A DNA stretch of 64,000 bases from Nitrosotalea devaniterrae (GTDB taxonomy: Archaea > Thermoproteota > Nitrososphaeria > Nitrososphaerales > Nitrosopumilaceae): contig LN890280.1 of assembly GCA_900065925.1 (NCBI GenBank), forward strand, positions 1,232,451 through 1,296,450, given 5' to 3'. Position numbers and translations under genes: made by a program. Of this stretch, positions 1 to 64,000 are shown one piece after another (positions within the stretch are counted from its first letter, which is position 1; each line of letters opens with the position of its first letter). The notes under the pieces were generated by a model that worked only from the letters and a program-made list of their open reading frames with translations, was not told the DNA's origin and did no database searches.

Positions 1-222
1 AGTGGTTCGCTTCATTTCAAATCCACTCCAACCATCAGGAATTGTCACTGTAACACCAAAAGCAGAATTTGTGTATGTGCCATTTACAGGAACCCGTGTA
101 CCTTGAAACTGTCTGTTACCTCCTTGAGTGGGATATTGTTGGGCACTCACTTGAGTTGCAACCATGGATGATACAAAAAGTACAACTGCAACAAATCCTA
201 AAAGCGCTAGAACCTTCAACAC
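1..222 (-). CDS. Secreted protein, N-terminal part only (runs off the window)
   Basis: The reading frame is open from a GTG at 222 to the left edge, giving 74 residues. The first 27 or so form a signal peptide with a hydrophobic core (LALLGFVAVVLFVSSMVA) and an AQ-type cleavage site. The following part (TNSAFGVTVTIPDGWSGFEM) is the style of extracellular beta-rich proteins common in Nitrososphaerota. AGG lies six bases before the GTG; a TTG at 219 is an alternative start. The rest of the protein lies outside the window, so no function is assigned. Confidence 0.75.
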   Translation of the reverse strand, partial: MLKVLALLGFVAVVLFVSSMVATQVSAQQYPTQGGNRQFQGTRVPVNGTYTNSAFGVTVTIPDGWSGFEMKRTT

Positions 223-301
223 CTCTTGCCTTTCTTTGATGTATTTATCGATTAGTTAACTTAGTTCTTGATGCAGAAAATGAAATTTGCATTTTGATAT
301 G

Positions 302-607
302 TTATGGACTTTTTGTCTTGAATTGGAAAAAGACTTCTTTTCTTGTTCCTTCTTGATCCCACGCTGCAACTTTGTATCGTCCTGCAGTCCTCCAGGGTCT
401 TGTATCAAATCGTAGAACATTAGAGTAGGAACCTTTTTGTGCATTCAGATACTGGTCTTCGCTAAAGACTTCTTTTTCTGATGGATCAAATATTACAAGA
501 TGCATTGCCTGCTTTGGAGTGAGAGTTTCGTAATCTAGTTTTATCTTGACATATTCTCCTTCTGTGTATATTGCCTTGTCAAGGTTTATCATGATTTTAT
601 TTGGCAC
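302..607 (-). CDS. Small Ig-like/macroglobulin-like beta protein
   Basis: The protein has 101 residues from a GTG at 607, or 96 from an ATG at 592. There is no signal peptide or membrane segment. The pattern DKAIYTEGEYVKIKLDYET followed by ...VIFDPSEKEVF and a closing AGRYKVAAWD strand resembles one Ig-like or MG2-like bundle of the kind repeated in thaumarchaeal surface proteins, here as a single intracellular domain. It sits alone between two secreted-protein genes on the same strand. The fold assignment is by pattern only. Confidence 0.65.
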   Translation of the reverse strand: MPNKIMINLDKAIYTEGEYVKIKLDYETLTPKQAMHLVIFDPSEKEVFSEDQYLNAQKGSYSNVLRFDTRPWRTAGRYKVAAWDQEGTRKEVFFQFKTKSP

Positions 608-650
608 AAGATAGAATCGTTTGTGCCGAATTTAAAAATCTAGTCTTGTG

Positions 651-2597
651 TCAAGGTAAGGCAGTCATGATTTTCATGTGTGAATTTGTGGTTATTCCAA
701 ACTTGTCTGCAAAACCAGATGCTACCTCCAAGACATACTGGGCATCAAGTAGATCTTGGGCATATACTGTACAAGGATCAGATGTACAGACTGGAGCATT
801 CTTTTCAACACGTAAGACATTTCCAGAACTGTCAATCCAGATTATATCAATAGGAAATTGCATGTCTTTCATCCATATTGGTATCTCTTGAGGTTGTGGA
901 AACGAAAAGAGCATCCCTTGGCTAAATGTCAAAGGCGTATGATATTGCAGTCCCTTTATCTGACTCTGCATGGTATTTGCAATCTCAACGTCAAGTGATA
1001 CGTTTCCTATCATGATATGACCTGTTGGCAGACCAGATGAGCTTGTAGTGGAATCATTTTGAACAGATGAGACAGGAATAATTCCGTTTGAAACCATATA
1101 CTGGAGAGCACCTGCAAACTCATTATCAGATATGGTATCACTTGACCAGTACTTGGCATCATCTTTTACCCAAGACGGTATCTGAGTTGATGGACTATTT
1201 GTTGCACCAGGCGGTATTTTTACAATATTATGTTCAATCAGATATTTTATCCCTTGGATAAATTGTGCATCAGTTATGGAACCATCTGACCAAAACTTGG
1301 CATCAAGTTTTACCCATGATGGAATTACAATTGTTCCAGCGATATAATTTGAAAAAGTAATTTTGTTTGTATCAACTAACTTGTATGATTGTTGACTGAC
1401 CAAAGTTTTTCCGTTGATGTTTACTACATTTGATACTGCAAGATTTACCAAGATTCCAGTGTCTTTGTCAATTTGCACCAAAATTGAATTTGTTTGGTTT
1501 GTATTTTGTGCAGACATGACATTTCTTGTATAATTGTTAAATTGTACTGCCACTGGATGATATGCACTGTTTAGTTTCAGTGGGATTGGAAGCATGTACA
1601 TGAAGTTTGAGGTCTGGCCACTAGGACGCAAAAATAATGACTTTGTAAGGTCAAGTACGTCTGATTCAGATGCAGGTGAGCCGTTTTGTACAACACTTGT
1701 CTTGACTGTAATGTTCTTGTTGTCAGTGGGATTTGTAAAATCAAATCGTATTGTTTGGTTTAGATCTGGTGTAGTGATTTGATACTTGACATAATCTCCT
1801 GGTAAAATACACACTTGGTTTGTTTGACATGCAGGGTTTTGAGTTGGAACAATGGAACTTTCTGGAAGTGTAAGTGCTTCACTTTGTGGAGCATTTTTTG
1901 GAAGATTAGAGGAAGGACCTTGTCCGTATATTACCATCACAGGAATCTGGTCCCCGGAAGGTGATGTCACAGACGCAGAATACTGCGGACAGATTTTTGA
2001 AAAGTCTCCTTGCTGGCAGTCATTTTCTAGTGCCTGGATATAGTGCACCCATGATACTGCAATATCATCAGACTCGCCAAAGTATCGTAGCGAAAAGTGA
2101 GACAGTTCGTGAGACAAAATCCATGCACCTGCCCAGCTTTCTATTTTGGTATCACATGAACAGACATAGATTGCCTGCATGCCAGTACCGGTTATCTCAT
2201 ACATTCCGTAAAAGCCCTGCTGGACTAGCTGCTGACCAACAGTATTGTCAGATATTACAACAGGAAGTGTAAATGTGGACAGTCCAGAAAAATAAGATTG
2301 GTAATTTTTTAGCGGTACACATAGTGAGCCTTGCAAGTCATGTGAAATTCCGTACAAGGAAAGATATTCGTCTGTTACTACTTGATAAAATTTCAAGCTC
2401 TTGTATTCTGAATCAGAGCACTTGTCATTTTCTGTGATGTAAAATACCGCATAGGATAAATTTGGACTGTTTTGATTTTTTTGTTGCTGTAGTGTTTTAA
2501 AATCCTGGACAGTAGAATTTGTTTGTGCAAACGATGATGCTGTAGAGAAAATCAAAATAGATAACAACATTGCAGACAAGATAATTTTTTTCATCAT
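651..2597 (-). CDS. Secreted HExxH protein with WVK repeats and C-terminal DUF192 domain
   Basis: The 648-residue protein starts with a signal peptide (about 1-25). An HELSH motif at 163-167 is the zinc-binding HExxH of many metallopeptidases, with several cysteines around it (C146, C148, C194, C203). Residues 425-460 and 473-507 are two copies of the thaumarchaeal repeat IPSWVKxDAKxW...I.DxxF, which is also found in the protein at 40623-42953. Residues 530-640 are a full DUF192 domain (KGLQYHTPL, GMLFSF, WMKDMQFPIDIIWID). It is probably extracellular. The protease call rests on HExxH alone; I did not identify a third ligand. The start is an ATG preceded by a second in-frame ATG. Confidence 0.85.
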   Translation of the reverse strand: MMKKIILSAMLLSILIFSTASSFAQTNSTVQDFKTLQQQKNQNSPNLSYAVFYITENDKCSDSEYKSLKFYQVVTDEYLSLYGISHDLQGSLCVPLKNYQSYFSGLSTFTLPVVISDNTVGQQLVQQGFYGMYEITGTGMQAIYVCSCDTKIESWAGAWILSHELSHFSLRYFGESDDIAVSWVHYIQALENDCQQGDFSKICPQYSASVTSPSGDQIPVMVIYGQGPSSNLPKNAPQSEALTLPESSIVPTQNPACQTNQVCILPGDYVKYQITTPDLNQTIRFDFTNPTDNKNITVKTSVVQNGSPASESDVLDLTKSLFLRPSGQTSNFMYMLPIPLKLNSAYHPVAVQFNNYTRNVMSAQNTNQTNSILVQIDKDTGILVNLAVSNVVNINGKTLVSQQSYKLVDTNKITFSNYIAGTIVIPSWVKLDAKFWSDGSITDAQFIQGIKYLIEHNIVKIPPGATNSPSTQIPSWVKDDAKYWSSDTISDNEFAGALQYMVSNGIIPVSSVQNDSTTSSSGLPTGHIMIGNVSLDVEIANTMQSQIKGLQYHTPLTFSQGMLFSFPQPQEIPIWMKDMQFPIDIIWIDSSGNVLRVEKNAPVCTSDPCTVYAQDLLDAQYVLEVASGFADKFGITTNSHMKIMTALP

Positions 2598-2734
2598 ATT
2601 AGATTATGACGCATCTTTGTATTATATGACTTTGATGCAAGACAATTTTTGCTAGATTCATGCCAAAAATAGATTTGGTGCAGGAACATTGTTCTCGGAA
2701 TCTTTAAGTTTTATAATATAGCCAAGTAAGATAC

Positions 2735-3277
2735 ATGCCTGAAAATAATCCAGACCTAAGAGAAAAGATAGTTGAAAATAGAGGTACTTGGAAAAAATTA
2801 CAGCTAAAGATACCAGGACTCAAAGAATATCGTAGTCTTGAAGATATTAGAGCTGCTGACCAATTATTACGAAAACAGGTCTCAGACAACCTAAACGAGT
2901 CCAAGGATAAAATTGAAGACCTAAGAAAGGCAGCAACTGCAAAAAACGATTTTTCAAGCCTTACACTGATTGGAAGTACAATATCCCAGATACAGCAGAT
3001 ATCAGGAGTTGTCCAGCACTCTCAGCAAGGGTCTGCAGGAATTTCTCCTAACATAAGAATTGACGAAGGTGTTCTCAACAAGTTGTATGAATATGATTTT
3101 AATTTTGTAAGTACTGCAGAGCAGATTTTTTCAACATGCTCAAGTTCTACATCAGATTACAATTCTGGTAAATCAGTACAGGATATCACATCAAAGATAG
3201 GCTTGATGCTAGACGACTTGGAACATTCCTGGAAACAGAGAATGGAATCAGTTGAAAGCATATTGGTGACAAAGTGA
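2735..3277 (+). CDS. Coiled-coil protein, first gene of SPFH operon
   Basis: This is a 180-residue soluble helical protein, rich in charged and Q/S residues, with no signal or membrane segment. The N-terminal half has heptad-like runs (LRKQVSDNLNESKDKIEDLRK). Its stop lies 32 bases before the SPFH gene, and a third zinc-ribbon gene follows, so the three form one operon. A role as a cytoplasmic partner or adaptor of the SPFH protein is inferred from position only. No known family is recognised. Confidence 0.8.
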   Translation: MPENNPDLREKIVENRGTWKKLQLKIPGLKEYRSLEDIRAADQLLRKQVSDNLNESKDKIEDLRKAATAKNDFSSLTLIGSTISQIQQISGVVQHSQQGSAGISPNIRIDEGVLNKLYEYDFNFVSTAEQIFSTCSSSTSDYNSGKSVQDITSKIGLMLDDLEHSWKQRMESVESILVTK

Positions 3278-3309
3278 TAAAAATGGCAAGAACTGGAGAT
3301 TGTCTGTAA

Positions 3310-4386
3310 ATGTTTGGACGTAAAAAAGATCAAGACTCTGGTGGAAGTGTAGTTGGTTCTACTACAATAGAATGGGAATCACAATACAAGGAAGGCAACA
3401 TCATGTGGAAGGTTCCACGATTGATTAGATTAAATGACAATATCGTAGTTCGCGAAGATGAGATTGCAGTATTTTTCAGAGATGGAAAAGTTTTGACATA
3501 TTTTGACAAGCCAAATAGATATGCACTGACAGACTTTAATGCACCAATAGTAGGCGGACTGTTGAAATTTTTCACAGGAGTAGAACAAGCAGCTGAAGTA
3601 TATTATTTGCAAAACAGGTACATCGATGGCAAGTTTGGCTCGCAGGGACCTTACCAGTTTGTCGACCCTGTATTAGGTATGGTAAACTTGAGAATATTTG
3701 GAGAATTCAGATGGAAGATTTCTTCGCCAGAGAATTTTGTAAACCAGTTTGTTGGAACATTTGCAATGCAGACATCAGATGCAATAGAATCCAGACTCAA
3801 AGAGCAGATGGTGCTTTTGCTGTTCAATGCAATTGGAAAGATGAAAGAAAGCGGAATGAAGATTACAGACTTGGCTACAAACTTGCAGAACATAGAGCAA
3901 GTTGTACTATCCAACACACAGGCAAGCTTTGGGCAATACGGATTAGAGATAAACAAGATATCAGGACTAACAATCAGTCTACCAGACGAGGTGCAAAAGG
4001 CAATCAACACCAAGTCAGAGATGTCAGTTCTTGGAGTAAACTATATGCAGTATCAGGCAGGCCAAGCCATGACAGAAGCTGCCAAGAATCCTTCAGGTGG
4101 TGCCGGTTCCATGGCAGGACTTGGAGTTGGATTTGGTGTAGGCTCTGGCATTGGATATGCAATGGCAGGACAAATGGGCCAAGGAATGTACCAGCCTCCA
4201 ATGAAACAGTGTCCAAAATGCTCCATGATGATGCCAGTGTCAAGCAACTTTTGTCCAAGCTGTGGTGAGACCCAGCAACAGGTGGCACAAAAATCTCAAG
4301 GAGTGACATGTCCCAAGTGCAATACCATAGTTGCAGTAGATTCCAAGTTTTGTTCTCATTGCGGAAATGAGATCAAATCAAGTTAA
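3310..4386 (+). CDS. SPFH/band-7 protein with two C-terminal zinc ribbons
   Basis: The protein has 358 residues. The first 240 or so match the soluble SPFH (stomatin/prohibitin-like) family related to bacterial YdjI and a poxvirus core protein: TTIEWES near residue 18, FGEFRWKI, and a helical stalk (EQVVLSNTQASFGQYGLEI). A glycine-rich linker (about 254-290) leads to two CPxC...FCxxCG zinc ribbons (near 297-315 and 333-352). There is no transmembrane segment. SPFH proteins assemble as large rings on membranes; the ribbons may recruit partners. The next gene, 12 bases away, also carries zinc ribbons. Confidence 0.85.
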   Translation: MFGRKKDQDSGGSVVGSTTIEWESQYKEGNIMWKVPRLIRLNDNIVVREDEIAVFFRDGKVLTYFDKPNRYALTDFNAPIVGGLLKFFTGVEQAAEVYYLQNRYIDGKFGSQGPYQFVDPVLGMVNLRIFGEFRWKISSPENFVNQFVGTFAMQTSDAIESRLKEQMVLLLFNAIGKMKESGMKITDLATNLQNIEQVVLSNTQASFGQYGLEINKISGLTISLPDEVQKAINTKSEMSVLGVNYMQYQAGQAMTEAAKNPSGGAGSMAGLGVGFGVGSGIGYAMAGQMGQGMYQPPMKQCPKCSMMMPVSSNFCPSCGETQQQVAQKSQGVTCPKCNTIVAVDSKFCSHCGNEIKSS

Positions 4387-4398
4387 GGTAGAGAAAAA

Positions 4399-5403
4399 AT
4401 GTTTTGTGTAAAATGTGGTCTCCAACTTCCAGATGATGCAGTCTTTTGTGTCAAGTGTGGAGCAAAGCAGACAGCTGTTGCTGCAACATCAACTCAACAA
4501 GATGTTACAAGTTCTGAAACAAAGGAAGTAAAGTGTCCAAACTGTAGCGCACCAATTATTCCAAAGTATGGCGAGATGGTAGTCACATGCGAATATTGTG
4601 GAAGCAGCGTGAGTCTTGAAAACAAGGGATGGAAAAATGTTGCAAAACATACAATGCTTCCAGTTACTATTTCAGACCAGGATCAAATAACTGAAAAACT
4701 GCACCACATGATGGACAAGGGCCTTTTGCATAGACACTTGCAAGAAAATTCGAAACTAGAAGAGCTTGATTTATCCTTTATACCATATTGGATTATTCCT
4801 GTCACTGCAAAGACAAATCTTATTGCAACAGACATTGCTGCTCAAGTGGGAAGCATTGCTGCCACTGCAGCCATGGCAGGACTCATGGGCGGTGCAATGA
4901 GCGGAGGTTCTAGACGAGGAGGAGGATTTGGTGGAGGAATGATGGACGGCATGCTATTTGGTTCAATGATGGGAGGAGGTGGAATGATGGGTGGAGGAGG
5001 CAATGCTACAAAGGCATACACTGTAAACCAGAGTTACAACTGTCCTGTAGTTGCAGTCAGGTCCATGACTGCATACCAGCCACATGGATACGAGTTTTCA
5101 CTTGATGACAGGATTGATTTTGATTCAAAAAAGGTTCTAAAATCAATCAAGATTCTAAATGGAGACATCAACGAGGACGGTGCAAAGAACCTGGCAAAAA
5201 ATATCATAGACCAGGTCCAGTCACAGGCGGTCCACTCTAAATATCACCTGATAAGACAGATGGAGACACAAGAGGAAGTATCAGAAGGAGAGTTGTTGCA
5301 TGCACCAATATGGTTTGCCCAATATGACCACAAGGGCAAGAAGATAATTTTGATAGTTGATGCAAACTCTGGAAATGTCATCAACAGCGTAGGACTAGGT
5401 TAA
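4399..5403 (+). CDS. Zinc-ribbon protein with Gly/Met-rich segment
   Basis: The 334-residue protein opens with a zinc ribbon (FCVKCG ... FCVKCG, C3-C20) and a second one (C46, C49, C64, C67). A middle domain follows (HTMLPVTISDQDQI, SFIPYWIIPVTAKT), then a hydrophobic, Gly/Met-rich stretch of about 155-205 that could insert into or lie on a membrane, and a C-terminal domain with FAQYDHKGKKIILIVDANSG, a terminal beta pattern like those in PepSY or proteolytic-adaptor domains. It is the third gene of the SPFH operon. The function is unknown; it is likely part of the same membrane-associated complex. Confidence 0.8.
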   Translation: MFCVKCGLQLPDDAVFCVKCGAKQTAVAATSTQQDVTSSETKEVKCPNCSAPIIPKYGEMVVTCEYCGSSVSLENKGWKNVAKHTMLPVTISDQDQITEKLHHMMDKGLLHRHLQENSKLEELDLSFIPYWIIPVTAKTNLIATDIAAQVGSIAATAAMAGLMGGAMSGGSRRGGGFGGGMMDGMLFGSMMGGGGMMGGGGNATKAYTVNQSYNCPVVAVRSMTAYQPHGYEFSLDDRIDFDSKKVLKSIKILNGDINEDGAKNLAKNIIDQVQSQAVHSKYHLIRQMETQEEVSEGELLHAPIWFAQYDHKGKKIILIVDANSGNVINSVGLG

Positions 5404-5421
5404 GACAAAAAATAACATTAT

Positions 5422-5442
5422 TGTACGAAATTGTATCGTACA
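5422..5442. promoter_or_regulatory. Perfect 7-bp inverted repeat after the SPFH operon
   Basis: TGTACGA and TCGTACA flank a 7-base spacer. The site lies between the convergent SPFH operon and the DUF2283 gene. A transcript stem in this spot could help end transcription from either side, but no long T-run follows, so an operator is equally possible. Confidence 0.45.
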
Positions 5443-5528
5443 TATCTGATTTGTGAATATCCAAAAACAATAATTTTATTTTAACTCGCTTTATTTTTGT
5501 AGAAATTACAAGTTATGGTTAGATCAAA

Positions 5529-5744
5529 TTATTGTTCTAATTCTATTATATCGCTAGATTTTGCAATGGCTTCATTTACTTCGGGTGCATTTACGGGCAT
5601 CAGAACCTCGACTCCCACAATCTTGCCTGCTTCATTGACATCAATGAATCTGTCTTTTCCCACAGGTATTGTCTTTGTAACTTTCCCCTTGCGTAGTTGT
5701 ACATACATGGCTCCAGATTCTTTATCAAATTTTATTGAAACCAA
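5529..5744 (-). CDS. DUF2283 family protein, putative antitoxin
   Basis: The 71-residue protein matches DUF2283: FDKESGAMYVQL at the start, a VxVGKDRFIDVN strand, then GKIVGVEVLM. It overlaps the 3' end of the DUF4258 gene upstream by 20 bases, so the two are co-translated. In many archaea and bacteria these two families sit as pairs and are predicted antitoxin (DUF2283) and toxin (DUF4258). The assignment as antitoxin is family knowledge plus context; the sequence does not show neutralisation. Confidence 0.8.
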   Translation of the reverse strand: MVSIKFDKESGAMYVQLRKGKVTKTIPVGKDRFIDVNEAGKIVGVEVLMPVNAPEVNEAIAKSSDIIELEQ

Positions 5745-6015
5745 TTATTTTCAATCCTCCCTTGTCTGTCCACATTACAGTGATAACCCTTACAGAAGTA
5801 TTAATCTTGTTATGAATGGCAACTAGGTAAGGCTGTTCCGGGTATGGTGGTTTTTCTGCCTTACCAAAACTCTTGTAATTTTGTCTCTCCTCATCATATA
5901 TTGTCTGAACTGGATTGCTGATTATTTTGGATATATCTTGAGTTGTCACGTATCTCTCAACTGCTCTGGCCTTGCAATGGTTTGTGAGTATTATACGAAT
6001 CTTCCTAACAGGCAA
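5725..6015 (-). CDS. DUF4258 family protein, putative RNase-type toxin
   Basis: The 96-residue protein has the DUF4258 pattern: LTNHCKARAVERYVTTQDIS (H13, R16, E20 region), a central strand, and VRVITVMW at the end. This family is thought to share the RelE/BECR-like small-toxin fold. It is first in a two-gene unit with DUF2283. Two inverted repeats lie just upstream (6048-6107) and could serve autoregulation. Confidence 0.75.
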   Translation of the reverse strand: MPVRKIRIILTNHCKARAVERYVTTQDISKIISNPVQTIYDEERQNYKSFGKAEKPPYPEQPYLVAIHNKINTSVRVITVMWTDKGGLKIIGFNKI

Positions 6016-6047
6016 TTCATTGTTTGATGTTATCGCAGGATTTTAAA

Positions 6048-6107
6048 CTGACCGCTAGATCTTTGGTCAGAGAAGATCCAATTGTCACTTAGTCATTTTA
6101 AACTAAG
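6048..6107. promoter_or_regulatory. Two inverted repeats upstream of the DUF4258/DUF2283 pair
   Basis: CTGACC (6048-6053) pairs with GGTCAG (6065-6070), and CTTAGT (6088-6093) pairs with ACTAAG (6102-6107). They lie 33-92 bases upstream of the DUF4258 start, where toxin-antitoxin autoregulators usually bind. The rest of this roughly 160-base gap shows no gene. Confidence 0.4.
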
Positions 6108-6176
6108 ATTGATACTATGATGGGTTGTCTAAATTTGTTCATTGTCGTCACTGTTCAAAAGTAACCACATCTCAGA

Positions 6177-6383
6177 CTAGTTTCCAAAAACAATTTGATA
6201 TGGTTTAGCAGCACTATGGTGTGAGCACAGAAATACCATTTTTCCATCATACATTTTTGCGGTAATTGAAATTCCATTCAATTCTTTTTTACATACATGA
6301 CAAGTAAGTGGTTTGACATCAGATTTGATAATCTTCTTTCCATGTTTCATATACAAATCCTGAACTATGAAAATATCTGCCAT
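6177..6383 (-). CDS. Small CxxC...C.HH protein
   Basis: This is a 68-residue protein from an ATG at 6383. C28 and C31 (TCHVCKKEL) with C53 and H55/H56 (FLCSHH) form a plausible zinc site. It has no signal peptide. The gene stands alone, 57 bases after the end of the CBS gene and in the same direction. I do not recognise the family. Confidence 0.6.
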   Translation of the reverse strand: MADIFIVQDLYMKHGKKIIKSDVKPLTCHVCKKELNGISITAKMYDGKMVFLCSHHSAAKPYQIVFGN

Positions 6384-6440
6384 GAGGATTCAATGTATCT
6401 TTGATATTATTAGTCTAGTTTAGATTATCAAGAGTGATTT

Positions 6441-7610
6441 TTAGAAAATATCTTTCTTGTCTATTTTTCTAATTGATGTCTTCCAGCGTTTTTTGCTATG
6501 CTGAGATAAATTCCTAACCACTTTGCTTCCCAGAGTATCAAAAATCTTTGAGAGATCCCATCCACTCTCTGCATAATTGTATGTCTTGTATGGAGTTATG
6601 ATTCTGACACCTACGTCGTAGTGTGGTTGTTTACTAGATGGATTATGTACTGTCTTAATTGATGCCTTTGCTGACTCTACCTCGGGATACACCTTTCTGA
6701 GGTTTCGAATTATTTTATCAAACTTTGTCTTGACAACTTCTGCACTTGAATAATCTTCAGGAAGACCAACAATATACAGTGGAACTTCGCTTGGTATTTT
6801 TGATTCAAGGATGTTGATGATATCCTTGTATGTGACTATTCCATGCACATGATCCCATAACGTAAGCAAACAACATGATGCATCATTTTTCAACATTGAT
6901 TCTATTACTGCACTGAGAGGCACATGAGTGTCAAGGTTTGGAATGCGTGTGCTACCGATATTTCCAATCTCTGATTCATATTTTTTCTTTGCATCTATTC
7001 CTCTTAATCCCATTCCTATTTTTTCGCCAGGTTTTACCACTTGCAATAGATGCATGGATGTCATGACGTGTGAAACTTTATCGCCTTTGATTACTGGCAA
7101 GTGATCTATTTTTCTTGTAATCATGATTTTTCTTGCAGTAGCAAGAGAATCATTGCTTTTTACTGTAATTGGTTCTGGTGTAAGTATATCATTGATAGGT
7201 ATCCACTTTAGATTCTGTTTGTGTAAAAGTTCAACAATGTCTTTTATGTTGACCACTCCAAGTATTTGGTTTCCTTCAACTATTGGAACAGAACGCATCC
7301 TATAATGAGACAAAATCGCGGCTGCTTTTTCTACCGTATCACTTGTAGTCAGAGGCTGAATCTTTCGCAACAGCGGCTTGACCTTCATATGTTCTACATC
7401 TTTTGCAGATAAAAGATCTCGGGTGCTTATTGTTAGTACATCCTTGCCATCCATACAAAAAGCATCATAAGAATTTGAATTTACTAAAACTCCAGTCACT
7501 TTGGATACTGTATAAGAAGAATCAATGATGATTGCTTTCTTTAGTATCTTGTTTACCTTGAAATCCCGGACTTCTTTCAAATGCGCATAAACAATTTGTG
7601 GCGAACTCAT
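6441..7610 (-). CDS. Four-CBS-domain protein with HPF/RaiA-like C-terminal domain
   Basis: The 389-residue protein contains four CBS motifs in the first 275 residues or so (for example TSDTVEKAAAILSHYRMRSV, VNIKDIVELL, ATARKIMITRKIDHLPV, IVTYKDIINIL), which usually bind adenine nucleotides. The last 105 residues or so (VPLYIVGLPEDYSSAEVVKT ... AESGWDLSKIFDTLGSKVVR ... KKRW) follow the beta-alpha-beta-beta-beta-alpha pattern of the HPF/RaiA ribosome-hibernation domain with a basic end. I infer a nucleotide-sensing ribosome-binding protein. The CBS part is certain and the HPF-like part is by pattern. Confidence 0.8.
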   Translation of the reverse strand: MSSPQIVYAHLKEVRDFKVNKILKKAIIIDSSYTVSKVTGVLVNSNSYDAFCMDGKDVLTISTRDLLSAKDVEHMKVKPLLRKIQPLTTSDTVEKAAAILSHYRMRSVPIVEGNQILGVVNIKDIVELLHKQNLKWIPINDILTPEPITVKSNDSLATARKIMITRKIDHLPVIKGDKVSHVMTSMHLLQVVKPGEKIGMGLRGIDAKKKYESEIGNIGSTRIPNLDTHVPLSAVIESMLKNDASCCLLTLWDHVHGIVTYKDIINILESKIPSEVPLYIVGLPEDYSSAEVVKTKFDKIIRNLRKVYPEVESAKASIKTVHNPSSKQPHYDVGVRIITPYKTYNYAESGWDLSKIFDTLGSKVVRNLSQHSKKRWKTSIRKIDKKDIF

Positions 7611-7681
7611 TTTTTCTCACTCTCAATTACACATCATATTATAAAAGGCAACTAGTGATTACCAGCTTCGATAATTACAGC

Positions 7682-8095
7682 TTATCTTACTGTAGGCAAT
7701 ACCTGTTCTTTTTTCAAGTCTTGTACTAGTCTTGCAGATATTGCTATGATTCCTACCTGTATGATTTTTGTTATAACATCAACTGTTCCTACATCTGTTT
7801 GAATTCCCACTATTGGTAGATTGATGGTTCTTGATGCAACATATAGTACAACAAGAAGTATTGAAACCAAAATAGAGATCACATATGGTCCTCTACTGTG
7901 AAGCCTATTTCTTAACATCCACATCCCCAAAGGAATGTACACTATTCCAGCTGTTGCAAAAAACATTGTCTGTATTTGAGAGTCGGTGGAATTTCCTTCC
8001 AATGACTGGGTGTACGATGTTATAAAATAGATAATTCCACAGATAGACATGAGAAAGGATACTAGCAATATTGATCTTTTTGTATTTTTATTCAA
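7682..8095 (-). CDS. Four-TM membrane protein
   Basis: The 137-residue protein has about four hydrophobic segments (ILLVSFLMSICGIIYFI, MFFATAGIVYIPLGMWML, YVISILVSILLVVLYVA, VITKIIQVGIIAISA). There is no motif I can tie to a family. It is divergent from the small membrane protein/wHTH pair at 8196-8802. Confidence 0.65.
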   Translation of the reverse strand: MNKNTKRSILLVSFLMSICGIIYFITSYTQSLEGNSTDSQIQTMFFATAGIVYIPLGMWMLRNRLHSRGPYVISILVSILLVVLYVASRTINLPIVGIQTDVGTVDVITKIIQVGIIAISARLVQDLKKEQVLPTVR

Positions 8096-8195
8096 TGAAG
8101 ATGCTTGGCATTAACCAATTTAATGTCTATTTACCGTTTTCAACAATGAGAATGGAAACGATGTTTTTATGAACTAACAAAACCTACAGAAGTGA

Positions 8196-8456
8196 TTGAT
8201 ATCTAATTACATTCTTCTTGCAGCCCACCTAATAGTAGGTTTTATTCTAGTATTTTATGCTGCAAAGGCCTATAAAAAAACAAAATACCGCCCAATGCTT
8301 CTTCTTGTAATTGGTTTTTCATTACTAGTATTAGGAGAAACAGTTGTTGATGATGCCTTTTCATTTTTGCATGATGGAAATTTACAGCAAATAATAGAAG
8401 AATGCTTTGAGATTGCAGGTTTCATAGTTTTGATCTTGTCTGTAAAGAAGAGCTGA
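8196..8456 (+). CDS. Small three-TM membrane protein paired with a wHTH regulator
   Basis: The protein has 86 residues from a TTG start; no ATG fits the frame. Three hydrophobic helices are visible (LLAAHLIVGFILVFYAA, MLLLVIGFSLLVLGETVV, IAGFIVLILSV). Its stop is one base before the ATG of the winged-helix gene, so they are translated together. Such membrane-protein/HTH pairs are common in Archaea. A sensory role for the membrane partner is inference. Confidence 0.7.
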   Translation: MISNYILLAAHLIVGFILVFYAAKAYKKTKYRPMLLLVIGFSLLVLGETVVDDAFSFLHDGNLQQIIEECFEIAGFIVLILSVKKS

Positions 8457-8457
8457 A

Positions 8458-8802
8458 ATGGAAAATCAAGATGAGGATATCATATCAGTACTTGCAGATA
8501 GTTATGCACGAGAGATAATTTCACTTTTGACCACCAATGAGCTTTCTGCACAACAAATGTCTACACAGCTTGACATTCCAGTCTCAACTACTTATAGAAA
8601 AATAAAATCCTTAGAAGACCTATGTCTTATAAAAAAGACCAAGGTGATACGAACACAGGAGGGACTCAATGAAAGCTATTACAAAGGCTTGGTATCTGAG
8701 ATCAATATCAAATTCAAGGATGGAAAGATTTCGTATCAGATAGAGAGAATAAAGATGGATGATAAAATAATCCGGCTGTGGCACAAGTTTTCGGAAAAAT
8801 AA
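8458..8802 (+). CDS. Winged-helix transcriptional regulator (ArsR/TrmB-like)
   Basis: The 114-residue protein has a helix-turn-helix in residues 10-60: SYAREIISLLTTNELSAQQM then LDIPVSTTYRKIKSLEDL, with a beta wing and a C-terminal strand region (INIKFKDGKISYQIE). It resembles the protein at 9367-9702 throughout, so the two are paralogs. It is co-transcribed with the membrane protein just upstream. Confidence 0.85.
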   Translation: MENQDEDIISVLADSYAREIISLLTTNELSAQQMSTQLDIPVSTTYRKIKSLEDLCLIKKTKVIRTQEGLNESYYKGLVSEINIKFKDGKISYQIERIKMDDKIIRLWHKFSEK

Positions 8803-8808
8803 AATCTC

Positions 8809-8826
8809 ATTATCACGTATGATAAT
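8809..8826. promoter_or_regulatory. Palindrome ATTATCA-CGTA-TGATAAT
   Basis: The 7-bp arms are perfect, seven bases after the wHTH stop and 42 bases before the ATG at 8868. The core TTATCA-N4-TGATAA recurs at 12133-12148 and, with a 3-base spacer, at 49878-49892. I read it as an operator of the 8868 gene, possibly bound by one of the adjacent winged-helix proteins. Confidence 0.5.
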
Positions 8827-8867
8827 CGAGTTTTCTCTTTAATTATTGAAGAATACCATGATATGGC

Positions 8868-9206
8868 ATGTCAAGTACTGCCGAAACAATCTATGATGGT
8901 TTTCTTTCAAATGTTGAAAAAGCATTGGGAAAAATAGACGTTGAACTTGGTTTGCAGGTAATGCTTTTTGAAAGAAAGATGCCCGATGCATATCCTATGG
9001 TGGAATTACAGATACACTACAAAAATGGTACCGATACTGCTTCAAAAGTATCATACGTGAGAGACAAGTATGGGTTTCTAGTCTCAGGTCATGGTCAAAA
9101 TGAAATCCTTGCTAGGGGAAACATGAACATAGATATGCTTCACGAGATTGCACAAGATGTTCAGATTGAAAAATTAGCAGGTTCTGCATCTGTAGCATCA
9201 TATTAA
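8868..9206 (+). CDS. Conserved small protein of unknown function
   Basis: The 112-residue soluble protein has an alpha segment (IYDGFLSNVEKALGKIDVEL) followed by beta-rich sequence (MVELQIHYKNG, VSYVRDKYGFLVSG) and a C-terminal helix. It has no cysteines, signal or membrane segment. It sits between two paralogous winged-helix genes, downstream of a palindrome. The function is not recognised. Confidence 0.65.
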   Translation: MSSTAETIYDGFLSNVEKALGKIDVELGLQVMLFERKMPDAYPMVELQIHYKNGTDTASKVSYVRDKYGFLVSGHGQNEILARGNMNIDMLHEIAQDVQIEKLAGSASVASY

Positions 9207-9310
9207 AGCAAATCCAAATTTTTACATCTAGAATAGAAAATCTAACAATTTACAAGTAGATCATTTAGATAAATCATTACGTGTGTCAGATTTTGAATCA
9301 CACTTGTATG

Positions 9311-9325
9311 CACTGCCGTGCAGTG
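9311..9325. promoter_or_regulatory. Palindrome CACTGC-CGT-GCAGTG
   Basis: The 6-bp arms are perfect with a 3-base centre, 42 bases upstream of the winged-helix gene at 9367. The position suits autoregulation. Confidence 0.45.
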
Positions 9326-9366
9326 TAGTCTTACTCGTTATATCAAATTAGACAGATACTCTAAAC

Positions 9367-9702
9367 ATGCAAGTATTACTACACGGTAAACCCGTACAAG
9401 AAGAGACAACCAAAGATATTCTGCTTGAAATCGTAGCAGACAGATATTCTCGTGCAATTCTAGAAGCTACAAGAGTTGTATCAAAATCAGCCCTTGAGTT
9501 AAGCATTGATTGCGGCATACCAATCAGTACCGCATATAGAAGAGTACAGCAATTACACACTCACAAGATACTAGGAATATCTGGATCAATCAACAAAGAT
9601 GGGAAAAAACACTTTTTGTACAGAGCCAAAATCAAGTCAGTCGTTGCCTGTTTTAACAATGGCTTGCTTGATATCGAAATAATTCCTAATCCCATCATAT
9701 AG
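9367..9702 (+). CDS. Winged-helix transcriptional regulator, paralog of 8458
   Basis: The 111-residue protein is built like the one at 8458-8802: LLEIVADRYSRAILEA, then CGIPISTAYRRVQQLHTHKI, then a wing and KSVVACFNNGLLDIEI. The recognition helix differs from its paralog mainly in STAYRRV against STTYRKI, so both may bind related sites. It is monocistronic with its own palindrome upstream. Confidence 0.85.
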   Translation: MQVLLHGKPVQEETTKDILLEIVADRYSRAILEATRVVSKSALELSIDCGIPISTAYRRVQQLHTHKILGISGSINKDGKKHFLYRAKIKSVVACFNNGLLDIEIIPNPII

Positions 9703-9764
9703 AATTAGGAATTGTTCAAATTTTTAACATGTACCCAACAGTGAGAATCGTATAGGTGTCTTAA

Positions 9765-9774
9765 ATTCGCGAAT
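9765..9774. promoter_or_regulatory. Palindrome ATTCGCGAAT before CBS gene
   Basis: A perfect 10-bp palindrome ends 11 bases before the first candidate ATG of the CBS gene (9786). It is short and may be chance, but a CGCG core is rare in this A+T-rich DNA. Confidence 0.3.
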
Positions 9775-9785
9775 AGATACAAGTC

Positions 9786-10649
9786 ATGATAATGACAAAA
9801 CATGTGCCATATACTGTACCTGTAATCACATTACATCTTGAGAATAGCATTCATGAGGCATTATTCCTCATGAGAAAAAATGACATAAAACGACTCGTAA
9901 TTGTCAACGAAGATGTTCCAGTCGGTATTGTAACTGAACGTGACATAGGTCGATTTCTTCAAAATGATAAAACATCAAGAATGCTCGATCAGATACATCT
10001 CAATGAAATAATGAGTAGAAAACTTTTCACAATATCAAAAGATCAAGATGAAATTTTGATACAATGTGCAATACGCATGGACGCATTTCAGATTGGCTCC
10101 ATCATTATAATTGATAGTGAAAAACTAGTAGGAATTGTCACAAAATCTGATCTGGTCAAATATTTTTCAAAATCATTTGCAGGGGTTTACAAAGTCAGTG
10201 ATTACATGAATACAAAAATGATAACCTGCCGTAAATCAGATTCATTGTTATTTTCGCTCACATTGCTCAATAAAAATAACATTTCAAGACTAGTTGTTAC
10301 TAATAATGATGGAAAACCAGTTGGCATAATAAGTTACGATACATTTCTGAGAAATAGTGAATATTTCAAACTTGAAAAACAAAATACACGAGATTATTTA
10401 TTGCCAAAAACTACTGCAAAAGAATTACTAGTAAGTGATCTAGTTGGCAACGAACTTCTCACAATAGGGTCTGAAGACGATCTTGCAAAGGCTGCAAGAT
10501 TAATGTCAGAATACAAAATAAGCGGCATTCCAGTAGTTGATGAGAACGGCAACTTGGAAGGAGTAATTAGTGCAACAGACGTAATTCGTGCATATCATGA
10601 AGTAAAAGTTCATGCAATATTACAACAAAATGATCCTCATTTTACATAA
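9786..10649 (+). CDS. Four-CBS-domain protein
   Basis: The 287-residue protein consists almost entirely of four CBS motifs, each ending in a GIVT/GIIS/GVIS + D/Y pattern: VPVGIVTERDIGRFL, LVGIVTKSDLVKYF, PVGIISYDTFL, LEGVISATDVIRAY. Tandem CBS pairs bind AMP/ATP/SAM-type ligands and regulate partners. No catalytic domain is attached, so it must act on another protein. It is followed by a ribbon-helix-helix-like gene in the same direction. Confidence 0.85.
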   Translation: MIMTKHVPYTVPVITLHLENSIHEALFLMRKNDIKRLVIVNEDVPVGIVTERDIGRFLQNDKTSRMLDQIHLNEIMSRKLFTISKDQDEILIQCAIRMDAFQIGSIIIIDSEKLVGIVTKSDLVKYFSKSFAGVYKVSDYMNTKMITCRKSDSLLFSLTLLNKNNISRLVVTNNDGKPVGIISYDTFLRNSEYFKLEKQNTRDYLLPKTTAKELLVSDLVGNELLTIGSEDDLAKAARLMSEYKISGIPVVDENGNLEGVISATDVIRAYHEVKVHAILQQNDPHFT

Positions 10650-10742
10650 GAAATTGAAATTTGAAAAGCTCAATTTTGTGAAGGAAAAATATCCAAGTGT
10701 GATTAGTATAATTTTATTACCTGTACAACAATACCACAGAAG

Positions 10743-11321
10743 ATGACAGTCAAGAGACAGAGACACACTCCCAAACGTGAACAAACACGAAGTATTAGCT
10801 ACAGACTACCAGAATACATTGTAAACGAGTTGGAAACAGAGGCAATGCAAAAAGAAGTCTCACAAAACGTACTTGTAAAACAAATCTTGGAAAAATATGT
10901 CAAGTGGGACAGGTTCGCAGATAAAATAGGAATAATTCCGGTACCAAAAGAAATTCTCAAGATGCTAGGTAACGAAATGAAAGGTGATGAAATTAGCAAA
11001 ATTATCGACATGATGATTCCTTTGATTAAAGACTGGGTCATGTTCATGAAAGGAAGCTATGACCTAAAACGCGCAATTGAGACACTAGAAGATTACATGC
11101 GTGCATCTGGCATGATATCAGATCATAGAATCGAAGGTGGGATTCATCATTTTATAATACAACACAATCTGGGAATCAAGTGGTCCCTTTTTACAGAGTA
11201 TCTTTTAAAACAAATCTTTCACCAGTTCCTACCAAACCTTGCGATGCAATGCAAAACAACTCCAAACACTACGATTGCAAGCATAGCTCTTGGTTCAGAG
11301 TTTAGTGAACACGATTACTAG
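10743..11321 (+). CDS. Ribbon-helix-helix-like DNA-binding protein
   Basis: The 192-residue protein has a basic N-terminus, then SISYRLPEYIVNELETEAMQ and SQNVLVKQILEKYV, which fits a ribbon-helix-helix (CopG/MetJ-like) fold in residues 16-55. A helical C-terminal part of about 130 residues follows, with a V4R-like ending (HHFIIQHNLGIKWSLFTEYL), perhaps a ligand-binding or dimer domain. It is convergent with the cupredoxin gene, 16 bases apart. Confidence 0.7.
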   Translation: MTVKRQRHTPKREQTRSISYRLPEYIVNELETEAMQKEVSQNVLVKQILEKYVKWDRFADKIGIIPVPKEILKMLGNEMKGDEISKIIDMMIPLIKDWVMFMKGSYDLKRAIETLEDYMRASGMISDHRIEGGIHHFIIQHNLGIKWSLFTEYLLKQIFHQFLPNLAMQCKTTPNTTIASIALGSEFSEHDY

Positions 11322-11337
11322 TGTAAAAAAACACTAT

Positions 11338-12090
11338 CTAGGATACGGTTACTACACCTATTCTCCATGGGTGTATGGAGCAATAGTAATGGTATACACC
11401 AGGTTTATCGAATTTGTAGCTAAATGTCTCACCAGTCTTTAGTATAGCGCTGTTAAACATTGGGATGATTGTACCTTGGTCATTTATGCTCTGAATTGTA
11501 TGTCCAATGTTATCCTGGTTCTGCCATGTAATTGTGGTTCCCCGTAAAACTTCAGAGTTGAGTGGAACAAAGAAACCCATGCTTGACTGTGCAGAGTTGC
11601 CATTTGGAATGGTCACATTTGCAATCAAGGTGGATCCTACACTTGCAAACAGGTCTTTTCCACTTGCAAGATATTCAACAAGGTAATTGTTGTTATTGCC
11701 ACTCATCTCTGCGCTTATCTTCCATAGTGATCCTGCCTTTGATGAAAGTAGCCTATTACCATCTAAAACCAAATTATATGATACATCTTGTCTTGATGTT
11801 GCAGGCCCTGTGGCATGAAATGAACCATCATTATTGTAAGCAAATTGCCACTTGTCTGGATGCATTTTTGCAACTATGGTGGATTGGTCTGCACTCATTA
11901 TTACATAACCACTATCAATTGTTGTTTTGTTGTGTAGTGTAATTTTGAGACTTGCGGTATACATTTTTGGAGAATCCCCATTTAACATTCCAATTCCTGA
12001 TCCTTTCATTACCATTGGTGATGAATCTGCATATGCTGCACTACATGCTAGTATAGATATTAGAAATAACGATGCAATGACTAATTTCAT
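11338..12090 (-). CDS. Secreted protein with C-terminal cupredoxin domain
   Basis: The 250-residue protein has a signal peptide (1-21), a middle beta domain and a C-terminal blue-copper domain (about 175-250). Copper ligands H197 (GHT), C237 and H240 (YYCSIHPW) are present. The usual axial methionine a few residues after the last histidine is replaced by WRIG, so the site would be a three-ligand or altered type 1 centre. Ammonia-oxidising archaea use many such secreted copper proteins for electron transfer. The start is an ATG. Confidence 0.85.
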   Translation of the reverse strand: MKLVIASLFLISILACSAAYADSSPMVMKGSGIGMLNGDSPKMYTASLKITLHNKTTIDSGYVIMSADQSTIVAKMHPDKWQFAYNNDGSFHATGPATSRQDVSYNLVLDGNRLLSSKAGSLWKISAEMSGNNNNYLVEYLASGKDLFASVGSTLIANVTIPNGNSAQSSMGFFVPLNSEVLRGTTITWQNQDNIGHTIQSINDQGTIIPMFNSAILKTGETFSYKFDKPGVYHYYCSIHPWRIGVVTVS

Positions 12091-12132
12091 TACCAGTCAA
12101 ATGCACATGTTGACATTTTAACTACTGGACAA

Positions 12133-12148
12133 TTATCACTAGTGATAA
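12133..12148. promoter_or_regulatory. Perfect 16-bp palindrome TTATCACTAGTGATAA
   Basis: The site sits in the divergent spacer between the cupredoxin gene (43 bases from its start) and the PNPOx gene (64 bases). It shares TTATCA-N4-TGATAA with 8810-8825. Probable operator for one or both genes. Confidence 0.5.
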
Positions 12149-12211
12149 CACCATCCATGTGTAATTTTCGTGTAATTATCATAAGAGGTAATCTGGTTTT
12201 ATCTTTAATTA

Positions 12212-12712
12212 ATGGCTAGAGAAATTACATTGATGGTCATAATTCCAGATCAAGTAAAGGACATGATGTCCACACAGAAATTCGTCGTAGTAGGATCTAT
12301 TGATATAAATGGAATGTGTAACTTGTCACCGCGAACTGCTTTTTCTTTTACAGAAGACACTATTTTTTGGCTTGATTTTTTCAAGCACAAATCTCATTAC
12401 AATTTTGTAACTGTCCCATGGGTAAGTGTCGCAGTTTTTGACAAGGAGAATCTAAAAGGATATCAGATGAAAGGAAAAGTAGGCTTTGTAAAAGATGAAA
12501 AAGAAAAGATCCGAATGATTGATGTCATATCTAGATCCACTACTGGCAAAACTTGTTCAAAGGTATTTGAAAGAATTACCCATGCAAGTCAGCCTGAGGT
12601 AATAGTGTTCAAGCCTCATGCAGTATATTCATTGAATCCTGCAGAAGATTCTGGAGTTGCAATTGTTCTTGATACTGATTCTGAAACAGTGTCACTTTTA
12701 GGCGTCAAATGA
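12212..12712 (+). CDS. Pyridoxamine 5'-phosphate oxidase-like flavin protein
   Basis: The 166-residue protein has the split-barrel flavin-binding pattern: VVVGSIDINGMCNLSPRTAF, IFWLDFFKHKSHYNF, then VSVAVFDKENLKGYQMKGKV. Proteins of this family bind FMN or F420 and reduce or sense small molecules. No specific substrate can be read from the sequence. It is preceded by the palindrome at 12133 and followed by the NRAMP-like transporter. Confidence 0.8.
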   Translation: MAREITLMVIIPDQVKDMMSTQKFVVVGSIDINGMCNLSPRTAFSFTEDTIFWLDFFKHKSHYNFVTVPWVSVAVFDKENLKGYQMKGKVGFVKDEKEKIRMIDVISRSTTGKTCSKVFERITHASQPEVIVFKPHAVYSLNPAEDSGVAIVLDTDSETVSLLGVK

Positions 12713-12794
12713 CCTCATGATATGAGAATATAGTAAATCTTGCAAAAACAATTGTATTAATTTAATACGTGAAGTATTACACGAGTGAATATCT

Positions 12795-14081
12795 TTGTTT
12801 GATGGATTCAAATCTTTTTTCAAAAGTTTAGGACCGGGATTGATAACAGGTGCATCAGATGATGACCCGTCTGGAATTGCAACATATTCTCAGGCAGGCG
12901 CACAATTTGGTTTTGGAACTTTATGGCTTGCATTATTTCAGCTGCCATTGATGATAGTAATTCAGGAGATGTGTGCCCGTATTGGACTTGTTACTGGAAG
13001 TGGACTAACAAGCATAATGAAAAAAAGATACTCGAAAAAAACAGTGTATCCAATTATCAGTCTGCTCCTTATTGCAAATACAATAAACATTGGTGCAGAT
13101 ATTGGTGCCATGTCTGCATCTGTAAAACTTGTTTTGCCACAGTTGCCCATAGTGATTGTAACCATTCTTTTTACTGCACTTGTTATTTGTGCAGAGATTT
13201 TTATTCCATATAGAAAATATGTTACAGTACTCAAGTATCTGACTTTGAGTCTTCTTGCCTATGTGATTACGGCGTTTGTTGTCGGAGGAAACTGGTCTGA
13301 TATATTGGTTGCAAGTGTGATTCCGCATTTTGAGTTTACTCCCACCTTTGTAATGCTGTTTGTTGCAATCTTTGGAACTACAATATCTCCATATCTTTTC
13401 TTTTGGCAAACTTCAGAAGAAGCAGAAGAAGATGTTGTAAAAAATAAAATAAAAGATTTTGGAGAGGGAAAACCGATAATTCAAAAAAAAGAGATCTCAT
13501 TGATGAGAAAAGATGTTGCAGTGGGGATGGGGTTTTCCCAGGCAATCATGTGGTTTATTATAATTACCACTGCCGGAACACTTCATGTTCATGGCTTGAC
13601 AGACATATCCACCGCAGATGAAGCAGCACAAGCACTAGAGCCTCTCGTGAAAACATTTCCACATGCAGGCGAATTGGCAAAAACCATCTTTGCAGTTGGA
13701 ATAATTGGTACTGGTTTACTAGCCATACCTGTTCTTGCGGGCTCTTCTGCGTATGCAATATCAGAAGAATTTGGATGGAAAGAGGGCCTGGGTAAAAAAT
13801 TCAGGCAGGCAAAGGGGTTTTACTTGATTATTGCTGCATCTACAATAGTAGGACTGTGGGTAAATTTTGCCAATATTGACCCGATCAAGGCCCTGATATA
13901 TGCAGCAGTGATAAATGGAATAATTGCAGTCCCGCTTCTTGTTGCCATTATGAAGATTGGTAATGACAAGCAAATTCTTGAGGGCAGAACTAATGGAAAA
14001 TTATCAAACATTGTAGGATGGATAACTGTTGGAGTGATGGGCTTTTCAGTAATTGCCATGTTTTTGACTTGGATAAAATAA
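12795..14081 (+). CDS. NRAMP-related divalent metal transporter
   Basis: The 428-residue protein has about eleven membrane helices from a TTG start. The N-terminal motif GPGLITGASDDDPSGIATYS is the TM1 metal site, but the classical DPGN is DPSG here, and TM6 reads TTISPYLFFWQTSEEAEEDV in place of the classical MPH motif. That variant forms its own NRAMP-related subgroup with unclear substrate. It is likely a manganese, iron or magnesium importer in the cytoplasmic membrane. The gene stands alone. Confidence 0.85.
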   Translation: MFDGFKSFFKSLGPGLITGASDDDPSGIATYSQAGAQFGFGTLWLALFQLPLMIVIQEMCARIGLVTGSGLTSIMKKRYSKKTVYPIISLLLIANTINIGADIGAMSASVKLVLPQLPIVIVTILFTALVICAEIFIPYRKYVTVLKYLTLSLLAYVITAFVVGGNWSDILVASVIPHFEFTPTFVMLFVAIFGTTISPYLFFWQTSEEAEEDVVKNKIKDFGEGKPIIQKKEISLMRKDVAVGMGFSQAIMWFIIITTAGTLHVHGLTDISTADEAAQALEPLVKTFPHAGELAKTIFAVGIIGTGLLAIPVLAGSSAYAISEEFGWKEGLGKKFRQAKGFYLIIAASTIVGLWVNFANIDPIKALIYAAVINGIIAVPLLVAIMKIGNDKQILEGRTNGKLSNIVGWITVGVMGFSVIAMFLTWIK

Positions 14082-14226
14082 TGATTTTTGCAATACAGCA
14101 TACAGATCAATGGTATTATGATTTTGGTTCAAATCTGGTCCGGTTCATCGTTTTTATACTAGAAGATTACTGCAGAGAAAAGCTACACCAGTTTTTTAAA
14201 CAATACTCGTCCAGTACATGTAGCAC

Positions 14227-15531
14227 ATGAAGATTCCATATTATACCATAATTGCAATTTTGATCTTTTCTGCATCATCATATCTAAAACCAATCCAGGC
14301 AGAAAATCAAAATAACATACTGATTGTCAACCCTCAAACCTCATCGCCTATAAGAGTTGGAGATATGTTTACAATTAACGCAACTCTGGTAAATAATTCC
14401 ACAAATACCATAACTGTGAAAAATGGTTGTGGAGGGCCATTCTCCATAGCATTTGATGGCCATGCCAAAGTTGAAGTAAAAAAAGTATGTAACTGGATGG
14501 CAATTCAGATAATACTGCATCCCGGTGAAAACATCACGGGATCAAGTCTCGCCTCAAACCTTGCTTACAGAGCAATAGAATCTGGAACTGCAAATGCAAC
14601 CATAACATTCTCGTATGCGATAGACAGCAAGACTTCTAACTTGTCATTTGACAATAACACCGCCAGCATATCAAAATTATTTTCATATGAGATATCAAAC
14701 CAATCAAATGAAACAATCCATGGCACATACTCACCATTAAAGCAATTCAAGTCAGGAATTGCTGCATATGATGTCACATGCAATAAAGGCCTCCAATTGA
14801 TTATCAAATCAAGAGATAACTCCCCTGCATGTGTAAAACCTGACACTGCATCACAACTTGTTCAACGGGGCTGGGCAAAAAGTCCAGAAAATGTTTTTGT
14901 GACACTTGTAGAAGGCCAAAGAGAAAATCCATTACTAGTACAAAAAATCTTCTCAGATAATATTCAAGGTTTGAGTTTTCGAGAATTCCCTCTTGTGACA
15001 AATGTTGGCAATCCCATAACTCTGCATATTGGTGATAGTGTAAGTAATGGCTGTACTATTGAGCTAACACTTGTTAAGATTAGTCATGGAACTGCCACAT
15101 TTCTTAAAAAAGAAAATCTTACCAGACTATGCCCGCTTTGCCTTTCTGAAAATACTATAATTGGCACGCCAAACGGTCCTGGCAATATAAAAAATCTAAA
15201 GACTGGAATGACAATATTTACACAAGACAGCTCTGGTAATCTGCAAACTGGAACGATATTAAAGACAGGAAGAACTCTTGCCCCTCTAGGTCATATGATG
15301 GTCCACGTAGTTTTGTCTGATAAAAGAGAGCTGTATGTATCACCAAACCATCCAACTGCAGATGGTAGATTCTTCGGAGAGTTATTGGTAGGAGATACTC
15401 TTGATGGTTCTAAAATAAAAAATGTGGAACATGTACCATACAATGGAACTTATACGTATGACATATTGCCTTCTGGTCAAACTGGATTTTACTGGGCAAA
15501 TGGAATTTTAGTTGAAAGTACACTCAAATGA
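14227..15531 (+). CDS. Secreted protein with C-terminal Hint (hedgehog/intein) domain
   Basis: The 434-residue protein has a signal peptide (1-25), a beta domain (about 30-165), then SPLKQFKSGIAAYDVTCNKG...ACVKP...RGW, a module typical of thaumarchaeal surface proteins (about 175-220). The last 130 residues or so form a Hint domain: C305 in CLSENTIIGTPNG (block A), NHPTADG with H375, GELLVGDTLDGSKI, and an ending ILPSGQTGFYWANGILVEST. There is no C-terminal extein and no terminal Asn-Cys/Ser pair, so hedgehog-like self-cleavage at C305 is expected in place of splicing. Confidence 0.85.
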   Translation: MKIPYYTIIAILIFSASSYLKPIQAENQNNILIVNPQTSSPIRVGDMFTINATLVNNSTNTITVKNGCGGPFSIAFDGHAKVEVKKVCNWMAIQIILHPGENITGSSLASNLAYRAIESGTANATITFSYAIDSKTSNLSFDNNTASISKLFSYEISNQSNETIHGTYSPLKQFKSGIAAYDVTCNKGLQLIIKSRDNSPACVKPDTASQLVQRGWAKSPENVFVTLVEGQRENPLLVQKIFSDNIQGLSFREFPLVTNVGNPITLHIGDSVSNGCTIELTLVKISHGTATFLKKENLTRLCPLCLSENTIIGTPNGPGNIKNLKTGMTIFTQDSSGNLQTGTILKTGRTLAPLGHMMVHVVLSDKRELYVSPNHPTADGRFFGELLVGDTLDGSKIKNVEHVPYNGTYTYDILPSGQTGFYWANGILVESTLK

Positions 15532-15681
15532 AAACCTCTTCTAACATAAAATTAGGCACAACGGATCCAAAATAGAATGTCTGCCATCAAAATCCATCCT
15601 ACTCATCATTTTAAAATAAAAAAATCAATGCCACTTTATTAGCCCAAGCGATGATATCTTCTGGCTATTATCACGGTAAGA

Positions 15682-17310
15682 TCAAGCACTATTTTCATTT
15701 TTTATTTTATTATTTTGCTTTGACATGTCCTCACTAACAAGATGGGATATACGTGGAGGTATCTTTCCAATGTGAAATGAAATAGCACGTTGTTCTGTGG
15801 CAAGGTCTGCTTTTGTCATGCGTTCATGGTGGCGTAAATGTTCAGTCCAAGATTCTGAGGTAAACATCATGACATACCTACTGGGATTTTCAACATCATG
15901 AAATAATTCCCAGTTGATTGCACCGTCACGTAATATTACAGAGCGCATGTCATTCATTGCAGATTCAAACTCCTGCGAACGTGTTGGATCAATCTCGAAC
16001 TCCATTTCTACTAGTACTGATCCTTGTGCATGGTCATCAATGTCAATCATCACACGCGGCATGTACCAATGCATTGATGGAGTCAAATCTACATCAGTGA
16101 GTGGTTTTAGTTTGTAACGAGTTGAAGTGACAAGACCAATTACTAGTCCAATTGCTGCAGCAATCAATGCAGTTGGTATTCCCCAGATTTCTGCAACAAT
16201 ACCCCACACTATGCTACCAAAAGCTACTCCGCCCCAATACATCATTTGATGAACTGAGACTACACGTGTTCGTACCCATGATGATACAGAATTGTATGCG
16301 ACAAAATTCAAGCTGGATGTTATAATTATCAACGAGGTTCCAATTGCAAATATTCCAACAAATAAAATGACTAGACCATGATGAAATGATATGACTATCA
16401 TTGCAACTGCATACAAAATTGTCGCGCCTGCTACACGTTTTTCTATTGATATGCTCTTTATTCTTGGTACTATAACAAAACCGCTAATCAATCCGCCAAT
16501 GCCTAATGCTCCAACTAGAACTCCAAAAAGAATTGAGTTTGAACCTGCTTCGTTACGAGCCAAGAGAGGCAAAAGGGATATTGCTGCACTGCCACAAATT
16601 GTGATTGCAAAATCTCGTACCAAGAGTGCACGTACATGCAATGAATGACGCATGTACCTCAATCCTGTACGAATAGCTCCAATTACTTGCTCAGGAGGTA
16701 GAGGTTTACTTTCTGATGGTTTGTGCCATTTATGAAGGAAAATTATAATTCCAACAAAAGAAAATGCGTTTAGCAGAAATACCATTCCAGGTCCTGCTGC
16801 TGCAACTACAAGACCGCCAAGAACTGGACCTACTGCAAATCCAATGTAAATTGCCACACTAAATAGTGTCATTGCAGCAAGAGCAATTTTCTTGGGTACA
16901 ATCTCTGTTTGAATTACTAAATTTGCAGGTAAACTCATTGCGTTACCCAGACCAAGCAATAAAGTAAACACTACAAGAATTGAAGATGTTGTTACACCAC
17001 CAAAGGTAAGGAGGCTAAGAGCAATAGCTACTGCAAGTGAAAAATATTGTGTGGTAAGAAAGAGTTTTCGCCTGTCAACAATATCTGCAAGTGCTCCTGC
17101 GGGAAACGCAAGTAGGAATATCGACAAGCTTGTCATCACTTGTAAAAGCGATACGACAAACGGAGATGGGGCAAGCGATGTCATCAGCCAACCAGAACCA
17201 GCCGTTTGCATGGACGCACCTATGTCTGATGCAAACATGGTAACCCATAGAAATCGATACATTGTATTTTTTAACGGGTTCTCTGACGCAGGACTTGTGT
17301 TACTTTTCAT
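15682..17310 (-). CDS. MFS transporter (MFS_3/EntS-like) with C-terminal ABM-type domain
   Basis: The 542-residue protein has about twelve membrane helices in the first 400 residues with the MFS loop GALADIVDRRKLF, then a soluble 120-residue C-terminal part (VLVEMEFEIDPTRSQEFESA, WELFHDVENPSRYVMMFTSE, SWTEHLRHHERMTK) resembling an antibiotic-biosynthesis-monooxygenase dimeric barrel. This arrangement and length are typical of the MFS_3 exporter family. The substrate is unknown, possibly a siderophore-like or toxic compound. A 12-bp palindrome lies upstream of its ATG at 17310. Confidence 0.85.
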   Translation of the reverse strand: MKSNTSPASENPLKNTMYRFLWVTMFASDIGASMQTAGSGWLMTSLAPSPFVVSLLQVMTSLSIFLLAFPAGALADIVDRRKLFLTTQYFSLAVAIALSLLTFGGVTTSSILVVFTLLLGLGNAMSLPANLVIQTEIVPKKIALAAMTLFSVAIYIGFAVGPVLGGLVVAAAGPGMVFLLNAFSFVGIIIFLHKWHKPSESKPLPPEQVIGAIRTGLRYMRHSLHVRALLVRDFAITICGSAAISLLPLLARNEAGSNSILFGVLVGALGIGGLISGFVIVPRIKSISIEKRVAGATILYAVAMIVISFHHGLVILFVGIFAIGTSLIIITSSLNFVAYNSVSSWVRTRVVSVHQMMYWGGVAFGSIVWGIVAEIWGIPTALIAAAIGLVIGLVTSTRYKLKPLTDVDLTPSMHWYMPRVMIDIDDHAQGSVLVEMEFEIDPTRSQEFESAMNDMRSVILRDGAINWELFHDVENPSRYVMMFTSESWTEHLRHHERMTKADLATEQRAISFHIGKIPPRISHLVSEDMSKQNNKIKNENSA

Positions 17311-17350
17311 CTAGCATCACACACAAACAGTATCATGTCAATCAAATGTA

Positions 17351-17362
17351 TAAACTAGTTTA
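17351..17362. promoter_or_regulatory. Palindrome TAAACTAGTTTA upstream of MFS_3 exporter
   Basis: A perfect 12-bp palindrome, 41 bases upstream of the exporter start. Such sites often bind repressors of efflux genes. It lies in the 191-base divergent spacer with the 17502 gene. Confidence 0.35.
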
Positions 17363-17472
17363 ACGCTTACGTATTTTGTTCCTTTTAAAGATCAGATATG
17401 GGCAGTTTGTTTGTAATGACATTTTCAAAATATTCCAACATGCAAGATCTGGAAGAGATTTGGAACAAGTCT

Positions 17473-17482
17473 TATCTATAAA
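17473..17482 (+). promoter_or_regulatory. TATA box for the 17502 gene
   Basis: TCTATAAAAT is centred about 24 bases before the ATG at 17502, the spacing for a leaderless archaeal transcript that starts at or next to the start codon. Confidence 0.5.
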
Positions 17483-17501
17483 ATTTTGACTTTATTGCAT
17501 A

Positions 17502-18806
17502 ATGACAAGTAAAATTCGTAGCTTGGGAGTATTGCTGATTCTTCCATTGCTTTCCATCTCTGCAGTGACTGCCTTTGTGGATATCCCATCTGCAAATGCA
17601 CTCACAAAACGAGACTATACTGCACCAAATGACCAGCCACTTACTGTAACATATGGTGGAAATTTTGTAGTATGTGGAGACCACATTTGTGGACCAGGAG
17701 AGCATATCAAGATGCAGCAAGAACTCAGTCAAGCACAAACAGGAAAAGTATCCATCATGATGGGCGGACAATCCATGATGCAGAACAAGACAATGTCACA
17801 AACAATGACAATGGAATCAAAAGACTTGGGTTCTGTTTTGAAATTATCAAATGCAAATCTACCCTTGGTCATCCCACTGGTAAAGGGATTGTATGATGGA
17901 AAAGATGTGTACTATATCACAACAGAGGCATCAGATTCTACAATAGCAAGCGCACTAGGCAAGTTCACAAACTTTCCTGTAACTTTTGCACCAGCACTAG
18001 CAAAAACACCAGCATCATCACTTGCAAACATTTACGCATTCAAAAATGGTATCAAGGGAGGAGGTGTACTTGGATTCCAGCCAAATGTGGTCGATTCAAT
18101 TCCAGGAGAAATGGCATACAGTCCACTTTGGAAAATAAATCTAGTAGAGTGGAAGGATGCAACAGCTGTCACAGTGTTAGGCTCTGAAGACGAGATAGTA
18201 AAAGCAGCAAATGCTGGCAAGATTACAATTACTCCAACAACAATAGTTGTCAACTGTCCAATAGTACAATGGGGTGGTAATTCTAATGGAACAATTCCTG
18301 CAGGCCACATGAAGATACGAGATTCAATCAGTGAATCTGGTGCATATGGAAGTGCCCAAGTGTTAAACATTGACACAGACAAGATGCAAGTAACTTTTGT
18401 AGCCCACAGGGGATTTGGTCCTGATGGTTCAACAATTTACTATATCGCAACTGATGCGTCACAACAAGGCCCAGCAGATGCACTAGGAATTGTTCTTGCA
18501 AACAAGACTCAGGGAACTATAACCACAAGTGCTGCAGCAGACCTGTACCAGTTTTCAAATGGTATAACAGGCAGCGGACCTCTTGGATTCCAGTCAGGAG
18601 TAGGAAGCAGTAAACAAGGAGACCAGTACTATTCTCCAATGTGGAGAATCCAGGTGATAACTTGGAAGGACCCATCAATGGCAACCGTACTTGAAAACAC
18701 ACAGGATATCACAAGTAAGAGTTCCATGACAGACATGGCAACTGCTGGTTTTATTGTAAACTGTCCTTTCTTTAGTGCAGATACAGTATACGCTCACGGA
18801 AAATAG
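17502..18806 (+). CDS. Secreted protein with duplicated domain (DUF7482-like)
   Basis: The 434-residue protein has a signal peptide (1-31 or so). Two halves repeat the same scheme: a YYITTEASD / YYIATDASQ strand, then KNGIKGGGVLGFQPNV / SNGITGSGPLGFQSGV, YSPLWKINLVEWKDA / YSPMWRIQVITWKDP, and VVNCPIV / IVNCPFF at the ends. This resembles a conserved extracellular family in Nitrososphaerota. Two cysteines near residues 58 and 63 and H62 may bind metal. The function is unknown. Confidence 0.8.
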   Translation: MTSKIRSLGVLLILPLLSISAVTAFVDIPSANALTKRDYTAPNDQPLTVTYGGNFVVCGDHICGPGEHIKMQQELSQAQTGKVSIMMGGQSMMQNKTMSQTMTMESKDLGSVLKLSNANLPLVIPLVKGLYDGKDVYYITTEASDSTIASALGKFTNFPVTFAPALAKTPASSLANIYAFKNGIKGGGVLGFQPNVVDSIPGEMAYSPLWKINLVEWKDATAVTVLGSEDEIVKAANAGKITITPTTIVVNCPIVQWGGNSNGTIPAGHMKIRDSISESGAYGSAQVLNIDTDKMQVTFVAHRGFGPDGSTIYYIATDASQQGPADALGIVLANKTQGTITTSAAADLYQFSNGITGSGPLGFQSGVGSSKQGDQYYSPMWRIQVITWKDPSMATVLENTQDITSKSSMTDMATAGFIVNCPFFSADTVYAHGK

Positions 18807-18860
18807 GGAACACCCCTTCTTTTTTATTTTTAAACTAGAGAAATTCCATGAATTTGAGAC

Positions 18861-20129
18861 ATGCGACAGAAATTTATCACATTAATTTTTAGGAATTTTA
18901 TGATAAATGAGATAGTTATTTTTTCTGCCGCAGCAGGAATAATATTTTTAGGATTTGCAGGGGAGATATTTTTCAAGAAAACAGGAATTTCATACTATTT
19001 GTTTTTGATTGCAGTCGGAATTGTACTTGGTCCAGTCTTCAACGTATTTCCGCGGGAGCCACTGATTCCTGTACTGGGCATATTTGCAAGCTTTACTCTT
19101 ATCATGATTTTATTTTACAGCGGCATGGATATGAGAATAAAAGAAGTCATCAAGGGAAGCCCAAGGACAGTAGTACAGGTTACAATCTATGTTGTATCAA
19201 GCATATTTTTGATTGGCTTTTCACTTCATTTTATTTTGCACTGGGAATTGATCCAGTCCCTGATTTTTGGTTCAATTGTAGGTGGAGAGACTGCAGCAGT
19301 TGTTGTCATACCACTATCAAGATCACTTAGACTAGGACAGAATACAATAACATTTCTCACACTAGAGTCAATCTTAAATTCAATTTACTCTATTGTATTT
19401 TATGAAGCATTTGTCAGCCTGTACAAGACTGGCACCAGCAACTGGACACTACCAGTAATTACAATTGGAACCAGTTTTTCAATCGGGATTGTAGTTGGAA
19501 TTAGCTTATCCATCGTGTGGATGTTTGTCCTAAAATATGTCAGAAATTTCAAGTACACATACGTCCTATCCCTGGGTCTTTTGTTTTTCACATATGCAAT
19601 AACCGAGGTGTTTCATGGAAGTGGACTTGTAGCAGTACTCATCTTTGGTCTGTTTCTTGGAAGCTCAAAGGTCATCTTGTCACGTCTTAGACAAAAGTTT
19701 GACCTCGTTGAGATGAATGATCAGTTCTACAAGTTCCAAGGCGAGATCTCTTTTATCATGGAGACATTCTTTTTCGTATTTCTGGGCCTTGTGTTTGTGA
19801 TTACACCATCTACTATTTTGTCAAACCTCATGCTAGGGTTGCTAGTAATTGGAATCTTGCTTGTCTTTAGATTCATTGCAACAAAGGCATCTACCATAAA
19901 ATCAGAGCTTCGCAAGGACCAGCTTGCAATATTTTTAATTTGTGCACAAGGAGTTGTTCCTGCCACATTATCCATAGCTGCACTAAACGATGGCATTCCA
20001 CTTGCAAATACATTTGTCAGTATTGCAGTCTATGTGATCATACTTTCAAACATTGTAACAACAGCAGGTTCCATCTTGGTTGCAAGAAAAAATAGGGCAA
20101 CAGTTCCAGATGATAAAAAACCTACGTAA
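18861..20129 (+). CDS. Cation:proton antiporter family protein with altered active-site motifs
   Basis: The protein has 422 residues with about twelve to thirteen membrane helices, from an ATG at 18861 or, more in line with the family, at 18900 (MINEIVIF). The fold follows CPA1 antiporters: GIVLGPVFNVF, YSGMDMRIKE, GSIVGGETAAVVVIPLSRSL, and LESILNSIYSIVFYE. The essential Asp of the ND or TD motif in helix 5 is Ser174 here (E169-S170...N173-S174), and the usual TDP or GGTS motif reads GGET. It may carry out a different exchange or be regulated differently. It is followed by an MFS gene on the same strand. Confidence 0.85.
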   Translation: MRQKFITLIFRNFMINEIVIFSAAAGIIFLGFAGEIFFKKTGISYYLFLIAVGIVLGPVFNVFPREPLIPVLGIFASFTLIMILFYSGMDMRIKEVIKGSPRTVVQVTIYVVSSIFLIGFSLHFILHWELIQSLIFGSIVGGETAAVVVIPLSRSLRLGQNTITFLTLESILNSIYSIVFYEAFVSLYKTGTSNWTLPVITIGTSFSIGIVVGISLSIVWMFVLKYVRNFKYTYVLSLGLLFFTYAITEVFHGSGLVAVLIFGLFLGSSKVILSRLRQKFDLVEMNDQFYKFQGEISFIMETFFFVFLGLVFVITPSTILSNLMLGLLVIGILLVFRFIATKASTIKSELRKDQLAIFLICAQGVVPATLSIAALNDGIPLANTFVSIAVYVIILSNIVTTAGSILVARKNRATVPDDKKPT

Positions 20130-20209
20130 ACAACATCACTATAAATAACTTGGAAAATGTTCACTGGTGTAATGTGCATAGATTTGTTGGAATCATTTGA
20201 TGATAGCAT

Positions 20210-21499
20210 ATGACTTTGTCAAGCATTGAAAATACAGTACGCAAGAAACGCTTTCTTCGAATAATTCCACTGATATTTGCGCTGTACATCATAACATTTC
20301 TTGATAGGGTAAACATCAGCTATGCAGCACTTACCATGACAAAGGATCTGCATTTTACGGCAGCAATATTTGGTCTTGGTGCAGGAATTTTTTTCATTGG
20401 ATATTTTGTTCTAGAGATCCCAGTTACAGTTTGGATACAAAAGTGGAGTGCAAGAAAATGGGTTGCAAGAATAATGATTGGTTGGGGAATTGTTAGTGTC
20501 CTTACGGCATTTACAAATACAGAAGGGCAATTTTACGGGCTACGGTTTGCACTTGGGCTGGGCGAGGCAGGATTTTTTCCAGGGATAATACTGTACATAT
20601 CCCACTGGTTTACAGGAAGGGAAAAAGCTGTTGCGTATTCCATGTTTTTGGCAGCAGTTCCAGTATCGCAGATAATTGGTGCGCCGCTTTCTACTCATAT
20701 CTTATCAGTTGACTGGCTTGACATGCAGGGCTGGAGATGGCTCTTCATACTAGAAGGAATTCCATCAATTATTCTAGGCATGTTTGCATTTTTGTATCTG
20801 ACTGACAAGCCAAGTCAGGCAAAATGGCTCACACAAGATGAAAAGAATTGGTTTGAATCCAAGATGGCAAGTGAGAATAAAATAAAAGATACCAAGTATG
20901 GCTTGTCATGGAAGCATGCAATCAAAGAACGAGACGTCATACTGCTCGTTCTGATTTACTTTTTTTGGATAATCGGCTTTTATGGTCTTGGATTTTTCCT
21001 TCCAACAATAATTGATGGACTAGGACACCAATCAGTTACAAGTGTTGGATATTTGGTGGCAATACCATATGTTGCTGCATTTTTTGGCCTGATACTTGTT
21101 GGAAGATCTTCTGACAAGAAAAGAGAACGAAAGTGGCATGCATTTTTCTCCCTTGTAGTTGGTGCAGTGGGACTGGGCCTTAGCATAATGGTTTATCCAA
21201 ATTTGGTTTTGTCCATGGCAATGTTTACGATTGCAACAGTTGGAATCTATTCTGCATTTGGACCCTTTTGGTCACTGCCTACAATATTTTTGACAGAGAC
21301 ATCTGCTGCGGTGTCAATTGGATTGATAAATTCAATAGGAAACCTTGGTGGATTCATAGGCCCCTCCATCGTAGGATATCTCAAGACTAGTACAGACTCG
21401 TATAGTTTAGGAAGTATCTTTATGGTGGCATCACTCTTGATTGCAGCGTGTCTCATCTTGGCACTAAAAAAGACCAAGGATTTTGTACCGTCAGAATAA
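20210..21499 (+). CDS. MFS transporter, anion:cation symporter-type
   Basis: The 429-residue protein has twelve membrane helices. The family signature FLDRVNISYAALTMTKDL at the first helix and GLGEAGFFPGIILYISHWF in the fourth identify the ACS group, whose members import organic anions such as tartrate, glucarate, allantoate or pantothenate. Substrate cannot be told here. Its last nine bases overlap the convergent DUF72 gene. Confidence 0.85.
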   Translation: MTLSSIENTVRKKRFLRIIPLIFALYIITFLDRVNISYAALTMTKDLHFTAAIFGLGAGIFFIGYFVLEIPVTVWIQKWSARKWVARIMIGWGIVSVLTAFTNTEGQFYGLRFALGLGEAGFFPGIILYISHWFTGREKAVAYSMFLAAVPVSQIIGAPLSTHILSVDWLDMQGWRWLFILEGIPSIILGMFAFLYLTDKPSQAKWLTQDEKNWFESKMASENKIKDTKYGLSWKHAIKERDVILLVLIYFFWIIGFYGLGFFLPTIIDGLGHQSVTSVGYLVAIPYVAAFFGLILVGRSSDKKRERKWHAFFSLVVGAVGLGLSIMVYPNLVLSMAMFTIATVGIYSAFGPFWSLPTIFLTETSAAVSIGLINSIGNLGGFIGPSIVGYLKTSTDSYSLGSIFMVASLLIAACLILALKKTKDFVPSE

Positions 21500-22318
21500 C
21501 TTTACCTGATCTTTGCCATGCCATGTTATTTCTTCAAGGTGCAATGCAAGTCGTAATTTGTTTGCAGTGACAGGTGAGAATCCTTCAAAGTGGTTGTTTG
21601 CCATTACAACTGCAAGGGATACTTTGTTTTTTATTTCATCTAGCTTGTGGGCCCATTTGGCAATTGATTCTGTCCCGTCCTTTTGTATTGTTCCAAACTT
21701 TTCCTCTGGAATGGAACGGTCTCCAATTAATCTAAGATAGACAAAGTCTGTTGTAGTCTCAGCCGGATTTAGTACCCCTTGTACTTCATTCCATACAAGA
21801 CAAAGATTTCTCTCTGAGAGAAACTTGTATGATTTTTCTGTAAACCACGAAGGGTGTCTTCCCTCCACTGCATACCTGTAATTTTCTGGGAGATGTTTTA
21901 CCATTTTATCCAGGTTCAATTCTGCTTCTGTAAAGGAAAGCGATGGCGGAAGCTGTATTACAAGTATCTTCATCTTTGAGCCAAGAGGCTTGATTGAATT
22001 CAAGAATTGGTCCAGGTATGGCCCAGGCTTTAGTCTTGTATCATGAGTTATCTGCTTTGGCATCTTTGCGGTAAAGATGAAATTTTTTGGAGTGTCATTG
22101 AACCACTTTGTTGTTGTATACTGTGAAGGAATTTTGTAAAATGTTGAATTTATTTCTGTTATGCCAAATGTTTTTGCATAGTGCTTTAGATAGTCTGTAC
22201 TTTGCATTATTTTTGGATAAAATGGGCCAATCCATCCTTTGTAGCTCCAGCCAGTGCATCCAATTTGTACATCCACGGCATAATTCAGAAAAGTCTCAAG
22301 ATATGAAGATAGGGCCAT
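21491..22318 (-). CDS. DUF72 family protein
   Basis: The 275-residue protein is a TIM-barrel DUF72 member: IGCTGWSYKGWIGPFYP, TEINSTFYKIPS, FIFTAKMPKQITHD, YAVEGRHPSWF, and VVMANNHFEGFSPVTANKLR. The true start may be downstream of the first ATG since the domain begins at residue 17. The biochemical role is unsettled; some members are linked to nucleic-acid or sugar-phosphate chemistry. Its 3' end overlaps the convergent MFS gene by nine bases. Confidence 0.9.
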   Translation of the reverse strand: MALSSYLETFLNYAVDVQIGCTGWSYKGWIGPFYPKIMQSTDYLKHYAKTFGITEINSTFYKIPSQYTTTKWFNDTPKNFIFTAKMPKQITHDTRLKPGPYLDQFLNSIKPLGSKMKILVIQLPPSLSFTEAELNLDKMVKHLPENYRYAVEGRHPSWFTEKSYKFLSERNLCLVWNEVQGVLNPAETTTDFVYLRLIGDRSIPEEKFGTIQKDGTESIAKWAHKLDEIKNKVSLAVVMANNHFEGFSPVTANKLRLALHLEEITWHGKDQVKLF

Positions 22319-22384
22319 CTTGTAATTTTACCTACAGAACATTGTTAGTCAAGAGTTAAATGAAAAAAACGCGTACCATGTTTA

Positions 22385-22636
22385 ATGCTACAAAAGACAC
22401 TTTTAATCATATTGGGGGCAAGCGTCGGCGGTACAATAGCAATAGCAGTAGGAATGCTGTCAGCATCAGGATGGGAAACACCTGGAACATACACAGGAAC
22501 AAGTGACGCATCACATGTACCAGCAAGCACAACTAACTGCTATTCATTTCAGACAGGATGTAAAAATACAAACAGTAGCATCCCAACATCTGCAATGGAC
22601 TCTGGTGCATACCTGAGCGGCAGTTATAATCCCTAA
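22385..22636 (+). CDS. Small exported or membrane-anchored protein
   Basis: The 83-residue protein has one hydrophobic N-terminal segment (TLLIILGASVGGTIAIAVGML) followed by a Ser/Thr/Asn-rich tail with two cysteines (NCYSFQTGCKN). Type II anchoring or secretion is likely. The gene is divergent from DUF72. No family is recognised. Confidence 0.6.
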   Translation: MLQKTLLIILGASVGGTIAIAVGMLSASGWETPGTYTGTSDASHVPASTTNCYSFQTGCKNTNSSIPTSAMDSGAYLSGSYNP

Positions 22637-22657
22637 ATGATACAATCCACTGTTTTT

Positions 22658-22999
22658 TTATTTTGTAATTTCAAGCCTGCTTGTCCAAAATGAACTGTCC
22701 TTTATTCCAAGAATTATCCTGTCGTATGACTCGTCTTTGAGTTCCAGTCTGAGCACCTCCGATCCTCGTGTGAGATACCAAAACTCCTTTCCTCTGTTTG
22801 TGTAATAGGTTCCAGCCTTGATTATCCCAGGAAGGTTTGTTCCAGGCATGCGTATTGATTTCCAGGTTGGCTCTAAGAGCATCCCAGTAGCTTGTACGAT
22901 ATGAGAGATCGGAATTTTCATTGAACCATGTATTGCTAGAATCTTTTCAGTTGTACTAAATTTTATTTCTAGAGCGTTATCTGCAATTGCAAGTTTCAT
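22658..22999 (-). CDS. Small beta-rich protein, PH-like
   Basis: The protein has 113 residues with no membrane segment. The strand series (LAIADNALEIKFSTTEKILA, MKIPISHIVQ, GIIKAGTYYT, FWYLTRGSEVLRLELKD, DRIILGIKD) fits a bacterial PH-like domain. Its start lies one base before the stop of the MFS gene upstream, so the two are co-transcribed. The function is unknown. Confidence 0.65.
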   Translation of the reverse strand: MKLAIADNALEIKFSTTEKILAIHGSMKIPISHIVQATGMLLEPTWKSIRMPGTNLPGIIKAGTYYTNRGKEFWYLTRGSEVLRLELKDESYDRIILGIKDSSFWTSRLEITK

Positions 23000-23000
23000 G

Positions 23001-24446
23001 TTATTGTGCCATGTTATTTTTTCGGTGTGCCTTTATTTTTTTATTCAACACAACAACTAGTGCAACAGATACCAGTGATAAAATTCCTGCACTAGAGAAT
23101 ATTTGCAGGTATGATAACGCAGATGGAAATGCTCCTGGCACATGTGGAATTGTTTGTGTGTACATTTGCTGGAACATTCCTGCAACTGAAGGACCAAGTG
23201 ACTGTCCCACCAAGATCAACAGTACCGACATGCCAAGCGATATTCCTTCAGATTTTTGCGGAGACGACACCAAAATGATGTTAAACCCCCCTACAAATGC
23301 AAACGACAATCCTACTGATATTATTCCAAGTGCTGCAGAGATCATAGACTCTGTAGAATGAAATGCGACCAGTCCAAAAAATCCTATTGTGCATACAATA
23401 GTTCCAAGCGCAGTAAGTCTGAAATTTCCTACCTTTGATACTATAAACCCGGATGCTGCAGAGACTATGAGTGATATTATCATAAACGGCAACTGGACAT
23501 TTGCTGTAGTTATCGCATCACCGCCAAAGCCTAATGGTTGTGGACTTTGTATTAAAATTGGAATTGTCTGGTACACCATGAATGTGGATATACCAACTAT
23601 CATGAGTATGACATTTGTTGGCAAGAGGATTTTATTTACAAGAATTTTAAGATCAACTAACGGAAATGGTGTTCTTTTCTCTTCTGCCATAAATACAAAT
23701 CCCGATGCTGCAGCTGCTGCAAAAAATACTAGAGAATACAGGTTTCCCTGGCTAATTTCTTGCATATATGATACCCCCATGAGAAACAAGATAACCGTGA
23801 CAGAGAGTGCAATTGCTCCCTTGATGTCAATTCCGTGTGATTGTTCAGAACTTTCCACCTTTGGAATTCGTATTAGTTTTGCCATTACAACAGCAAGAAT
23901 GATTGCAACAGGAAATACCGAGAAAAATGTATAGTGCCAGCCATAGCTTGAGATTATTCTTGCGCCAACTATCAATCCAACTACAGAGCCGCCAAAAAAT
24001 GTTGAAGTAAAGATTCCTTGTGCGATTGCAAGCTTTTGCATAGGAAAGATATCACGCACTATACCAAATGCAATCGGGAACATGGATATCCCAACACCTT
24101 GTGCAATTCGTGCAAATATCATGGTGCCAAACGAGTTTGCAAATCCCCCTCCTAGAATTCCTGCAGCATATATCATCATGACAATTAGTAAAATTTTCTT
24201 TTTTCCATAGATATCAGAAAGTTTTCCTGCAATTGGTGTCATCACTGCACCTGCAATAAGATACGATGACAAAATCCATGACGATACGTTATATGTTATA
24301 CCAAAATCTTTGATAAAATCAGGAATTGCAGGCAAAACCATCGTTTCTCCATACATTGTAACCAGCGCAAGACCGCTGACAATAGCTAGTGAGAGCCATG
24401 CAGAAGACGATACTGTCGTACCAGGTTCTTTGCCCGATATAGTCAT
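23001..24446 (-). CDS. MFS multidrug-type transporter (DHA2, 14 TM)
   Basis: The 481-residue protein has fourteen hydrophobic helices: TMYGETMVLPAIPDFIKDFG in helix 1, GKLSDIYGKKKILL in the first loop, and ARIAQGVGISMFPIAFGIVR in helix 4. This marks the drug:proton antiporter DHA2 group. It is likely an exporter in the cytoplasmic membrane, co-transcribed with the small PH-like gene. A 12-bp palindrome (24498-24509) lies upstream. Confidence 0.85.
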   Translation of the reverse strand: MTISGKEPGTTVSSSAWLSLAIVSGLALVTMYGETMVLPAIPDFIKDFGITYNVSSWILSSYLIAGAVMTPIAGKLSDIYGKKKILLIVMMIYAAGILGGGFANSFGTMIFARIAQGVGISMFPIAFGIVRDIFPMQKLAIAQGIFTSTFFGGSVVGLIVGARIISSYGWHYTFFSVFPVAIILAVVMAKLIRIPKVESSEQSHGIDIKGAIALSVTVILFLMGVSYMQEISQGNLYSLVFFAAAAASGFVFMAEEKRTPFPLVDLKILVNKILLPTNVILMIVGISTFMVYQTIPILIQSPQPLGFGGDAITTANVQLPFMIISLIVSAASGFIVSKVGNFRLTALGTIVCTIGFFGLVAFHSTESMISAALGIISVGLSFAFVGGFNIILVSSPQKSEGISLGMSVLLILVGQSLGPSVAGMFQQMYTQTIPHVPGAFPSALSYLQIFSSAGILSLVSVALVVVLNKKIKAHRKNNMAQ

Positions 24447-24497
24447 ACAATTTTATTTTTACGGGATTTCATTATAAGTTGTGGGAGTGAGTTGATC

Positions 24498-24509
24498 GAT
24501 AAATTTATC
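24498..24509. promoter_or_regulatory. Palindrome GATAAATTTATC upstream of DHA2 transporter
   Basis: A perfect 12-bp palindrome 52 bases upstream of the transporter start, a possible repressor site. Being A+T-rich it could be chance. Confidence 0.25.
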
Positions 24510-24576
24510 CGATGGAAAAAACTTGGTGCAATACCTTGTCAGAATTTTAAAAACTAGATTGAAAATATGGTTATTT

Positions 24577-24816
24577 TTACAGGATATTTTCACTATCAAG
24601 TTCTTTCTTTATTACGGCAATTTGTTCTAGATTCCGAAATATCTCATTTGATGTCTGGAGTACAACAGCCAGTTCAAGCACATCATCGTAACTCATTGAT
24701 TTTTTGTTAAATGAGTTATGGTATGGAGAGATCAATTTGTCGATAATCTCCCAGAGAGTCTCAATTGGCAATACACCTAGTTTTTTCTTAAAATACTCGG
24801 CATGTATGTTCAACAA
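24577..24816 (-). CDS. Small helical protein of unknown function
   Basis: The 79-residue all-helical sequence (LGVLPIETLWEIIDKLISPY, MSYDDVLELAVVLQTSNEIF) has no signal or membrane part. It lies between the histidine kinase and the DHA2 transporter on the same strand as both. I do not recognise it. The stretch 24817-25010 holds nothing I can support. Confidence 0.5.
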   Translation of the reverse strand: MLNIHAEYFKKKLGVLPIETLWEIIDKLISPYHNSFNKKSMSYDDVLELAVVLQTSNEIFRNLEQIAVIKKELDSENIL

Positions 24817-25010
24817 AGAATAACCCTAGATGTTATGCAGATCTCATACATGCCTATCTGATTATTTTATTACATTATACAGTATATCAAGTGCGGAATA
24901 CAGGACAGAAAACAAATTCCAAAACGGTATTTTTCAATTCACAAACAATCGATCGCGTGTATTTATTTTTCACATATGCATCCATCTTACCCCTGGGTTG
25001 CAAAGGCAGA

Positions 25011-26207
25011 TCATTTGTGTGCCAGTGGTAACAAAATGTGAATTTCCGTGCCTTTTCCTCGTCCTTTAGATTCGGCCCATATTTTTCCGCCATGCCCTTC
25101 TACTAGTCCTTTGCAGACTGCCAACCCCACTCCCGTTCCTCCATGTTCTCTAGTCGTGCTAGCGTCCACCTGATAGAATTTTACAAAAATTTTGCCAATG
25201 TTTTCTTTGATTATGCCAATACCATTGTCTTTTACTATAACATGCGCATAATTTTTTTCAGAATATAGCTTTAGGTCTATTTTTCCATTTTGTTTTGGAC
25301 AAAAATCGAGGCTGTTGAGTATCAAGTTTGATATTACTTGATCCATTCTAGAATCATCGCATAATACCATGACTTGTCTTTCCAAATCCACAGCCAGTGC
25401 AATATTGTTTCTATCTACATGTAGTTTTATCTTTTCAACAACGCCACGTATTATTTTATTTAGGTCATGCACATCCTTGTGTAACACTAGCTGGCCGAGT
25501 TCAATTTTTTGCGTATTCAAAAGATCAGATATTAATTTTAAGAGCGAGCCAGTACTTGTGCGAATTATTTCCAGCCTCTTTTTTTGCTCTTCATTTAGTT
25601 TTCCAAATGTTTCAGACAACATGATATCGACATAGCTCATTATTGGAACAAGTGGAGTTTTTAGCTCGTGTGTTATCATGGTCAGAAAATCATCTTTGAG
25701 TGCGTCTAGTTTTTTTAGTTGCGTTAGCTGCTCTTGCATCTTTAGTTCGTGTGACTTTATTTTCTCTTGCGCCTCGTGGATTTCTGTTATATCCCGTAGT
25801 GCAGTGTTGCTACCAATTAGCTTGTTTTTACTGCCATACAAATTAGTTGCACTAAGCAAGGTTGGAAATTTTGTGCCATTTTTTCTTTGTAGCCAAACCT
25901 CCTTACTTTTGACAATGCCGGTTTTTTTCCATTGTTTGAAAGACTTTGTTAATGCACCAATGCTTTGTTTTGCAACATGATCAAAAATTGATTTTCCAAT
26001 TATTTCTGTTTTGGAATATCCAAGGCTGTCTGCATAAAGCATGTTACAATCTATTATGATTCCCTTTAGGTCTATGGTGCGAAGCAGTATAGGCGAGCCA
26101 TCATACAAGCTATGATATTTCTGCTCCAGTTCTTTTATTTTGTGAATTTCTTTTTTTAATTGTTGTGCGCTTGATGTCTTGAACTCTGCCATTATGTCTT
26201 CAAGCAA
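25011..26207 (-). CDS. PAS-domain sensor histidine kinase
   Basis: From the first usable start (TTG at 26207) the protein has 398 residues: a coiled coil (about 10-32), a PAS domain (33-140, LLRTIDLKGIIIDCNMLYAD), HisKA with H180 (MITHELKTPLVPIMSYVDIM) and a complete HATPase (NLILNSLDFCP, VKDNGIGI, GGTGVGLAVCKGLV). It is cytoplasmic. The frame stays open for 39 more codons up to the stop of the other kinase, and those codons encode good coiled coil, so the real start is probably nearer 26324 (see findings). The partner regulator is likely that at 28806. Confidence 0.85.
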   Translation of the reverse strand: MLEDIMAEFKTSSAQQLKKEIHKIKELEQKYHSLYDGSPILLRTIDLKGIIIDCNMLYADSLGYSKTEIIGKSIFDHVAKQSIGALTKSFKQWKKTGIVKSKEVWLQRKNGTKFPTLLSATNLYGSKNKLIGSNTALRDITEIHEAQEKIKSHELKMQEQLTQLKKLDALKDDFLTMITHELKTPLVPIMSYVDIMLSETFGKLNEEQKKRLEIIRTSTGSLLKLISDLLNTQKIELGQLVLHKDVHDLNKIIRGVVEKIKLHVDRNNIALAVDLERQVMVLCDDSRMDQVISNLILNSLDFCPKQNGKIDLKLYSEKNYAHVIVKDNGIGIIKENIGKIFVKFYQVDASTTREHGGTGVGLAVCKGLVEGHGGKIWAESKGRGKGTEIHILLPLAHK

Positions 26208-26327
26208 CTTGTTTGTTCCGGATAAAATTATTGTCTCTTGTTCTAGTTCATTTAATCTGTGAGATATTTCCTCATCGGATTTTGTATTCTTTTTTTGTTT
26301 TCCAGTCTTGGAATTTTTCTTGATAAC

Positions 26328-27743
26328 TCACACCTCTTTGTGGTTTTGATCTATGGTTTCATTATTTGGGATCTGGAAATAAAATGTTGTTCCCTTTCCA
26401 ACTTCACTTTCAAGCCAAATTTTTCCACCCAATGCTTCTGTAATACCCTTACAGATTACAAGGCCAAGACCAGTTCCGCCATGGCTTCTTTTCAGGGATG
26501 TGTCTATCTGGTAGAACTTTTTGAATAGTCCATCTTGCTTTTCTTTTGGAATTCCTTTTCCATTATCCTTGACATAAAATACGACATCTCCGTTCTTTCT
26601 TGCTGCATTTATCTCGATTTTTCCATTGTCTGGAACAAAGTCAACTGCGTTTTTTATCAAATTTGCAAATACTTGGTTTAGTCTGTCAGGGTCACTTTTT
26701 ATCGTTAATTTTTCTCTTGTCGTATTTGTAAACTGGATGTTTTTGTCATTCATCAATTTTGAGTGGATTTGGATTTGCTCATCCATGAGATCGTCTACTG
26801 CAAATTCTCTCTTGCTGAACTTCATTTTTTTGAGATCCATCTTCTGGGCGTCCATTATATCACTAATCAGCCTCTCAAGCTTGATTGTCTGGGAACTGAT
26901 TGTTTCCACTGCATGAATTTGTTCTTGATTTAGTTTTCCAAGTACGCTTTCATCTCTAAGCATTTCGGCATAACCGCTTATTGTGACAAGCGGTGTCTTT
27001 AGTTCGTGCGAAACCATTGCGGAAAGTTCTGCCTTTGCATTGTCTCTTTCTTTTAGCTTTTCAGTCTCAAGATGAAGTTCAATGTTTGTCTTATCAACCT
27101 CGTCTCTTTGTTTCATTTTTTTGTATACCGCTATAGTTGAGATTATTGTAATTATTATTGCAATAGCAGTTCCTACAATTATTGTATTGAGTGTATTTTG
27201 TGAAGAAGTTTTAGATGCCTCAGATCTTTTATCCAGTAGTGTATTTTCTTCATTTTTAATGTCATTTATTACCTGTCGTATGCTATCCATGGTTTTTTTG
27301 CCTTCTAGGCTTTTGACCAGTGTTGAAGCAGCATCAAGATTTCCACTTGTTCCCAAGGTTTGAGTTTGGTTTACAAATGCGATTTTTTGGTTAACTAGTA
27401 GTGCAAGTTTTTCAATATTTGCTTGTTGTACAGGATTATCCACAGTGGATGTCCTAAGTGAATCAAGTTGGGCCTGGATATGATTTAGACCAGAATTGTA
27501 AGGATCTAAAAATGCAATATTTTGTGTTAAAAGATATCCGCGCTCTCCGGTTTCAATATCAAGTATTGATTTTTCTACGTCGTCAGCTTGGCCTACGACT
27601 TGATAAGTGTGCTTGACCCAATTTTCATCGTCCAAAAAGCTGTTTATTTCATAGTATGATATGGTGCCAACAATTCCAAACGATGCAATTGGTAAAAGTG
27701 ATGCAATGACAATTAGTTTTGCATGTGTTGTCTGCTTGAACAT
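26328..27743 (-). CDS. CHASE3-domain membrane sensor histidine kinase
   Basis: The 471-residue protein has a membrane segment (about 9-30), an extracellular CHASE3 domain (about 35-175, with DIETGERGYLL and AQLDSLRTSTVDNP), a second membrane segment (186-206), a coiled coil, HisKA with H246 (MVSHELKTPLVTISGYAEML) and HATPase (LIKNAVDFVPDNG, VKDNGKGIP, GGTGLGLVICKGITEALGG). The HATPase and HisKA parts are close to those of the kinase at 25011, a probable duplication. It is in one direction with the metzincin and the response regulator. Confidence 0.9.
   Translation of the reverse strand: MFKQTTHAKLIVIASLLPIASFGIVGTISYYEINSFLDDENWVKHTYQVVGQADDVEKSILDIETGERGYLLTQNIAFLDPYNSGLNHIQAQLDSLRTSTVDNPVQQANIEKLALLVNQKIAFVNQTQTLGTSGNLDAASTLVKSLEGKKTMDSIRQVINDIKNEENTLLDKRSEASKTSSQNTLNTIIVGTAIAIIITIISTIAVYKKMKQRDEVDKTNIELHLETEKLKERDNAKAELSAMVSHELKTPLVTISGYAEMLRDESVLGKLNQEQIHAVETISSQTIKLERLISDIMDAQKMDLKKMKFSKREFAVDDLMDEQIQIHSKLMNDKNIQFTNTTREKLTIKSDPDRLNQVFANLIKNAVDFVPDNGKIEINAARKNGDVVFYVKDNGKGIPKEKQDGLFKKFYQIDTSLKRSHGGTGLGLVICKGITEALGGKIWLESEVGKGTTFYFQIPNNETIDQNHKEV
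26331..26336 (-). promoter_or_regulatory. Shine-Dalgarno-like GAGGTG at the CHASE3 kinase stop
   Basis: On the minus strand GAGGTG overlaps the last codons of the CHASE3 kinase, directly before its TGA. Six bases further is an ATC (26324) in frame with the PAS kinase, but no ATG, GTG or TTG. It suggests translational coupling with an unusual start codon. Confidence 0.35.
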
Positions 27744-27774
27744 TAGGCGTTCTCCATGGCATCAGTAGCAAGAG

Positions 27775-28860
27775 TCATTTCTGGCACACCACTTTGCTAT
27801 TCTTGTCACCATCGTACAGACCCTTTAGGGTGTCAACATCACAACCTGAAATGTATGGATAGTCTGGAAGCATGGGACTCATCAGGTCTTCAGTGGCAGT
27901 AGAATGCCCCAAACCCATGGCATGGCCAAACTCGTGTCGTATGATTGATTCAAGCCTGTCAGAGTCAAGCCTGTTTACCTTGAATATTGTTATTTTAGAT
28001 TTTAAAATTTCATTTCCGTCTACAATTGATTTTGTATATCCAGAATATCCATCTGGATTTACGTCATTTGTCAGAATTATCTCTATATCTCCTACACCAC
28101 TAGGTGCGCCGTTGATGTCAAATTTTTGCGGTATGTACCGTTTTGTCGGTTCAGAGTAGGCATTATCAATCGCACCTTCCCAACCAACAAAATATGTTGA
28201 CGATGTGCCTTTCGGTCCCTTTCCCGTAAGAGAATCATCAATTGTTACAGTCTTTGTAGATAAAATTGCGTCTTTTATTGCATCAATCATACTTTGTGGA
28301 GCGTTTGCAGTGTTTGTAATGTGGATATTGATTACCCTACCATCTGCGATATTCCATGCAACCCATGTATCTACCGTATCACCCTGTAGGTTTTGTATGA
28401 GATAGTTGGACGGATAGTTTTGATGTATTGGTAGTACGGTATTTACCAGTATCTCATTTTCATAATACGAGTATGCAACAAAACCTGCAGATACACCAAC
28501 TGCAATGAGTGCTATTATAGAATACAATTTCTTGCTTGCCTTGTAACCTATTTTTTCTCCGTCACTTACTATCTCCTCTAAAATTATGTTTTCTTGCTCT
28601 AGCTCTTTTGATTTTTTTGATTCTTGCTCTAGTTTTATTTCAAGGTCATGTTTTGACTTTACAAGATCTTCTGCTTGAGCAGAGACTGAATCACTTATTT
28701 CTTTGAGTAGAAATTTTTCTTGTTCTAGTTCCTTTATCTTGCTTGCGTCAGCACCAAGTGATCTTTCTTTTTTTAGATTACCATCATTGGCTGAACTAAT
28801 TGTATTCAGCCCCCTATTACCTGCAATAAGACTGCAAGCTTGACTGGTTTTTTGAGGCAC
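27775..28860 (-). CDS. Membrane-anchored metzincin (matrixin-like) protease with coiled coil
   Basis: The 361-residue protein has an N-terminal coiled coil (about 38-105), a membrane segment (113-131) and an extracellular peptidase domain. H309-E310-F-G-H313-xxGLG-H319 is the metzincin HExxHxxGxxH site, and LMSPM near 327 is the Met-turn. The upstream segment VDTWVAWNIADGRVINI and STYFVGWEG fit M10-like domains. The only canonical start, GTG at 28860, lies inside the response-regulator gene and overlaps it by 55 bases. The coiled coil KELEQENIILEEI resembles that before the PAS kinase. Confidence 0.8.
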   Translation of the reverse strand: MPQKTSQACSLIAGNRGLNTISSANDGNLKKERSLGADASKIKELEQEKFLLKEISDSVSAQAEDLVKSKHDLEIKLEQESKKSKELEQENIILEEIVSDGEKIGYKASKKLYSIIALIAVGVSAGFVAYSYYENEILVNTVLPIHQNYPSNYLIQNLQGDTVDTWVAWNIADGRVINIHITNTANAPQSMIDAIKDAILSTKTVTIDDSLTGKGPKGTSSTYFVGWEGAIDNAYSEPTKRYIPQKFDINGAPSGVGDIEIILTNDVNPDGYSGYTKSIVDGNEILKSKITIFKVNRLDSDRLESIIRHEFGHAMGLGHSTATEDLMSPMLPDYPYISGCDVDTLKGLYDGDKNSKVVCQK

Positions 28861-29171
28861 GAGTGTGCCCCTTTTTTTATCAAGGTATCTATTTCACCAT
28901 CAGTAATAGAAGAAGCGGTAAACAGTATTATCTTGTTGTCTTTTATTTTTCCACTTTTGCTCAGGTCTTCTATAACATCTACTCCGGTAAAGTCTGGCAT
29001 TGCCAGGTCCAATAGTACTACATCGAATTTTTTTTCGTTTATCAGTGCAAGACCCGACCTACCATCATTTGCAACTGAACACTGGTGACCCTTGGCGGTA
29101 AGGTACTTGGACATCATCTCGGTTATTGTTTCATTGTCATCAATAAGTAATACTTTCATACAATTTCCCAC
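28806..29171 (-). CDS. Single-domain response regulator
   Basis: The 121-residue protein (117 from the better ATG at 29159, MKVLLIDDN) is a receiver domain only: D11/D12, phospho-acceptor D55 (VVLLDLAMPDFTG), T85 (LFTASS) and K107 (LKKPVKL). No DNA-binding domain follows, so it acts through protein contacts, like CheY. It is first in a set with a metzincin and two kinases in the same direction, its probable signalling partners. Confidence 0.85.
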   Translation of the reverse strand: MGNCMKVLLIDDNETITEMMSKYLTAKGHQCSVANDGRSGLALINEKKFDVVLLDLAMPDFTGVDVIEDLSKSGKIKDNKIILFTASSITDGEIDTLIKKGAHSCLKKPVKLAVLLQVIGG

Positions 29172-29332
29172 AATTAGAGGATTATATATGATTAATACTA
29201 TTTAGGAGTATAGGAAGATTAGTTTTTCCTTAAAATAGTACCGGACATTTAATAATGTCTCAAAAGCGAGATTTTCTTAAAAATATAGATTTTGAGTAGT
29301 TAGAAATTTTGGATTAGATATTTTCGTAGATC

Positions 29333-29599
29333 TCAGGGATGAAGGATCTCTCTTTTGTTTGTACTTCCAACTTGTATCTGTGGATAAACCGGCATACCAC
29401 CCTCATACTCTAATTTCACATCATCGGCATATTCGAAATTTCCAGCATCTGGAAAATCATATAGTATTTCCATTATCAGGGTTTTTTCACGGTTTGGTTT
29501 TTGTGTAACTTCATACGTTATTGCAAAGACCTGAACTGTTTTTCTAGTGCGGGGGTCATACCACTGCCCTTCAACTGCTTTTTCGTAGAGTTCAGTCAC
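29333..29599 (-). CDS. Small protein at the end of the kdp operon
   Basis: The 88-residue soluble protein starts at a GTG 17 bases after the kdpF-like stop. It contains YEKAVEGQWYDPRTRKTVQV and MEILYDFPDAGNFEYADDVK and is likely beta-rich. I do not recognise the family. Its place as last gene of kdpA-B-C-F suggests a part in Kdp assembly or control, by position only. Confidence 0.65.
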   Translation of the reverse strand: MTELYEKAVEGQWYDPRTRKTVQVFAITYEVTQKPNREKTLIMEILYDFPDAGNFEYADDVKLEYEGGMPVYPQIQVGSTNKREILHP

Positions 29600-29616
29600 G
29601 GCATAACCACGCTTGA

Positions 29617-29703
29617 TTATTTTTCGGCCCTCAGCAATGAATACATCAATACTCCACCTGCCAGTGCAAGGGAGACAACAAATGTTACCAATATGCCATC
29701 CAT
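29617..29703 (-). CDS. kdpF: KdpF-like microprotein
   Basis: This is a 28-residue open frame from ATG 29703 to TAA 29617, four bases after the kdpC stop. It encodes one membrane helix (ILVTFVVSLALAGGVLMYSL) ending in YSLLRAEK. Bacterial KdpF, a single helix of about 29 residues that stabilises KdpFABC, ends in a very similar Y-[AS]-L-[IL]-x-A-E pattern. In bacteria kdpF precedes kdpA; here it follows kdpC. The match of size, topology, tail and operon is strong although the sequence is short. Confidence 0.7.
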   Translation of the reverse strand: MDGILVTFVVSLALAGGVLMYSLLRAEK

Positions 29704-29707
29704 TGTA

Positions 29708-30184
29708 TCACGGTACCTCCTTTGCAGAAACCTCTTGTGCATATACATCAGGATATTGTTTTACAAGCTCCACGTTGATGTTTAGTACGTTAACGTAATC
29801 GGGTGTAAACACTAGCGCATTTGTCTCCTTGTTTCTTGCAACATCCAGATCAACTAACGTCTTTAATGCATTAACAGGAATTCCAGTTGCACCACTTATT
29901 GCAGGTATCTGGGATACTGCACTGTCTGGAGTAATATCAGGGTCCACTCCAGATGCAGAATCATTTCTTGGCTGGAAGAATTTTGCAGAGGTGAAACTCT
30001 GAGATATCAATTCCGAGCCAACTACTTTGCCATTTAGAATTACTGGACTACCATTTGACTGGGATGGCATTGCTGTTTGTCCTATTGCAGTGACAAGTAG
30101 TGGATATGCAATTCCTGTTGTAATTATCATCAGAACTACAATTCTGATGGCAGGCGAAAATACTTTGCTTGTTATGGTTCTCAT
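29708..30184 (-). CDS. kdpC: Potassium-transporting ATPase subunit KdpC
   Basis: The 158-residue protein has one N-terminal membrane helix (IRIVVLMIITTGIAYPLLVT) and the KdpC signature: GSELISQSFTSAKFFQPRND, then SGVDPDITPDSAVSQIPAI and a C-terminal VNVLNINVELVKQ. It is a subunit of the high-affinity K+ pump KdpFABC, thought to help ATP binding by KdpB. Seven bases separate it from the kdpB stop. Confidence 0.95.
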   Translation of the reverse strand: MRTITSKVFSPAIRIVVLMIITTGIAYPLLVTAIGQTAMPSQSNGSPVILNGKVVGSELISQSFTSAKFFQPRNDSASGVDPDITPDSAVSQIPAISGATGIPVNALKTLVDLDVARNKETNALVFTPDYVNVLNINVELVKQYPDVYAQEVSAKEVP

Positions 30185-30191
30185 GGTATGA

Positions 30192-32309
30192 TCATCTCAT
30201 AAACACCGACAGCAGCAGGTCAATTGCCTTGATGCCAGCAAATGGAAATACAACTCCACCAAATCCGTATATCATCATGTTTTTGATAAACGTCTTTTCT
30301 GGAAGTTCTGGCTTGTACTTTACACCTTTTAGTGATAATGGTATTAGAATAGGAATCACAATTGCGTTGAATATCAAAGTAGACAGTACCGCGCTTTCTG
30401 GGCTGTGAAGCTGCATTACATTAAGAATCTCCATCTTTGGGTTGTCTTTCATGAACATTGCAGGCAAGATTGCAAAGTATTTTGCAACATCATTTGCAAT
30501 TGAAAACGTGGTGATTGCACCACGTGTCATGAGTAACTGCTTGCCAAGTTTTACAACTTTGAGAATCTTTGAAGGATCAGAGTCAAGGTCTACCATGTTT
30601 GCAGCCTCTCGTGCAGCCGCAGTACCCCTGTTCATTGCAAGGCCCACATCAGCCTTGGCAAGCGCAGGTGCATCATTTGTTCCATCCCCGATCATGCCTA
30701 CAACGTGTCCCTTTAGCTGCTCTTCTACCACTCTGTTTAGCTTGTCAGACGGTTTTGCCTCTGCAATGATTTGATCAATGTTTGCCTCTTTTGCAATCAC
30801 CTGAGCTGTTAGCTGGTTGTCACCTGTAATCATGACTGTAGTAATTCCAGATACCCTGACTTCATCGAGTTTTGTCCTTATCTCTTTTTTTAGAGTGTCC
30901 TTGAGCGAAATCAATCCAATGATTTCATCGTTTATTGCAACAGCGAGGGGGGTTCCGCCATTTTTGGAAATTTCTTGGGCCTTCCATCGCAGTTCTGGCT
31001 CGTTTACATTTGTTGCAATCTTGAGAATCGCCTCAACTGAACCCTTTAGAATTTTTACAGGAATGTTGGACTCTTCTAGTCCTTCTACTTTGGCACAGAC
31101 TCTTGTCCGTGGCAATGATGTTTTTAGAGTAGGAGTTTGTGTACCGGATAAATTCTTTTTTTGTGAAAATTCTATTCCACTACACCTAGTCTCTGAGCTA
31201 AACTCTACAGGTCTTGCAGTCATTATTTCCATCATAAATGGTGGTTCAATTTTTTTCTCGTTTGCAAGTTCAATGATTGATGTTCCCTCGTGTGTGTGAT
31301 CACTAAATGATGCAGCATATGACGCTTCACCAATATCTTGTTCTGTGAATTTTTCCATTGGAATAAATCCAATTGCCCGTCTTGCACCCTCGGTGATTGT
31401 TCCAGTCTTGTCAAGGATAAGTACATCACAGTCACCAGCTGCTTCGATTCCCTTTCCAGATTTTACCACAATGTTGTCTCTTGCTAATCTATTGATTCCT
31501 GCAACTCCTATTGCAGGTAACAGTCCACCGATTGTGGTTGGCAGCAATGCAACAAGTAGTGCAATTAGAACTGAAATGTCCATATGATATCCAAGATAGT
31601 ATCCAAAGAACAACATAGTTCCAACAACTGTTACAAAAATCAGTGACAGTCCTGCAAGAAGTATGGTAAGTGCAATCTCATTTTTGGTCTTGGGTCTTTT
31701 TGCACTCTCAATTAATCCAACCATTTCATCAAGAAAACTTTTTCCAGCTTCTGAAGTGATTTCAATTACGATACTGTCATTTGCTACCTTTGTTCCACCC
31801 ATGACTGGGCTGTCTTGTTCCTTGAAGACAGGGTTTGATTCTCCAGTCATCATTGATTCATCTACAAATGCCTTGCCACTGTGTACAATTCCATCTCTTG
31901 GAACTATCTCTCCTGCATAGACTCGGACCCTGTCTCCCACTAGTAGACTGGTTGATTTTACCGATATTTCCTTTCCATCCACGAGTTTTTTTGCCATGAC
32001 CTCTTTTTCCAAGTTTTTCAGTGAATCCACTTTTGCCCTAGCTTGTGACTCTGAGAGTGATTCAGAAAATGTTGCAAACCAGACTGTAACAATTAGGATT
32101 ACTGCAGATTCAATATAGAATACACGGTTTTCATTTACAAATTCTGTTGACATTGTAGGTAACAGACCAATTGCAAGAACCAAAAAGAATCCAACTTCTA
32201 CAGTAAACATCACAGGACTTTTTTTGGCCAAGTAAAGCGGGCTGAGCTTTGTTACAGAGTCCTTGAGCATTCTTTTGTCAAATATTGTTTGTAATAGTTT
32301 TGACGCCAT
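30192..32309 (-). CDS. kdpB: Potassium-transporting P-type ATPase subunit KdpB
   Basis: The 705-residue protein is the catalytic P-type ATPase subunit: actuator MMTGES, phosphorylation motif DKTGTITEG, MITGDNQLTA, and hinge MIGDGTNDAPALAKADVGLA. About seven membrane helices. The N-domain between FSSETRCSGIEF and KGSVEAI carries some 20 extra Lys/Thr/Pro-rich residues (NLSGTQTPTLKTSLPR region) compared with the usual short loop. It hydrolyses ATP to drive K+ import with KdpA. Confidence 0.97.
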   Translation of the reverse strand: MASKLLQTIFDKRMLKDSVTKLSPLYLAKKSPVMFTVEVGFFLVLAIGLLPTMSTEFVNENRVFYIESAVILIVTVWFATFSESLSESQARAKVDSLKNLEKEVMAKKLVDGKEISVKSTSLLVGDRVRVYAGEIVPRDGIVHSGKAFVDESMMTGESNPVFKEQDSPVMGGTKVANDSIVIEITSEAGKSFLDEMVGLIESAKRPKTKNEIALTILLAGLSLIFVTVVGTMLFFGYYLGYHMDISVLIALLVALLPTTIGGLLPAIGVAGINRLARDNIVVKSGKGIEAAGDCDVLILDKTGTITEGARRAIGFIPMEKFTEQDIGEASYAASFSDHTHEGTSIIELANEKKIEPPFMMEIMTARPVEFSSETRCSGIEFSQKKNLSGTQTPTLKTSLPRTRVCAKVEGLEESNIPVKILKGSVEAILKIATNVNEPELRWKAQEISKNGGTPLAVAINDEIIGLISLKDTLKKEIRTKLDEVRVSGITTVMITGDNQLTAQVIAKEANIDQIIAEAKPSDKLNRVVEEQLKGHVVGMIGDGTNDAPALAKADVGLAMNRGTAAAREAANMVDLDSDPSKILKVVKLGKQLLMTRGAITTFSIANDVAKYFAILPAMFMKDNPKMEILNVMQLHSPESAVLSTLIFNAIVIPILIPLSLKGVKYKPELPEKTFIKNMMIYGFGGVVFPFAGIKAIDLLLSVFMR

Positions 32310-32321
32310 GGTATCATCACA

Positions 32322-33926
32322 CTAGATTGAAAACGGCCCCATTACAAGAAACGGAAAGAACGTAAGAGCTGTTAGGACAAATACCATGACAGACAATACG
32401 CCTACAAAAAGAAAGCCCGAAGTTTTAATTGGCTCGACAACTTCTTTTCTGTCTCGTAGGGTAAACGATCCTGCAACTGCAAGCATCAGTCCGATAGGGG
32501 CATAACGGCCAATCAACATAATCCATGCAGTGGACCAATTCCAAAATGGAGTGTTTGCTAAAGTTCCAAGATAGTCAGAGCCATTGTTTGCAGAAGCAGA
32601 GCTGTATTCATACAACACTTGGGTAAATGTTGCAGGAGTTGTTGCACCAAGGGTATCATGTGCACTGCCAGTGGTATATGCAAGTACGGTTGGAATCAGT
32701 ATCAGTGCGGGGTGTATCAAAAATACAAATGCTGCAAGCTTTACATCTCGCGGATTTATTTTCATGCTCATAAATTCAGGAGTCTTGCCAACCATCAGTC
32801 CGACTAGAAATAATGTCAGTATGACAAAAATTATCATCATCATCATGCCAGTGCCATCTGCACCAGGAATTGCCTGTACAAACATCCCAAGAAAGAATCC
32901 AATTACTGCGTTGGGCGACATGCCAGAGAGTGCTGCGTTTGCAGCACCAGTGTTTGTTGCAACTGAAGTTTCCAGAAATAAAGTACTTCCAAAGCTGCCA
33001 AACCTTGTCTCAAGGCCTGCAGGGCCGCTTGATTCTGACAATCCAAGGGCGAGCATGACTCCAAAACCAATCATCATGGCTGCAAGTATGGAGACTCCCC
33101 TGCCTTTTCCTATCAGGTGGGCATAGGCAATTGGGAGGGATAACGGTATTACAAGCATTAAGATGCATTCAAAGACATTTGAGATGCCATTTGGATTCTC
33201 AAATGGGTGCGAGGAATTGGCAGAGAAAAATCCGCCGCCATTACTTCCAAGCTCCTTGATTGATTCAAGGGATGCAACAGGACCCGTTGGAATTGTCTGG
33301 ACTCCACCTTGTAGTGTACCCATTGTAATTGTCGAATCTAGTGTCTGCGGCGAACCAAGGAAGAGCAATAGTAGTGCAGAGAAAAATGCGACAGGTATCA
33401 ATAGTGTAAGTATGATTCTTGTAAAATCAACATAGAAATTTCCCAGTCCAAACTCTTTTCTGATAAATCCACGGATGAATGCAAACGCTGCAGCAATTCC
33501 AGACGCTGGTGCTACAAACATCATAAAAATTAATCCAACCATCTGGGAAAAAATTGATAGCTGTTGCTCGCCTGCATAATGTTGTAAATTAGTATTTGTG
33601 ACAAATGATGCTGCAGTGTTAAACGCAAGATCAAGTGACAGGCCAGGCTTGGGGGACAATGGCAAGTTGTTCTGGTACAATAGTACTGCCATCAAAAATC
33701 CTGCAGCAATTACATTTGTGATTACAATAGCAAGGAAATATTGTTTCCATGTCATCTGCTCATATCTATCAACACCAATTATTCTATAGAATCCATTTTC
33801 TACTTGACCCATTGTTTTTTCTAGCGGTCTTTTTTCATATGTAATCAGCCTTGCCATGTATCTTCCAAATATTACAGCAAGTCCAAGAGAACCTACCAGT
33901 ACGACTAGTAAAATTATGATATCCAT
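32322..33926 (-). CDS. kdpA: Potassium-transporting ATPase subunit KdpA
   Basis: The 534-residue, ten-helix channel-like subunit carries four selectivity-filter regions, seen in FVTNTNLQHYAGEQQLS, ELGSNGGGFFSANSSHPFEN, TNTGAANAALSG and a later SANNGSDYLG. The start is ATG 33926 (MDIIILLV). It is first in kdpA-B-C-F. No KdpD or KdpE gene is present in the window, so control must be by other means, perhaps the divergent Lrp-like regulator. Confidence 0.97.
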   Translation of the reverse strand: MDIIILLVVLVGSLGLAVIFGRYMARLITYEKRPLEKTMGQVENGFYRIIGVDRYEQMTWKQYFLAIVITNVIAAGFLMAVLLYQNNLPLSPKPGLSLDLAFNTAASFVTNTNLQHYAGEQQLSIFSQMVGLIFMMFVAPASGIAAAFAFIRGFIRKEFGLGNFYVDFTRIILTLLIPVAFFSALLLLFLGSPQTLDSTITMGTLQGGVQTIPTGPVASLESIKELGSNGGGFFSANSSHPFENPNGISNVFECILMLVIPLSLPIAYAHLIGKGRGVSILAAMMIGFGVMLALGLSESSGPAGLETRFGSFGSTLFLETSVATNTGAANAALSGMSPNAVIGFFLGMFVQAIPGADGTGMMMMIIFVILTLFLVGLMVGKTPEFMSMKINPRDVKLAAFVFLIHPALILIPTVLAYTTGSAHDTLGATTPATFTQVLYEYSSASANNGSDYLGTLANTPFWNWSTAWIMLIGRYAPIGLMLAVAGSFTLRDRKEVVEPIKTSGFLFVGVLSVMVFVLTALTFFPFLVMGPFSI

Positions 33927-33967
33927 ATAGAATAACCTTAGGTCTTGTCTTTACAATGGAGAAATTG

Positions 33968-33981
33968 ATCCCATATGGGAT
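33968..33981. promoter_or_regulatory. Perfect palindrome ATCCCATATGGGAT upstream of kdpA
   Basis: A 14-bp perfect palindrome 42 bases upstream of the kdpA start in the 169-base kdpA/Lrp divergent spacer. Its GGG/CCC half-sites are unusual for A+T-rich intergenic DNA, which favours a real operator. Confidence 0.55.
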
Positions 33982-34019
33982 GTGTTTTTTCCAACACTTG
34001 CAATTCTACACTTGTATCC

Positions 34020-34033
34020 ATCTGAAATCAGAT
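34020..34033. promoter_or_regulatory. Inverted repeat ATCTGA-AA-TCAGAT in the kdp spacer
   Basis: Perfect 6-bp arms with a two-base centre, between the palindrome at 33968 and the Lrp promoter. A second candidate operator of the divergent region. Confidence 0.45.
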
Positions 34034-34063
34034 ATCCATCAAGATACATGAATATAGATATTT

Positions 34064-34087
34064 ACGTTGTTCAATAACGTTTTTAAT
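34064..34087 (+). promoter_or_regulatory. Promoter of the Lrp-like gene with overlapping inverted repeat
   Basis: TTTTTAAT at 34080-34087 is a TATA box about 27 bases before ATG 34111, so a leaderless transcript from that ATG is likely. ACGTT-N7-AACGT (34064-34080) abuts it where the BRE would lie. A protein bound there would block TFB/TBP, so this suits autorepression. Confidence 0.45.
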
Positions 34088-34095
34088 CTTGGATA

Positions 34096-34638
34096 ATGAT
34101 ATTAGATATCATGTCTAGAGCAACTAGAGAGCCACCCTTTGTGCCCGACGAGTTGGATCTGATGATATTGGAATACATGGCAAAAGATGCAAGTGTACAG
34201 TTCAAACAACTAGCTGAATCATTAAATGCTGACCAGCGTACAATAGCCAAGCGTGTTGGAAAAATGAAACAAAGCGGTGTTTTACAAAATAAAATCCAGA
34301 TAAACTGGTCACGAATAGGACTAGGAATTGCAGCATATGTTGGTGCAGAAACAAGCCTTGGAGAAAAAGACTTGGGTAAGTTGCACGAGTTTATCCGCAA
34401 GGAGCCTCGTGTCATTGAAGCGTATTCCACAATAGGAAGCCAGGAATATTTTATCAAGGTTATAGAATCTGATCTGCAAAGATTACGAGAAGAGGTACTG
34501 ATGCAGCTAGAGCCAATTACTTCAAAGCTTACAAGTTCCATCATATCATCCCAGGTAAAGCAAGAAGATGATGTATCGTTACTACGGTTTTTGCGACAAA
34601 GATGGTTTGCACACAAGAAAAGTAAGAATCGAACATGA
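34096..34638 (+). CDS. Lrp/AsnC-like transcriptional regulator
   Basis: The protein has 180 residues from ATG 34096, or 175 from ATG 34111 (MSRATREPP), which the TATA position favours. A winged helix (LDLMILEYMAKDASVQFKQL, NADQRTIAKRVGKMKQSG) is followed by an effector-like domain (AYVGAETSLGEKDLG, YSTIGSQEYFIKVIES). It diverges from kdp and overlaps the next gene by four bases (ATGA). It may control kdp, by position only. Confidence 0.8.
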   Translation: MILDIMSRATREPPFVPDELDLMILEYMAKDASVQFKQLAESLNADQRTIAKRVGKMKQSGVLQNKIQINWSRIGLGIAAYVGAETSLGEKDLGKLHEFIRKEPRVIEAYSTIGSQEYFIKVIESDLQRLREEVLMQLEPITSKLTSSIISSQVKQEDDVSLLRFLRQRWFAHKKSKNRT

Positions 34639-36140
34639 CAACAACAGTAGACATCAATAGTATACTTTCCAAATGTCTTGCTCCAACCACATTGGAACCT
34701 TTGACTGCAACTACAGTCTCAAGATACATCACTTCGCCATTTGAGATTCATTGTAACAAATTTGCACCTGAAGAAGAAAAAGACGAAATCAGCAAGTATC
34801 AACAATTATTATTTGAGCGTGGAAGAACACATGAGACACAGACGGTAAAGGACAAATATCCAGATATAGTTTCAGTACAATTTGCTACGCGCGAAGAAGG
34901 CTTCAAGCTTGCCCTTGAATCAATGGTACATGGTACAGATATCATGCACGGCATACCCATATTTTACCTGCCAGAGGGCCTTGTGGGCGAGGTAGATGTC
35001 CTGGAAAAGTCAAAATCCAATGGATCAATATTTGGAAAATATCACTATACCATCAAGGAGATAAAACTTGCAAAGAACATAAGAGAGGATCATGTCATCC
35101 AAGGCGCATTTTACAACTATATGCTTGGAAAGATCCAAGGCGTTACACCAAAAACATTTCATCTCATAAACCGAGATGGGGAAGAGATTGCATACCAGTA
35201 CAGCGAGTATGAGGAATTGCTTCTTGAATCAATCGAGGGTACAAGAAAGATACTGATAAAAAAAGAACATGTTTCCCCGACTTTTGGAAGCTGTGGCTTT
35301 CCATGGGAGAGATACTGTAATAGACTAGCTGAAGAAACAAATGACATTTCACTTGTAGCGGGCGTTTCCCTGAAGACAAAACACAAGCTTGTAGAGCATG
35401 GGCTCAGAACAGTACACGACCTGGCAATCTCAGATATCCAAAAACTAGTAGAAATAAAAGGGATTGGTAATGGAACTGCTGCCAAGCTTGTACATTCTGC
35501 AAAGGCAATCCAGTCAAAAAAACCAATTATAAAAAATAAAAATTCAATCATATTTCCCACATGCAAAGTAGAGATATTCCTGGATTTAGAAGGAGTTGAC
35601 CCTTCAATGATGGGTGACGAGGTAATCCAAGTTGATTATCTTATAGGTGCTCTTGTAAGAGTGGGTTCCAAGGAAGAGTACTTGTCATTTGTTGCAAAGG
35701 ATCTTTCCCATGAAAAAGAGATGCTTTTCGAGTTTTTAGATTTTATCAAAAAACAAAAGGATTACGTGATATACCATTACCATCACTATGAGAAGACACA
35801 TCTTGAGAAGATGATGACAAGATATGGAGTAGATGAAAAGGTAAAGAAGCTGGTTTTTGATCACATGGTTGACATATACAAGATTGCAACAAGTTCGGTG
35901 GCTTTTCCCACATATGGAAATGGTCTAAAACCAGTAGCAAAATACCTGGGCTTTTCCTGGAGGCACAAAAATGTGGATGCGACAGAGTCGATTGCTTTGT
36001 ATCTTGGCTATGTTGCAAACCCTAATAAAAATAAGGACAAGCTTCAGTTGATTTTAGATTACAACGAAGATGATTGTATTGCAACAAGGGTAATCAAGGA
36101 CTGGTTGGAGACTGTTCGCACAGATACCAACATTGTTTAG
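34635..36140 (+). CDS. RecB-like nuclease with HhH and RNase H-like domains (TM0106 family)
   Basis: The 501-residue protein has three parts. Residues 1-230 are a PD-(D/E)xK nuclease (GEVDVLEKSK ... YTIKEIKLAK) with cysteines FGSCGFPWERYC that may bind an iron-sulfur cluster. Residues 240-295 hold helix-hairpin-helix sequence (LVEIKGIGNGTAAKLVHS). Residues 310-495 are a DEDDy-type exonuclease-like domain (IFLDLEGVDP, YHYHHYEKTH, YNEDDCIATRVI). It is likely in DNA repair or processing. It is translationally coupled to the Lrp-like gene. Confidence 0.85.
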   Translation: MTTTVDINSILSKCLAPTTLEPLTATTVSRYITSPFEIHCNKFAPEEEKDEISKYQQLLFERGRTHETQTVKDKYPDIVSVQFATREEGFKLALESMVHGTDIMHGIPIFYLPEGLVGEVDVLEKSKSNGSIFGKYHYTIKEIKLAKNIREDHVIQGAFYNYMLGKIQGVTPKTFHLINRDGEEIAYQYSEYEELLLESIEGTRKILIKKEHVSPTFGSCGFPWERYCNRLAEETNDISLVAGVSLKTKHKLVEHGLRTVHDLAISDIQKLVEIKGIGNGTAAKLVHSAKAIQSKKPIIKNKNSIIFPTCKVEIFLDLEGVDPSMMGDEVIQVDYLIGALVRVGSKEEYLSFVAKDLSHEKEMLFEFLDFIKKQKDYVIYHYHHYEKTHLEKMMTRYGVDEKVKKLVFDHMVDIYKIATSSVAFPTYGNGLKPVAKYLGFSWRHKNVDATESIALYLGYVANPNKNKDKLQLILDYNEDDCIATRVIKDWLETVRTDTNIV

Positions 36141-36182
36141 TAGAATTCCATCATATAATAACACTCCAAAAATTAAATCATT

Positions 36183-36199
36183 ATTAAGTAAGGCTTAAT
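36183..36199. promoter_or_regulatory. Operator-like repeat ATTAAG-TAAGG-CTTAAT
   Basis: Perfect 6-bp arms with a 5-base spacer, ending 23 bases before the ATG of the HTH-CBS gene. The same arms with the same spacing recur at 36809-36825 before the next gene. TTAAATTAAA-like TATA sequence overlaps it. Confidence 0.6.
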
Positions 36200-36222
36200 T
36201 TAAAACACAATTACAATATTTC

Positions 36223-36771
36223 ATGTCATATGATTTAGAATACATCAAGAAATTACGTGTAAAACTTTGCATATCACAAAAAGAACTTGCAAGTCAATGC
36301 AGAATCAGTGCCTCTATGCTAAATCAAATAGAAAAGGGAACCGCAAAACCAAGCTTTGATACTGCAAAAGTTATCTTTAATTATTTGGAGACAAAAAAAT
36401 TTTCAAATCAAAAAAAGGCAAGTGACATCTACACTAGACCAATTATCACACTTGGACCATTAGATACATTGGGCAGAGTAATAGAAAAAATGAAGGACCA
36501 TGAATTTAGTCAGATCCCAGTTGTTAATACAAAAAAATGTGTAGGAATAGTTACCGAAGGTGGAATTGCAAAACATACAGATAATCCAAATTATACTAGA
36601 ACTACCAAGATATCAAAAATAATGAAATCCATACCACCAATATTTGATTTGAACTTTTCTGCAGGTGCATTAAAAGACATAGTTAGCATATCAGGATGCG
36701 TCCTTATTACAGAAAAAAATAACATAGTTGGAATAATCACATCACAGGATCTTCTCAAACTTATCACATGA
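36223..36771 (+). CDS. HTH (XRE/Cro-type) regulator with CBS pair
   Basis: The 182-residue protein has a Cro/XRE helix-turn-helix in residues 5-55 (IKKLRVKLCISQKELASQCR, ISASMLNQIEKGTAKPSFDT) and two CBS motifs (ASDIYTRPIITLGPLDT, GIVTEGGIAKH; IVGIITSQDLLKLI). It is a transcription factor likely tuned by an adenine nucleotide. The shared operators at 36183 and 36808 suggest it controls itself and the next gene. Confidence 0.9.
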   Translation: MSYDLEYIKKLRVKLCISQKELASQCRISASMLNQIEKGTAKPSFDTAKVIFNYLETKKFSNQKKASDIYTRPIITLGPLDTLGRVIEKMKDHEFSQIPVVNTKKCVGIVTEGGIAKHTDNPNYTRTTKISKIMKSIPPIFDLNFSAGALKDIVSISGCVLITEKNNIVGIITSQDLLKLIT

Positions 36772-36807
36772 CTAAAAATTAAACCACATTAAATTTTATT
36801 TAACTAT

Positions 36808-36826
36808 AATTAAGTGACACTTAATT
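36808..36826. promoter_or_regulatory. Operator-like repeat AATTAAG-TGACA-CTTAATT
   Basis: Perfect 7-bp arms with a 5-base spacer, 32 bases before the ATG at 36859. It matches the site at 36183-36199 in arms and spacing. A GTG inside this site (36814) is open in the gene's frame but is not a likely start. Confidence 0.6.
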
Positions 36827-36858
36827 TGTTACATACTAGAAAGTATAGATCATACATA

Positions 36859-37308
36859 ATGACAGAAATTACAGAAAAAGAATCCGACCTAATAATAGAA
36901 TGTCAGGTCAGACGATTCACAACAGAAGAGGCATTAGCATACCTTGCAAAAAATGGAATAACCATGAGTGATAGGACATATAGAAGACACAAAAATGAAA
37001 TCGAAGATAAATTCGAAGAAAGAATTTCAGAAGCAGCAGACATAGGAAGAGTCCAACAACTGGTGTTAGGAATAGACACACTAAAGCAAGTTGAGAAAGA
37101 AAAATGGAATCTATTTTCGTCTACACAAAACGATGTCCTCAAAGAACGAATCTTAGAATCAATTATCAAGACGCAGGAGAGATTCACAGACTATTACACA
37201 AAAGTCGCCCTACGCGCTATGGCTGTCAAGTCAAAAATCGCTGAAAGAAAGAAAGCGCGAGAAGCATCAATAGTTGAATCAAGCAAACAAGGTTCACTCA
37301 CGAATTAA
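36859..37308 (+). CDS. HTH-containing helical protein, probable target of the HTH-CBS regulator
   Basis: The protein has 149 residues from ATG 36859. Residues 10-55 could form a helix-turn-helix (RRFTTEEALAYLAKNGITMS then DRTYRRHKNEIEDKF); the rest is a long helical region with coiled-coil character and a basic tail (SKIAERKKAREAS). It is somewhat like small-terminase or resolvase-accessory proteins but I do not recognise a family. The operator upstream matches that of the HTH-CBS gene. Confidence 0.7.
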   Translation: MTEITEKESDLIIECQVRRFTTEEALAYLAKNGITMSDRTYRRHKNEIEDKFEERISEAADIGRVQQLVLGIDTLKQVEKEKWNLFSSTQNDVLKERILESIIKTQERFTDYYTKVALRAMAVKSKIAERKKAREASIVESSKQGSLTN

Positions 37309-37320
37309 CCACACCCCAAA

Positions 37321-37368
37321 AACGGCCAAAGTTTAGGAACAAAATGTCCTAAAAACGGCCATTTTTTT
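37321..37368 (+). terminator. Stem-loop with T-run after 36859 gene
   Basis: TTTAGGA (37332-37338) pairs with TCCTAAA (37347-37353) over an 8-base loop. Self-complementary GGCC in two AACGGCC copies (37321, 37354) can extend the stem, and seven Ts follow at 37362. It is the clearest terminator in the window. Confidence 0.65.
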
Positions 37369-37469
37369 ATCTTATCTTGAATTCAAATATTATTTTAAAA
37401 AAAATAAATCCTAAACTCATTTGATTTATCAAGTTTCAGATTGTCATCTCCCGCATCTTACTTTATTCT

Positions 37470-37724
37470 CTAGTCTTTATCAGACATATCTCCGCCAAGA
37501 TATGTCCCATTCTCATCGTACACATAAAACACAGTCGCCTCGCTTGGAATAGTTGCATCTTTTGAAGCGTTCCTAGTCATCTCTCTTGCTTTTTTTATTG
37601 CCTCATCACAGTTATCAAAATCTCCTACTACCCAGTGGCCTTCACCTGGAATCTCAAACTTGTCTATTCCCATGATACGAAACTTGCCTTTTGGTGGTTT
37701 AAGCTCAGGAAAGTCTCTAAACAT
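37470..37724 (-). CDS. Small soluble protein of unknown function
   Basis: The 84-residue protein reads as one alpha/beta domain: FRIMGIDKFEIPGEGHWVVG, DNCDEAIKKAREMT, and TVFYVYDENGTYLGG. It resembles small single-domain proteins conserved in Nitrososphaerota. It has no cysteines, signal or membrane part. Function unknown. Confidence 0.65.
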   Translation of the reverse strand: MFRDFPELKPPKGKFRIMGIDKFEIPGEGHWVVGDFDNCDEAIKKAREMTRNASKDATIPSEATVFYVYDENGTYLGGDMSDKD

Positions 37725-37814
37725 AAAATCAGCACATCATTTGTAGTTTTAAGAGTAACCATGTAAACATTGATGAATGATTTTTATGAAAAATCCACAT
37801 GAGAGCATCCAAAA

Positions 37815-38498
37815 TTATTTCAAAGCATGAGAACAGTCACTAAAATATCCACACGCCTTACACTTTGGCTTGCTGTTGTGATGATCCAAAGAATCAAGTT
37901 CCAGGCATTTTTTGATAAATTTTGATGTATAATCAAGAAACAACTCAGCATGTTCTTCAGTTATAATTTCTTCATATGTCTTGTAAATTGATCTTGTCTT
38001 GCTATCTACAATGTTAATTTGGTACATCTTTGTAGAACACGGTATCTCTTTCCAACCACCAAAAGACTCTCCCAAATAGTATTTTGAATTAAGATATGCA
38101 AGTACCTGGAGAAGTTGACCGACATATGGTTCTGACATCACATCATAGCGTCTTGGATTTGAGACATGTTTGTCATCAGATACTATCAAAGTCTCTTTTT
38201 TGCGCACAACTTTATCGGCTCTTCCAAATAACGAAAGTGTGGCTTTACATTCTGGAAAATCAAATTCTTGCACAAATGATGTTTGAATGTCTTCTCGCAC
38301 AAAATTAAGATCCTCTTTTTTGTCTTGTAGTTTTGTTTTTGTCAACGGCATAACAATTGCTGTTTCTCGGTCTATTTTTTCAGCTTCCTCGTGGTATTCT
38401 GTTCCTACTAGCATCTGAGATGTTTCTACACGTACACCTTCAATGAAAAATGGTATCTGAAATTCACAATAGCCCATAGAACCCGTAAAATCAGTCAC
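37815..38498 (-). CDS. Stand-alone Cas4-like/RecB-family nuclease
   Basis: The 227-residue protein from GTG 38498 has a PD-(D/E)xK core: LFGRADKVV then TLIVSDDKHVS (D and D-x-K), with YVGQLLQVLAYL as the helix following it. C11 (MGYCEF) and C-terminal CKACGYFSDC give four cysteines for an iron-sulfur cluster as in Cas4. No cas gene or CRISPR array lies nearby, so it is a solo Cas4 homolog, perhaps in repair. Upstream codons remain open to TAA at 38569 but offer no canonical start. Confidence 0.8.
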   Translation of the reverse strand: MTDFTGSMGYCEFQIPFFIEGVRVETSQMLVGTEYHEEAEKIDRETAIVMPLTKTKLQDKKEDLNFVREDIQTSFVQEFDFPECKATLSLFGRADKVVRKKETLIVSDDKHVSNPRRYDVMSEPYVGQLLQVLAYLNSKYYLGESFGGWKEIPCSTKMYQINIVDSKTRSIYKTYEEIITEEHAELFLDYTSKFIKKCLELDSLDHHNSKPKCKACGYFSDCSHALK

Positions 38499-38590
38499 AA
38501 ACGCTTTGACATGACTGGTACCTGAATCATCTTGAGATATTGTAATCGTAGGAAAATTTTACAAAAAGATGTAGATAAAGTTCTGGTTTC

Positions 38591-38725
38591 TCAGATCCTA
38601 AACTCATTTTGCTTGTCAAGCTCAAGCTTTGCATCCCTGCGTCTTTTCACATACAGGCTAACTCCACATACAATCATGGTTCCAAACAACACAAGACCTG
38701 TTACAACCCATTCAAGGCTAATCAT
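38591..38725 (-). CDS. Single-helix membrane microprotein (44 aa)
   Basis: The frame runs from ATG 38725 to TGA 38591. One membrane helix (WVVTGLVLFGTMIVCGVSLY) is followed by a basic and charged tail (VKRRRDAKLELDKQNEFRI), giving an inside-positive C-terminus. Its ATG overlaps the stop of the next upstream microgene as ATGA, which supports translation. Function unknown. Confidence 0.55.
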   Translation of the reverse strand: MISLEWVVTGLVLFGTMIVCGVSLYVKRRRDAKLELDKQNEFRI

Positions 38726-38862
38726 AGCGACTTGAATTTTTTTATTGCCTCGCGTGTAAGCCTCTCTTTTTCCTCTTCAGATATTACAGTAGGGTCATCT
38801 GATGCTAGTGCCTTGTTATACTCGTCTTCAGTGTTTGACTTCATCTTTTTGCGCTCTTCCAT
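38722..38862 (-). CDS. Charged helical microprotein (46 aa)
   Basis: The frame runs from ATG 38862 to TGA 38722 and encodes a very charged helical peptide (MEERKKMKSNTEDEYN, SEEEKERLTREAIKKF). It overlaps the membrane microprotein by four bases, so the two are coupled. Function unknown; a peripheral partner of the membrane peptide is possible. Confidence 0.5.
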   Translation of the reverse strand: MEERKKMKSNTEDEYNKALASDDPTVISEEEKERLTREAIKKFKSL

Positions 38863-38908
38863 GATTATACTAGTACAAGCCTTGGGCTATAATGTTTCTC
38901 CAAAATCA

Positions 38909-39226
38909 TCACTCCATTTTGGATTCATCTACAACAAAGTGCTTCAATAATGAAATGATATACGAAGATGTCCTGATACCCTCGTGCGAATAATTTGTAT
39001 GAACAAACCTCATCTTCTCATGCATGGACAAAGCCTTGGTCCAAACCTGCCTTACAGTAGACCTCTCAATAGGCCACACCGTATCACTAGTGCTTACCAT
39101 TATCCTTCCCCCAGAATACTTGGCAGAAAACGGCTTGGTCTGCGTTGCAAACTGCTTGGGCTCGACAAGCTCATGTGATACTAGACCCCAAAACTCGTCA
39201 AACTTCACTGGTACTAAACAGTACAA
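38909..39226 (-). CDS. Conserved small protein of unknown function
   Basis: The 105-residue soluble protein starts at TTG 39226 or GTG 39208. It has a mixed alpha/beta pattern (FSAKYSGGRIMVSTSDTVWP, IERSTVRQVWTKALSMHEKM, FVHTNYSHEGIRTSSYIISL). I cannot place it in a family. It is in the same direction as the microgenes downstream. Confidence 0.6.
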   Translation of the reverse strand: MYCLVPVKFDEFWGLVSHELVEPKQFATQTKPFSAKYSGGRIMVSTSDTVWPIERSTVRQVWTKALSMHEKMRFVHTNYSHEGIRTSSYIISLLKHFVVDESKME

Positions 39227-39238
39227 TCTTTGATTTAA

Positions 39239-39340
39239 CTAGTTTTGTGATATGGTATGATTGCAGCAAAAACAAGTATAGACAACATTAGACCCTTTCA
39301 TAGTTTTATCCATTGGTGAGCCACATTTTGGACATTCCAT
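39239..39340 (-). CDS. Zinc-ribbon microprotein (33 aa)
   Basis: The frame runs from ATG 39340 to TAG 39239: MECPKCGSPMDK at the start and YTCFCCNH near the end. C3/C6 and C23/C26 (or C25) form a compact zinc ribbon. Such 30-60 residue zinc ribbons are common in Archaea and often bind nucleic acid or protein. Confidence 0.6.
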   Translation of the reverse strand: MECPKCGSPMDKTMKGSNVVYTCFCCNHTISQN

Positions 39341-39375
39341 GATATTTGTACAACATAATCAAAATTAAACTTGTT

Positions 39376-39465
39376 TTAGTGCAATACCACAAGCAAAAAG
39401 ATTCCTGCAAGTAGTGCCCCAAGCAATATCATCATCTTCATGAAAAAATACAATATTTTATCCAT
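39376..39465 (-). CDS. Single-helix membrane microprotein (29 aa)
   Basis: The frame runs from ATG 39465 to TAA 39376. The sequence MDKILYFFMKMMILLGALLA followed by GIFLLVVLH is one membrane helix. It is short and has no independent proof of translation other than good composition and an isolated place between genes. Confidence 0.4.
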   Translation of the reverse strand: MDKILYFFMKMMILLGALLAGIFLLVVLH

Positions 39466-39587
39466 TTAAAAACTGACATGTTTATTCTAGTTTGAAATTG
39501 TAGATCACATATCATGACAAGTTGTCAAACAGTCAAACCACAATTTTTCCATCATTACAAGGAATCATCTAAAAAATCAAACCACAG

Positions 39588-39995
39588 TCAAGATGGAACT
39601 ATTACTTTTGGGTCCATCCAGAATATTTCCCAGATATGGCCGTCCAGATCCTCAAAACTTCGACCATACATAAAACCGTGGTCCTGTGGTTCATTTGCCT
39701 CTTTTGCACCTGCATCCAAGGCACTATGTAGCATTTTATCCACATTCTCTTTGCTTTCTGCAGATAGTGCTACAAGAACTTCGGTACTTTGTTTGGCGTT
39801 GACAATCTCTTTTTTTGTAAATGTTTTAAAAAACGATTCCATAAGCAACATGGCATAATTTTCTTCGCTGATTACCATGCATGCTGCATCCTTGTTAGTG
39901 AATTGAAGGTTAAAAGTAAAGCCAAGTTTTGTAAAAAATTCTTTAGATTTTTCCAAGTCTTTTACAGGCAGGTTCACAAAAACTTTGGTTCCCAT
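39588..39995 (-). CDS. VOC (glyoxalase/extradiol dioxygenase-like) family protein
   Basis: The protein has 135 residues from ATG 39995 (the frame extends to TTG 40016). Typical VOC pattern: VFVNLPVKDLEKSKEFFTKL, then AACMVISEENYAMLL, and MYGRSFEDLDGHIWEIFWMD, with a metal-ligand Glu at the end (WEIFW). It is probably a small metal-dependent enzyme or binding protein; the substrate is unknown. Confidence 0.85.
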   Translation of the reverse strand: MGTKVFVNLPVKDLEKSKEFFTKLGFTFNLQFTNKDAACMVISEENYAMLLMESFFKTFTKKEIVNAKQSTEVLVALSAESKENVDKMLHSALDAGAKEANEPQDHGFMYGRSFEDLDGHIWEIFWMDPKVIVPS

Positions 39996-40090
39996 ATTTT
40001 TGATATAAAATTGCAAGTTATAAGTTTGTACAAGAACGAAACTATAACTATCAAGTTAGGCTTGAAGCAACAATATCATCCACAGACACT

Positions 40091-40579
40091 TTAAGCATAA
40101 AGCAGATACATTGCCAAGTCCCGTGTTGTAACCATACCAACAATCTTGTCGCCCTCCAACACTGGAAGATGGTCAATGTTATACCTGGCCAAAATATTTG
40201 CAGCCTCTTGAATCGTTACAGTAGGATTTGCATAAATCAATGGCCTTGATGCAAGATAACTCAAGATTAGACACTTGTTTGACATGTTCAGTGTTGCAAC
40301 TATACGTGCCAAGTCTCGCTCAGTTACAATACCAAATGGCTTGCCATACGCAGTTATTATGACACATCCAATTCTTTTTTCCATCATTAGTACAGCCGCA
40401 TCATGTGCAGTTTTGGTATGATCAATTGTTACAACATTGCGTGTCATTATACTGGATACAGTGATACCATCAGGATTTGAAACAACTTTTGGCAAATCTT
40501 TTGTGGTGTCATCTATCATGCCTAGTGTCTTGTGAGGTATATCCACATGGTGAGCTGCAAGTGCCATCACCATGGGCAC
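40091..40579 (-). CDS. CBS-pair protein
   Basis: The 162-residue protein starts at GTG 40579 or ATG 40573. Two CBS motifs fill residues 38-160: VSSIMTRNVVTIDHTKTAHD ... GIVTERDLARI and ASRPLIYANPTVTIQEAANI ... GMVTTRDLAMYL. It is a stand-alone nucleotide sensor, the fourth CBS protein in this window. Confidence 0.85.
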   Translation of the reverse strand: MPMVMALAAHHVDIPHKTLGMIDDTTKDLPKVVSNPDGITVSSIMTRNVVTIDHTKTAHDAAVLMMEKRIGCVIITAYGKPFGIVTERDLARIVATLNMSNKCLILSYLASRPLIYANPTVTIQEAANILARYNIDHLPVLEGDKIVGMVTTRDLAMYLLYA

Positions 40580-40622
40580 CTATACGACTTGGTAGCCAAT
40601 AAAGATGATCTCAAGGGCCGGA

Positions 40623-42953
40623 TCAGGATTTTGTTATACTAATCTGCAAAGACCTTGATGCATGGTTCCCATGAGAGTCATCTGCAGTACAGGTTATGAC
40701 AGTTACACCTAACGGGAATTTGGTACCAGATTCATAGTTACAATGTACCGATACAGGACCGTCAACTAGATCAGTTGCAGATGCAGTAAAGTAAACAACT
40801 GCTCCAGAATCATCAGGGGTATCATTGTGCGGCGCAAACGGTGCAATTGCAGGACCAGTCGTATCCTGTACAATAACACTAAATGTTTTTTGCAGTGTTT
40901 TCTGGCTTGATGGATCAGTTGCAGTACATGTGACTATCGTATTTCCTAGCGGAAAGTGACTGCCTGATGCAGGATTACAGGTTACGATGGCCTGACCAGA
41001 ACCGCCAGGAGAAAATGTAGTAGTAAATGATACAACTGCACCCGAGCTACTTGTGGCCTCTTGAGTTATTGTAGAGGGAACACTGAACTCTAGTGTATTT
41101 TGTGTCAGAGAAGTACCAGGTGTAGTTTGTACAGTAGATGGTGTTCCAGATGCAGGTTTGGCGTGAATTACAATCTCTACAGCATTGTCTGTAGGTGGTG
41201 CAAGACCATCTATTGTAACCAGTGTAAACGTCCATGTGTCAGGACCCAATACATAGTCAGTGTGAATCACTCCATCTTTAATTGACTCAGTGACATCTAT
41301 TGAATTGCCAGCTGAATTTGTAAAGCGCACATGAGCTGCCTTGTGTTCGATTCCATTTTGCGATTTTAATACCCAAGTACATAGTACGTCGTACAGTTCA
41401 CGGTCTGGTGTTGACTGGGAAGACGGCTCATATGTACCATATTTTGATTGTAATTGCATCACACCAGCATTTGAGGTACCAGTAGAAGAACCAGTCTTGA
41501 TACCATTCTGTGATTCAATTTGGGATAAAATGGATGGTTCAGAGCCTGAAAATGAAATTATTTTTTGGTTTATCATGTATTCAATTGCAGACATGAAATC
41601 AGAATCTTGGATTGTACCTTGTGACCACCAGAACGCATCATCTTTAATCCATTTTGGAATATGAATACCATCATCAACAGTTATGGTACCATCAGAGTTT
41701 GTCTGAACATTGACAGAAATTATCTTGTGTTGTATCAGCCAACCAATTGCAGTTGCAAAGTCCTTGTCGCTAATCGAACCATCTGACCAAAGTTCTGCAT
41801 CTGTTTTTATCCATTCAGGTATTGCAACAGAAAACAACAATGGAATGCTAGTCGAGTAGGAAATATCGCCAGTTTGCATTAAAGTGCTGTAATAATCACA
41901 AGAATCATCCAATACGGATAGGTCAAAAAGTGTCTGCTCGGATGCTGTAATAAATAAAGACGGGCTGACAGTAACTGGAGAGAATATATCAGACTCGCCT
42001 TCCCATCTTGTCTGGGTTATTGTCTGGTTTACTATTGATCCACCCTTTACCTGCATGTCAAGGCGCTCCCAGATAGAAGGAGACGTCATAAACAAGGCAA
42101 CGTTTCCGTCATGAAAATTATTTGGCCAGCCACACTCTTCGAATTTTGCCAGTCCCCCTCCACCAAACATTCTTCGCTCGTTATTTTTCAACAATCCGAG
42201 AAACTTTGTAATCTCGGTTTTCTTGATGTTAAGGTCTCGTTTCTCAGCAGCTGAAGTAGAGTGCTTTATTTGATTATCAAGAGATTTTAGTAAATCTTTT
42301 AGATTTTGTTTTTGAATTTGGTAAACTTGTCCATGGTTTTGCTGACTTAATGCAGCTGCAATGGCATTTGTGTTTCTTTGATCCTTGTTAGTGACGGTAT
42401 TCCACCAGGCTTTGGCATGCAAAGTATCAAGTGCTTCTTTTACGTACATTTCATGTTGCTTTTCATGAATCAAGACACTTGTCAGGTTCCATTTTTTACC
42501 CCAGTCAACAGGATTTGATTCGTTTAGTGCTACACCATTATTTGGGTCAAGGTATGACGGGTCTACAATTATTGTATCATCAGGACATGCATTGCCTCTC
42601 ACCTGTGTGTATCCTCCAGGAGGACAGTATGCAGCAGCAGGATGTTCTGGCGGTCCGCCATTTTCGTTATACCCTGCAGTTCCTGCTTGAAGTCCTGGAA
42701 CTGATTTTATTTTATTTGCACCATTCATGTATTGTAAATTTGCAAGTGTTGCATTATAACGGTCAAAATTTGCTTTTGGATAACCATGCTGGTTTTGAAG
42801 CTCATGCAATAGACTTTGGAAATTTTGTATTGCCAAATTGATGTTGGCCTGCTCTACCGCAGAGGGGTTATTCACCTGGGCTTCTACTTGAAGTGGCAAT
42901 CCAAGAAATAGCAGGCTTGTAAAAAGCATAGCTAAAGGTACCTTACGTCTCAC
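40623..42953 (-). CDS. Large secreted HExxH protein with WVK repeats and HYR domains
   Basis: The 776-residue protein starts at GTG 42953 with a signal peptide (1-25). LIHEKQHEMY gives H163-E-K-Q-H167, a zinc HExxH motif. Two WVK-type repeats follow (IPEWIKTDAELWSDGSISDK near 383 and IPKWIKDDAFWWSQGTIQDS near 432). The C-terminal 160 residues hold two HYR-type Ig-like domains (VTCNPASGSHFPLGNTIVTC, VHCNYESGTKFPLGVTVITC). It shares the HExxH-plus-WVK scheme with the 651-2597 gene. It is probably cell-surface. Confidence 0.8.
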   Translation of the reverse strand: MRRKVPLAMLFTSLLFLGLPLQVEAQVNNPSAVEQANINLAIQNFQSLLHELQNQHGYPKANFDRYNATLANLQYMNGANKIKSVPGLQAGTAGYNENGGPPEHPAAAYCPPGGYTQVRGNACPDDTIIVDPSYLDPNNGVALNESNPVDWGKKWNLTSVLIHEKQHEMYVKEALDTLHAKAWWNTVTNKDQRNTNAIAAALSQQNHGQVYQIQKQNLKDLLKSLDNQIKHSTSAAEKRDLNIKKTEITKFLGLLKNNERRMFGGGGLAKFEECGWPNNFHDGNVALFMTSPSIWERLDMQVKGGSIVNQTITQTRWEGESDIFSPVTVSPSLFITASEQTLFDLSVLDDSCDYYSTLMQTGDISYSTSIPLLFSVAIPEWIKTDAELWSDGSISDKDFATAIGWLIQHKIISVNVQTNSDGTITVDDGIHIPKWIKDDAFWWSQGTIQDSDFMSAIEYMINQKIISFSGSEPSILSQIESQNGIKTGSSTGTSNAGVMQLQSKYGTYEPSSQSTPDRELYDVLCTWVLKSQNGIEHKAAHVRFTNSAGNSIDVTESIKDGVIHTDYVLGPDTWTFTLVTIDGLAPPTDNAVEIVIHAKPASGTPSTVQTTPGTSLTQNTLEFSVPSTITQEATSSSGAVVSFTTTFSPGGSGQAIVTCNPASGSHFPLGNTIVTCTATDPSSQKTLQKTFSVIVQDTTGPAIAPFAPHNDTPDDSGAVVYFTASATDLVDGPVSVHCNYESGTKFPLGVTVITCTADDSHGNHASRSLQISITKS

Positions 42954-43147
42954 ACCAATGTCCCCGCTGCAGATTATGTATTCATAATTATAAGGATGAT
43001 CGTCAGGTTCTGAGTTTGTCCAGTAAATAATCTAGAAATTATTTTGAAATTTTCTTTATAACGGAATTATTCAGTTTTTTGAAGTGTACTCAAAATACAG
43101 AACAATATGTGTATATTCAGATATGTAATGTTGTACTACAAATTTTA

Positions 43148-44023
43148 ATGACATCCAAATTTGAAAAAAATATCACAAATAGCCGTGGAACATATTTTTT
43201 CTCCACAGTCTTTGTGTTGGTTTTGCTAGCATCTACAGGTATTCTTGCAAACCAAGCATTTGCCATGGGTCAGGCACCAGGCACATGCAACAACAGGTAT
43301 GACGGACAAATCACTTCTCTGAAGGTAACAGTCGATGGACAGACATACGATCCAATAGCAAACCCAGGTCTTACATTCAGTCTTGACAATGACAAGACAT
43401 ACGATGTTGCAATTACAATCCACACACCAGATTCAAGTTCTCAGAACAATACACTTGATGGAACCACTTGGTATGACACAAGCGCACCAGGATACCAATT
43501 AGGTACATGTGTCAACGGAGCAGGACCAGACAAAGACATTGCAGTTGCATTATCAGAAGGCCATCCAGCAAACGTGGCACCTAATGCAACACAGACAGTC
43601 ACATGGAGTACACTTGTAGCAGGCGGTGGACAATATAGCATCCAGTGGACAAATCCTAGTACCAGTGCACCAAGTGCACCAACTGACCTTTCTGCCAAGG
43701 CAATGTCCCACTCTAAGATCAACCTATCCTGGACTGCACCAAGTAACAATGGTGGCTCTGCAATCACTGGCTACAAAATAGAGAGGTCAACAAATGACGG
43801 CTCTACATGGAGTACTATTGTATCAAACACCGGTAATACTGCAACAACATACTCCAATACGGGACTTGCAGCAAACACATCATACACATACCAAGTCTCT
43901 GCAATCAATCAAGTAGGGACAAGTTCTCCATCAAATACAGCATCTGCAACTACTCCCTTGTTTGGTCCACTAAAGATACTAGGTCCTGTCGTAATTCCCC
44001 CTACAATAATACCATTCAAGTAA
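43148..44023 (+). CDS. Secreted protein with fibronectin type III domain
   Basis: The protein has 291 residues from ATG 43148 (the frame is open to TTG 43079, but the signal peptide begins after 43148). After the signal peptide (about 1-39) comes a beta domain (about 45-175) and one FnIII domain ([40 protein letters not shown]). The FnIII is almost the same as the two in the spherulin-4-like protein at 52749-54683. It probably binds carbohydrate or anchors at the cell surface. Confidence 0.8.
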
Positions 44024-44082
44024 AAGTCGGAATTACGAGTATTTTTTTCCAGCAAATAAAATTATAAAAACTCCAAACGAGA

Positions 44083-44403
44083 TTACTCGTTTAATTCATC
44101 TAAGAATTGCGATATGCCATCAATGTATGTAAACTCGCCAAGTCCTTTTTGTATTGATTGTACGATATCATGACGCGAATTTGTAGGCAATATCTGTAAT
44201 GCCTCGCGTAGATATTTTGGATGGTAATAGCACTCATACATTGCACAGTGATACTTTTCGTTTAGCAATTCAGACACTTTTTCATAAGCTCGCACATCAT
44301 GCCCAAGAAGCGAACTCTCAACCGATACAGATACCAATGAAAGTCTTGACATTTCGTTTATGGTATCTCTTTCATAAGATAAAACATTTTTCGGCAATCG
44401 CAT
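44083..44403 (-). CDS. Small protein of unknown function
   Basis: The 106-residue soluble helical protein contains VLSYERDTINEMSRLSLVSV, HCAMYECYYHPKYLREALQI and GLGEFTYIDGISQFLDELNE. Residues FTYIDGISQFL near the end look like a short helix bundle. No known family. Confidence 0.6.
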   Translation of the reverse strand: MRLPKNVLSYERDTINEMSRLSLVSVSVESSLLGHDVRAYEKVSELLNEKYHCAMYECYYHPKYLREALQILPTNSRHDIVQSIQKGLGEFTYIDGISQFLDELNE

Positions 44404-44522
44404 CTGTACTGGACATACGTCGTTGATTTACTTAAGTTGCCATGGAAAATTCTTCTAGTACATTATACCATATTGTTCACAAATTAATATCACATCAGAA
44501 TGCATATTTTGTACACTAGATC

Positions 44523-45446
44523 TTATTTAGAAAATACAGTTCCTGCCTGTATGATAGATTTTGGAGGTACAAAACGCCCCGGAAGGATTATTGTTCCTGC
44601 ACCAATGGAGCAACCATATCCAATCACAGCACCGAACTGATCTAGTCCAGTTGATACCAGCACATCGTCTAGCTTGTACCTGATTGTTTGCTTGTCAAGC
44701 AACACATTAGTTGTTCCTACAAAACCTCCTAGCCAGCAGCCATACCCAATGATACTATCCAGCACGACATCAAGGTGTGCAACCCTTGTATTTCCTGCAA
44801 AAAACGACCTGGCAATCTCACAGTTAAAGCCAATATTGGTCTCATCGCCCATCATAGAATGCCTAACAAGGCTACCGGTGCCAACTTTGGCATTTTTGCC
44901 CACATAGATAGGCCCAATTATTTTTGAAAAATCATCAACTGATACGCCATCTTCTATAACACATGGACCTTTTACTATAGCAGACTCTGCAATCGAGGAA
45001 TTTTTTGAAACAACTGTTTCTGTTATATCCGCATTAAGAACTTCGTGCATTATTTTTAGAACATCCCACGGATACACCATCTTACGTGCAACATAGGCCT
45101 CAGATCCTTTTGGTTTTGTCATGACAGAGTTTATTGGTATTTTGATAGAATCAGATGAATTTGTTTTATCATGATCCTGAATTTCATCAATTTGAATAAA
45201 GGGAAAATTATCTTGCACCATATCAGATATACCAGAAAAGTTTTCAGGCAATGCAATGTGATCAATGTCATACTGTAAAAGTAATTTTTCAATATTGTAT
45301 AACATCATGGGCTTGCCCATTATTTGCAACGAGGAGAGATCATCTTTTGAATAAAAAATATTGTCAAGCCAGTTTGTGCTATTTTCTATAACCAGTGTTT
45401 GTTTCTTTCTTGTTTGAAGATTGTTGATGGTCTCATTTTTTAGCAC
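44523..45446 (-). CDS. Left-handed beta-helix acyltransferase-like protein (GlmU-type C-terminus)
   Basis: The 307-residue protein from GTG 45446 has a degenerate nucleotidyltransferase-like N-terminus (about 35-110, MGKPMMLYNIEKLLLQYDID) and a long hexapeptide-repeat helix (IAESAIVKGPCVIEDGVSVD ... KIIGPIYVGKNAKVGTGSLV ... VIGYGCSIGAGTIILPGRFV). This layout is like archaeal GlmU/sugar-nucleotide bifunctional enzymes, but the G-x-G-T-R nucleotide motif is missing, so only an acetyltransferase-type activity is likely. It may serve UDP-GlcNAc supply with glmS. Confidence 0.75.
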   Translation of the reverse strand: MLKNETINNLQTRKKQTLVIENSTNWLDNIFYSKDDLSSLQIMGKPMMLYNIEKLLLQYDIDHIALPENFSGISDMVQDNFPFIQIDEIQDHDKTNSSDSIKIPINSVMTKPKGSEAYVARKMVYPWDVLKIMHEVLNADITETVVSKNSSIAESAIVKGPCVIEDGVSVDDFSKIIGPIYVGKNAKVGTGSLVRHSMMGDETNIGFNCEIARSFFAGNTRVAHLDVVLDSIIGYGCWLGGFVGTTNVLLDKQTIRYKLDDVLVSTGLDQFGAVIGYGCSIGAGTIILPGRFVPPKSIIQAGTVFSK

Positions 45447-45469
45447 GATACCACCTGTCTGTCACAATA

Positions 45470-46603
45470 TTACAGTCCTAGGATAGCGCTTACCGTGTAG
45501 ACATCTCCACCAAATATGTTCACAGGGCTTGAGGTAGATGCAAGTTGTATGTTGTGTGAATCATACATTTTGATATATGCCGCTAGAGGCATGTGGAATT
45601 GTCCTATAGTAAAAGTTGCAGTACCTGATGTTACAGGCGAGGTAGCAAGAACCTTACCTGTTGGGTCCACCAAATCTATTGTACTAGCAAGAGATGGAGC
45701 ATTAGTAACCTTTACAATTTCGCTGGTTGTGGCATAATAATCAGCATAGGTTCCGTTCAATAGTTGACCAGCATAAGATGACTGGGGTTCCTCAAATACA
45801 TTGAATGGAGCAGGCATCTGTAGGTTTAGTGTACTGTTCTCATACACCTTTACACCATCCAAGTATACTTTGAGATAGTTGTTGCCGTTTGTTATAATGG
45901 TACAGTCTCGTGTGAGTGGTTGGTTTGCACTGGTATCAAGGTACAATGTAGAGAATGTATTTGCCTGATTTACAGTTCCTAATGTTGAAATTATTCCCCA
46001 AGTGGTTCCCCACTGACTTGTTGCCGAAGTACAAGTGATATAGTTCACATCGGGAGATCCTGCTGTTTGTACATACATTCCATTTTCATACCACTGTGGT
46101 TGTGCTAATGTGGGTAGCACTCTAAGCGGTGTTGATACTACTGTATGAAATAGCATTGCGTTAGTGTTTGGAGTGACTGCATAAACTCCAGCCCAGGCAC
46201 CATTTGCTGGAGCTTGTACACCAATGTGCAAGCCTTGATTATCTTTGGAAAATGTATAAGGTGCATTACGTGCTATTGCATCTCCGCCGTATTTCCAATA
46301 TTGTTGATTAGCCAAAAGTTCTTGTTGAGTTTTAGTTTCATTGTTTAATGGATCATATGCAGCCAAACCGGATTGTGTTTTAGATATCGTATAAAGAGAC
46401 CCTAGAGGAGGTAGGACTGGAACGGTACCCAAGTTTGGAATGCTAGGAAGTGGTGATACAGTTCCAGGAATAGGAATAGGAAAGAGATTACCTGGAACAG
46501 GAACTGGACTGCTCAAAGTATCAGCCTGTGCAGTCGGATTTGTAGTTAATGGAGCAATCATAATAGACACAACAATCAAACTAAGAAATAGACGAGTTTT
46601 CAT
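45470..46603 (-). CDS. Secreted beta-rich protein
   Basis: The 377-residue protein has a signal peptide (1-27), a Pro-rich linker (PVPVPGNLFPIPIPGTVSPL) and a lectin-like or laminin-G-like beta domain (GLHIGVQAPANGAWAGVYAV, LPTLAQPQWYENGMYVQTAG, ITNGNNYLKVYLDGVKVYEN). The C-terminal 70 residues look like one Ig-like domain. It is possibly a carbohydrate-binding surface protein; this is inference. The LbH gene follows on the same strand. Confidence 0.75.
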   Translation of the reverse strand: MKTRLFLSLIVVSIMIAPLTTNPTAQADTLSSPVPVPGNLFPIPIPGTVSPLPSIPNLGTVPVLPPLGSLYTISKTQSGLAAYDPLNNETKTQQELLANQQYWKYGGDAIARNAPYTFSKDNQGLHIGVQAPANGAWAGVYAVTPNTNAMLFHTVVSTPLRVLPTLAQPQWYENGMYVQTAGSPDVNYITCTSATSQWGTTWGIISTLGTVNQANTFSTLYLDTSANQPLTRDCTIITNGNNYLKVYLDGVKVYENSTLNLQMPAPFNVFEEPQSSYAGQLLNGTYADYYATTSEIVKVTNAPSLASTIDLVDPTGKVLATSPVTSGTATFTIGQFHMPLAAYIKMYDSHNIQLASTSSPVNIFGGDVYTVSAILGL

Positions 46604-46812
46604 TTGATAACAATAGATATCTAATGTTTATCTCACTATACAACCAAATTTCTAGAAAAATAATCTAGAAAAATATAATGAAGTGATATACATTATATCC
46701 ATACATAATACACGTAAAATGTAACCACTTTCTGAAATCAAGTGTCGGATTTTTTTTATAGCATGATGATAAATGGAAAAAATATGACATTGTATGATAC
46801 GGCGTACATATT

Positions 46813-47052
46813 TTGAGGGTGGCAAGAATTACAGAATATTACGATGATAAAATGATGGAAGACAAGATAGATTCCTCCAAGGCACAGGAATTGGCAAGAA
46901 GGTTTCTTGGCCAGTACCATAGTGTAATTGATACAAAGGCAGTCTTGGAGAACGGAGTATGGGTAGTAACAGCATACCTGGGATTTTCAAATACACAGAC
47001 CAAAATAGTAAAAATTGATGGAAATTCAGGCAGGATTCTGGGCTATTCATGA
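46813..47052 (+). CDS. Small PepSY-like protein
   Basis: The protein has 79 residues from TTG 46813 or GTG 46819. The pattern SSKAQELARRFLGQYHSV, then GVWVVTAYLGFSNTQTKIVK and IDGNSGRILGYS is that of PepSY-type domains (helix plus beta hairpin), without a membrane part. It is paralogous to the convergent gene at 47081-47290 (FLEQYNSS, TWIVILDIGLTNKQTRKVLI). Confidence 0.7.
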   Translation: MRVARITEYYDDKMMEDKIDSSKAQELARRFLGQYHSVIDTKAVLENGVWVVTAYLGFSNTQTKIVKIDGNSGRILGYS

Positions 47053-47080
47053 CTAGAGCCACAAATTACGATTTTACAGG

Positions 47081-47290
47081 CTAGCAGTCCTTTGAGGTAT
47101 AACTGAGTATATTTCCAGTCGAGCTGTTAATCAAGACTTTACGGGTTTGCTTGTTTGTCAGCCCAATGTCCAATATGACTATCCAAGTATCACCTTCCAA
47201 AGTTGCAGATCTAAAAGTAACTGAAGAGTTGTATTGCTCGAGAAATTTTATTGCGATCTCCTTTGCTTGGCCAATATCAGACACTTTCAC
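47081..47290 (-). CDS. Small PepSY-like protein, convergent paralog
   Basis: The protein has 70 residues from GTG 47290; the frame is open to 47329, but TTTAAAAATC at 47312-47321 looks like a TATA box placed for a leaderless start near 47290. DIGQAKEIAIKFLEQYNSSV, WIVILDIGLTNKQTRKVLIN and SSTGNILSYT match the 46813 protein along their length. The tandem convergent pair shows duplication with inversion. Confidence 0.65.
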   Translation of the reverse strand: MKVSDIGQAKEIAIKFLEQYNSSVTFRSATLEGDTWIVILDIGLTNKQTRKVLINSSTGNILSYTSKDC

Positions 47291-47372
47291 ACAACGATAT
47301 AGCACATTTCCATGATTTTTAAATAACACAGTAACATTGTTCTATTTTAAATCAAGCATGACAGAAATTCTC

Positions 47373-47558
47373 TCACAAGATTTTGCTTTCATTTTGGTTT
47401 GTTTTACAGATAATATTTTTTTGTGTATTTAATTCAGATGGCAAGTCTTGCACATTTTCACTTATTATTATCCAGTAATAGTCTTCACCGTTAATATCCC
47501 ATGTGTACGGTTCATTTGTTTTTTGTCTGGTTTTTTCCATGCAACTTGATAATTGCAT
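47373..47558 (-). CDS. Possible small protein
   Basis: This is a 61-residue frame (about 55 from a later ATG) in the 47330-47721 gap. YTWDINGEDYYWIIISENVQ looks like a real beta hairpin and composition is normal, but no family, promoter or coupling supports it. The gap holds nothing else. Confidence 0.3.
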   Translation of the reverse strand: MQLSSCMEKTRQKTNEPYTWDINGEDYYWIIISENVQDLPSELNTQKNIICKTNQNESKIL

Positions 47559-47721
47559 TACATTATACAGTTAGCTTGATAATCTTAGCTAAGTTTTGTC
47601 TAGAATGAAAAAATTACCAAAAATGATTCAAATTGTATCATGATTTGAGAAGAATCAATATTAAAAATTCTATAGAACAATATTAGAAGAACAATAAATA
47701 AAACCAAGTGAAAAATTACAT

Positions 47722-48420
47722 ATGAACATTCTTGCAATAGGTGCACATCCAGATGATATTGAACTAGGATGCGGCGGATTACTCATCAAATCTGCAAGAC
47801 AGGGACACAATGTATTCATGTATTCCCTTACAAGAGGTGGAGCAGGAGGCGACTCTAAAGAAAGGTCAATTGAATTAGCAAGATCAGCTCGATTCATCAA
47901 GGCAAAACAATTATGGATTGATAATTTTGAAGATTCCAAGCTTACAGTAAGCAGTGAATTGATAAATCATATCGAGTATTTCATACACAAAGCCAACCCA
48001 GATCTTATTCTTACCCATTCACATGGAGACGTGCACCATGATCACAGGGCAATAGCACTTGCCACACTAGAAGCTGCCAGGTTTAATTCCAATGTTTTGT
48101 CTTATGAGATTCCCCTTAGCCGAAACTTTGATCCCAAGGTATTTGTGGACATATCAGAGGTTGTAAATGAAAAAGTGGAATTAATTGAGATCTTTTGGTC
48201 TCAGCAAAGCAAGTTATACCTCAAGGCAAACGCAATCAAGGGCCTAGCAGAGTACAGGGCATTGCAAAGCAGACTCAATACAGGAATAAAATATGTAGAG
48301 GCTTTTGAGGTGCTAAAGATTTGCCTCACCAACGATTTCAAACTATTGACAGTCCCATATGAAAAAATAACAAATGAAAAAGCTGTTGCCAATCTAGATG
48401 AAATTCTGGAACTTGCTTGA
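47722..48420 (+). CDS. PIG-L/LmbE family deacetylase
   Basis: The 232-residue protein has the zinc-binding motifs AHPDDIELGCGG (H9, D11, D12 region) and THSHGDVHHDHRAIA. The family removes acetyl from N-acetylglucosamine-type sugars or pseudodisaccharides. In this sugar-rich neighbourhood it might de-N-acetylate a hexosamine, but the exact substrate is open. The start is ATG 47722. Confidence 0.9.
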   Translation: MNILAIGAHPDDIELGCGGLLIKSARQGHNVFMYSLTRGGAGGDSKERSIELARSARFIKAKQLWIDNFEDSKLTVSSELINHIEYFIHKANPDLILTHSHGDVHHDHRAIALATLEAARFNSNVLSYEIPLSRNFDPKVFVDISEVVNEKVELIEIFWSQQSKLYLKANAIKGLAEYRALQSRLNTGIKYVEAFEVLKICLTNDFKLLTVPYEKITNEKAVANLDEILELA

Positions 48421-48441
48421 ATTCTTCAAGAGTTGTGAAGA

Positions 48442-48741
48442 ATGTTTGAACCTTCAGGCGCCATCGAACGTAGTGTAATGGGATGGGGAAACCGTGGTTG
48501 GGTAGAGATAATCGAATTCATACTGGAGACATGCATCCAGGGTGCACTAAAGACTCACATCATGTACAAGTGCAACTTAAACTCAAAACAGATAACACAG
48601 TATGTTGATTTTTTGATAGGTTGTAAATTATTAGATGGAAAACCAGAATCGCGTAGATCAAAACGTCACATATACAAAACTACAGAACTTGGAAAAAGAT
48701 ACATCAGTGCATACAAACAACTCTACGATATATTCAACTAG
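48442..48741 (+). CDS. Winged-helix protein (HTH_45-like)
   Basis: The 99-residue protein contains GALKTHIMYKCNLNSKQITQ, YVDFLIGCKLLD and YKTTELGKRYISAYKQLY, the order of the archaeal HTH_45 winged-helix family (K-x-x-IMYK at the turn, L-T/G at the wing). It is one of three paralogs within 2.3 kb (also 49881 and 50398). Its stop overlaps the convergent WbqC gene by four bases. Confidence 0.8.
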   Translation: MFEPSGAIERSVMGWGNRGWVEIIEFILETCIQGALKTHIMYKCNLNSKQITQYVDFLIGCKLLDGKPESRRSKRHIYKTTELGKRYISAYKQLYDIFN

Positions 48742-49445
48742 TTTACAATTGGTGCAAGGGATACATCGCTATCTGAAATAACTTTCATGCAGTCAGGACC
48801 AACATTTACCAGCATGTCAATTATTGAAAGATCTGGCGTAAAGGAATAAGCCAGACGCTGTGGATATGGTTTTGCAGTATAATTTTGATACTCTAGTCTG
48901 ATATTGTTTTTACCAAACAGATTTTCATCCATATAGTTTCGTCCACCAGTTCCGGAGACATAGGTGTCTGCCCCAACTGCTTTGCATAGATTGACTAGTT
49001 TTGTAGTTGATGCCCCAGTGACATTTAATTCCGAACTTTTTATTATTTTTATATTTATTCCAAGAAAGTCTATTACTTTTTTTAGCGTCTCAAAATTTAA
49101 TTCAAACAGTGACTGCCACTCTTTTTCATAAATGCTTTTGAAAAAATGTTCATATTTTTTAAAATAAATAGTATTTGCATACGAATGGTAAATTTTCTTC
49201 CAGTGTACATCTCTCCAAGATAGATCGTTGTTAATTTCCACCTGAGAGTTTGGAGAAAATTTATGATCTTTATTGATTGGTACGGTAAGCCATGTCCAGC
49301 CATTGGTTGCCATGATTTTGTTCCTATTTGTGAATCGCTTGTCATATTGTGCATCATCCATTATAACAAACACATCAGAGAGGCTAAGTTTGTGAAAAAA
49401 CCCAGGATATGGAAAATATTGAGGCTGGTGAATGGTTGCTTTCAA
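48738..49445 (-). CDS. WbqC family protein
   Basis: The 235-residue protein matches WbqC: IHQPQYFPYPGFFHKLSLSD, VIMDDAQYDKRFTNRNKIM, WLTVPI, and YVSGTGGRNYMDENLFG. The family often sits in O-antigen or amino-sugar loci and is thought to modify or transfer acyl/amino groups on nucleotide sugars. Here it is near PIG-L and the Pel-like set. Its 3' end overlaps the winged-helix gene. Confidence 0.85.
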   Translation of the reverse strand: MKATIHQPQYFPYPGFFHKLSLSDVFVIMDDAQYDKRFTNRNKIMATNGWTWLTVPINKDHKFSPNSQVEINNDLSWRDVHWKKIYHSYANTIYFKKYEHFFKSIYEKEWQSLFELNFETLKKVIDFLGINIKIIKSSELNVTGASTTKLVNLCKAVGADTYVSGTGGRNYMDENLFGKNNIRLEYQNYTAKPYPQRLAYSFTPDLSIIDMLVNVGPDCMKVISDSDVSLAPIVN

Positions 49446-49581
49446 CCTGATAAATTATGTAAAGATCAAGATATAACACAATTGGCACATTGTTCTAGAA
49501 CATTCCTCACCCATGTAATTAAAAAAAATTACACACCATACACAACTAGCAATTTTTCCCAGTTCCATTATTTTGGTCAAG

Positions 49582-49806
49582 TTACGCAGTCTCGGCAATT
49601 TTGAGCATCATGTCATCTGATATGACATCTGCAGACTGGTTTCGTGCCTGCATAAAATCAACTCCAGAAAGACATGAAAGATGCAAGTGTTCTTCAGTTT
49701 TTCTTGTACATCTAGTACAGATACGTCTTACGGGTTTTCTGCATTCAGGACAGATGGAAAAGTTTGTCAGTTCCGCACCACAGAATCTACACAATTCATC
49801 GCGCAT
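49582..49806 (-). CDS. Zinc-ribbon protein
   Basis: The 74-residue protein has CRFCG...CPEC and ICTRCTRKTEEHLHLSC, which gives eight potential zinc ligands in two short clusters. It is likely a small zinc-ribbon regulator or adaptor. There is no membrane segment. Confidence 0.7.
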   Translation of the reverse strand: MRDELCRFCGAELTNFSICPECRKPVRRICTRCTRKTEEHLHLSCLSGVDFMQARNQSADVISDDMMLKIAETA

Positions 49807-49876
49807 TTGATGTAGTGTTTTATCATGACTAATAACAGGCTCTCACTACCATAGCAAGTAAAATTCATAGATAGTC

Positions 49877-49893
49877 ATTATCAGTATGATAAT
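49877..49893. promoter_or_regulatory. Palindrome ATTATCA-GTA-TGATAAT
   Basis: Perfect 7-bp arms overlapping the stop codon of the 49881 gene, with the same arms as 8809-8826. The position at a 3' end and the lack of a T-run leave its role open: a terminator stem, or an operator for the gene at 49582 (71 bases from its start). Confidence 0.35.
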
Positions 49894-50192
49894 TCCTTTT
49901 TCATGTCTCTGAATTTTTTATTATACAGTACACTTCCTCGTTCTGTCAGGATTATGATTTCAAAACCATCATCATTTTTTTCTTTTTTGATAAGATCCAT
50001 TACCTCCATCCAGTCAAGATAACGACAGCACTTGTCATAGCTTAGATTGCATTTAGTTGAGATATGGGTCTTTTTGAGTTGGTTTTGATAATATAACAAC
50101 CTCACAAGTCTTTCTATTATTTTCCAATCTATTCTTTGTATTTCGCTTTTAATTTTTGATACCGGAGTATGTGTGGTTTTACCAGTCTTCAT
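49881..50192 (-). CDS. Winged-helix protein (HTH_45-like)
   Basis: The protein has 103 residues from ATG 50192 (the frame extends to ATG 50231). LVRLLYYQNQLKKTHISTKC, NLSYDKCCRYLDWMEVMDL and ILTERGSVLYNKKF correspond to the HTH_45 pattern of the neighbours at 48442 and 50398, with the typical IMYK changed to ISTK. It is a small DNA-binding protein. Confidence 0.75.
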   Translation of the reverse strand: MKTGKTTHTPVSKIKSEIQRIDWKIIERLVRLLYYQNQLKKTHISTKCNLSYDKCCRYLDWMEVMDLIKKEKNDDGFEIIILTERGSVLYNKKFRDMKKELSY

Positions 50193-50397
50193 GAGAATGT
50201 AAGATCGCTTTTGTTGAAAAGCAAAAAGCATTACGCATATTCACTATGAAGTTATCATATGAATTTGGAATCTACCATAGCCGGTTTTCATAAAATTCAT
50301 TTTTTGACAAACCATAACAAATAGGAATGAAAATAGAACATTGTTCTACAATAATAAAGCAAATTATTTTTATAACATGATATGATATAATCATTAG

Positions 50398-50670
50398 TTG
50401 AAGTACCGTAGTAGGACAGACATAGTGGCAATGATATTACAATCTACGCATAACGGGGTAACAAAGACCAAGATTATGTACAAAGCATATCTGTCATACA
50501 CGCAGGTAAAGGAATACCTTGCATTTCTGCAGGACAACCACCTCATCAAGTATGAAGAGGGAAATCAAATATACCGAATTACAGACAAGGGACGAGGCTT
50601 TTTAGAAGCATATGACAAGATAAACGACCTAATCAGTACCAAAGTAGACGATAAAATACTTCGAATGTAA
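50398..50670 (+). CDS. Winged-helix protein (HTH_45)
   Basis: The protein has 90 residues from TTG 50398. NGVTKTKIMYKAYLSYTQVK, EYLAFLQDNHLIKY and YRITDKGRGFLEAYDKI are a full archaeal HTH_45 domain with wing, short and with no partner domain. It is the third paralog in this stretch and diverges from 49881. Confidence 0.8.
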   Translation: MKYRSRTDIVAMILQSTHNGVTKTKIMYKAYLSYTQVKEYLAFLQDNHLIKYEEGNQIYRITDKGRGFLEAYDKINDLISTKVDDKILRM

Positions 50671-50787
50671 TTTTAGATTTTCAATTTCAGGCTAGTTTTA
50701 ACATGACATCGCTCTACATATTTTTCTAATGTAAGTTTCTTCTCAAAGATTATTCTTGATTAAAATCATCTATAAATCTTGCAAAGA

Positions 50788-50796
50788 GCTTTAAAA
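50788..50796 (+). promoter_or_regulatory. TATA box for tfb
   Basis: CTTTAAAAC is centred about 28 bases before ATG 50820 and suits a leaderless transcript. A second TATA-like CTATAAATC lies at 50770-50778. Confidence 0.35.
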
Positions 50797-50819
50797 CTAG
50801 TATTCATTGATCAGCGCTA

Positions 50820-51830
50820 ATGTCAATACAAAATAACATAACAGAACAAAACTCAAACATATGCGTCTCATGCATGGGAAAATTAATTGTTGATTTAGAG
50901 AAAAATGAAAATATATGCAGTAACTGTGGCATAGTGACATCTCATGATTCATATCATAATTCAAGCTATGATGTTGATCATTCAGGCAACAATGAACCTA
51001 CATCATCTATGATGTATGACATTTCACTTTCTACTGTAATTGATAAAAAAAATGTAGATGCAAGTGGAAAACAAATCTATGGCAGTTTTGAGATGGAAAA
51101 ACTAAGACGATTAAACAAGTTTACAATCTCAAATGATTCCAAGATTAGAAATTTGAACAAGGCAATGGCAGACATACGCAGAATAACAGGAATTCTAGGA
51201 TTTGGAAATTTAATTGCAGAAAGGGCATCATACATTTATCGTAAAGCATTAAACAAAGACCTGATCAGGGGCCGCTCCATTACTGGAATTTCAGTTGCTG
51301 CAATCTATATCGCATGCAAAGATGTCGGCGTTTCATTTCCAATAGACAAGGTTGGAGATTATGTAGAAAATATTAGCAAAAAGACGACTGTACATTATTA
51401 CAAATTTTTGCTCAGGCAGATGAAGATGAGTGTGAGCATACCAGAGCCATCACAGAACATCTCAAAGATTGCAGCAAGAGCAAAACTAGGCGGTAAAACA
51501 CAACGAAAGGCACTAGACATATTATCCAAAGTTGGAGACGACCCAATCCTAATAGGAAAAAAGCCAATATCGCTAGCAGCTGCTGCACTATACATGGCAG
51601 CACTTGAGACAAAAGAGTATACCACGCAGCTAAGACTTGCAGTAGCAGCAGAGCTTACAACCATAACAATACGAAAAAGATACCTGGAAATTGCCCAGAT
51701 ATTAAAGGAGAGATCGTTACCAGTACCACCAGAGATAGAACCAAAGGACGAATATTTAGAAGAGACCATTCCCCTGCAAGATTCTCCAGATTGCTCAAAA
51801 CCACATGAATTGATCCAAGTTGAGCTCTAG
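50820..51830 (+). CDS. tfb: Transcription initiation factor B (TFB)
   Basis: The 336-residue protein has the N-terminal zinc ribbon (CVSCMGKL...ICSNCGIV, residues 14-37), a B-reader/linker region and two cyclin folds (about 115-205 and 210-305: ISVAAIYIACKDVGVSFPID, SLAAAALYMAALETKEYTTQ). It recruits RNA polymerase to TATA/BRE promoters. Nitrososphaerota carry several TFBs, so this may be a specialised one. Its 3' end overlaps the phosphatase start. Confidence 0.95.
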   Translation: MSIQNNITEQNSNICVSCMGKLIVDLEKNENICSNCGIVTSHDSYHNSSYDVDHSGNNEPTSSMMYDISLSTVIDKKNVDASGKQIYGSFEMEKLRRLNKFTISNDSKIRNLNKAMADIRRITGILGFGNLIAERASYIYRKALNKDLIRGRSITGISVAAIYIACKDVGVSFPIDKVGDYVENISKKTTVHYYKFLLRQMKMSVSIPEPSQNISKIAARAKLGGKTQRKALDILSKVGDDPILIGKKPISLAAAALYMAALETKEYTTQLRLAVAAELTTITIRKRYLEIAQILKERSLPVPPEIEPKDEYLEETIPLQDSPDCSKPHELIQVEL

Positions 51831-52752
51831 TCTGGTACAATTTTCAAATAAAATCAGTTCACATGAATTTACATTAACCATAACAAATACAATAGAAATT
51901 CTTGAAACAGAAAGAAAAACCAACAAGATACAAAATGGAAAAATAAAAGGCAATTGCATTTGGCTGCAGGTTCCAGAAAACTTGGCAGTCATAGGAGACA
52001 TACATGGAGATCTGCAATCACTCTACAAAATTCTAGATGAGATTAATTTTGAGGTATTTCTTGCAAATAAAAATAACAAGATAATATTTCTTGGAGATTA
52101 TATCGATAGAGGATCAAACTCTGTTGCAGTCTTGTATACAATATGCAAACTAAAACAGACATACCCCAACTCTGTAATTTTGATGCGTGGAAACCACGAG
52201 GCGTCAGAAGAGTTTCCTTTCCAGTCACATGATCTGCCACAGAGAATCACAGAATATTTTGGTGAACAAAATGATAAAATGTATTCTGTGATATTATCAT
52301 TGTTTAGGTTATTGACAGTGATGGTGCTGGTAGAAGACAACTTGTTGCTAGTACACGGAGGACTGGCACCGCACATAAGTGAACCAGTAGAAGAGATGTG
52401 CTTTCCCACAAGTAAGAACAATACATTTCTTTTACTCGAAGACATGTTATGGAACGATCCACGAATGCTTGGAGATAAAAAATGGGAAACATCAAGACGA
52501 CCGTATGGAAAACATTTCGGGGTAGATATTACTCAAAAATGGCTAGATATCACACATACAAAGGCTCTAGTCAGAGGACACGAACCATGCAACGGATTCA
52601 GAGTAGACCATGATGGAATAGTTCTCACACTATTTTCCTGTAAGGAGTCATATCCAAAATTTGAGGCAGGTTATCTTTACATGAAATACAACGAGATATT
52701 GTCAATTCATAACGCCACTGACATGGCATGCCATGTAAGAAAGATAGCCTAG
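51820..52752 (+). CDS. PPP-family protein phosphatase
   Basis: The 310-residue protein from TTG 51820 overlaps tfb by 11 bases. It contains all PPP metal and catalytic motifs: GDIHGD, GDYIDRG, RGNHE, HGGLAPH and a late RGHEPCNGF. The family dephosphorylates Ser/Thr (or diadenosine) substrates with a bimetal site. An N-terminal extension of about 60 residues precedes the fold. Coupling to tfb suggests control of transcription proteins, which is inference. Confidence 0.9.
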   Translation: MSSSLVQFSNKISSHEFTLTITNTIEILETERKTNKIQNGKIKGNCIWLQVPENLAVIGDIHGDLQSLYKILDEINFEVFLANKNNKIIFLGDYIDRGSNSVAVLYTICKLKQTYPNSVILMRGNHEASEEFPFQSHDLPQRITEYFGEQNDKMYSVILSLFRLLTVMVLVEDNLLLVHGGLAPHISEPVEEMCFPTSKNNTFLLLEDMLWNDPRMLGDKKWETSRRPYGKHFGVDITQKWLDITHTKALVRGHEPCNGFRVDHDGIVLTLFSCKESYPKFEAGYLYMKYNEILSIHNATDMACHVRKIA

Positions 52753-54683
52753 CTGTTGTAATATGCTACCAAGGTTGCAGCCTGTGTGGGTGTGATTGTC
52801 CTATGTGGGTTTGTGTTTCCATCGCTCCAGTGATCAAAGACATAGTTTTGATAGTTTGCAACAGTGACAGTATATTGAGTTCCAGGAGTTACTGAGAAAG
52901 TCATTGTGGTGTATCCTGATTGGAGAGTTGTTCCTCCAGACACAAGTGTTGTCCATAGTCCGGTGATGACATTACCTGAAAGGTCTACAGCCTTTACTTT
53001 GAGCGATACAGGGCCAGTGGAATAGTATTCTGTTAGTGTAGTATTTTGTGTAGGAGTGATAGTCTTTGATGCAGTTGTGGTACCATCATTCCAGTGGTTA
53101 AAGACATTGCTTTGATAGTTTGATGATACGATAGTATACGCATTTCCAGAAGTAACTTGGAATGTCACTGGAGTATAACCAGTTGCTAATGTTGTTCCGT
53201 TTGATGCGTGAAGCTCAACCCACATTCCATTGAATTGCACTCCAGCAAGATTTACAGATTTTACAGTAATTGATACTGTACCACCAGTTGAAGCAGCAAG
53301 GGTAGTTGCAGATGCTGTATTTGATGGAGAACCTGTCCCTACTGGATTGATTGCAGAGACTCGATAAGTGTAAGGTGTACTTGCAGTAAGACCAGTATCA
53401 GAATATGTAGTGGAGACTGAGGCAGTATTTGCAGATATGGTTACCCAAGTAGTACCTGCGTCAGTTGACTTCTCAATTTTGTATCCAGTTATTGCAGAGC
53501 CGCCATTATTTACAGGAGCAGTCCAGGACAAGTTGATTTGTGATGAAGAGACGACACTTGTTGCTAGTCCCGTAGGCTGTTGTGGTACAGTTGTAACAGT
53601 ACCTGAGGTAGTTGTTGCAGATGCAATACTAGAAGGAGTACTAGAGCCAACTGGATTGATTGCAGAGACTCGATAAGTGTAAGGTGTACTTGCAGTAAGA
53701 CCCGTATTAGAATAAGTAGTCAAGACAGATCCAGTGTTAGATACTATTGTATTCCATGTAGAACCGTTGTCAAGTGATCTTTCAATTTTGTAGCCAGTGA
53801 TTGCAGAGCCGCCATTGTTGCTTGGTGCAGTCCAGGATAGGTTGATCTGTGATGAAGATGTGGCAGTGGCAGCAAGTCCAGTTGGTGCACTTGGTGCAGT
53901 TGGGGCAACAGAGCCAGTGTCAAGGTCTGCCACTAGTGTGCCAAAATAAGGTGGCACCGTATCATATGGATTGTCAAGTACGTCGTTTGTAAGGTCAATG
54001 TATCCCACATAGTTTGAGGCACTTGTAAGAAATGATTGGGATATAGAATTGACGCCAAAGGCTATCATGGAAAAGTTGCTCTTGTCATAGCCTGTGTGCC
54101 AGCCTTGGAGTGCAGATAGTGCTGGAAGTCCTGGGTTTTCATATATCATTAGGTTGTCGACTGTTCCAATGTAGCTTGGAAGCGTGTCAGTTCCAGGGTT
54201 GCCAACAGTCATGGTATATCCAAGGGACTTTGCATAACTTGTAAGGTCCGAGTAGTAGCTTTCTGGACCAGACCAGTTTGCCATTTCATCGAAAAATATT
54301 CCGTCAATATTGTAAAGGCTCTTCCAGGTATTCATTACAGACTTTACAGAACTTGCAGAATTTGATGCATATCCTGTTGCATCATATCCTAGTACAATAA
54401 CTCCTGCAGCATGTAGTTCTTGTATCCCGGACACATAGTTTGCATCTCGTGAGCTACCAGGGCCATTGTTTGGATTAATTATTGCGATGACAGGTACTGA
54501 TGGATGTGCACTCTTTGCCTGTGCTACAACATCCCATGTGCTACCAGGATATGTGTATAATGCAATCATCACACCAGTTTGTGATGCTGCATGAGCTTGA
54601 TGTGGTAAAACAGTTAATGGTGTTGTAACAAGTAATAAAATTGCAATCATTGCGACAAATCTTTTAGAAGATTGTTCTATCAT
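52749..54683 (-). CDS. Secreted spherulin-4-like (GH135-type) glycosidase with FnIII domains
   Basis: The protein has 644 residues from ATG 54683, after which the signal peptide begins; an upstream ATG at 54743 is less likely. Residues 36-265 form a TIM-barrel of the spherulin-4 family: IAIINPNNGPGSSRD (near 66-80), GVIVLGYDATGYAS, and IDGIFFDEMANW, whose D132-E133 pair matches the catalytic Asp-Glu of fungal Sph3 (GH135), which cleaves galactosaminogalactan. Two FnIII domains (270-455) and two 85-residue repeats with HWNDG/HWSDG follow. It is probably an extracellular exopolysaccharide hydrolase for the operon at 55913-60638. Confidence 0.8.
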   Translation of the reverse strand: MIEQSSKRFVAMIAILLLVTTPLTVLPHQAHAASQTGVMIALYTYPGSTWDVVAQAKSAHPSVPVIAIINPNNGPGSSRDANYVSGIQELHAAGVIVLGYDATGYASNSASSVKSVMNTWKSLYNIDGIFFDEMANWSGPESYYSDLTSYAKSLGYTMTVGNPGTDTLPSYIGTVDNLMIYENPGLPALSALQGWHTGYDKSNFSMIAFGVNSISQSFLTSASNYVGYIDLTNDVLDNPYDTVPPYFGTLVADLDTGSVAPTAPSAPTGLAATATSSSQINLSWTAPSNNGGSAITGYKIERSLDNGSTWNTIVSNTGSVLTTYSNTGLTASTPYTYRVSAINPVGSSTPSSIASATTTSGTVTTVPQQPTGLATSVVSSSQINLSWTAPVNNGGSAITGYKIEKSTDAGTTWVTISANTASVSTTYSDTGLTASTPYTYRVSAINPVGTGSPSNTASATTLAASTGGTVSITVKSVNLAGVQFNGMWVELHASNGTTLATGYTPVTFQVTSGNAYTIVSSNYQSNVFNHWNDGTTTASKTITPTQNTTLTEYYSTGPVSLKVKAVDLSGNVITGLWTTLVSGGTTLQSGYTTMTFSVTPGTQYTVTVANYQNYVFDHWSDGNTNPHRTITPTQAATLVAYYNS

Positions 54684-54839
54684 GTTATACCAGAATAATC
54701 TTCTATAGTATAAAAAAAGTCCGTAGAAATAATATGTATGCAAGTTCTATTGTGAAATTTAGTTATAGAAAATTACACCATAAGATAATTACTGTTTATT
54801 TATGTTAAAGCAAATAAATTAAGAATCACAAATGCAAAT

Positions 54840-55901
54840 GTGAAAAAATCAAACGTACTTGTTACAGCATCTGGTGGAATAGTTTCACAAGGAATTATAA
54901 AATGTCTAAAGCTTGCAAACAAGCAAAAAAAATCAGATGTAAATTATAAAATCTTTGCAACAGATGCAAGTGCCAAGGCACCGGGGTTGTACCGGGCAGA
55001 TGAAGGTATTTTGGTTCCGCCAGTCACAGCCCCGAACTATCTTGATTTTATCACAAAGACATGCATTGAAAAAAAAATAATGGCAATTTTTATAGGATCG
55101 GATGAAGAACTTTTGCCCCTAACCAGAGCCAGACAGGAAATAGAGAGTAAGACAGGCGCTGTCGTTCTCTCAAACCCTGTAGATGTGGTATCAAAGGCAG
55201 GCGACAAGTGGAAAACATACGAATTTTTAAGGGAAAATGGCCTTCCCTGTGCAGAATCATCCCTACCATATGACAAGGATGTGTTCATCAAGGAACAAGG
55301 GTTTCCCATAGTAGTAAAGCCACGAGAGGGGCATGGTTCTCTGCACTTTTACATAGTACATAATGCACGGGAGCTAGATAATGCAGAAAATGCAATTCGA
55401 AATGCAGGATGGCGTCCATTATTGCAAGAGTACATCAAAGGTGATGACTCGGAATTTACAACAGGTATTACAATAGGTTACGACGGCAAAGTAATGTCTT
55501 CAATTTCAATGAAAAAAACTCTAAAGGGTGGTCAGACCTACAGGGCATTCATAGACAATTTCAAAAACATTCGAAGATCCGCAGAACAGGTAGCAGTCAA
55601 GATAAAAGCAATCGGTGCAATTAACATCCAGGCAAAAACAGTCAATGAAAAACCAAAAATATTTGAAATAAACGCAAGGTTTTCTGCAACATCACCACTT
55701 AGAGCAGTTGCAGGGATAAACGAACCTGATATCGTATTTCGCAATATAGTGCTTGGTGAAAATATAAAAATCAAGGAATACAAAAAACTAGTGTGCATGA
55801 GATATTGGAATGAAGTATATGTTCCATATACAACATACAAAAAAGTAGAGCACCGAAAAAAAGTGGAACACTCTGATGCTTTTATTCCAGAATATTTTTA
55901 A
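54840..55901 (+). CDS. ATP-grasp protein (CarB/PylC-like)
   Basis: The 353-residue protein from GTG 54840 has an N-terminal Rossmann-like part (VLVTASGGIVSQGIIKCL, KIFATDASAKAPGLYRAD, FIGSDEELLPL) and an ATP-grasp fold (FPIVVKPREGHGSLHFYIVH, LLQEYIKGDDSEFTTGITI, IFEINARFSATSPLRAVAGI). Such enzymes ligate a carboxylate to an amine. It is convergent with the PelG-like gene. Its partner is unknown; a peptide or amide modification of a sugar or surface precursor is possible. Confidence 0.85.
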   Translation: MKKSNVLVTASGGIVSQGIIKCLKLANKQKKSDVNYKIFATDASAKAPGLYRADEGILVPPVTAPNYLDFITKTCIEKKIMAIFIGSDEELLPLTRARQEIESKTGAVVLSNPVDVVSKAGDKWKTYEFLRENGLPCAESSLPYDKDVFIKEQGFPIVVKPREGHGSLHFYIVHNARELDNAENAIRNAGWRPLLQEYIKGDDSEFTTGITIGYDGKVMSSISMKKTLKGGQTYRAFIDNFKNIRRSAEQVAVKIKAIGAINIQAKTVNEKPKIFEINARFSATSPLRAVAGINEPDIVFRNIVLGENIKIKEYKKLVCMRYWNEVYVPYTTYKKVEHRKKVEHSDAFIPEYF

Positions 55902-55912
55902 AAATTATTTTC

Positions 55913-57556
55913 TCAAATAAGTCTTGCAAATATTATGCTACTTGCATTCTTGATAGTTTTATTTGCATAAATTGTAGATACCAATGCGGCAAATATTGTA
56001 GCCCCAAGATATGCAAATACAAGATTTTCAAATCCAGAGTTTGCTACCAGTATACCACCCACTATTACTATTGATGAGGATATCATCATGAGTACCGCAA
56101 GCAGTTTGATTTTATTTGTAAACATCAAAAACAGGCTATTGGCAGTAAAAAGAGACATGAACACGTTTGCAATAGATGCAATTTGAAGCACGTGCATGCT
56201 TGTCGGTGAAAATTCCACATGAGACATTACATATGGTGCAGCAAGATTAAGAATTATTGCAGTTGTAACCGATACAAACATTGTAATCAAGAAAAGTTTT
56301 CTGTATGTATTTTGGATGTATTTTCCAATCATGTCTGCTTGTGAGACTTTGATCTTTATGCTGACGTTATTCATGTGCATGTGAATTGGCTCCATCATAA
56401 CATACTGGATTATTGAGGCAGGCAGTAATACCACCAAAGCCAGATCAGCCCCCGCATGATACACAGAATTAAAGGCCATCGGCAGTCCAAATCCCTTCAA
56501 GACAACCAGCGGATTGTACATCCAGGATAGAATCCTGTCTGCAAACATGGTTACAAGGTAAAATGTACCATAAATTGAATAGAACATGACCTCCCAGAGC
56601 TGAATGCCAAACCTTGACTTGATTGTTTTATCGGTTCTGCTTATCGGATTGTAAAAATGCGGTTTGTCTCCAGAGGTGGTTGCAATGTTAGTTTTTAGCA
56701 GCTTGTAGTGCTGATAGATTGAAAAAACTGACAGGGCTGCAAAAGCAATCACCAGTCCAGCAAAGTATCGTGTGATATTATCAGAGAATATAGGTTGTCC
56801 AAAATAATACACAGAAAGTAAAGATGCAAATGCAACAGAGTATGCAATAATCAGTTGGACTAGTTTCTTTAGTGCATATATTATCATGTAGCTTGCGCGA
56901 TGCAAAGATACAGTTATCGTACTGATTACTACTATGCCAATAAGGTTCAATGGAATTTCTGTGACATATCCAACTGCAAACAAAATACAAACAGTTGCAG
57001 CCAAGACAGATCCTACAAGGCAATAGCTCCGCTTTTGTAGTCGTTTGATTTCTCCCATGTTGGTTTGCGCATTATAAAACAAAAACAGCCGGTTGAACAC
57101 CTGTAGTGTTCCTTCAGTTATTACAAGCCCAAGAAATACTCCACTTACAAATGCAGTTGTTATCTGTATTGGAAGCCCCCACGCCATCCACAGTGAGACA
57201 CCTGTGATAAACAACAGTGCAAGAGAGCCAAGCCATGGAAAGATCATTCCAATTCCCTCGACTAGTCTTTTTTGTATGCTTGGAATCTTCATTGTAAATG
57301 ATTCAATGAACATCTCCTTGCTTTTTCCTCTTGTCTCATACATGTCAAGAAAATTATAAATCCCATTTGCGAGCGCATGAAAGTCTGCAAAACCATATTG
57401 CATCAAAGTCTCTTTTCTATAACCAAGACATTCTAGTAAAACTATGATATCGGCAGTGTTGTTCACGTTTGGTTGTACTTCGATTATGGAACGAGCAACC
57501 TTTTGTGCAAATATTCTTGACTCCCTTGATGTGGTAGAGTATTTTGTTGTAAGCAA
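55913..57556 (-). CDS. PelG-like polytopic membrane protein (polysaccharide exporter)
   Basis: The 547-residue protein from TTG 57556 (GGAG nine bases upstream) has an N-terminal cytosolic part of about 110 residues and about twelve membrane helices. Landmarks follow PelG of the MOP/Wzx-like group: MIFPWLGSLALLFITG, YGTFYLVTMFADRILSW (Asp in the helix), LALVVLLPASIIQYVMMEPI, and a final pair near LLAVLMMISSSIVIVGG. It is the last gene of the operon after galE and would form the inner transport path for the polymer. The PelG match is by topology and motif spacing, not by search. Confidence 0.65.
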   Translation of the reverse strand: MLTTKYSTTSRESRIFAQKVARSIIEVQPNVNNTADIIVLLECLGYRKETLMQYGFADFHALANGIYNFLDMYETRGKSKEMFIESFTMKIPSIQKRLVEGIGMIFPWLGSLALLFITGVSLWMAWGLPIQITTAFVSGVFLGLVITEGTLQVFNRLFLFYNAQTNMGEIKRLQKRSYCLVGSVLAATVCILFAVGYVTEIPLNLIGIVVISTITVSLHRASYMIIYALKKLVQLIIAYSVAFASLLSVYYFGQPIFSDNITRYFAGLVIAFAALSVFSIYQHYKLLKTNIATTSGDKPHFYNPISRTDKTIKSRFGIQLWEVMFYSIYGTFYLVTMFADRILSWMYNPLVVLKGFGLPMAFNSVYHAGADLALVVLLPASIIQYVMMEPIHMHMNNVSIKIKVSQADMIGKYIQNTYRKLFLITMFVSVTTAIILNLAAPYVMSHVEFSPTSMHVLQIASIANVFMSLFTANSLFLMFTNKIKLLAVLMMISSSIVIVGGILVANSGFENLVFAYLGATIFAALVSTIYANKTIKNASSIIFARLI

Positions 57557-57574
57557 TTTTTTCTACTCCAAATT

Positions 57575-58537
57575 TTATGTGACAATCTCGGGTGCAAGTT
57601 TTGATTGTATATGTTTGACAACATCTGCAAGACCTTCAGAAAGTGTGATATTTGGTGCAAACCCCATGATACTGACTATTTTTTCAGCATTTGCAAGACC
57701 AAATTTGACATCACCTGGTCTTGGAGGCCCAAATTTGTGGGATATGTTTCCAGTGCCAGTCACAGATTTTACAGTCAAAAGCAAGTCTAGTATGCTAGTT
57801 GCACGACCTGTTGCCACGTTGAACATCTCTCCTGCAGCATGTTGTGATTCCATGGCAAGCATGTTGGCCTGTACAATATCTTTTACATGAATAAAATCTC
57901 GGGTCTGCAAACCATCCCCAAATATGGTAGGAGTCTGCTTGTTCATCAATTGATTTACAAAAATTGTTATCACGCCGCTATAGTCATTTAGTTTCTGTCT
58001 TGCTCCAAAGACATTGAAATATCGCAATGCTACAGTCTCAAGTCCATATGTGTTATAATATGCACTGAGATAGTCCTCGACTGCAAGTTTTGTTGCACCA
58101 TATGGAGAATATGGTCTGCAGACTTGACGTTCAGAGGCTTTTCCCTTTAGGACTCCATACACTGCAGCAGATGAGGCAAAGACAAGTCTTTTGATTTTAT
58201 TTGCAACACAGAAATTCATTATTTCAAGTGACATGTTTACATTAACATCATGGACCACCATTGGTTCAGTTATCGAGCGTGTTATGCTTGCAATTGCAGC
58301 CTCATGAAACACAACGTCAACATCAGAGACTCCATCCATTAGAGTTGCAATGTTTTTTGCATCTCCTATTTTTACATGCAGTATGTCATTTCCATCATGT
58401 TGTTTTAGATTTTCAAGCGAGCCAGTACTGAGATTGTCTATTACAAATGTTTCAATTTTTCTTTTGAGCAGTTCATCTACGATGTGACTTCCAATAAATC
58501 CAGCACCTCCAGTAACTAGCGCTTTTCTTATAGTCAT
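57575..58537 (-). CDS. galE: NAD-dependent UDP-sugar 4-epimerase
   Basis: The 320-residue SDR protein has ALVTGGAGFIGSHIVDEL for NAD, DNLSTG, FHEAA, and the catalytic SSAAVYG...YSPYGATKLAVEDYL (Ser and YxxxK). This is the extended-SDR group of UDP-glucose/GlcNAc 4-epimerases. In this operon it would make UDP-Gal/GalNAc for the PelF-like transferase, as PelX and Uge3 do. Its start overlaps the glycosyltransferase stop by four bases. Confidence 0.9.
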   Translation of the reverse strand: MTIRKALVTGGAGFIGSHIVDELLKRKIETFVIDNLSTGSLENLKQHDGNDILHVKIGDAKNIATLMDGVSDVDVVFHEAAIASITRSITEPMVVHDVNVNMSLEIMNFCVANKIKRLVFASSAAVYGVLKGKASERQVCRPYSPYGATKLAVEDYLSAYYNTYGLETVALRYFNVFGARQKLNDYSGVITIFVNQLMNKQTPTIFGDGLQTRDFIHVKDIVQANMLAMESQHAAGEMFNVATGRATSILDLLLTVKSVTGTGNISHKFGPPRPGDVKFGLANAEKIVSIMGFAPNITLSEGLADVVKHIQSKLAPEIVT

Positions 58538-60021
58538 TGAACAATAACCTCTCGTGAGGATTCCTGCGATGAATGTGTCCGTGTGAGATTTTCATATTCT
58601 TTTTTAAAGTTCTCCACACATTTTTCTAGTGTAAATTCATCATGTACTTTTTTTATGGCAGCAGCTTCTAGTTGATGTCTGAGATTTTCATCTTGCAATA
58701 ATTTTACCATTCCTTGTGCAAGCTCATGTGGCCTTCTGCTTCGTACAAGCAACCCACACCCATCAAGGGCCTCTCTTACCCCTCCAACATCGGATGCAAT
58801 TACTGCTTTACCACATGCCATTGCTTCAATAATTGTAAACGGAAACCCTTCAGTGATACTACTTATTGCAACAATGTCTGCTGCATTGTACACCTTTTCA
58901 GGCTCTTTTGTTCCTCCCATGAATTTTACATGGTCCTCAAGCTGTAGTTCCTTTACGGTCTTGATACATCGGAGAGAATAGTCAAGATCGCTTGAGGTAC
59001 CATAGATCAAGCACTGGATATCAGGAATCATCTCTTTTGCGTATTTTATGGCCTGAATTAGGCACACAATGTCCTTGAAGACATCAACTCTGGCAACAGT
59101 GACAACAGTAGGTCTGCTGTTTTCTCTTTGAACCTGCATTGGTTTGAATCGCGATGTGTTGACGCCATTGTAGATGACTTTAATTTTTGCCGGGTCAGCC
59201 CCAAGGCTTTTCTCCCAGTTTTTGTTTGCCTCACAGACAGGTGTAATTACATCTGCAATTGAATATACCACCCTTACGATATTGTGTGAAAATACTTTCC
59301 AAAATATCTTTGATGGTTCATCAAACAGATATGCATTGTAATACAACAATAATTCCCGGAATGCAACACCGTGTTCTGTGATTATGACAGGACAGTTGCT
59401 CTCTTTTTTTGCATACACTGCAACTAGTGATGGGAGCCATGCAAGGGAACAATGTATGACATCTACTTTTGGTACTTGGATTGAAAAAAGTTGTATATTT
59501 CTCTGTATTAACTGGAATGCAGTAAGAGATTCTTTGAATGTCATGTTACTATAGATTGGTTCTTTGTTGAGTTGTTCTATGAAAATGTCCCATGTCAGTG
59601 GATGCTCAAGGCATTTCTTTGCATCATATGTAATCAAAAAATCATGTAATTGTATTATAACATCTGCTAGAATCTGCGTATTGCAACGATCAGAGAGTAC
59701 ACATGCCATAAATTGGCGATAAAGCGGAATGAATTTCTCTTGTATCACATGCCGTGTTGTTTTAAGAATTCTTTTTTGTAGCTTGCCATCTCTTTTGCAA
59801 AATTCTTCATATCTTGTAGCACCAAATATTGGAACTTCAATTACATTTGTAACATTTTTTGGAATTGTATAGACCCCATTACTGTTAGGGTTTGATAGTT
59901 GATTGATTACTGCAAACTCATAATCAGGCATGGAATCAATGAGTGTCTTGGTCCAGGTGTAAACACCTCCTGTTGCAAAATTAGGATAACAATCCCAGTT
60001 GATTATCAAAACTTTTTTCAT
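58534..60021 (-). CDS. pelF: PelF-like family 4 glycosyltransferase
   Basis: The 495-residue cytosolic GT4 carries the PelF/DUF3492 N-terminal signs: FATGGVYTWTKTLIDSMPDY (16-34), VIHCSLAWLPSLVAVYA and IITEHGVAFREL (TEHG at 215-218). The C-terminal Rossmann domain has TEGFPFTIIEAMACGKAVIA, the E391...E399 EX7E motif. PelF uses UDP-GalNAc/GlcNAc to polymerise Pel; the fungal homolog Gt4c makes galactosaminogalactan. Both ends overlap neighbours by four bases (ATGA), so the set is tightly coupled. Confidence 0.85.
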   Translation of the reverse strand: MKKVLIINWDCYPNFATGGVYTWTKTLIDSMPDYEFAVINQLSNPNSNGVYTIPKNVTNVIEVPIFGATRYEEFCKRDGKLQKRILKTTRHVIQEKFIPLYRQFMACVLSDRCNTQILADVIIQLHDFLITYDAKKCLEHPLTWDIFIEQLNKEPIYSNMTFKESLTAFQLIQRNIQLFSIQVPKVDVIHCSLAWLPSLVAVYAKKESNCPVIITEHGVAFRELLLYYNAYLFDEPSKIFWKVFSHNIVRVVYSIADVITPVCEANKNWEKSLGADPAKIKVIYNGVNTSRFKPMQVQRENSRPTVVTVARVDVFKDIVCLIQAIKYAKEMIPDIQCLIYGTSSDLDYSLRCIKTVKELQLEDHVKFMGGTKEPEKVYNAADIVAISSITEGFPFTIIEAMACGKAVIASDVGGVREALDGCGLLVRSRRPHELAQGMVKLLQDENLRHQLEAAAIKKVHDEFTLEKCVENFKKEYENLTRTHSSQESSREVIVQ

Positions 60022-60638
60022 GCCTTTGCCTCTGAGATTTTATTGAAAATGCGTTCAATGATATGAGGATTTGATTTGTCATCAGATGTAACAGAAATAT
60101 CATTCAAGAAATTTTTGATGGCATTATCAACATCTGCAGAAACTTGCATGTTTGACGTATGTATCCCAGATTGTGGTTCGACGTCTGCTTTTCGTATCCT
60201 CAGAGACTCCATGGCTTCCTTTTCGCCAAAAAATGGGTTTATTTTTCTTGAAAGGGACACATATTTTTCATAGATGTGTTGTGCCTTGTTGTTTTCACAT
60301 GCGAGATTAAAGAACTCGTATGCTTCCTGGTATGACCAAAGTGCCTCCCTTACAGAATTTCCTATCACATGAACTGCATTATTCTCGTATAAAATGCCAG
60401 TCTGCAGGTATAGCTGTCTTGCACCTGCTAGGTTGCCTCCCATTGCAAGACAATCTGCAGCGCAGGAACAGCTAAGTGCAGCCCTGACAAATGAATTCTG
60501 TTTTATGCACTCTGTCGAGTCTTTCAGATAAAAGACAAAGGCCTTGAGATAGTCCCCTTCGTCTTCCATCTTTATTGCATTAAGCCACAGATTAGATTCA
60601 TTTGTGATTCTATCCATCCATGTCTCCAGCTTTTTCAA
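60018..60638 (-). CDS. Helical-repeat (TPR-like) protein, first gene of Pel-like operon
   Basis: The 206-residue protein from TTG 60638 has paired-helix repeats: GDYLKAFVFYLKDSTECI, VRAALSCSCAADCLAMGGNL, AGARQLYLQTGILYEN, ALWSYQEAYEFFNLACENNK. The spacing is SEL1/TPR-like or SNAP-like. It lacks a membrane segment. It overlaps pelF by four bases. In the Pel system PelE (TPR) and PelB (TPR) are accessory; this may be an analogue, by context only. Confidence 0.65.
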   Translation of the reverse strand: MKKLETWMDRITNESNLWLNAIKMEDEGDYLKAFVFYLKDSTECIKQNSFVRAALSCSCAADCLAMGGNLAGARQLYLQTGILYENNAVHVIGNSVREALWSYQEAYEFFNLACENNKAQHIYEKYVSLSRKINPFFGEKEAMESLRIRKADVEPQSGIHTSNMQVSADVDNAIKNFLNDISVTSDDKSNPHIIERIFNKISEAKA

Positions 60639-60683
60639 TCCATGTGAATTTCAATGTCGTATTTTTTAAGATGAAAGTAATTT

Positions 60684-60705
60684 TCTACAAGTAAAATCTT
60701 GTAGA
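60684..60705. promoter_or_regulatory. Inverted repeat TCTACAAG-TAAAAT-CTTGTAGA between pel operon and glmS
   Basis: Perfect 8-bp arms in the 140-base divergent spacer, the longest perfect arms in this window. It lies 46 bases before the operon start and 74 before glmS. It could allow one regulator to control polymer synthesis and precursor supply together. Confidence 0.55.
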
Positions 60706-60710
60706 TAATA

Positions 60711-60720
60711 GTTCTAGAAC
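60711..60720. promoter_or_regulatory. Palindrome GTTCTAGAAC
   Basis: A perfect 10-bp palindrome six bases from the preceding inverted repeat, in the same divergent spacer. A TATA-like ATTTAA at 60749-60754 lies about 27 bases before the glmS ATG. Confidence 0.3.
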
Positions 60721-60778
60721 GACCTAATGAGAAAGTTTTCGTTAATGTATTTAATCTTCAAAGAGAGTTAAGGTTGGA

Positions 60779-62539
60779 ATGTGTTCCATCATAGGATATC
60801 TCGGTGATATCTCTGCAACAAAGATTCTTGTGAGTGGATTAAAGCGCATGGAGTACCGGGGATATGACAGTGTAGGAGTAGCAACTTTTGCAGACAGCCA
60901 GATTCGTGTTAAAAAAGGAGTGGGAAAAGTTGAACAGGTAAACACCAAATCAAACCTGCATACATTGCCAGGCAACATAGGAATAGGACATACCAGATGG
61001 GCAACACATGGAGGAGTCAACGAGGCAAATGCCCACCCACACCTGTCAAGCCCAGGAGAAATTGCCATTGTTCACAATGGAATAATTGACAATTATAAAG
61101 AACTAAAAGAAATTCTTCAAACCAGAAAATATTTTTTCAAAAGCGAAACTGATAGCGAGATAATTGCAAATCTTTTGCAATATCATTTTGATGCAACACA
61201 AGATGTCAAGAGATCCATGATAAAGACAGTAAATGAACTCAAGGGAGACTATTCATTTGTGGCAGTCTTCTCAGATGGTACACTTGCAGCGGCTAGATTC
61301 CACGAGCCTCTCATAGTAGGAGTAGGAAAAAATGGATATTTTATTTCAAGTGATGTTTTGGGATTCATAGAGCATACAGACGAGGCAATATATCCAGACA
61401 ATGGAGAAATTGTAATAATTAATTTTGATGGAATTGAATTATTTGATTTTACAGGCAGCCCAGTTATGCATCAGGTTACAAAGATATCAAAAGAATTTGC
61501 AGATGCATACAAAGGTGATTATGCACATTTCACATTAAAAGAGATCTGGGAACAACCTCTTTCGATTTTAAAGGCAGGAGAGAATACAAGACAAGCAATA
61601 GAATCATTTGCAGATACAGTAAGAGTTGCAAAGCAGCTATACATCACAGGTAGCGGCACAAGCTATAACGCAGCACTTGTTGCAAAGCATTTGTTTTTAA
61701 AATATGGCAAAAAAAAGATAGAGGCAATAATTTCAAGTGAGGCACGATTCTACCCAGACTATTTTGATAACCAATCAATTCTCATAGCTTTATCCCAGAG
61801 CGGGGAGAGTGCAGATGTAATAGAAGCAGTAAAGATTGCAAAAAACAACGGTGCCGACATATTTTCTATTGTAAATACGATGACTTCGTCTCTTACACAA
61901 GTTTCATCCATTTCTGTTGGATTAAACTGCGGCCCAGAGATAGGAGTTGCAGCAACCAAGAGTTTCACATCACAATTGTCAGTCATTTATAAAATTGCAG
62001 ACCTGGTTTGCGAAAATCAAGTAGGATTTGACATACAAAAAACATCTTCCACCATGAGTAAGGTACTAGAATCTAGCTCAAAGATTCAAAAAATCTCACA
62101 GGTTCTAAAACATGCCTCAGACATTTACATAATTGGAAGAGGAATTCACTACCCAATTGCATTAGAAGCTGCATTGAAGCTAAAGGAATTGACATACATA
62201 CATGCAGAAGGCTTGCCAGGCGGTGAGCTAAAGCATGGGCCGCTGGCCCTAATGGATTCAAATTCTTTTGTAATTGTCATAAATCCCAATGATTCAACAT
62301 ATACTGACACGCTAACTTCTGCAAGAGAGATAAAGGCAAGAGGTGCAAAGGTAATAGGCATTTCAGATATTGTAAGTGATGTATATGATCACTGGATTGA
62401 GATACCCACAATCAACGAGTCTGCATACCCATTTGTGGAAATTGTACCAATACAGCTTCTTGCATATTATGCTGCACTAGAAAACCAGACAGACCCAGAC
62501 TATCCAAGAAACCTAGCCAAATCAGTTACAGTCAAGTAG
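60779..62539 (+). CDS. glmS: Glutamine--fructose-6-phosphate aminotransferase
   Basis: The 586-residue protein has an N-terminal glutamine amidotransferase with nucleophile Cys2 (MCSIIGYLG), RWATHGGVNEANAHPH and HNGIIDNYKELK, then two SIS isomerase domains (YITGSGTSYNAALVAKH; AEGLPGGELKHGPLALMD). It makes glucosamine 6-phosphate, the first step to UDP-GlcNAc. It is divergent from the Pel-like operon and so likely supplies its substrate. Confidence 0.97.
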   Translation: MCSIIGYLGDISATKILVSGLKRMEYRGYDSVGVATFADSQIRVKKGVGKVEQVNTKSNLHTLPGNIGIGHTRWATHGGVNEANAHPHLSSPGEIAIVHNGIIDNYKELKEILQTRKYFFKSETDSEIIANLLQYHFDATQDVKRSMIKTVNELKGDYSFVAVFSDGTLAAARFHEPLIVGVGKNGYFISSDVLGFIEHTDEAIYPDNGEIVIINFDGIELFDFTGSPVMHQVTKISKEFADAYKGDYAHFTLKEIWEQPLSILKAGENTRQAIESFADTVRVAKQLYITGSGTSYNAALVAKHLFLKYGKKKIEAIISSEARFYPDYFDNQSILIALSQSGESADVIEAVKIAKNNGADIFSIVNTMTSSLTQVSSISVGLNCGPEIGVAATKSFTSQLSVIYKIADLVCENQVGFDIQKTSSTMSKVLESSSKIQKISQVLKHASDIYIIGRGIHYPIALEAALKLKELTYIHAEGLPGGELKHGPLALMDSNSFVIVINPNDSTYTDTLTSAREIKARGAKVIGISDIVSDVYDHWIEIPTINESAYPFVEIVPIQLLAYYAALENQTDPDYPRNLAKSVTVK

Positions 62540-62645
62540 AATCGATTTTAATTTTCCACTGCAAAAACAAATCTTATAGAACATTTTGAGCAAATCAAGA
62601 TAACGTAGAGTAGTCAAAGTAAATATGATGTTCAGGATATCACAC

Positions 62646-62735
62646 ATGCAAGAAAAATCAGACGCAGAACTAGACAAAAAACGCTCAATCATATCAAGTG
62701 TCATAGGAGGTGAAAGATATTCATCAAATTCATGA
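62646..62735 (+). CDS. Possible 29-aa microprotein upstream of LIM-like gene
   Basis: An open frame from ATG 62646 (or 62625) to TGA 62733-62735 encodes a charged peptide (MQEKSDAELDKKRSIISSVI then GGERYSSNS). It overlaps the next frame, and the strong AGGAGGTGA at 62705-62713 lies inside it, which may couple both. It may be only a leader. Confidence 0.3.
   Translation: MQEKSDAELDKKRSIISSVIGGERYSSNS
62705..62713 (+). promoter_or_regulatory. Full Shine-Dalgarno AGGAGGTGA without a standard start after it
   Basis: This nine-base match to the anti-SD is the best in the window. In the following coding frame the codon at normal distance is ATT (62719), not ATG/GTG/TTG; the GTG at 62710 is inside the SD itself, and the next ATG is 33 bases away. 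Confidence 0.5.
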
Positions 62736-62901
62736 TTCTTCACACATGGCAGACCATGCAGGCTTTCATACCCCCACTTGTGTAGCGTGTAAAAAAGCAA
62801 TACACTTTGACACCGGAGATATAATCAACGGCAACAAGTGGTACCACAGTACATGCTGGAGTCTGCAAGAGAAACAACCTCAGATTCTCTGCCAGAACTG
62901 A
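62710..62901 (+). CDS. Small LIM/zinc-finger-like protein
   Basis: The frame has 63 codons from GTG 62710; likely start points are 62719 (ATT) or ATG 62746 (51 residues). Residues CVACKKAIHFDTGDIINGNK and WYHSTCW resemble half of a LIM domain or a CxxC...H.xxC zinc finger. It could be a protein-binding adaptor. The spaces 62540-62645 and 62902-62985 hold no other gene. Confidence 0.6.
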   Translation: MKDIHQIHDSSHMADHAGFHTPTCVACKKAIHFDTGDIINGNKWYHSTCWSLQEKQPQILCQN

Positions 62902-62985
62902 GGAATCCCCTTTTTACATATTTTGTCTCACAATATTTACCCTTATCCGATATTATCATATATCAGACAAACCAAATATCACTAA

Positions 62986-64000
62986 ATGCTAGATTTAGGA
63001 AATAAAAATTTCACAATTGGGAACATACCAGACGATTTAGTAAATTTCCTCAAGCAGGATACATATTCATTAATAATAAAGGGATTTGCTGGAACAGGCA
63101 AAACTACACTTGCGCTCACAATCCTGCACCAGATGCAAATCAAGACAAACTGCCTGTACATATCTACTAGAATATCTCCTGATCAGCTCTTCCAGTATTA
63201 TCCATGGCTTGAAGAATCCTTTGGCGGTTCAAGAAAAACAAAATTAACGGAATCAACAAGTGACTCAGACAGTTCTCTGGTATTTGTGGATGCAAGACTT
63301 GATGAACCAGGTTCTCTTTTTGAACGTATTACAAATGAGCTGATGGATGTAAAAGCACCAACAATAATCATCGATACATGGGATGCAATAGGATTTTTCA
63401 TGGATAAAGAAGCTTTGATGAACAATGCCAGGGTGTTACAGACATGGAGAGAAAGAGCTGGTGCAAAATTAATTTTTGTCACAGAATCTCCAGATGACAG
63501 TACATTTGATTTTCTCGCAGACGGAGTAATAGAACTAAAACAAGGATATCACAATAACAGAAAAGTCAGAGAGATCTTTTTGTCAAAATTACGTGGCTCT
63601 AGAATAAACAGACCATCGTGTATTTTTTCTCTAAATGACGGAATATTTCGAAGTTATGACCATTACAAACCAAAAGAATTTTCCAACATTACAGTTTCAA
63701 AAGATTTCTTGAGTCAGGCAGATCATGACACCAGTGTAAAAAAATCACACATCCCATCAGGATATGGAGAATTGGACAAATTGTTTGGAGGTGGATTTCC
63801 AAGCAACGGCATAGTCACGCTTGAACTTGATACACATGTAAACACGAGGGTTGCAATGGCGTTTCTTGATAAAATAATAGCAAGCTTTGTGCATCGTGGT
63901 AATCCAGTCGCATTCCAGCCATTTGAAGGAGTGGAGCAAGAGCACATAGATCAGCTTCTCAAGCCCTACCTAGGGTCAAAACCAAAGGGCACTATTGAGA
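62986..64000 (+). CDS. Tandem KaiC/RecA-like ATPase, partial (runs off the window)
   Basis: The frame is open from ATG 62986 to the right edge (338 codons). First half: Walker A GFAGTGKTTLA (about residues 33-43), Walker B IIIDTWDAIG, and FVTESPDDS. Second half begins at IPSGYGELDKLFGGGFPSNG (about 257), a KaiC-like second ATPase with GGG/PSNG in place of the usual GxxGxGK, so it may not hydrolyse ATP. Many archaea have KaiC-like sensory ATPases in signalling. Its C-terminus is missing. Confidence 0.85.
   Translation, partial: MLDLGNKNFTIGNIPDDLVNFLKQDTYSLIIKGFAGTGKTTLALTILHQMQIKTNCLYISTRISPDQLFQYYPWLEESFGGSRKTKLTESTSDSDSSLVFVDARLDEPGSLFERITNELMDVKAPTIIIDTWDAIGFFMDKEALMNNARVLQTWRERAGAKLIFVTESPDDSTFDFLADGVIELKQGYHNNRKVREIFLSKLRGSRINRPSCIFSLNDGIFRSYDHYKPKEFSNITVSKDFLSQADHDTSVKKSHIPSGYGELDKLFGGGFPSNGIVTLELDTHVNTRVAMAFLDKIIASFVHRGNPVAFQPFEGVEQEHIDQLLKPYLGSKPKGTIE

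Follow-up and report, generated by a model that had tools for sequence, protein, structure and literature searches.

An exported Ca. Nitrosotalea devanaterra protein with a C-terminal Hint domain and its three-cysteine family in archaea and bacteria

Gene and domain layout

The window analysed here is a 64,000-nucleotide stretch of the genome of the soil archaeon Ca. Nitrosotalea devanaterra (contig LN890280.1, positions 1,232,451 to 1,296,450). One of its open reading frames, running with exact boundaries from ATG to stop in the ORF listing and the translation, encodes a protein of 434 aa whose features are collected in Table 1. The first-pass annotation of this gene had named a block-A motif around C305, H375 and a block F/G-like end, and all three are in place: the motif before and at Cys1 reads C302-P-L-C305, the C-terminal end runs TYDILP...FYWANGILVESTLK, and the chain stops two residues past T432. 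The same annotation took the product to be exported and to end in a Hint domain with no C-extein, a prediction supported by the signal-peptide-like N-terminus, the profile matches, the AlphaFold fold and the position of the chain end. An intein interrupting an enzyme was rejected as a reading in view of the missing C-extein. Modelling of the N-terminal domain gave a poor result (pLDDT 60), and that model was discarded.

Table 1. Features of the Hint-domain gene and its product, in window coordinates
Feature	Residues	Position	Strand	Basis
Whole gene, 434 aa and stop	1-434	14227..15531	+	ORF listing, translation
Signal-peptide-like N-terminus, hydrophobic stretch, ...KPIQA/EN	1-25	14227..14301	+	Read from sequence
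Variable N-terminal domain	~26-165	14302..14721	+	Common to two own-genome paralogues without Hint
WING-49 domain	170-218	14734..14880	+	NCBIfam NF058652, E 1.4e-24
Small beta domain	223-301	14893..15129	+	Adjoins Hint in Thaumarchaeota, DPANN and CPR relatives too
Upstream cysteine (SNGC)	C276	15052..15054	+	Upstream Cys in 60/60 members having -3 Cys
-3 cysteine of CPxC motif	C302	15130..15132	+	-3 Cys in 60/67 members
Hint domain	305-434	15139..15528	+	Profile matches, AlphaFold model, Foldseek
Cys1, block A nucleophile	C305	15139..15141	+	67/67
Block B histidine (S-P-N-H)	H375	15349..15351	+	66/66
Block F aspartate (TYDILP)	D412	15460..15462	+	66/66
Pair aligned with intein terminal Asn and +1 nucleophile	S431-T432	15517..15522	+	gp41-1 intein alignment

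The scan of the organism's own genome, a single contig of 1,805,304 bases, returned only this one Hint domain of the kind. WING-49 recurred in about 14 other ORFs, none of them with a Hint domain, and two of these, the neighbouring paralogues L002 and L003 at contig positions ~525,700-528,300, also carry the N-terminal domain of the window protein. Where the window protein has its Hint domain, L002 ends in PEFP, a membrane segment and a basic tail, an arrangement that resembles a PEF-CTERM signal, although no such family was matched. Many of the genome's WING-49 proteins lie in a cluster at contig positions ~525,700-574,700, with WING-49 joined to varying N- and C-terminal parts.

Assignment of the C-terminal domain

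Evidence from the single sequence was weak to moderate: Pfam Hint_2 (PF13403) matched the whole protein at E 7.6e-4 (20.3 bits, under the curated cut-off of 28.4) and the Hint domain alone at E 3.2e-5, and a single-sequence search of the PDB found the CatC intein at E 1.5e-5. With the family profile the evidence became solid, as this profile matched the consensus intein CatC among PDB sequences at E 8.5e-8 and, among solved structures, inteins, a BIL domain and, weakly, Hedgehog (E 0.41). Hint_2 was matched at E <= 0.1 by 39 of 39 family members, and its curated cut-off was exceeded by some relatives, several Chloroflexota members and the loci L039, L046, L054 and L058 among them. The first-pass annotation had pointed to the Hint horseshoe as the fold to look for in a structural prediction; an AlphaFold2 model of residues 220-434, built on 40 sequences, contains it at a pLDDT of 90, and the best 50 Foldseek matches listed for this model were inteins, BIL domains or Hedgehog, with no exception. 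The C-terminal domain is almost certainly a Hint domain, and its nearest Pfam family is Hint_2. To call it hedgehog-type, as had been done, was too specific, given that the Pfam Hint profile (PF01079) found no match in the window protein.

Family members and their architecture

A scan of representative genomes with peptide patterns located 41 loci in Thaumarchaeota, Micrarchaeota, Woesearchaeota, several CPR phyla, Chloroflexota, Gemmatimonadota, Dadabacteria and Bacteroidota, and further Chloroflexota members were found by profile. As judged from these sequences, the family crosses the domains of life and is not confined to archaea. Every member has its Hint domain at the C-terminus, followed by 0 to ~23 residues. 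The parts upstream vary while the Hint domain stays: they include WING-49 proteins, carboxypeptidase-regulatory-like domains (L058), TIG (L036) and, in L027 (3125-4399), WING-49 combined with a cupredoxin-like domain (Cupredoxin_1, E 5.8e-5). The stretch immediately preceding the Hint domain is in most cases one of two domains unrelated to each other: the beta domain seen in the window protein, or another marked by the motif FxCDPDxYPVAR. Varying upstream domains on a constant Hint domain are as expected for a general processing tail.

Sequence inspection and hydropathy showed a hydrophobic N-terminus in most members and, in CPR and DPANN members, an N-terminal membrane-type segment, often with a Pro/Thr linker; a lipobox was seen on inspection in many Chloroflexota members. 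Many relatives thus look to be anchored N-terminally ahead of any cleavage. One CPR protein (Woesebacteria, L056:2390-4447) has several membrane segments, looks conjugation-channel-like by eye and bears a Hint tail that lacks the -3 cysteine.

Catalytic positions and the C-terminal end

Residues were counted over 67 distinct Hint sequences, some positions being scored in 66 or 64 of them. Cys1, the block-B histidine and the block-F aspartate are unchanged in every sequence scored (67, 66 and 66, respectively) across phyla. The place of the intein His-Asn is taken by x-Ser (Ser in 65/66), and at the intein +1 position stands Thr in 65 of 66 sequences and Ser in the other, a hydroxyl residue in all 66; the register of this end was taken from the gp41-1 intein alignment. 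Immediately before Cys1 the family mostly has Ile (57/64), and the window protein has Leu. In inteins, an Ile/Leu-type residue at this position tends to slow N-terminal cleavage. Two further candidates for invariance were discarded, namely H356, present in only 55/67, and YWANGIL, whose apparent constancy stems in part from the peptide patterns used in the scan, the Chloroflexota members found by profile having variants such as YWADGV, YFAGGI and YFSDGI.

Since the residues of the thioester step are present and those of Asn cyclisation are absent, the Hint domain is predicted to form a thioester and to cleave at its N-terminal side without splicing. From what is known of the Hint superfamily, we infer that the window domain is probably able to cleave. 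The chemistry put forward in the first-pass annotation, self-cleavage with ester or thioester formation, is plausible, and the residues for a thioester and for N-terminal cleavage are conserved across domains of life; an archaeal anchor made by transfer to a lipid or sugar is not supported in the form given. The unfavourable -1 residue would also suit an inert fold that never cleaves and serves for binding or as a stable end cap, but the constancy of Cys1, the block-B His and the block-F Asp in 66-67 sequences across phyla would be unexpected if catalysis had been lost, and we consider such a fold unlikely. The hydroxyl residue at +1 in all 66 sequences would fit yet another outcome, in which the T432 hydroxyl takes over the upstream part from Cys1, giving a branched ester that would persist because Ser stands in place of Asn; conservation at +1 may, however, be structural, and this internal acyl transfer seems very improbable.

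Cysteine pattern

The CPxC motif, with a second Cys at -3, is found in 60/67 members and lies beside either of the two unrelated upstream domains. Each of these 60 has another Cys upstream. In 28 members it precedes Cys1 by 23-40 residues (mostly -29 to -36) and belongs to the beta domain, and in 32 it falls at ~-108 to -120, within the other upstream domain. In a single protein, L123, both the -3 and the upstream cysteine are gone (FYVDPD, YPIC) in comparison with its relative L117 (FYCDPD, CPIC), the only case of such joint loss. The co-occurrence of the two cysteines and their joint loss in L123 point to a disulfide between them; this is the simplest reading and would leave Cys1 free. For the window protein, we favour a C276-C302 bond as the likelier arrangement. 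The pattern of CPxC together with an upstream Cys is what is new in this family. At ~14 intein junctions, sampled by eye with a crude pattern and from non-independent insertion sites, no -3 Cys was seen, a background count not used as a statistic.

A cysteine at -3 relative to Cys1 also characterises redox-trapped inteins, of which the Pyrococcus abyssi MoaA intein is a natural example (PMC10663303, PMC3922620) and the Ssp DnaE intein of structure 3nzm, with CPGC and thus the CPxC spacing to Cys1, an engineered one. Those proteins are intracellular or engineered splicers, whereas the window domain is, by prediction, exported, lacks the splicing residues and has a third Cys upstream. The identical spacing, and the retention of the -3 Cys in 60/67 members next to two unrelated domains, would be consistent with a redox-gated release in which an extracellular C302-C305 disulfide blocks Cys1 until its reduction by thiols, sulfide or anoxia permits cleavage. 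Against this gate, the -3 Cys occurs with the upstream Cys and vanished together with it, which argues for a pair formed by those two, and the small members (~260 aa) contain exactly these three cysteines and no others. We regard redox gating as doubtful; switching between bonds of the C276-C302 and C302-C305 types is possible.

Comparison with known Hint systems

C-terminal Hint-like domains on secreted bacterial proteins are a kind known before (PMC2362128). Such proteins of Myxococcus, Serratia and others were reported by Dassa and Pietrokovski, and Burglin (2008) gives them as secreted with two conserved upstream cysteines (PMC2362128); their likeness to the window protein in export, C-terminal Hint domain and upstream cysteines is by description only. 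No description of the present Hint family was found in the open-access library searched, and within it a family that spans domains of life and has the three-cysteine pattern appears to be undescribed. Hint_2 proteins, although they provide the closest profile, differ in that the fixed CPxC with upstream Cys and the ...STL end belong to the present family. Unlike inteins, this family has neither the C-terminal His-Asn, replaced by x-Ser, nor a C-extein.

The B-type BIL domains are described in reviews as having the intein motifs minus the C-terminal one and as cleaving at the N-terminal side (PMC7765530), and the present family, matched against these descriptions, shows the same residue pattern. 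BIL domains, however, are described from hypervariable regions of bacterial proteins, whereas the present family forms a fixed C-terminal tail and occurs in archaea too. The Hedgehog Hog domain is likewise the C-terminal Hint part of an exported precursor with exchangeable N-terminal parts, and structure 1at0 was among the Foldseek matches; in contrast to it, the window chain ends with the Hint domain and has no sterol- or adduct-recognition region, and the sequence match is weak. Pretoxin Hint (PT-HINT) proteins differ in that no toxin or other domain follows the window Hint domain. A toxin or defence reading was rejected on the same ground, a C-terminal toxin being absent and PADLOC giving no match.

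Proposed mechanism

The overall explanation toward which we lean slightly is that of an exported protein with an autocatalytic C-terminal Hint domain that would cleave only on its own N-terminal side, with C276 and C302 as a clamp. C305 would attack the L304-C305 peptide bond in an N-S acyl shift, aided by H375 and D412, and water or a small nucleophile would then resolve the thioester so formed, so that the upstream part and the Hint domain come apart. As there is neither a His-Asn end nor a C-extein, resolution in this way, and not by a specific acceptor, is rather probable. In Ca. Nitrosotalea devanaterra the N-terminal and WING-49 domains would then be freed, as the window protein has no other visible anchor. 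The putative C302-C276 disulfide would hold the upstream domain clamped at the cleavage site, with Cys1 left free. Two observations sit uneasily with this explanation: simple hydrolysis leaves the T432 hydroxyl at +1 unexplained, and the residue before Cys1, mostly Ile and here Leu, tends to be unfavourable for cleavage.

Hydrolytic release is a simpler reading than transfer to a nucleophile, although the observations fit both. If Cys1 is active, the chemistry would be at hand for handing the thioester on to one particular lipid, sugar or amine and so fixing the upstream domain to a surface, and L002, which shares the N-terminal and WING-49 domains, has PEFP, a membrane segment and a basic tail in place of the Hint domain; that end fits either anchoring or release. 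Attachment of this kind is nevertheless improbable in our estimate, as the Hint domain is not followed by an adduct-recognition region, no conserved neighbouring partner or acceptor gene was found among the Thaumarchaeal loci compared (several of them short), and many relatives are, by their sequences, membrane- or lipid-anchored at the N-terminus. For these reasons, and because release is simpler, the new way of anchoring archaeal proteins proposed in the first-pass annotation is not specifically supported; the family, moreover, is not confined to archaea. The most far-reaching reading, a portable extracellular Hint tail of archaea and bacteria, switched by three cysteines and able to release or covalently attach any upstream surface domain as a redox-responsive prokaryotic counterpart of Hedgehog processing, we consider a long shot.

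If the domain is active, it would let archaea and bacteria process proteins on the outside of the cell with no need for a protease or sortase, and its bearers include ammonia oxidisers, DPANN and CPR, organisms with poorly understood surfaces. In that case the conserved cysteines, those of CPxC and the one upstream, would be a rare native link between Hint chemistry and a disulfide outside the cell, and the small three-cysteine members open cleavage, adduct and redox control to direct testing.

Taxonomic spread

The Hint tail was present in 11/101 genomes of the organism's own family (its own genome counted), where a twelfth, weak match proved to be an intein in an RtcB-type protein (L022, from the same-genus genome G091), and in 5/398 genomes of its wider phylum. 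Among 287 genomes of the phylum of one CPR member, strong matches were confined to the starting genome, and ~20/201 genomes of a Chloroflexota sample had strong matches. This patchy spread is no more than suggestive of horizontal transfer; transfer between domains of life was set aside as a claim, as the inner branches of the tree are weakly supported and repeated label changes do not prove it.

A mobile-element reading was also rejected, as the phage and plasmid collections gave no match to the Hint tail and the sole IMG/VR matches were to distant Hint proteins that retain His-Asn. These viral proteins, on the contigs L064, L065 and L066, are ~270 aa long and carry both a Gly-rich linker and a Hint-like domain, the latter with the end GHLYWANGILSHN.
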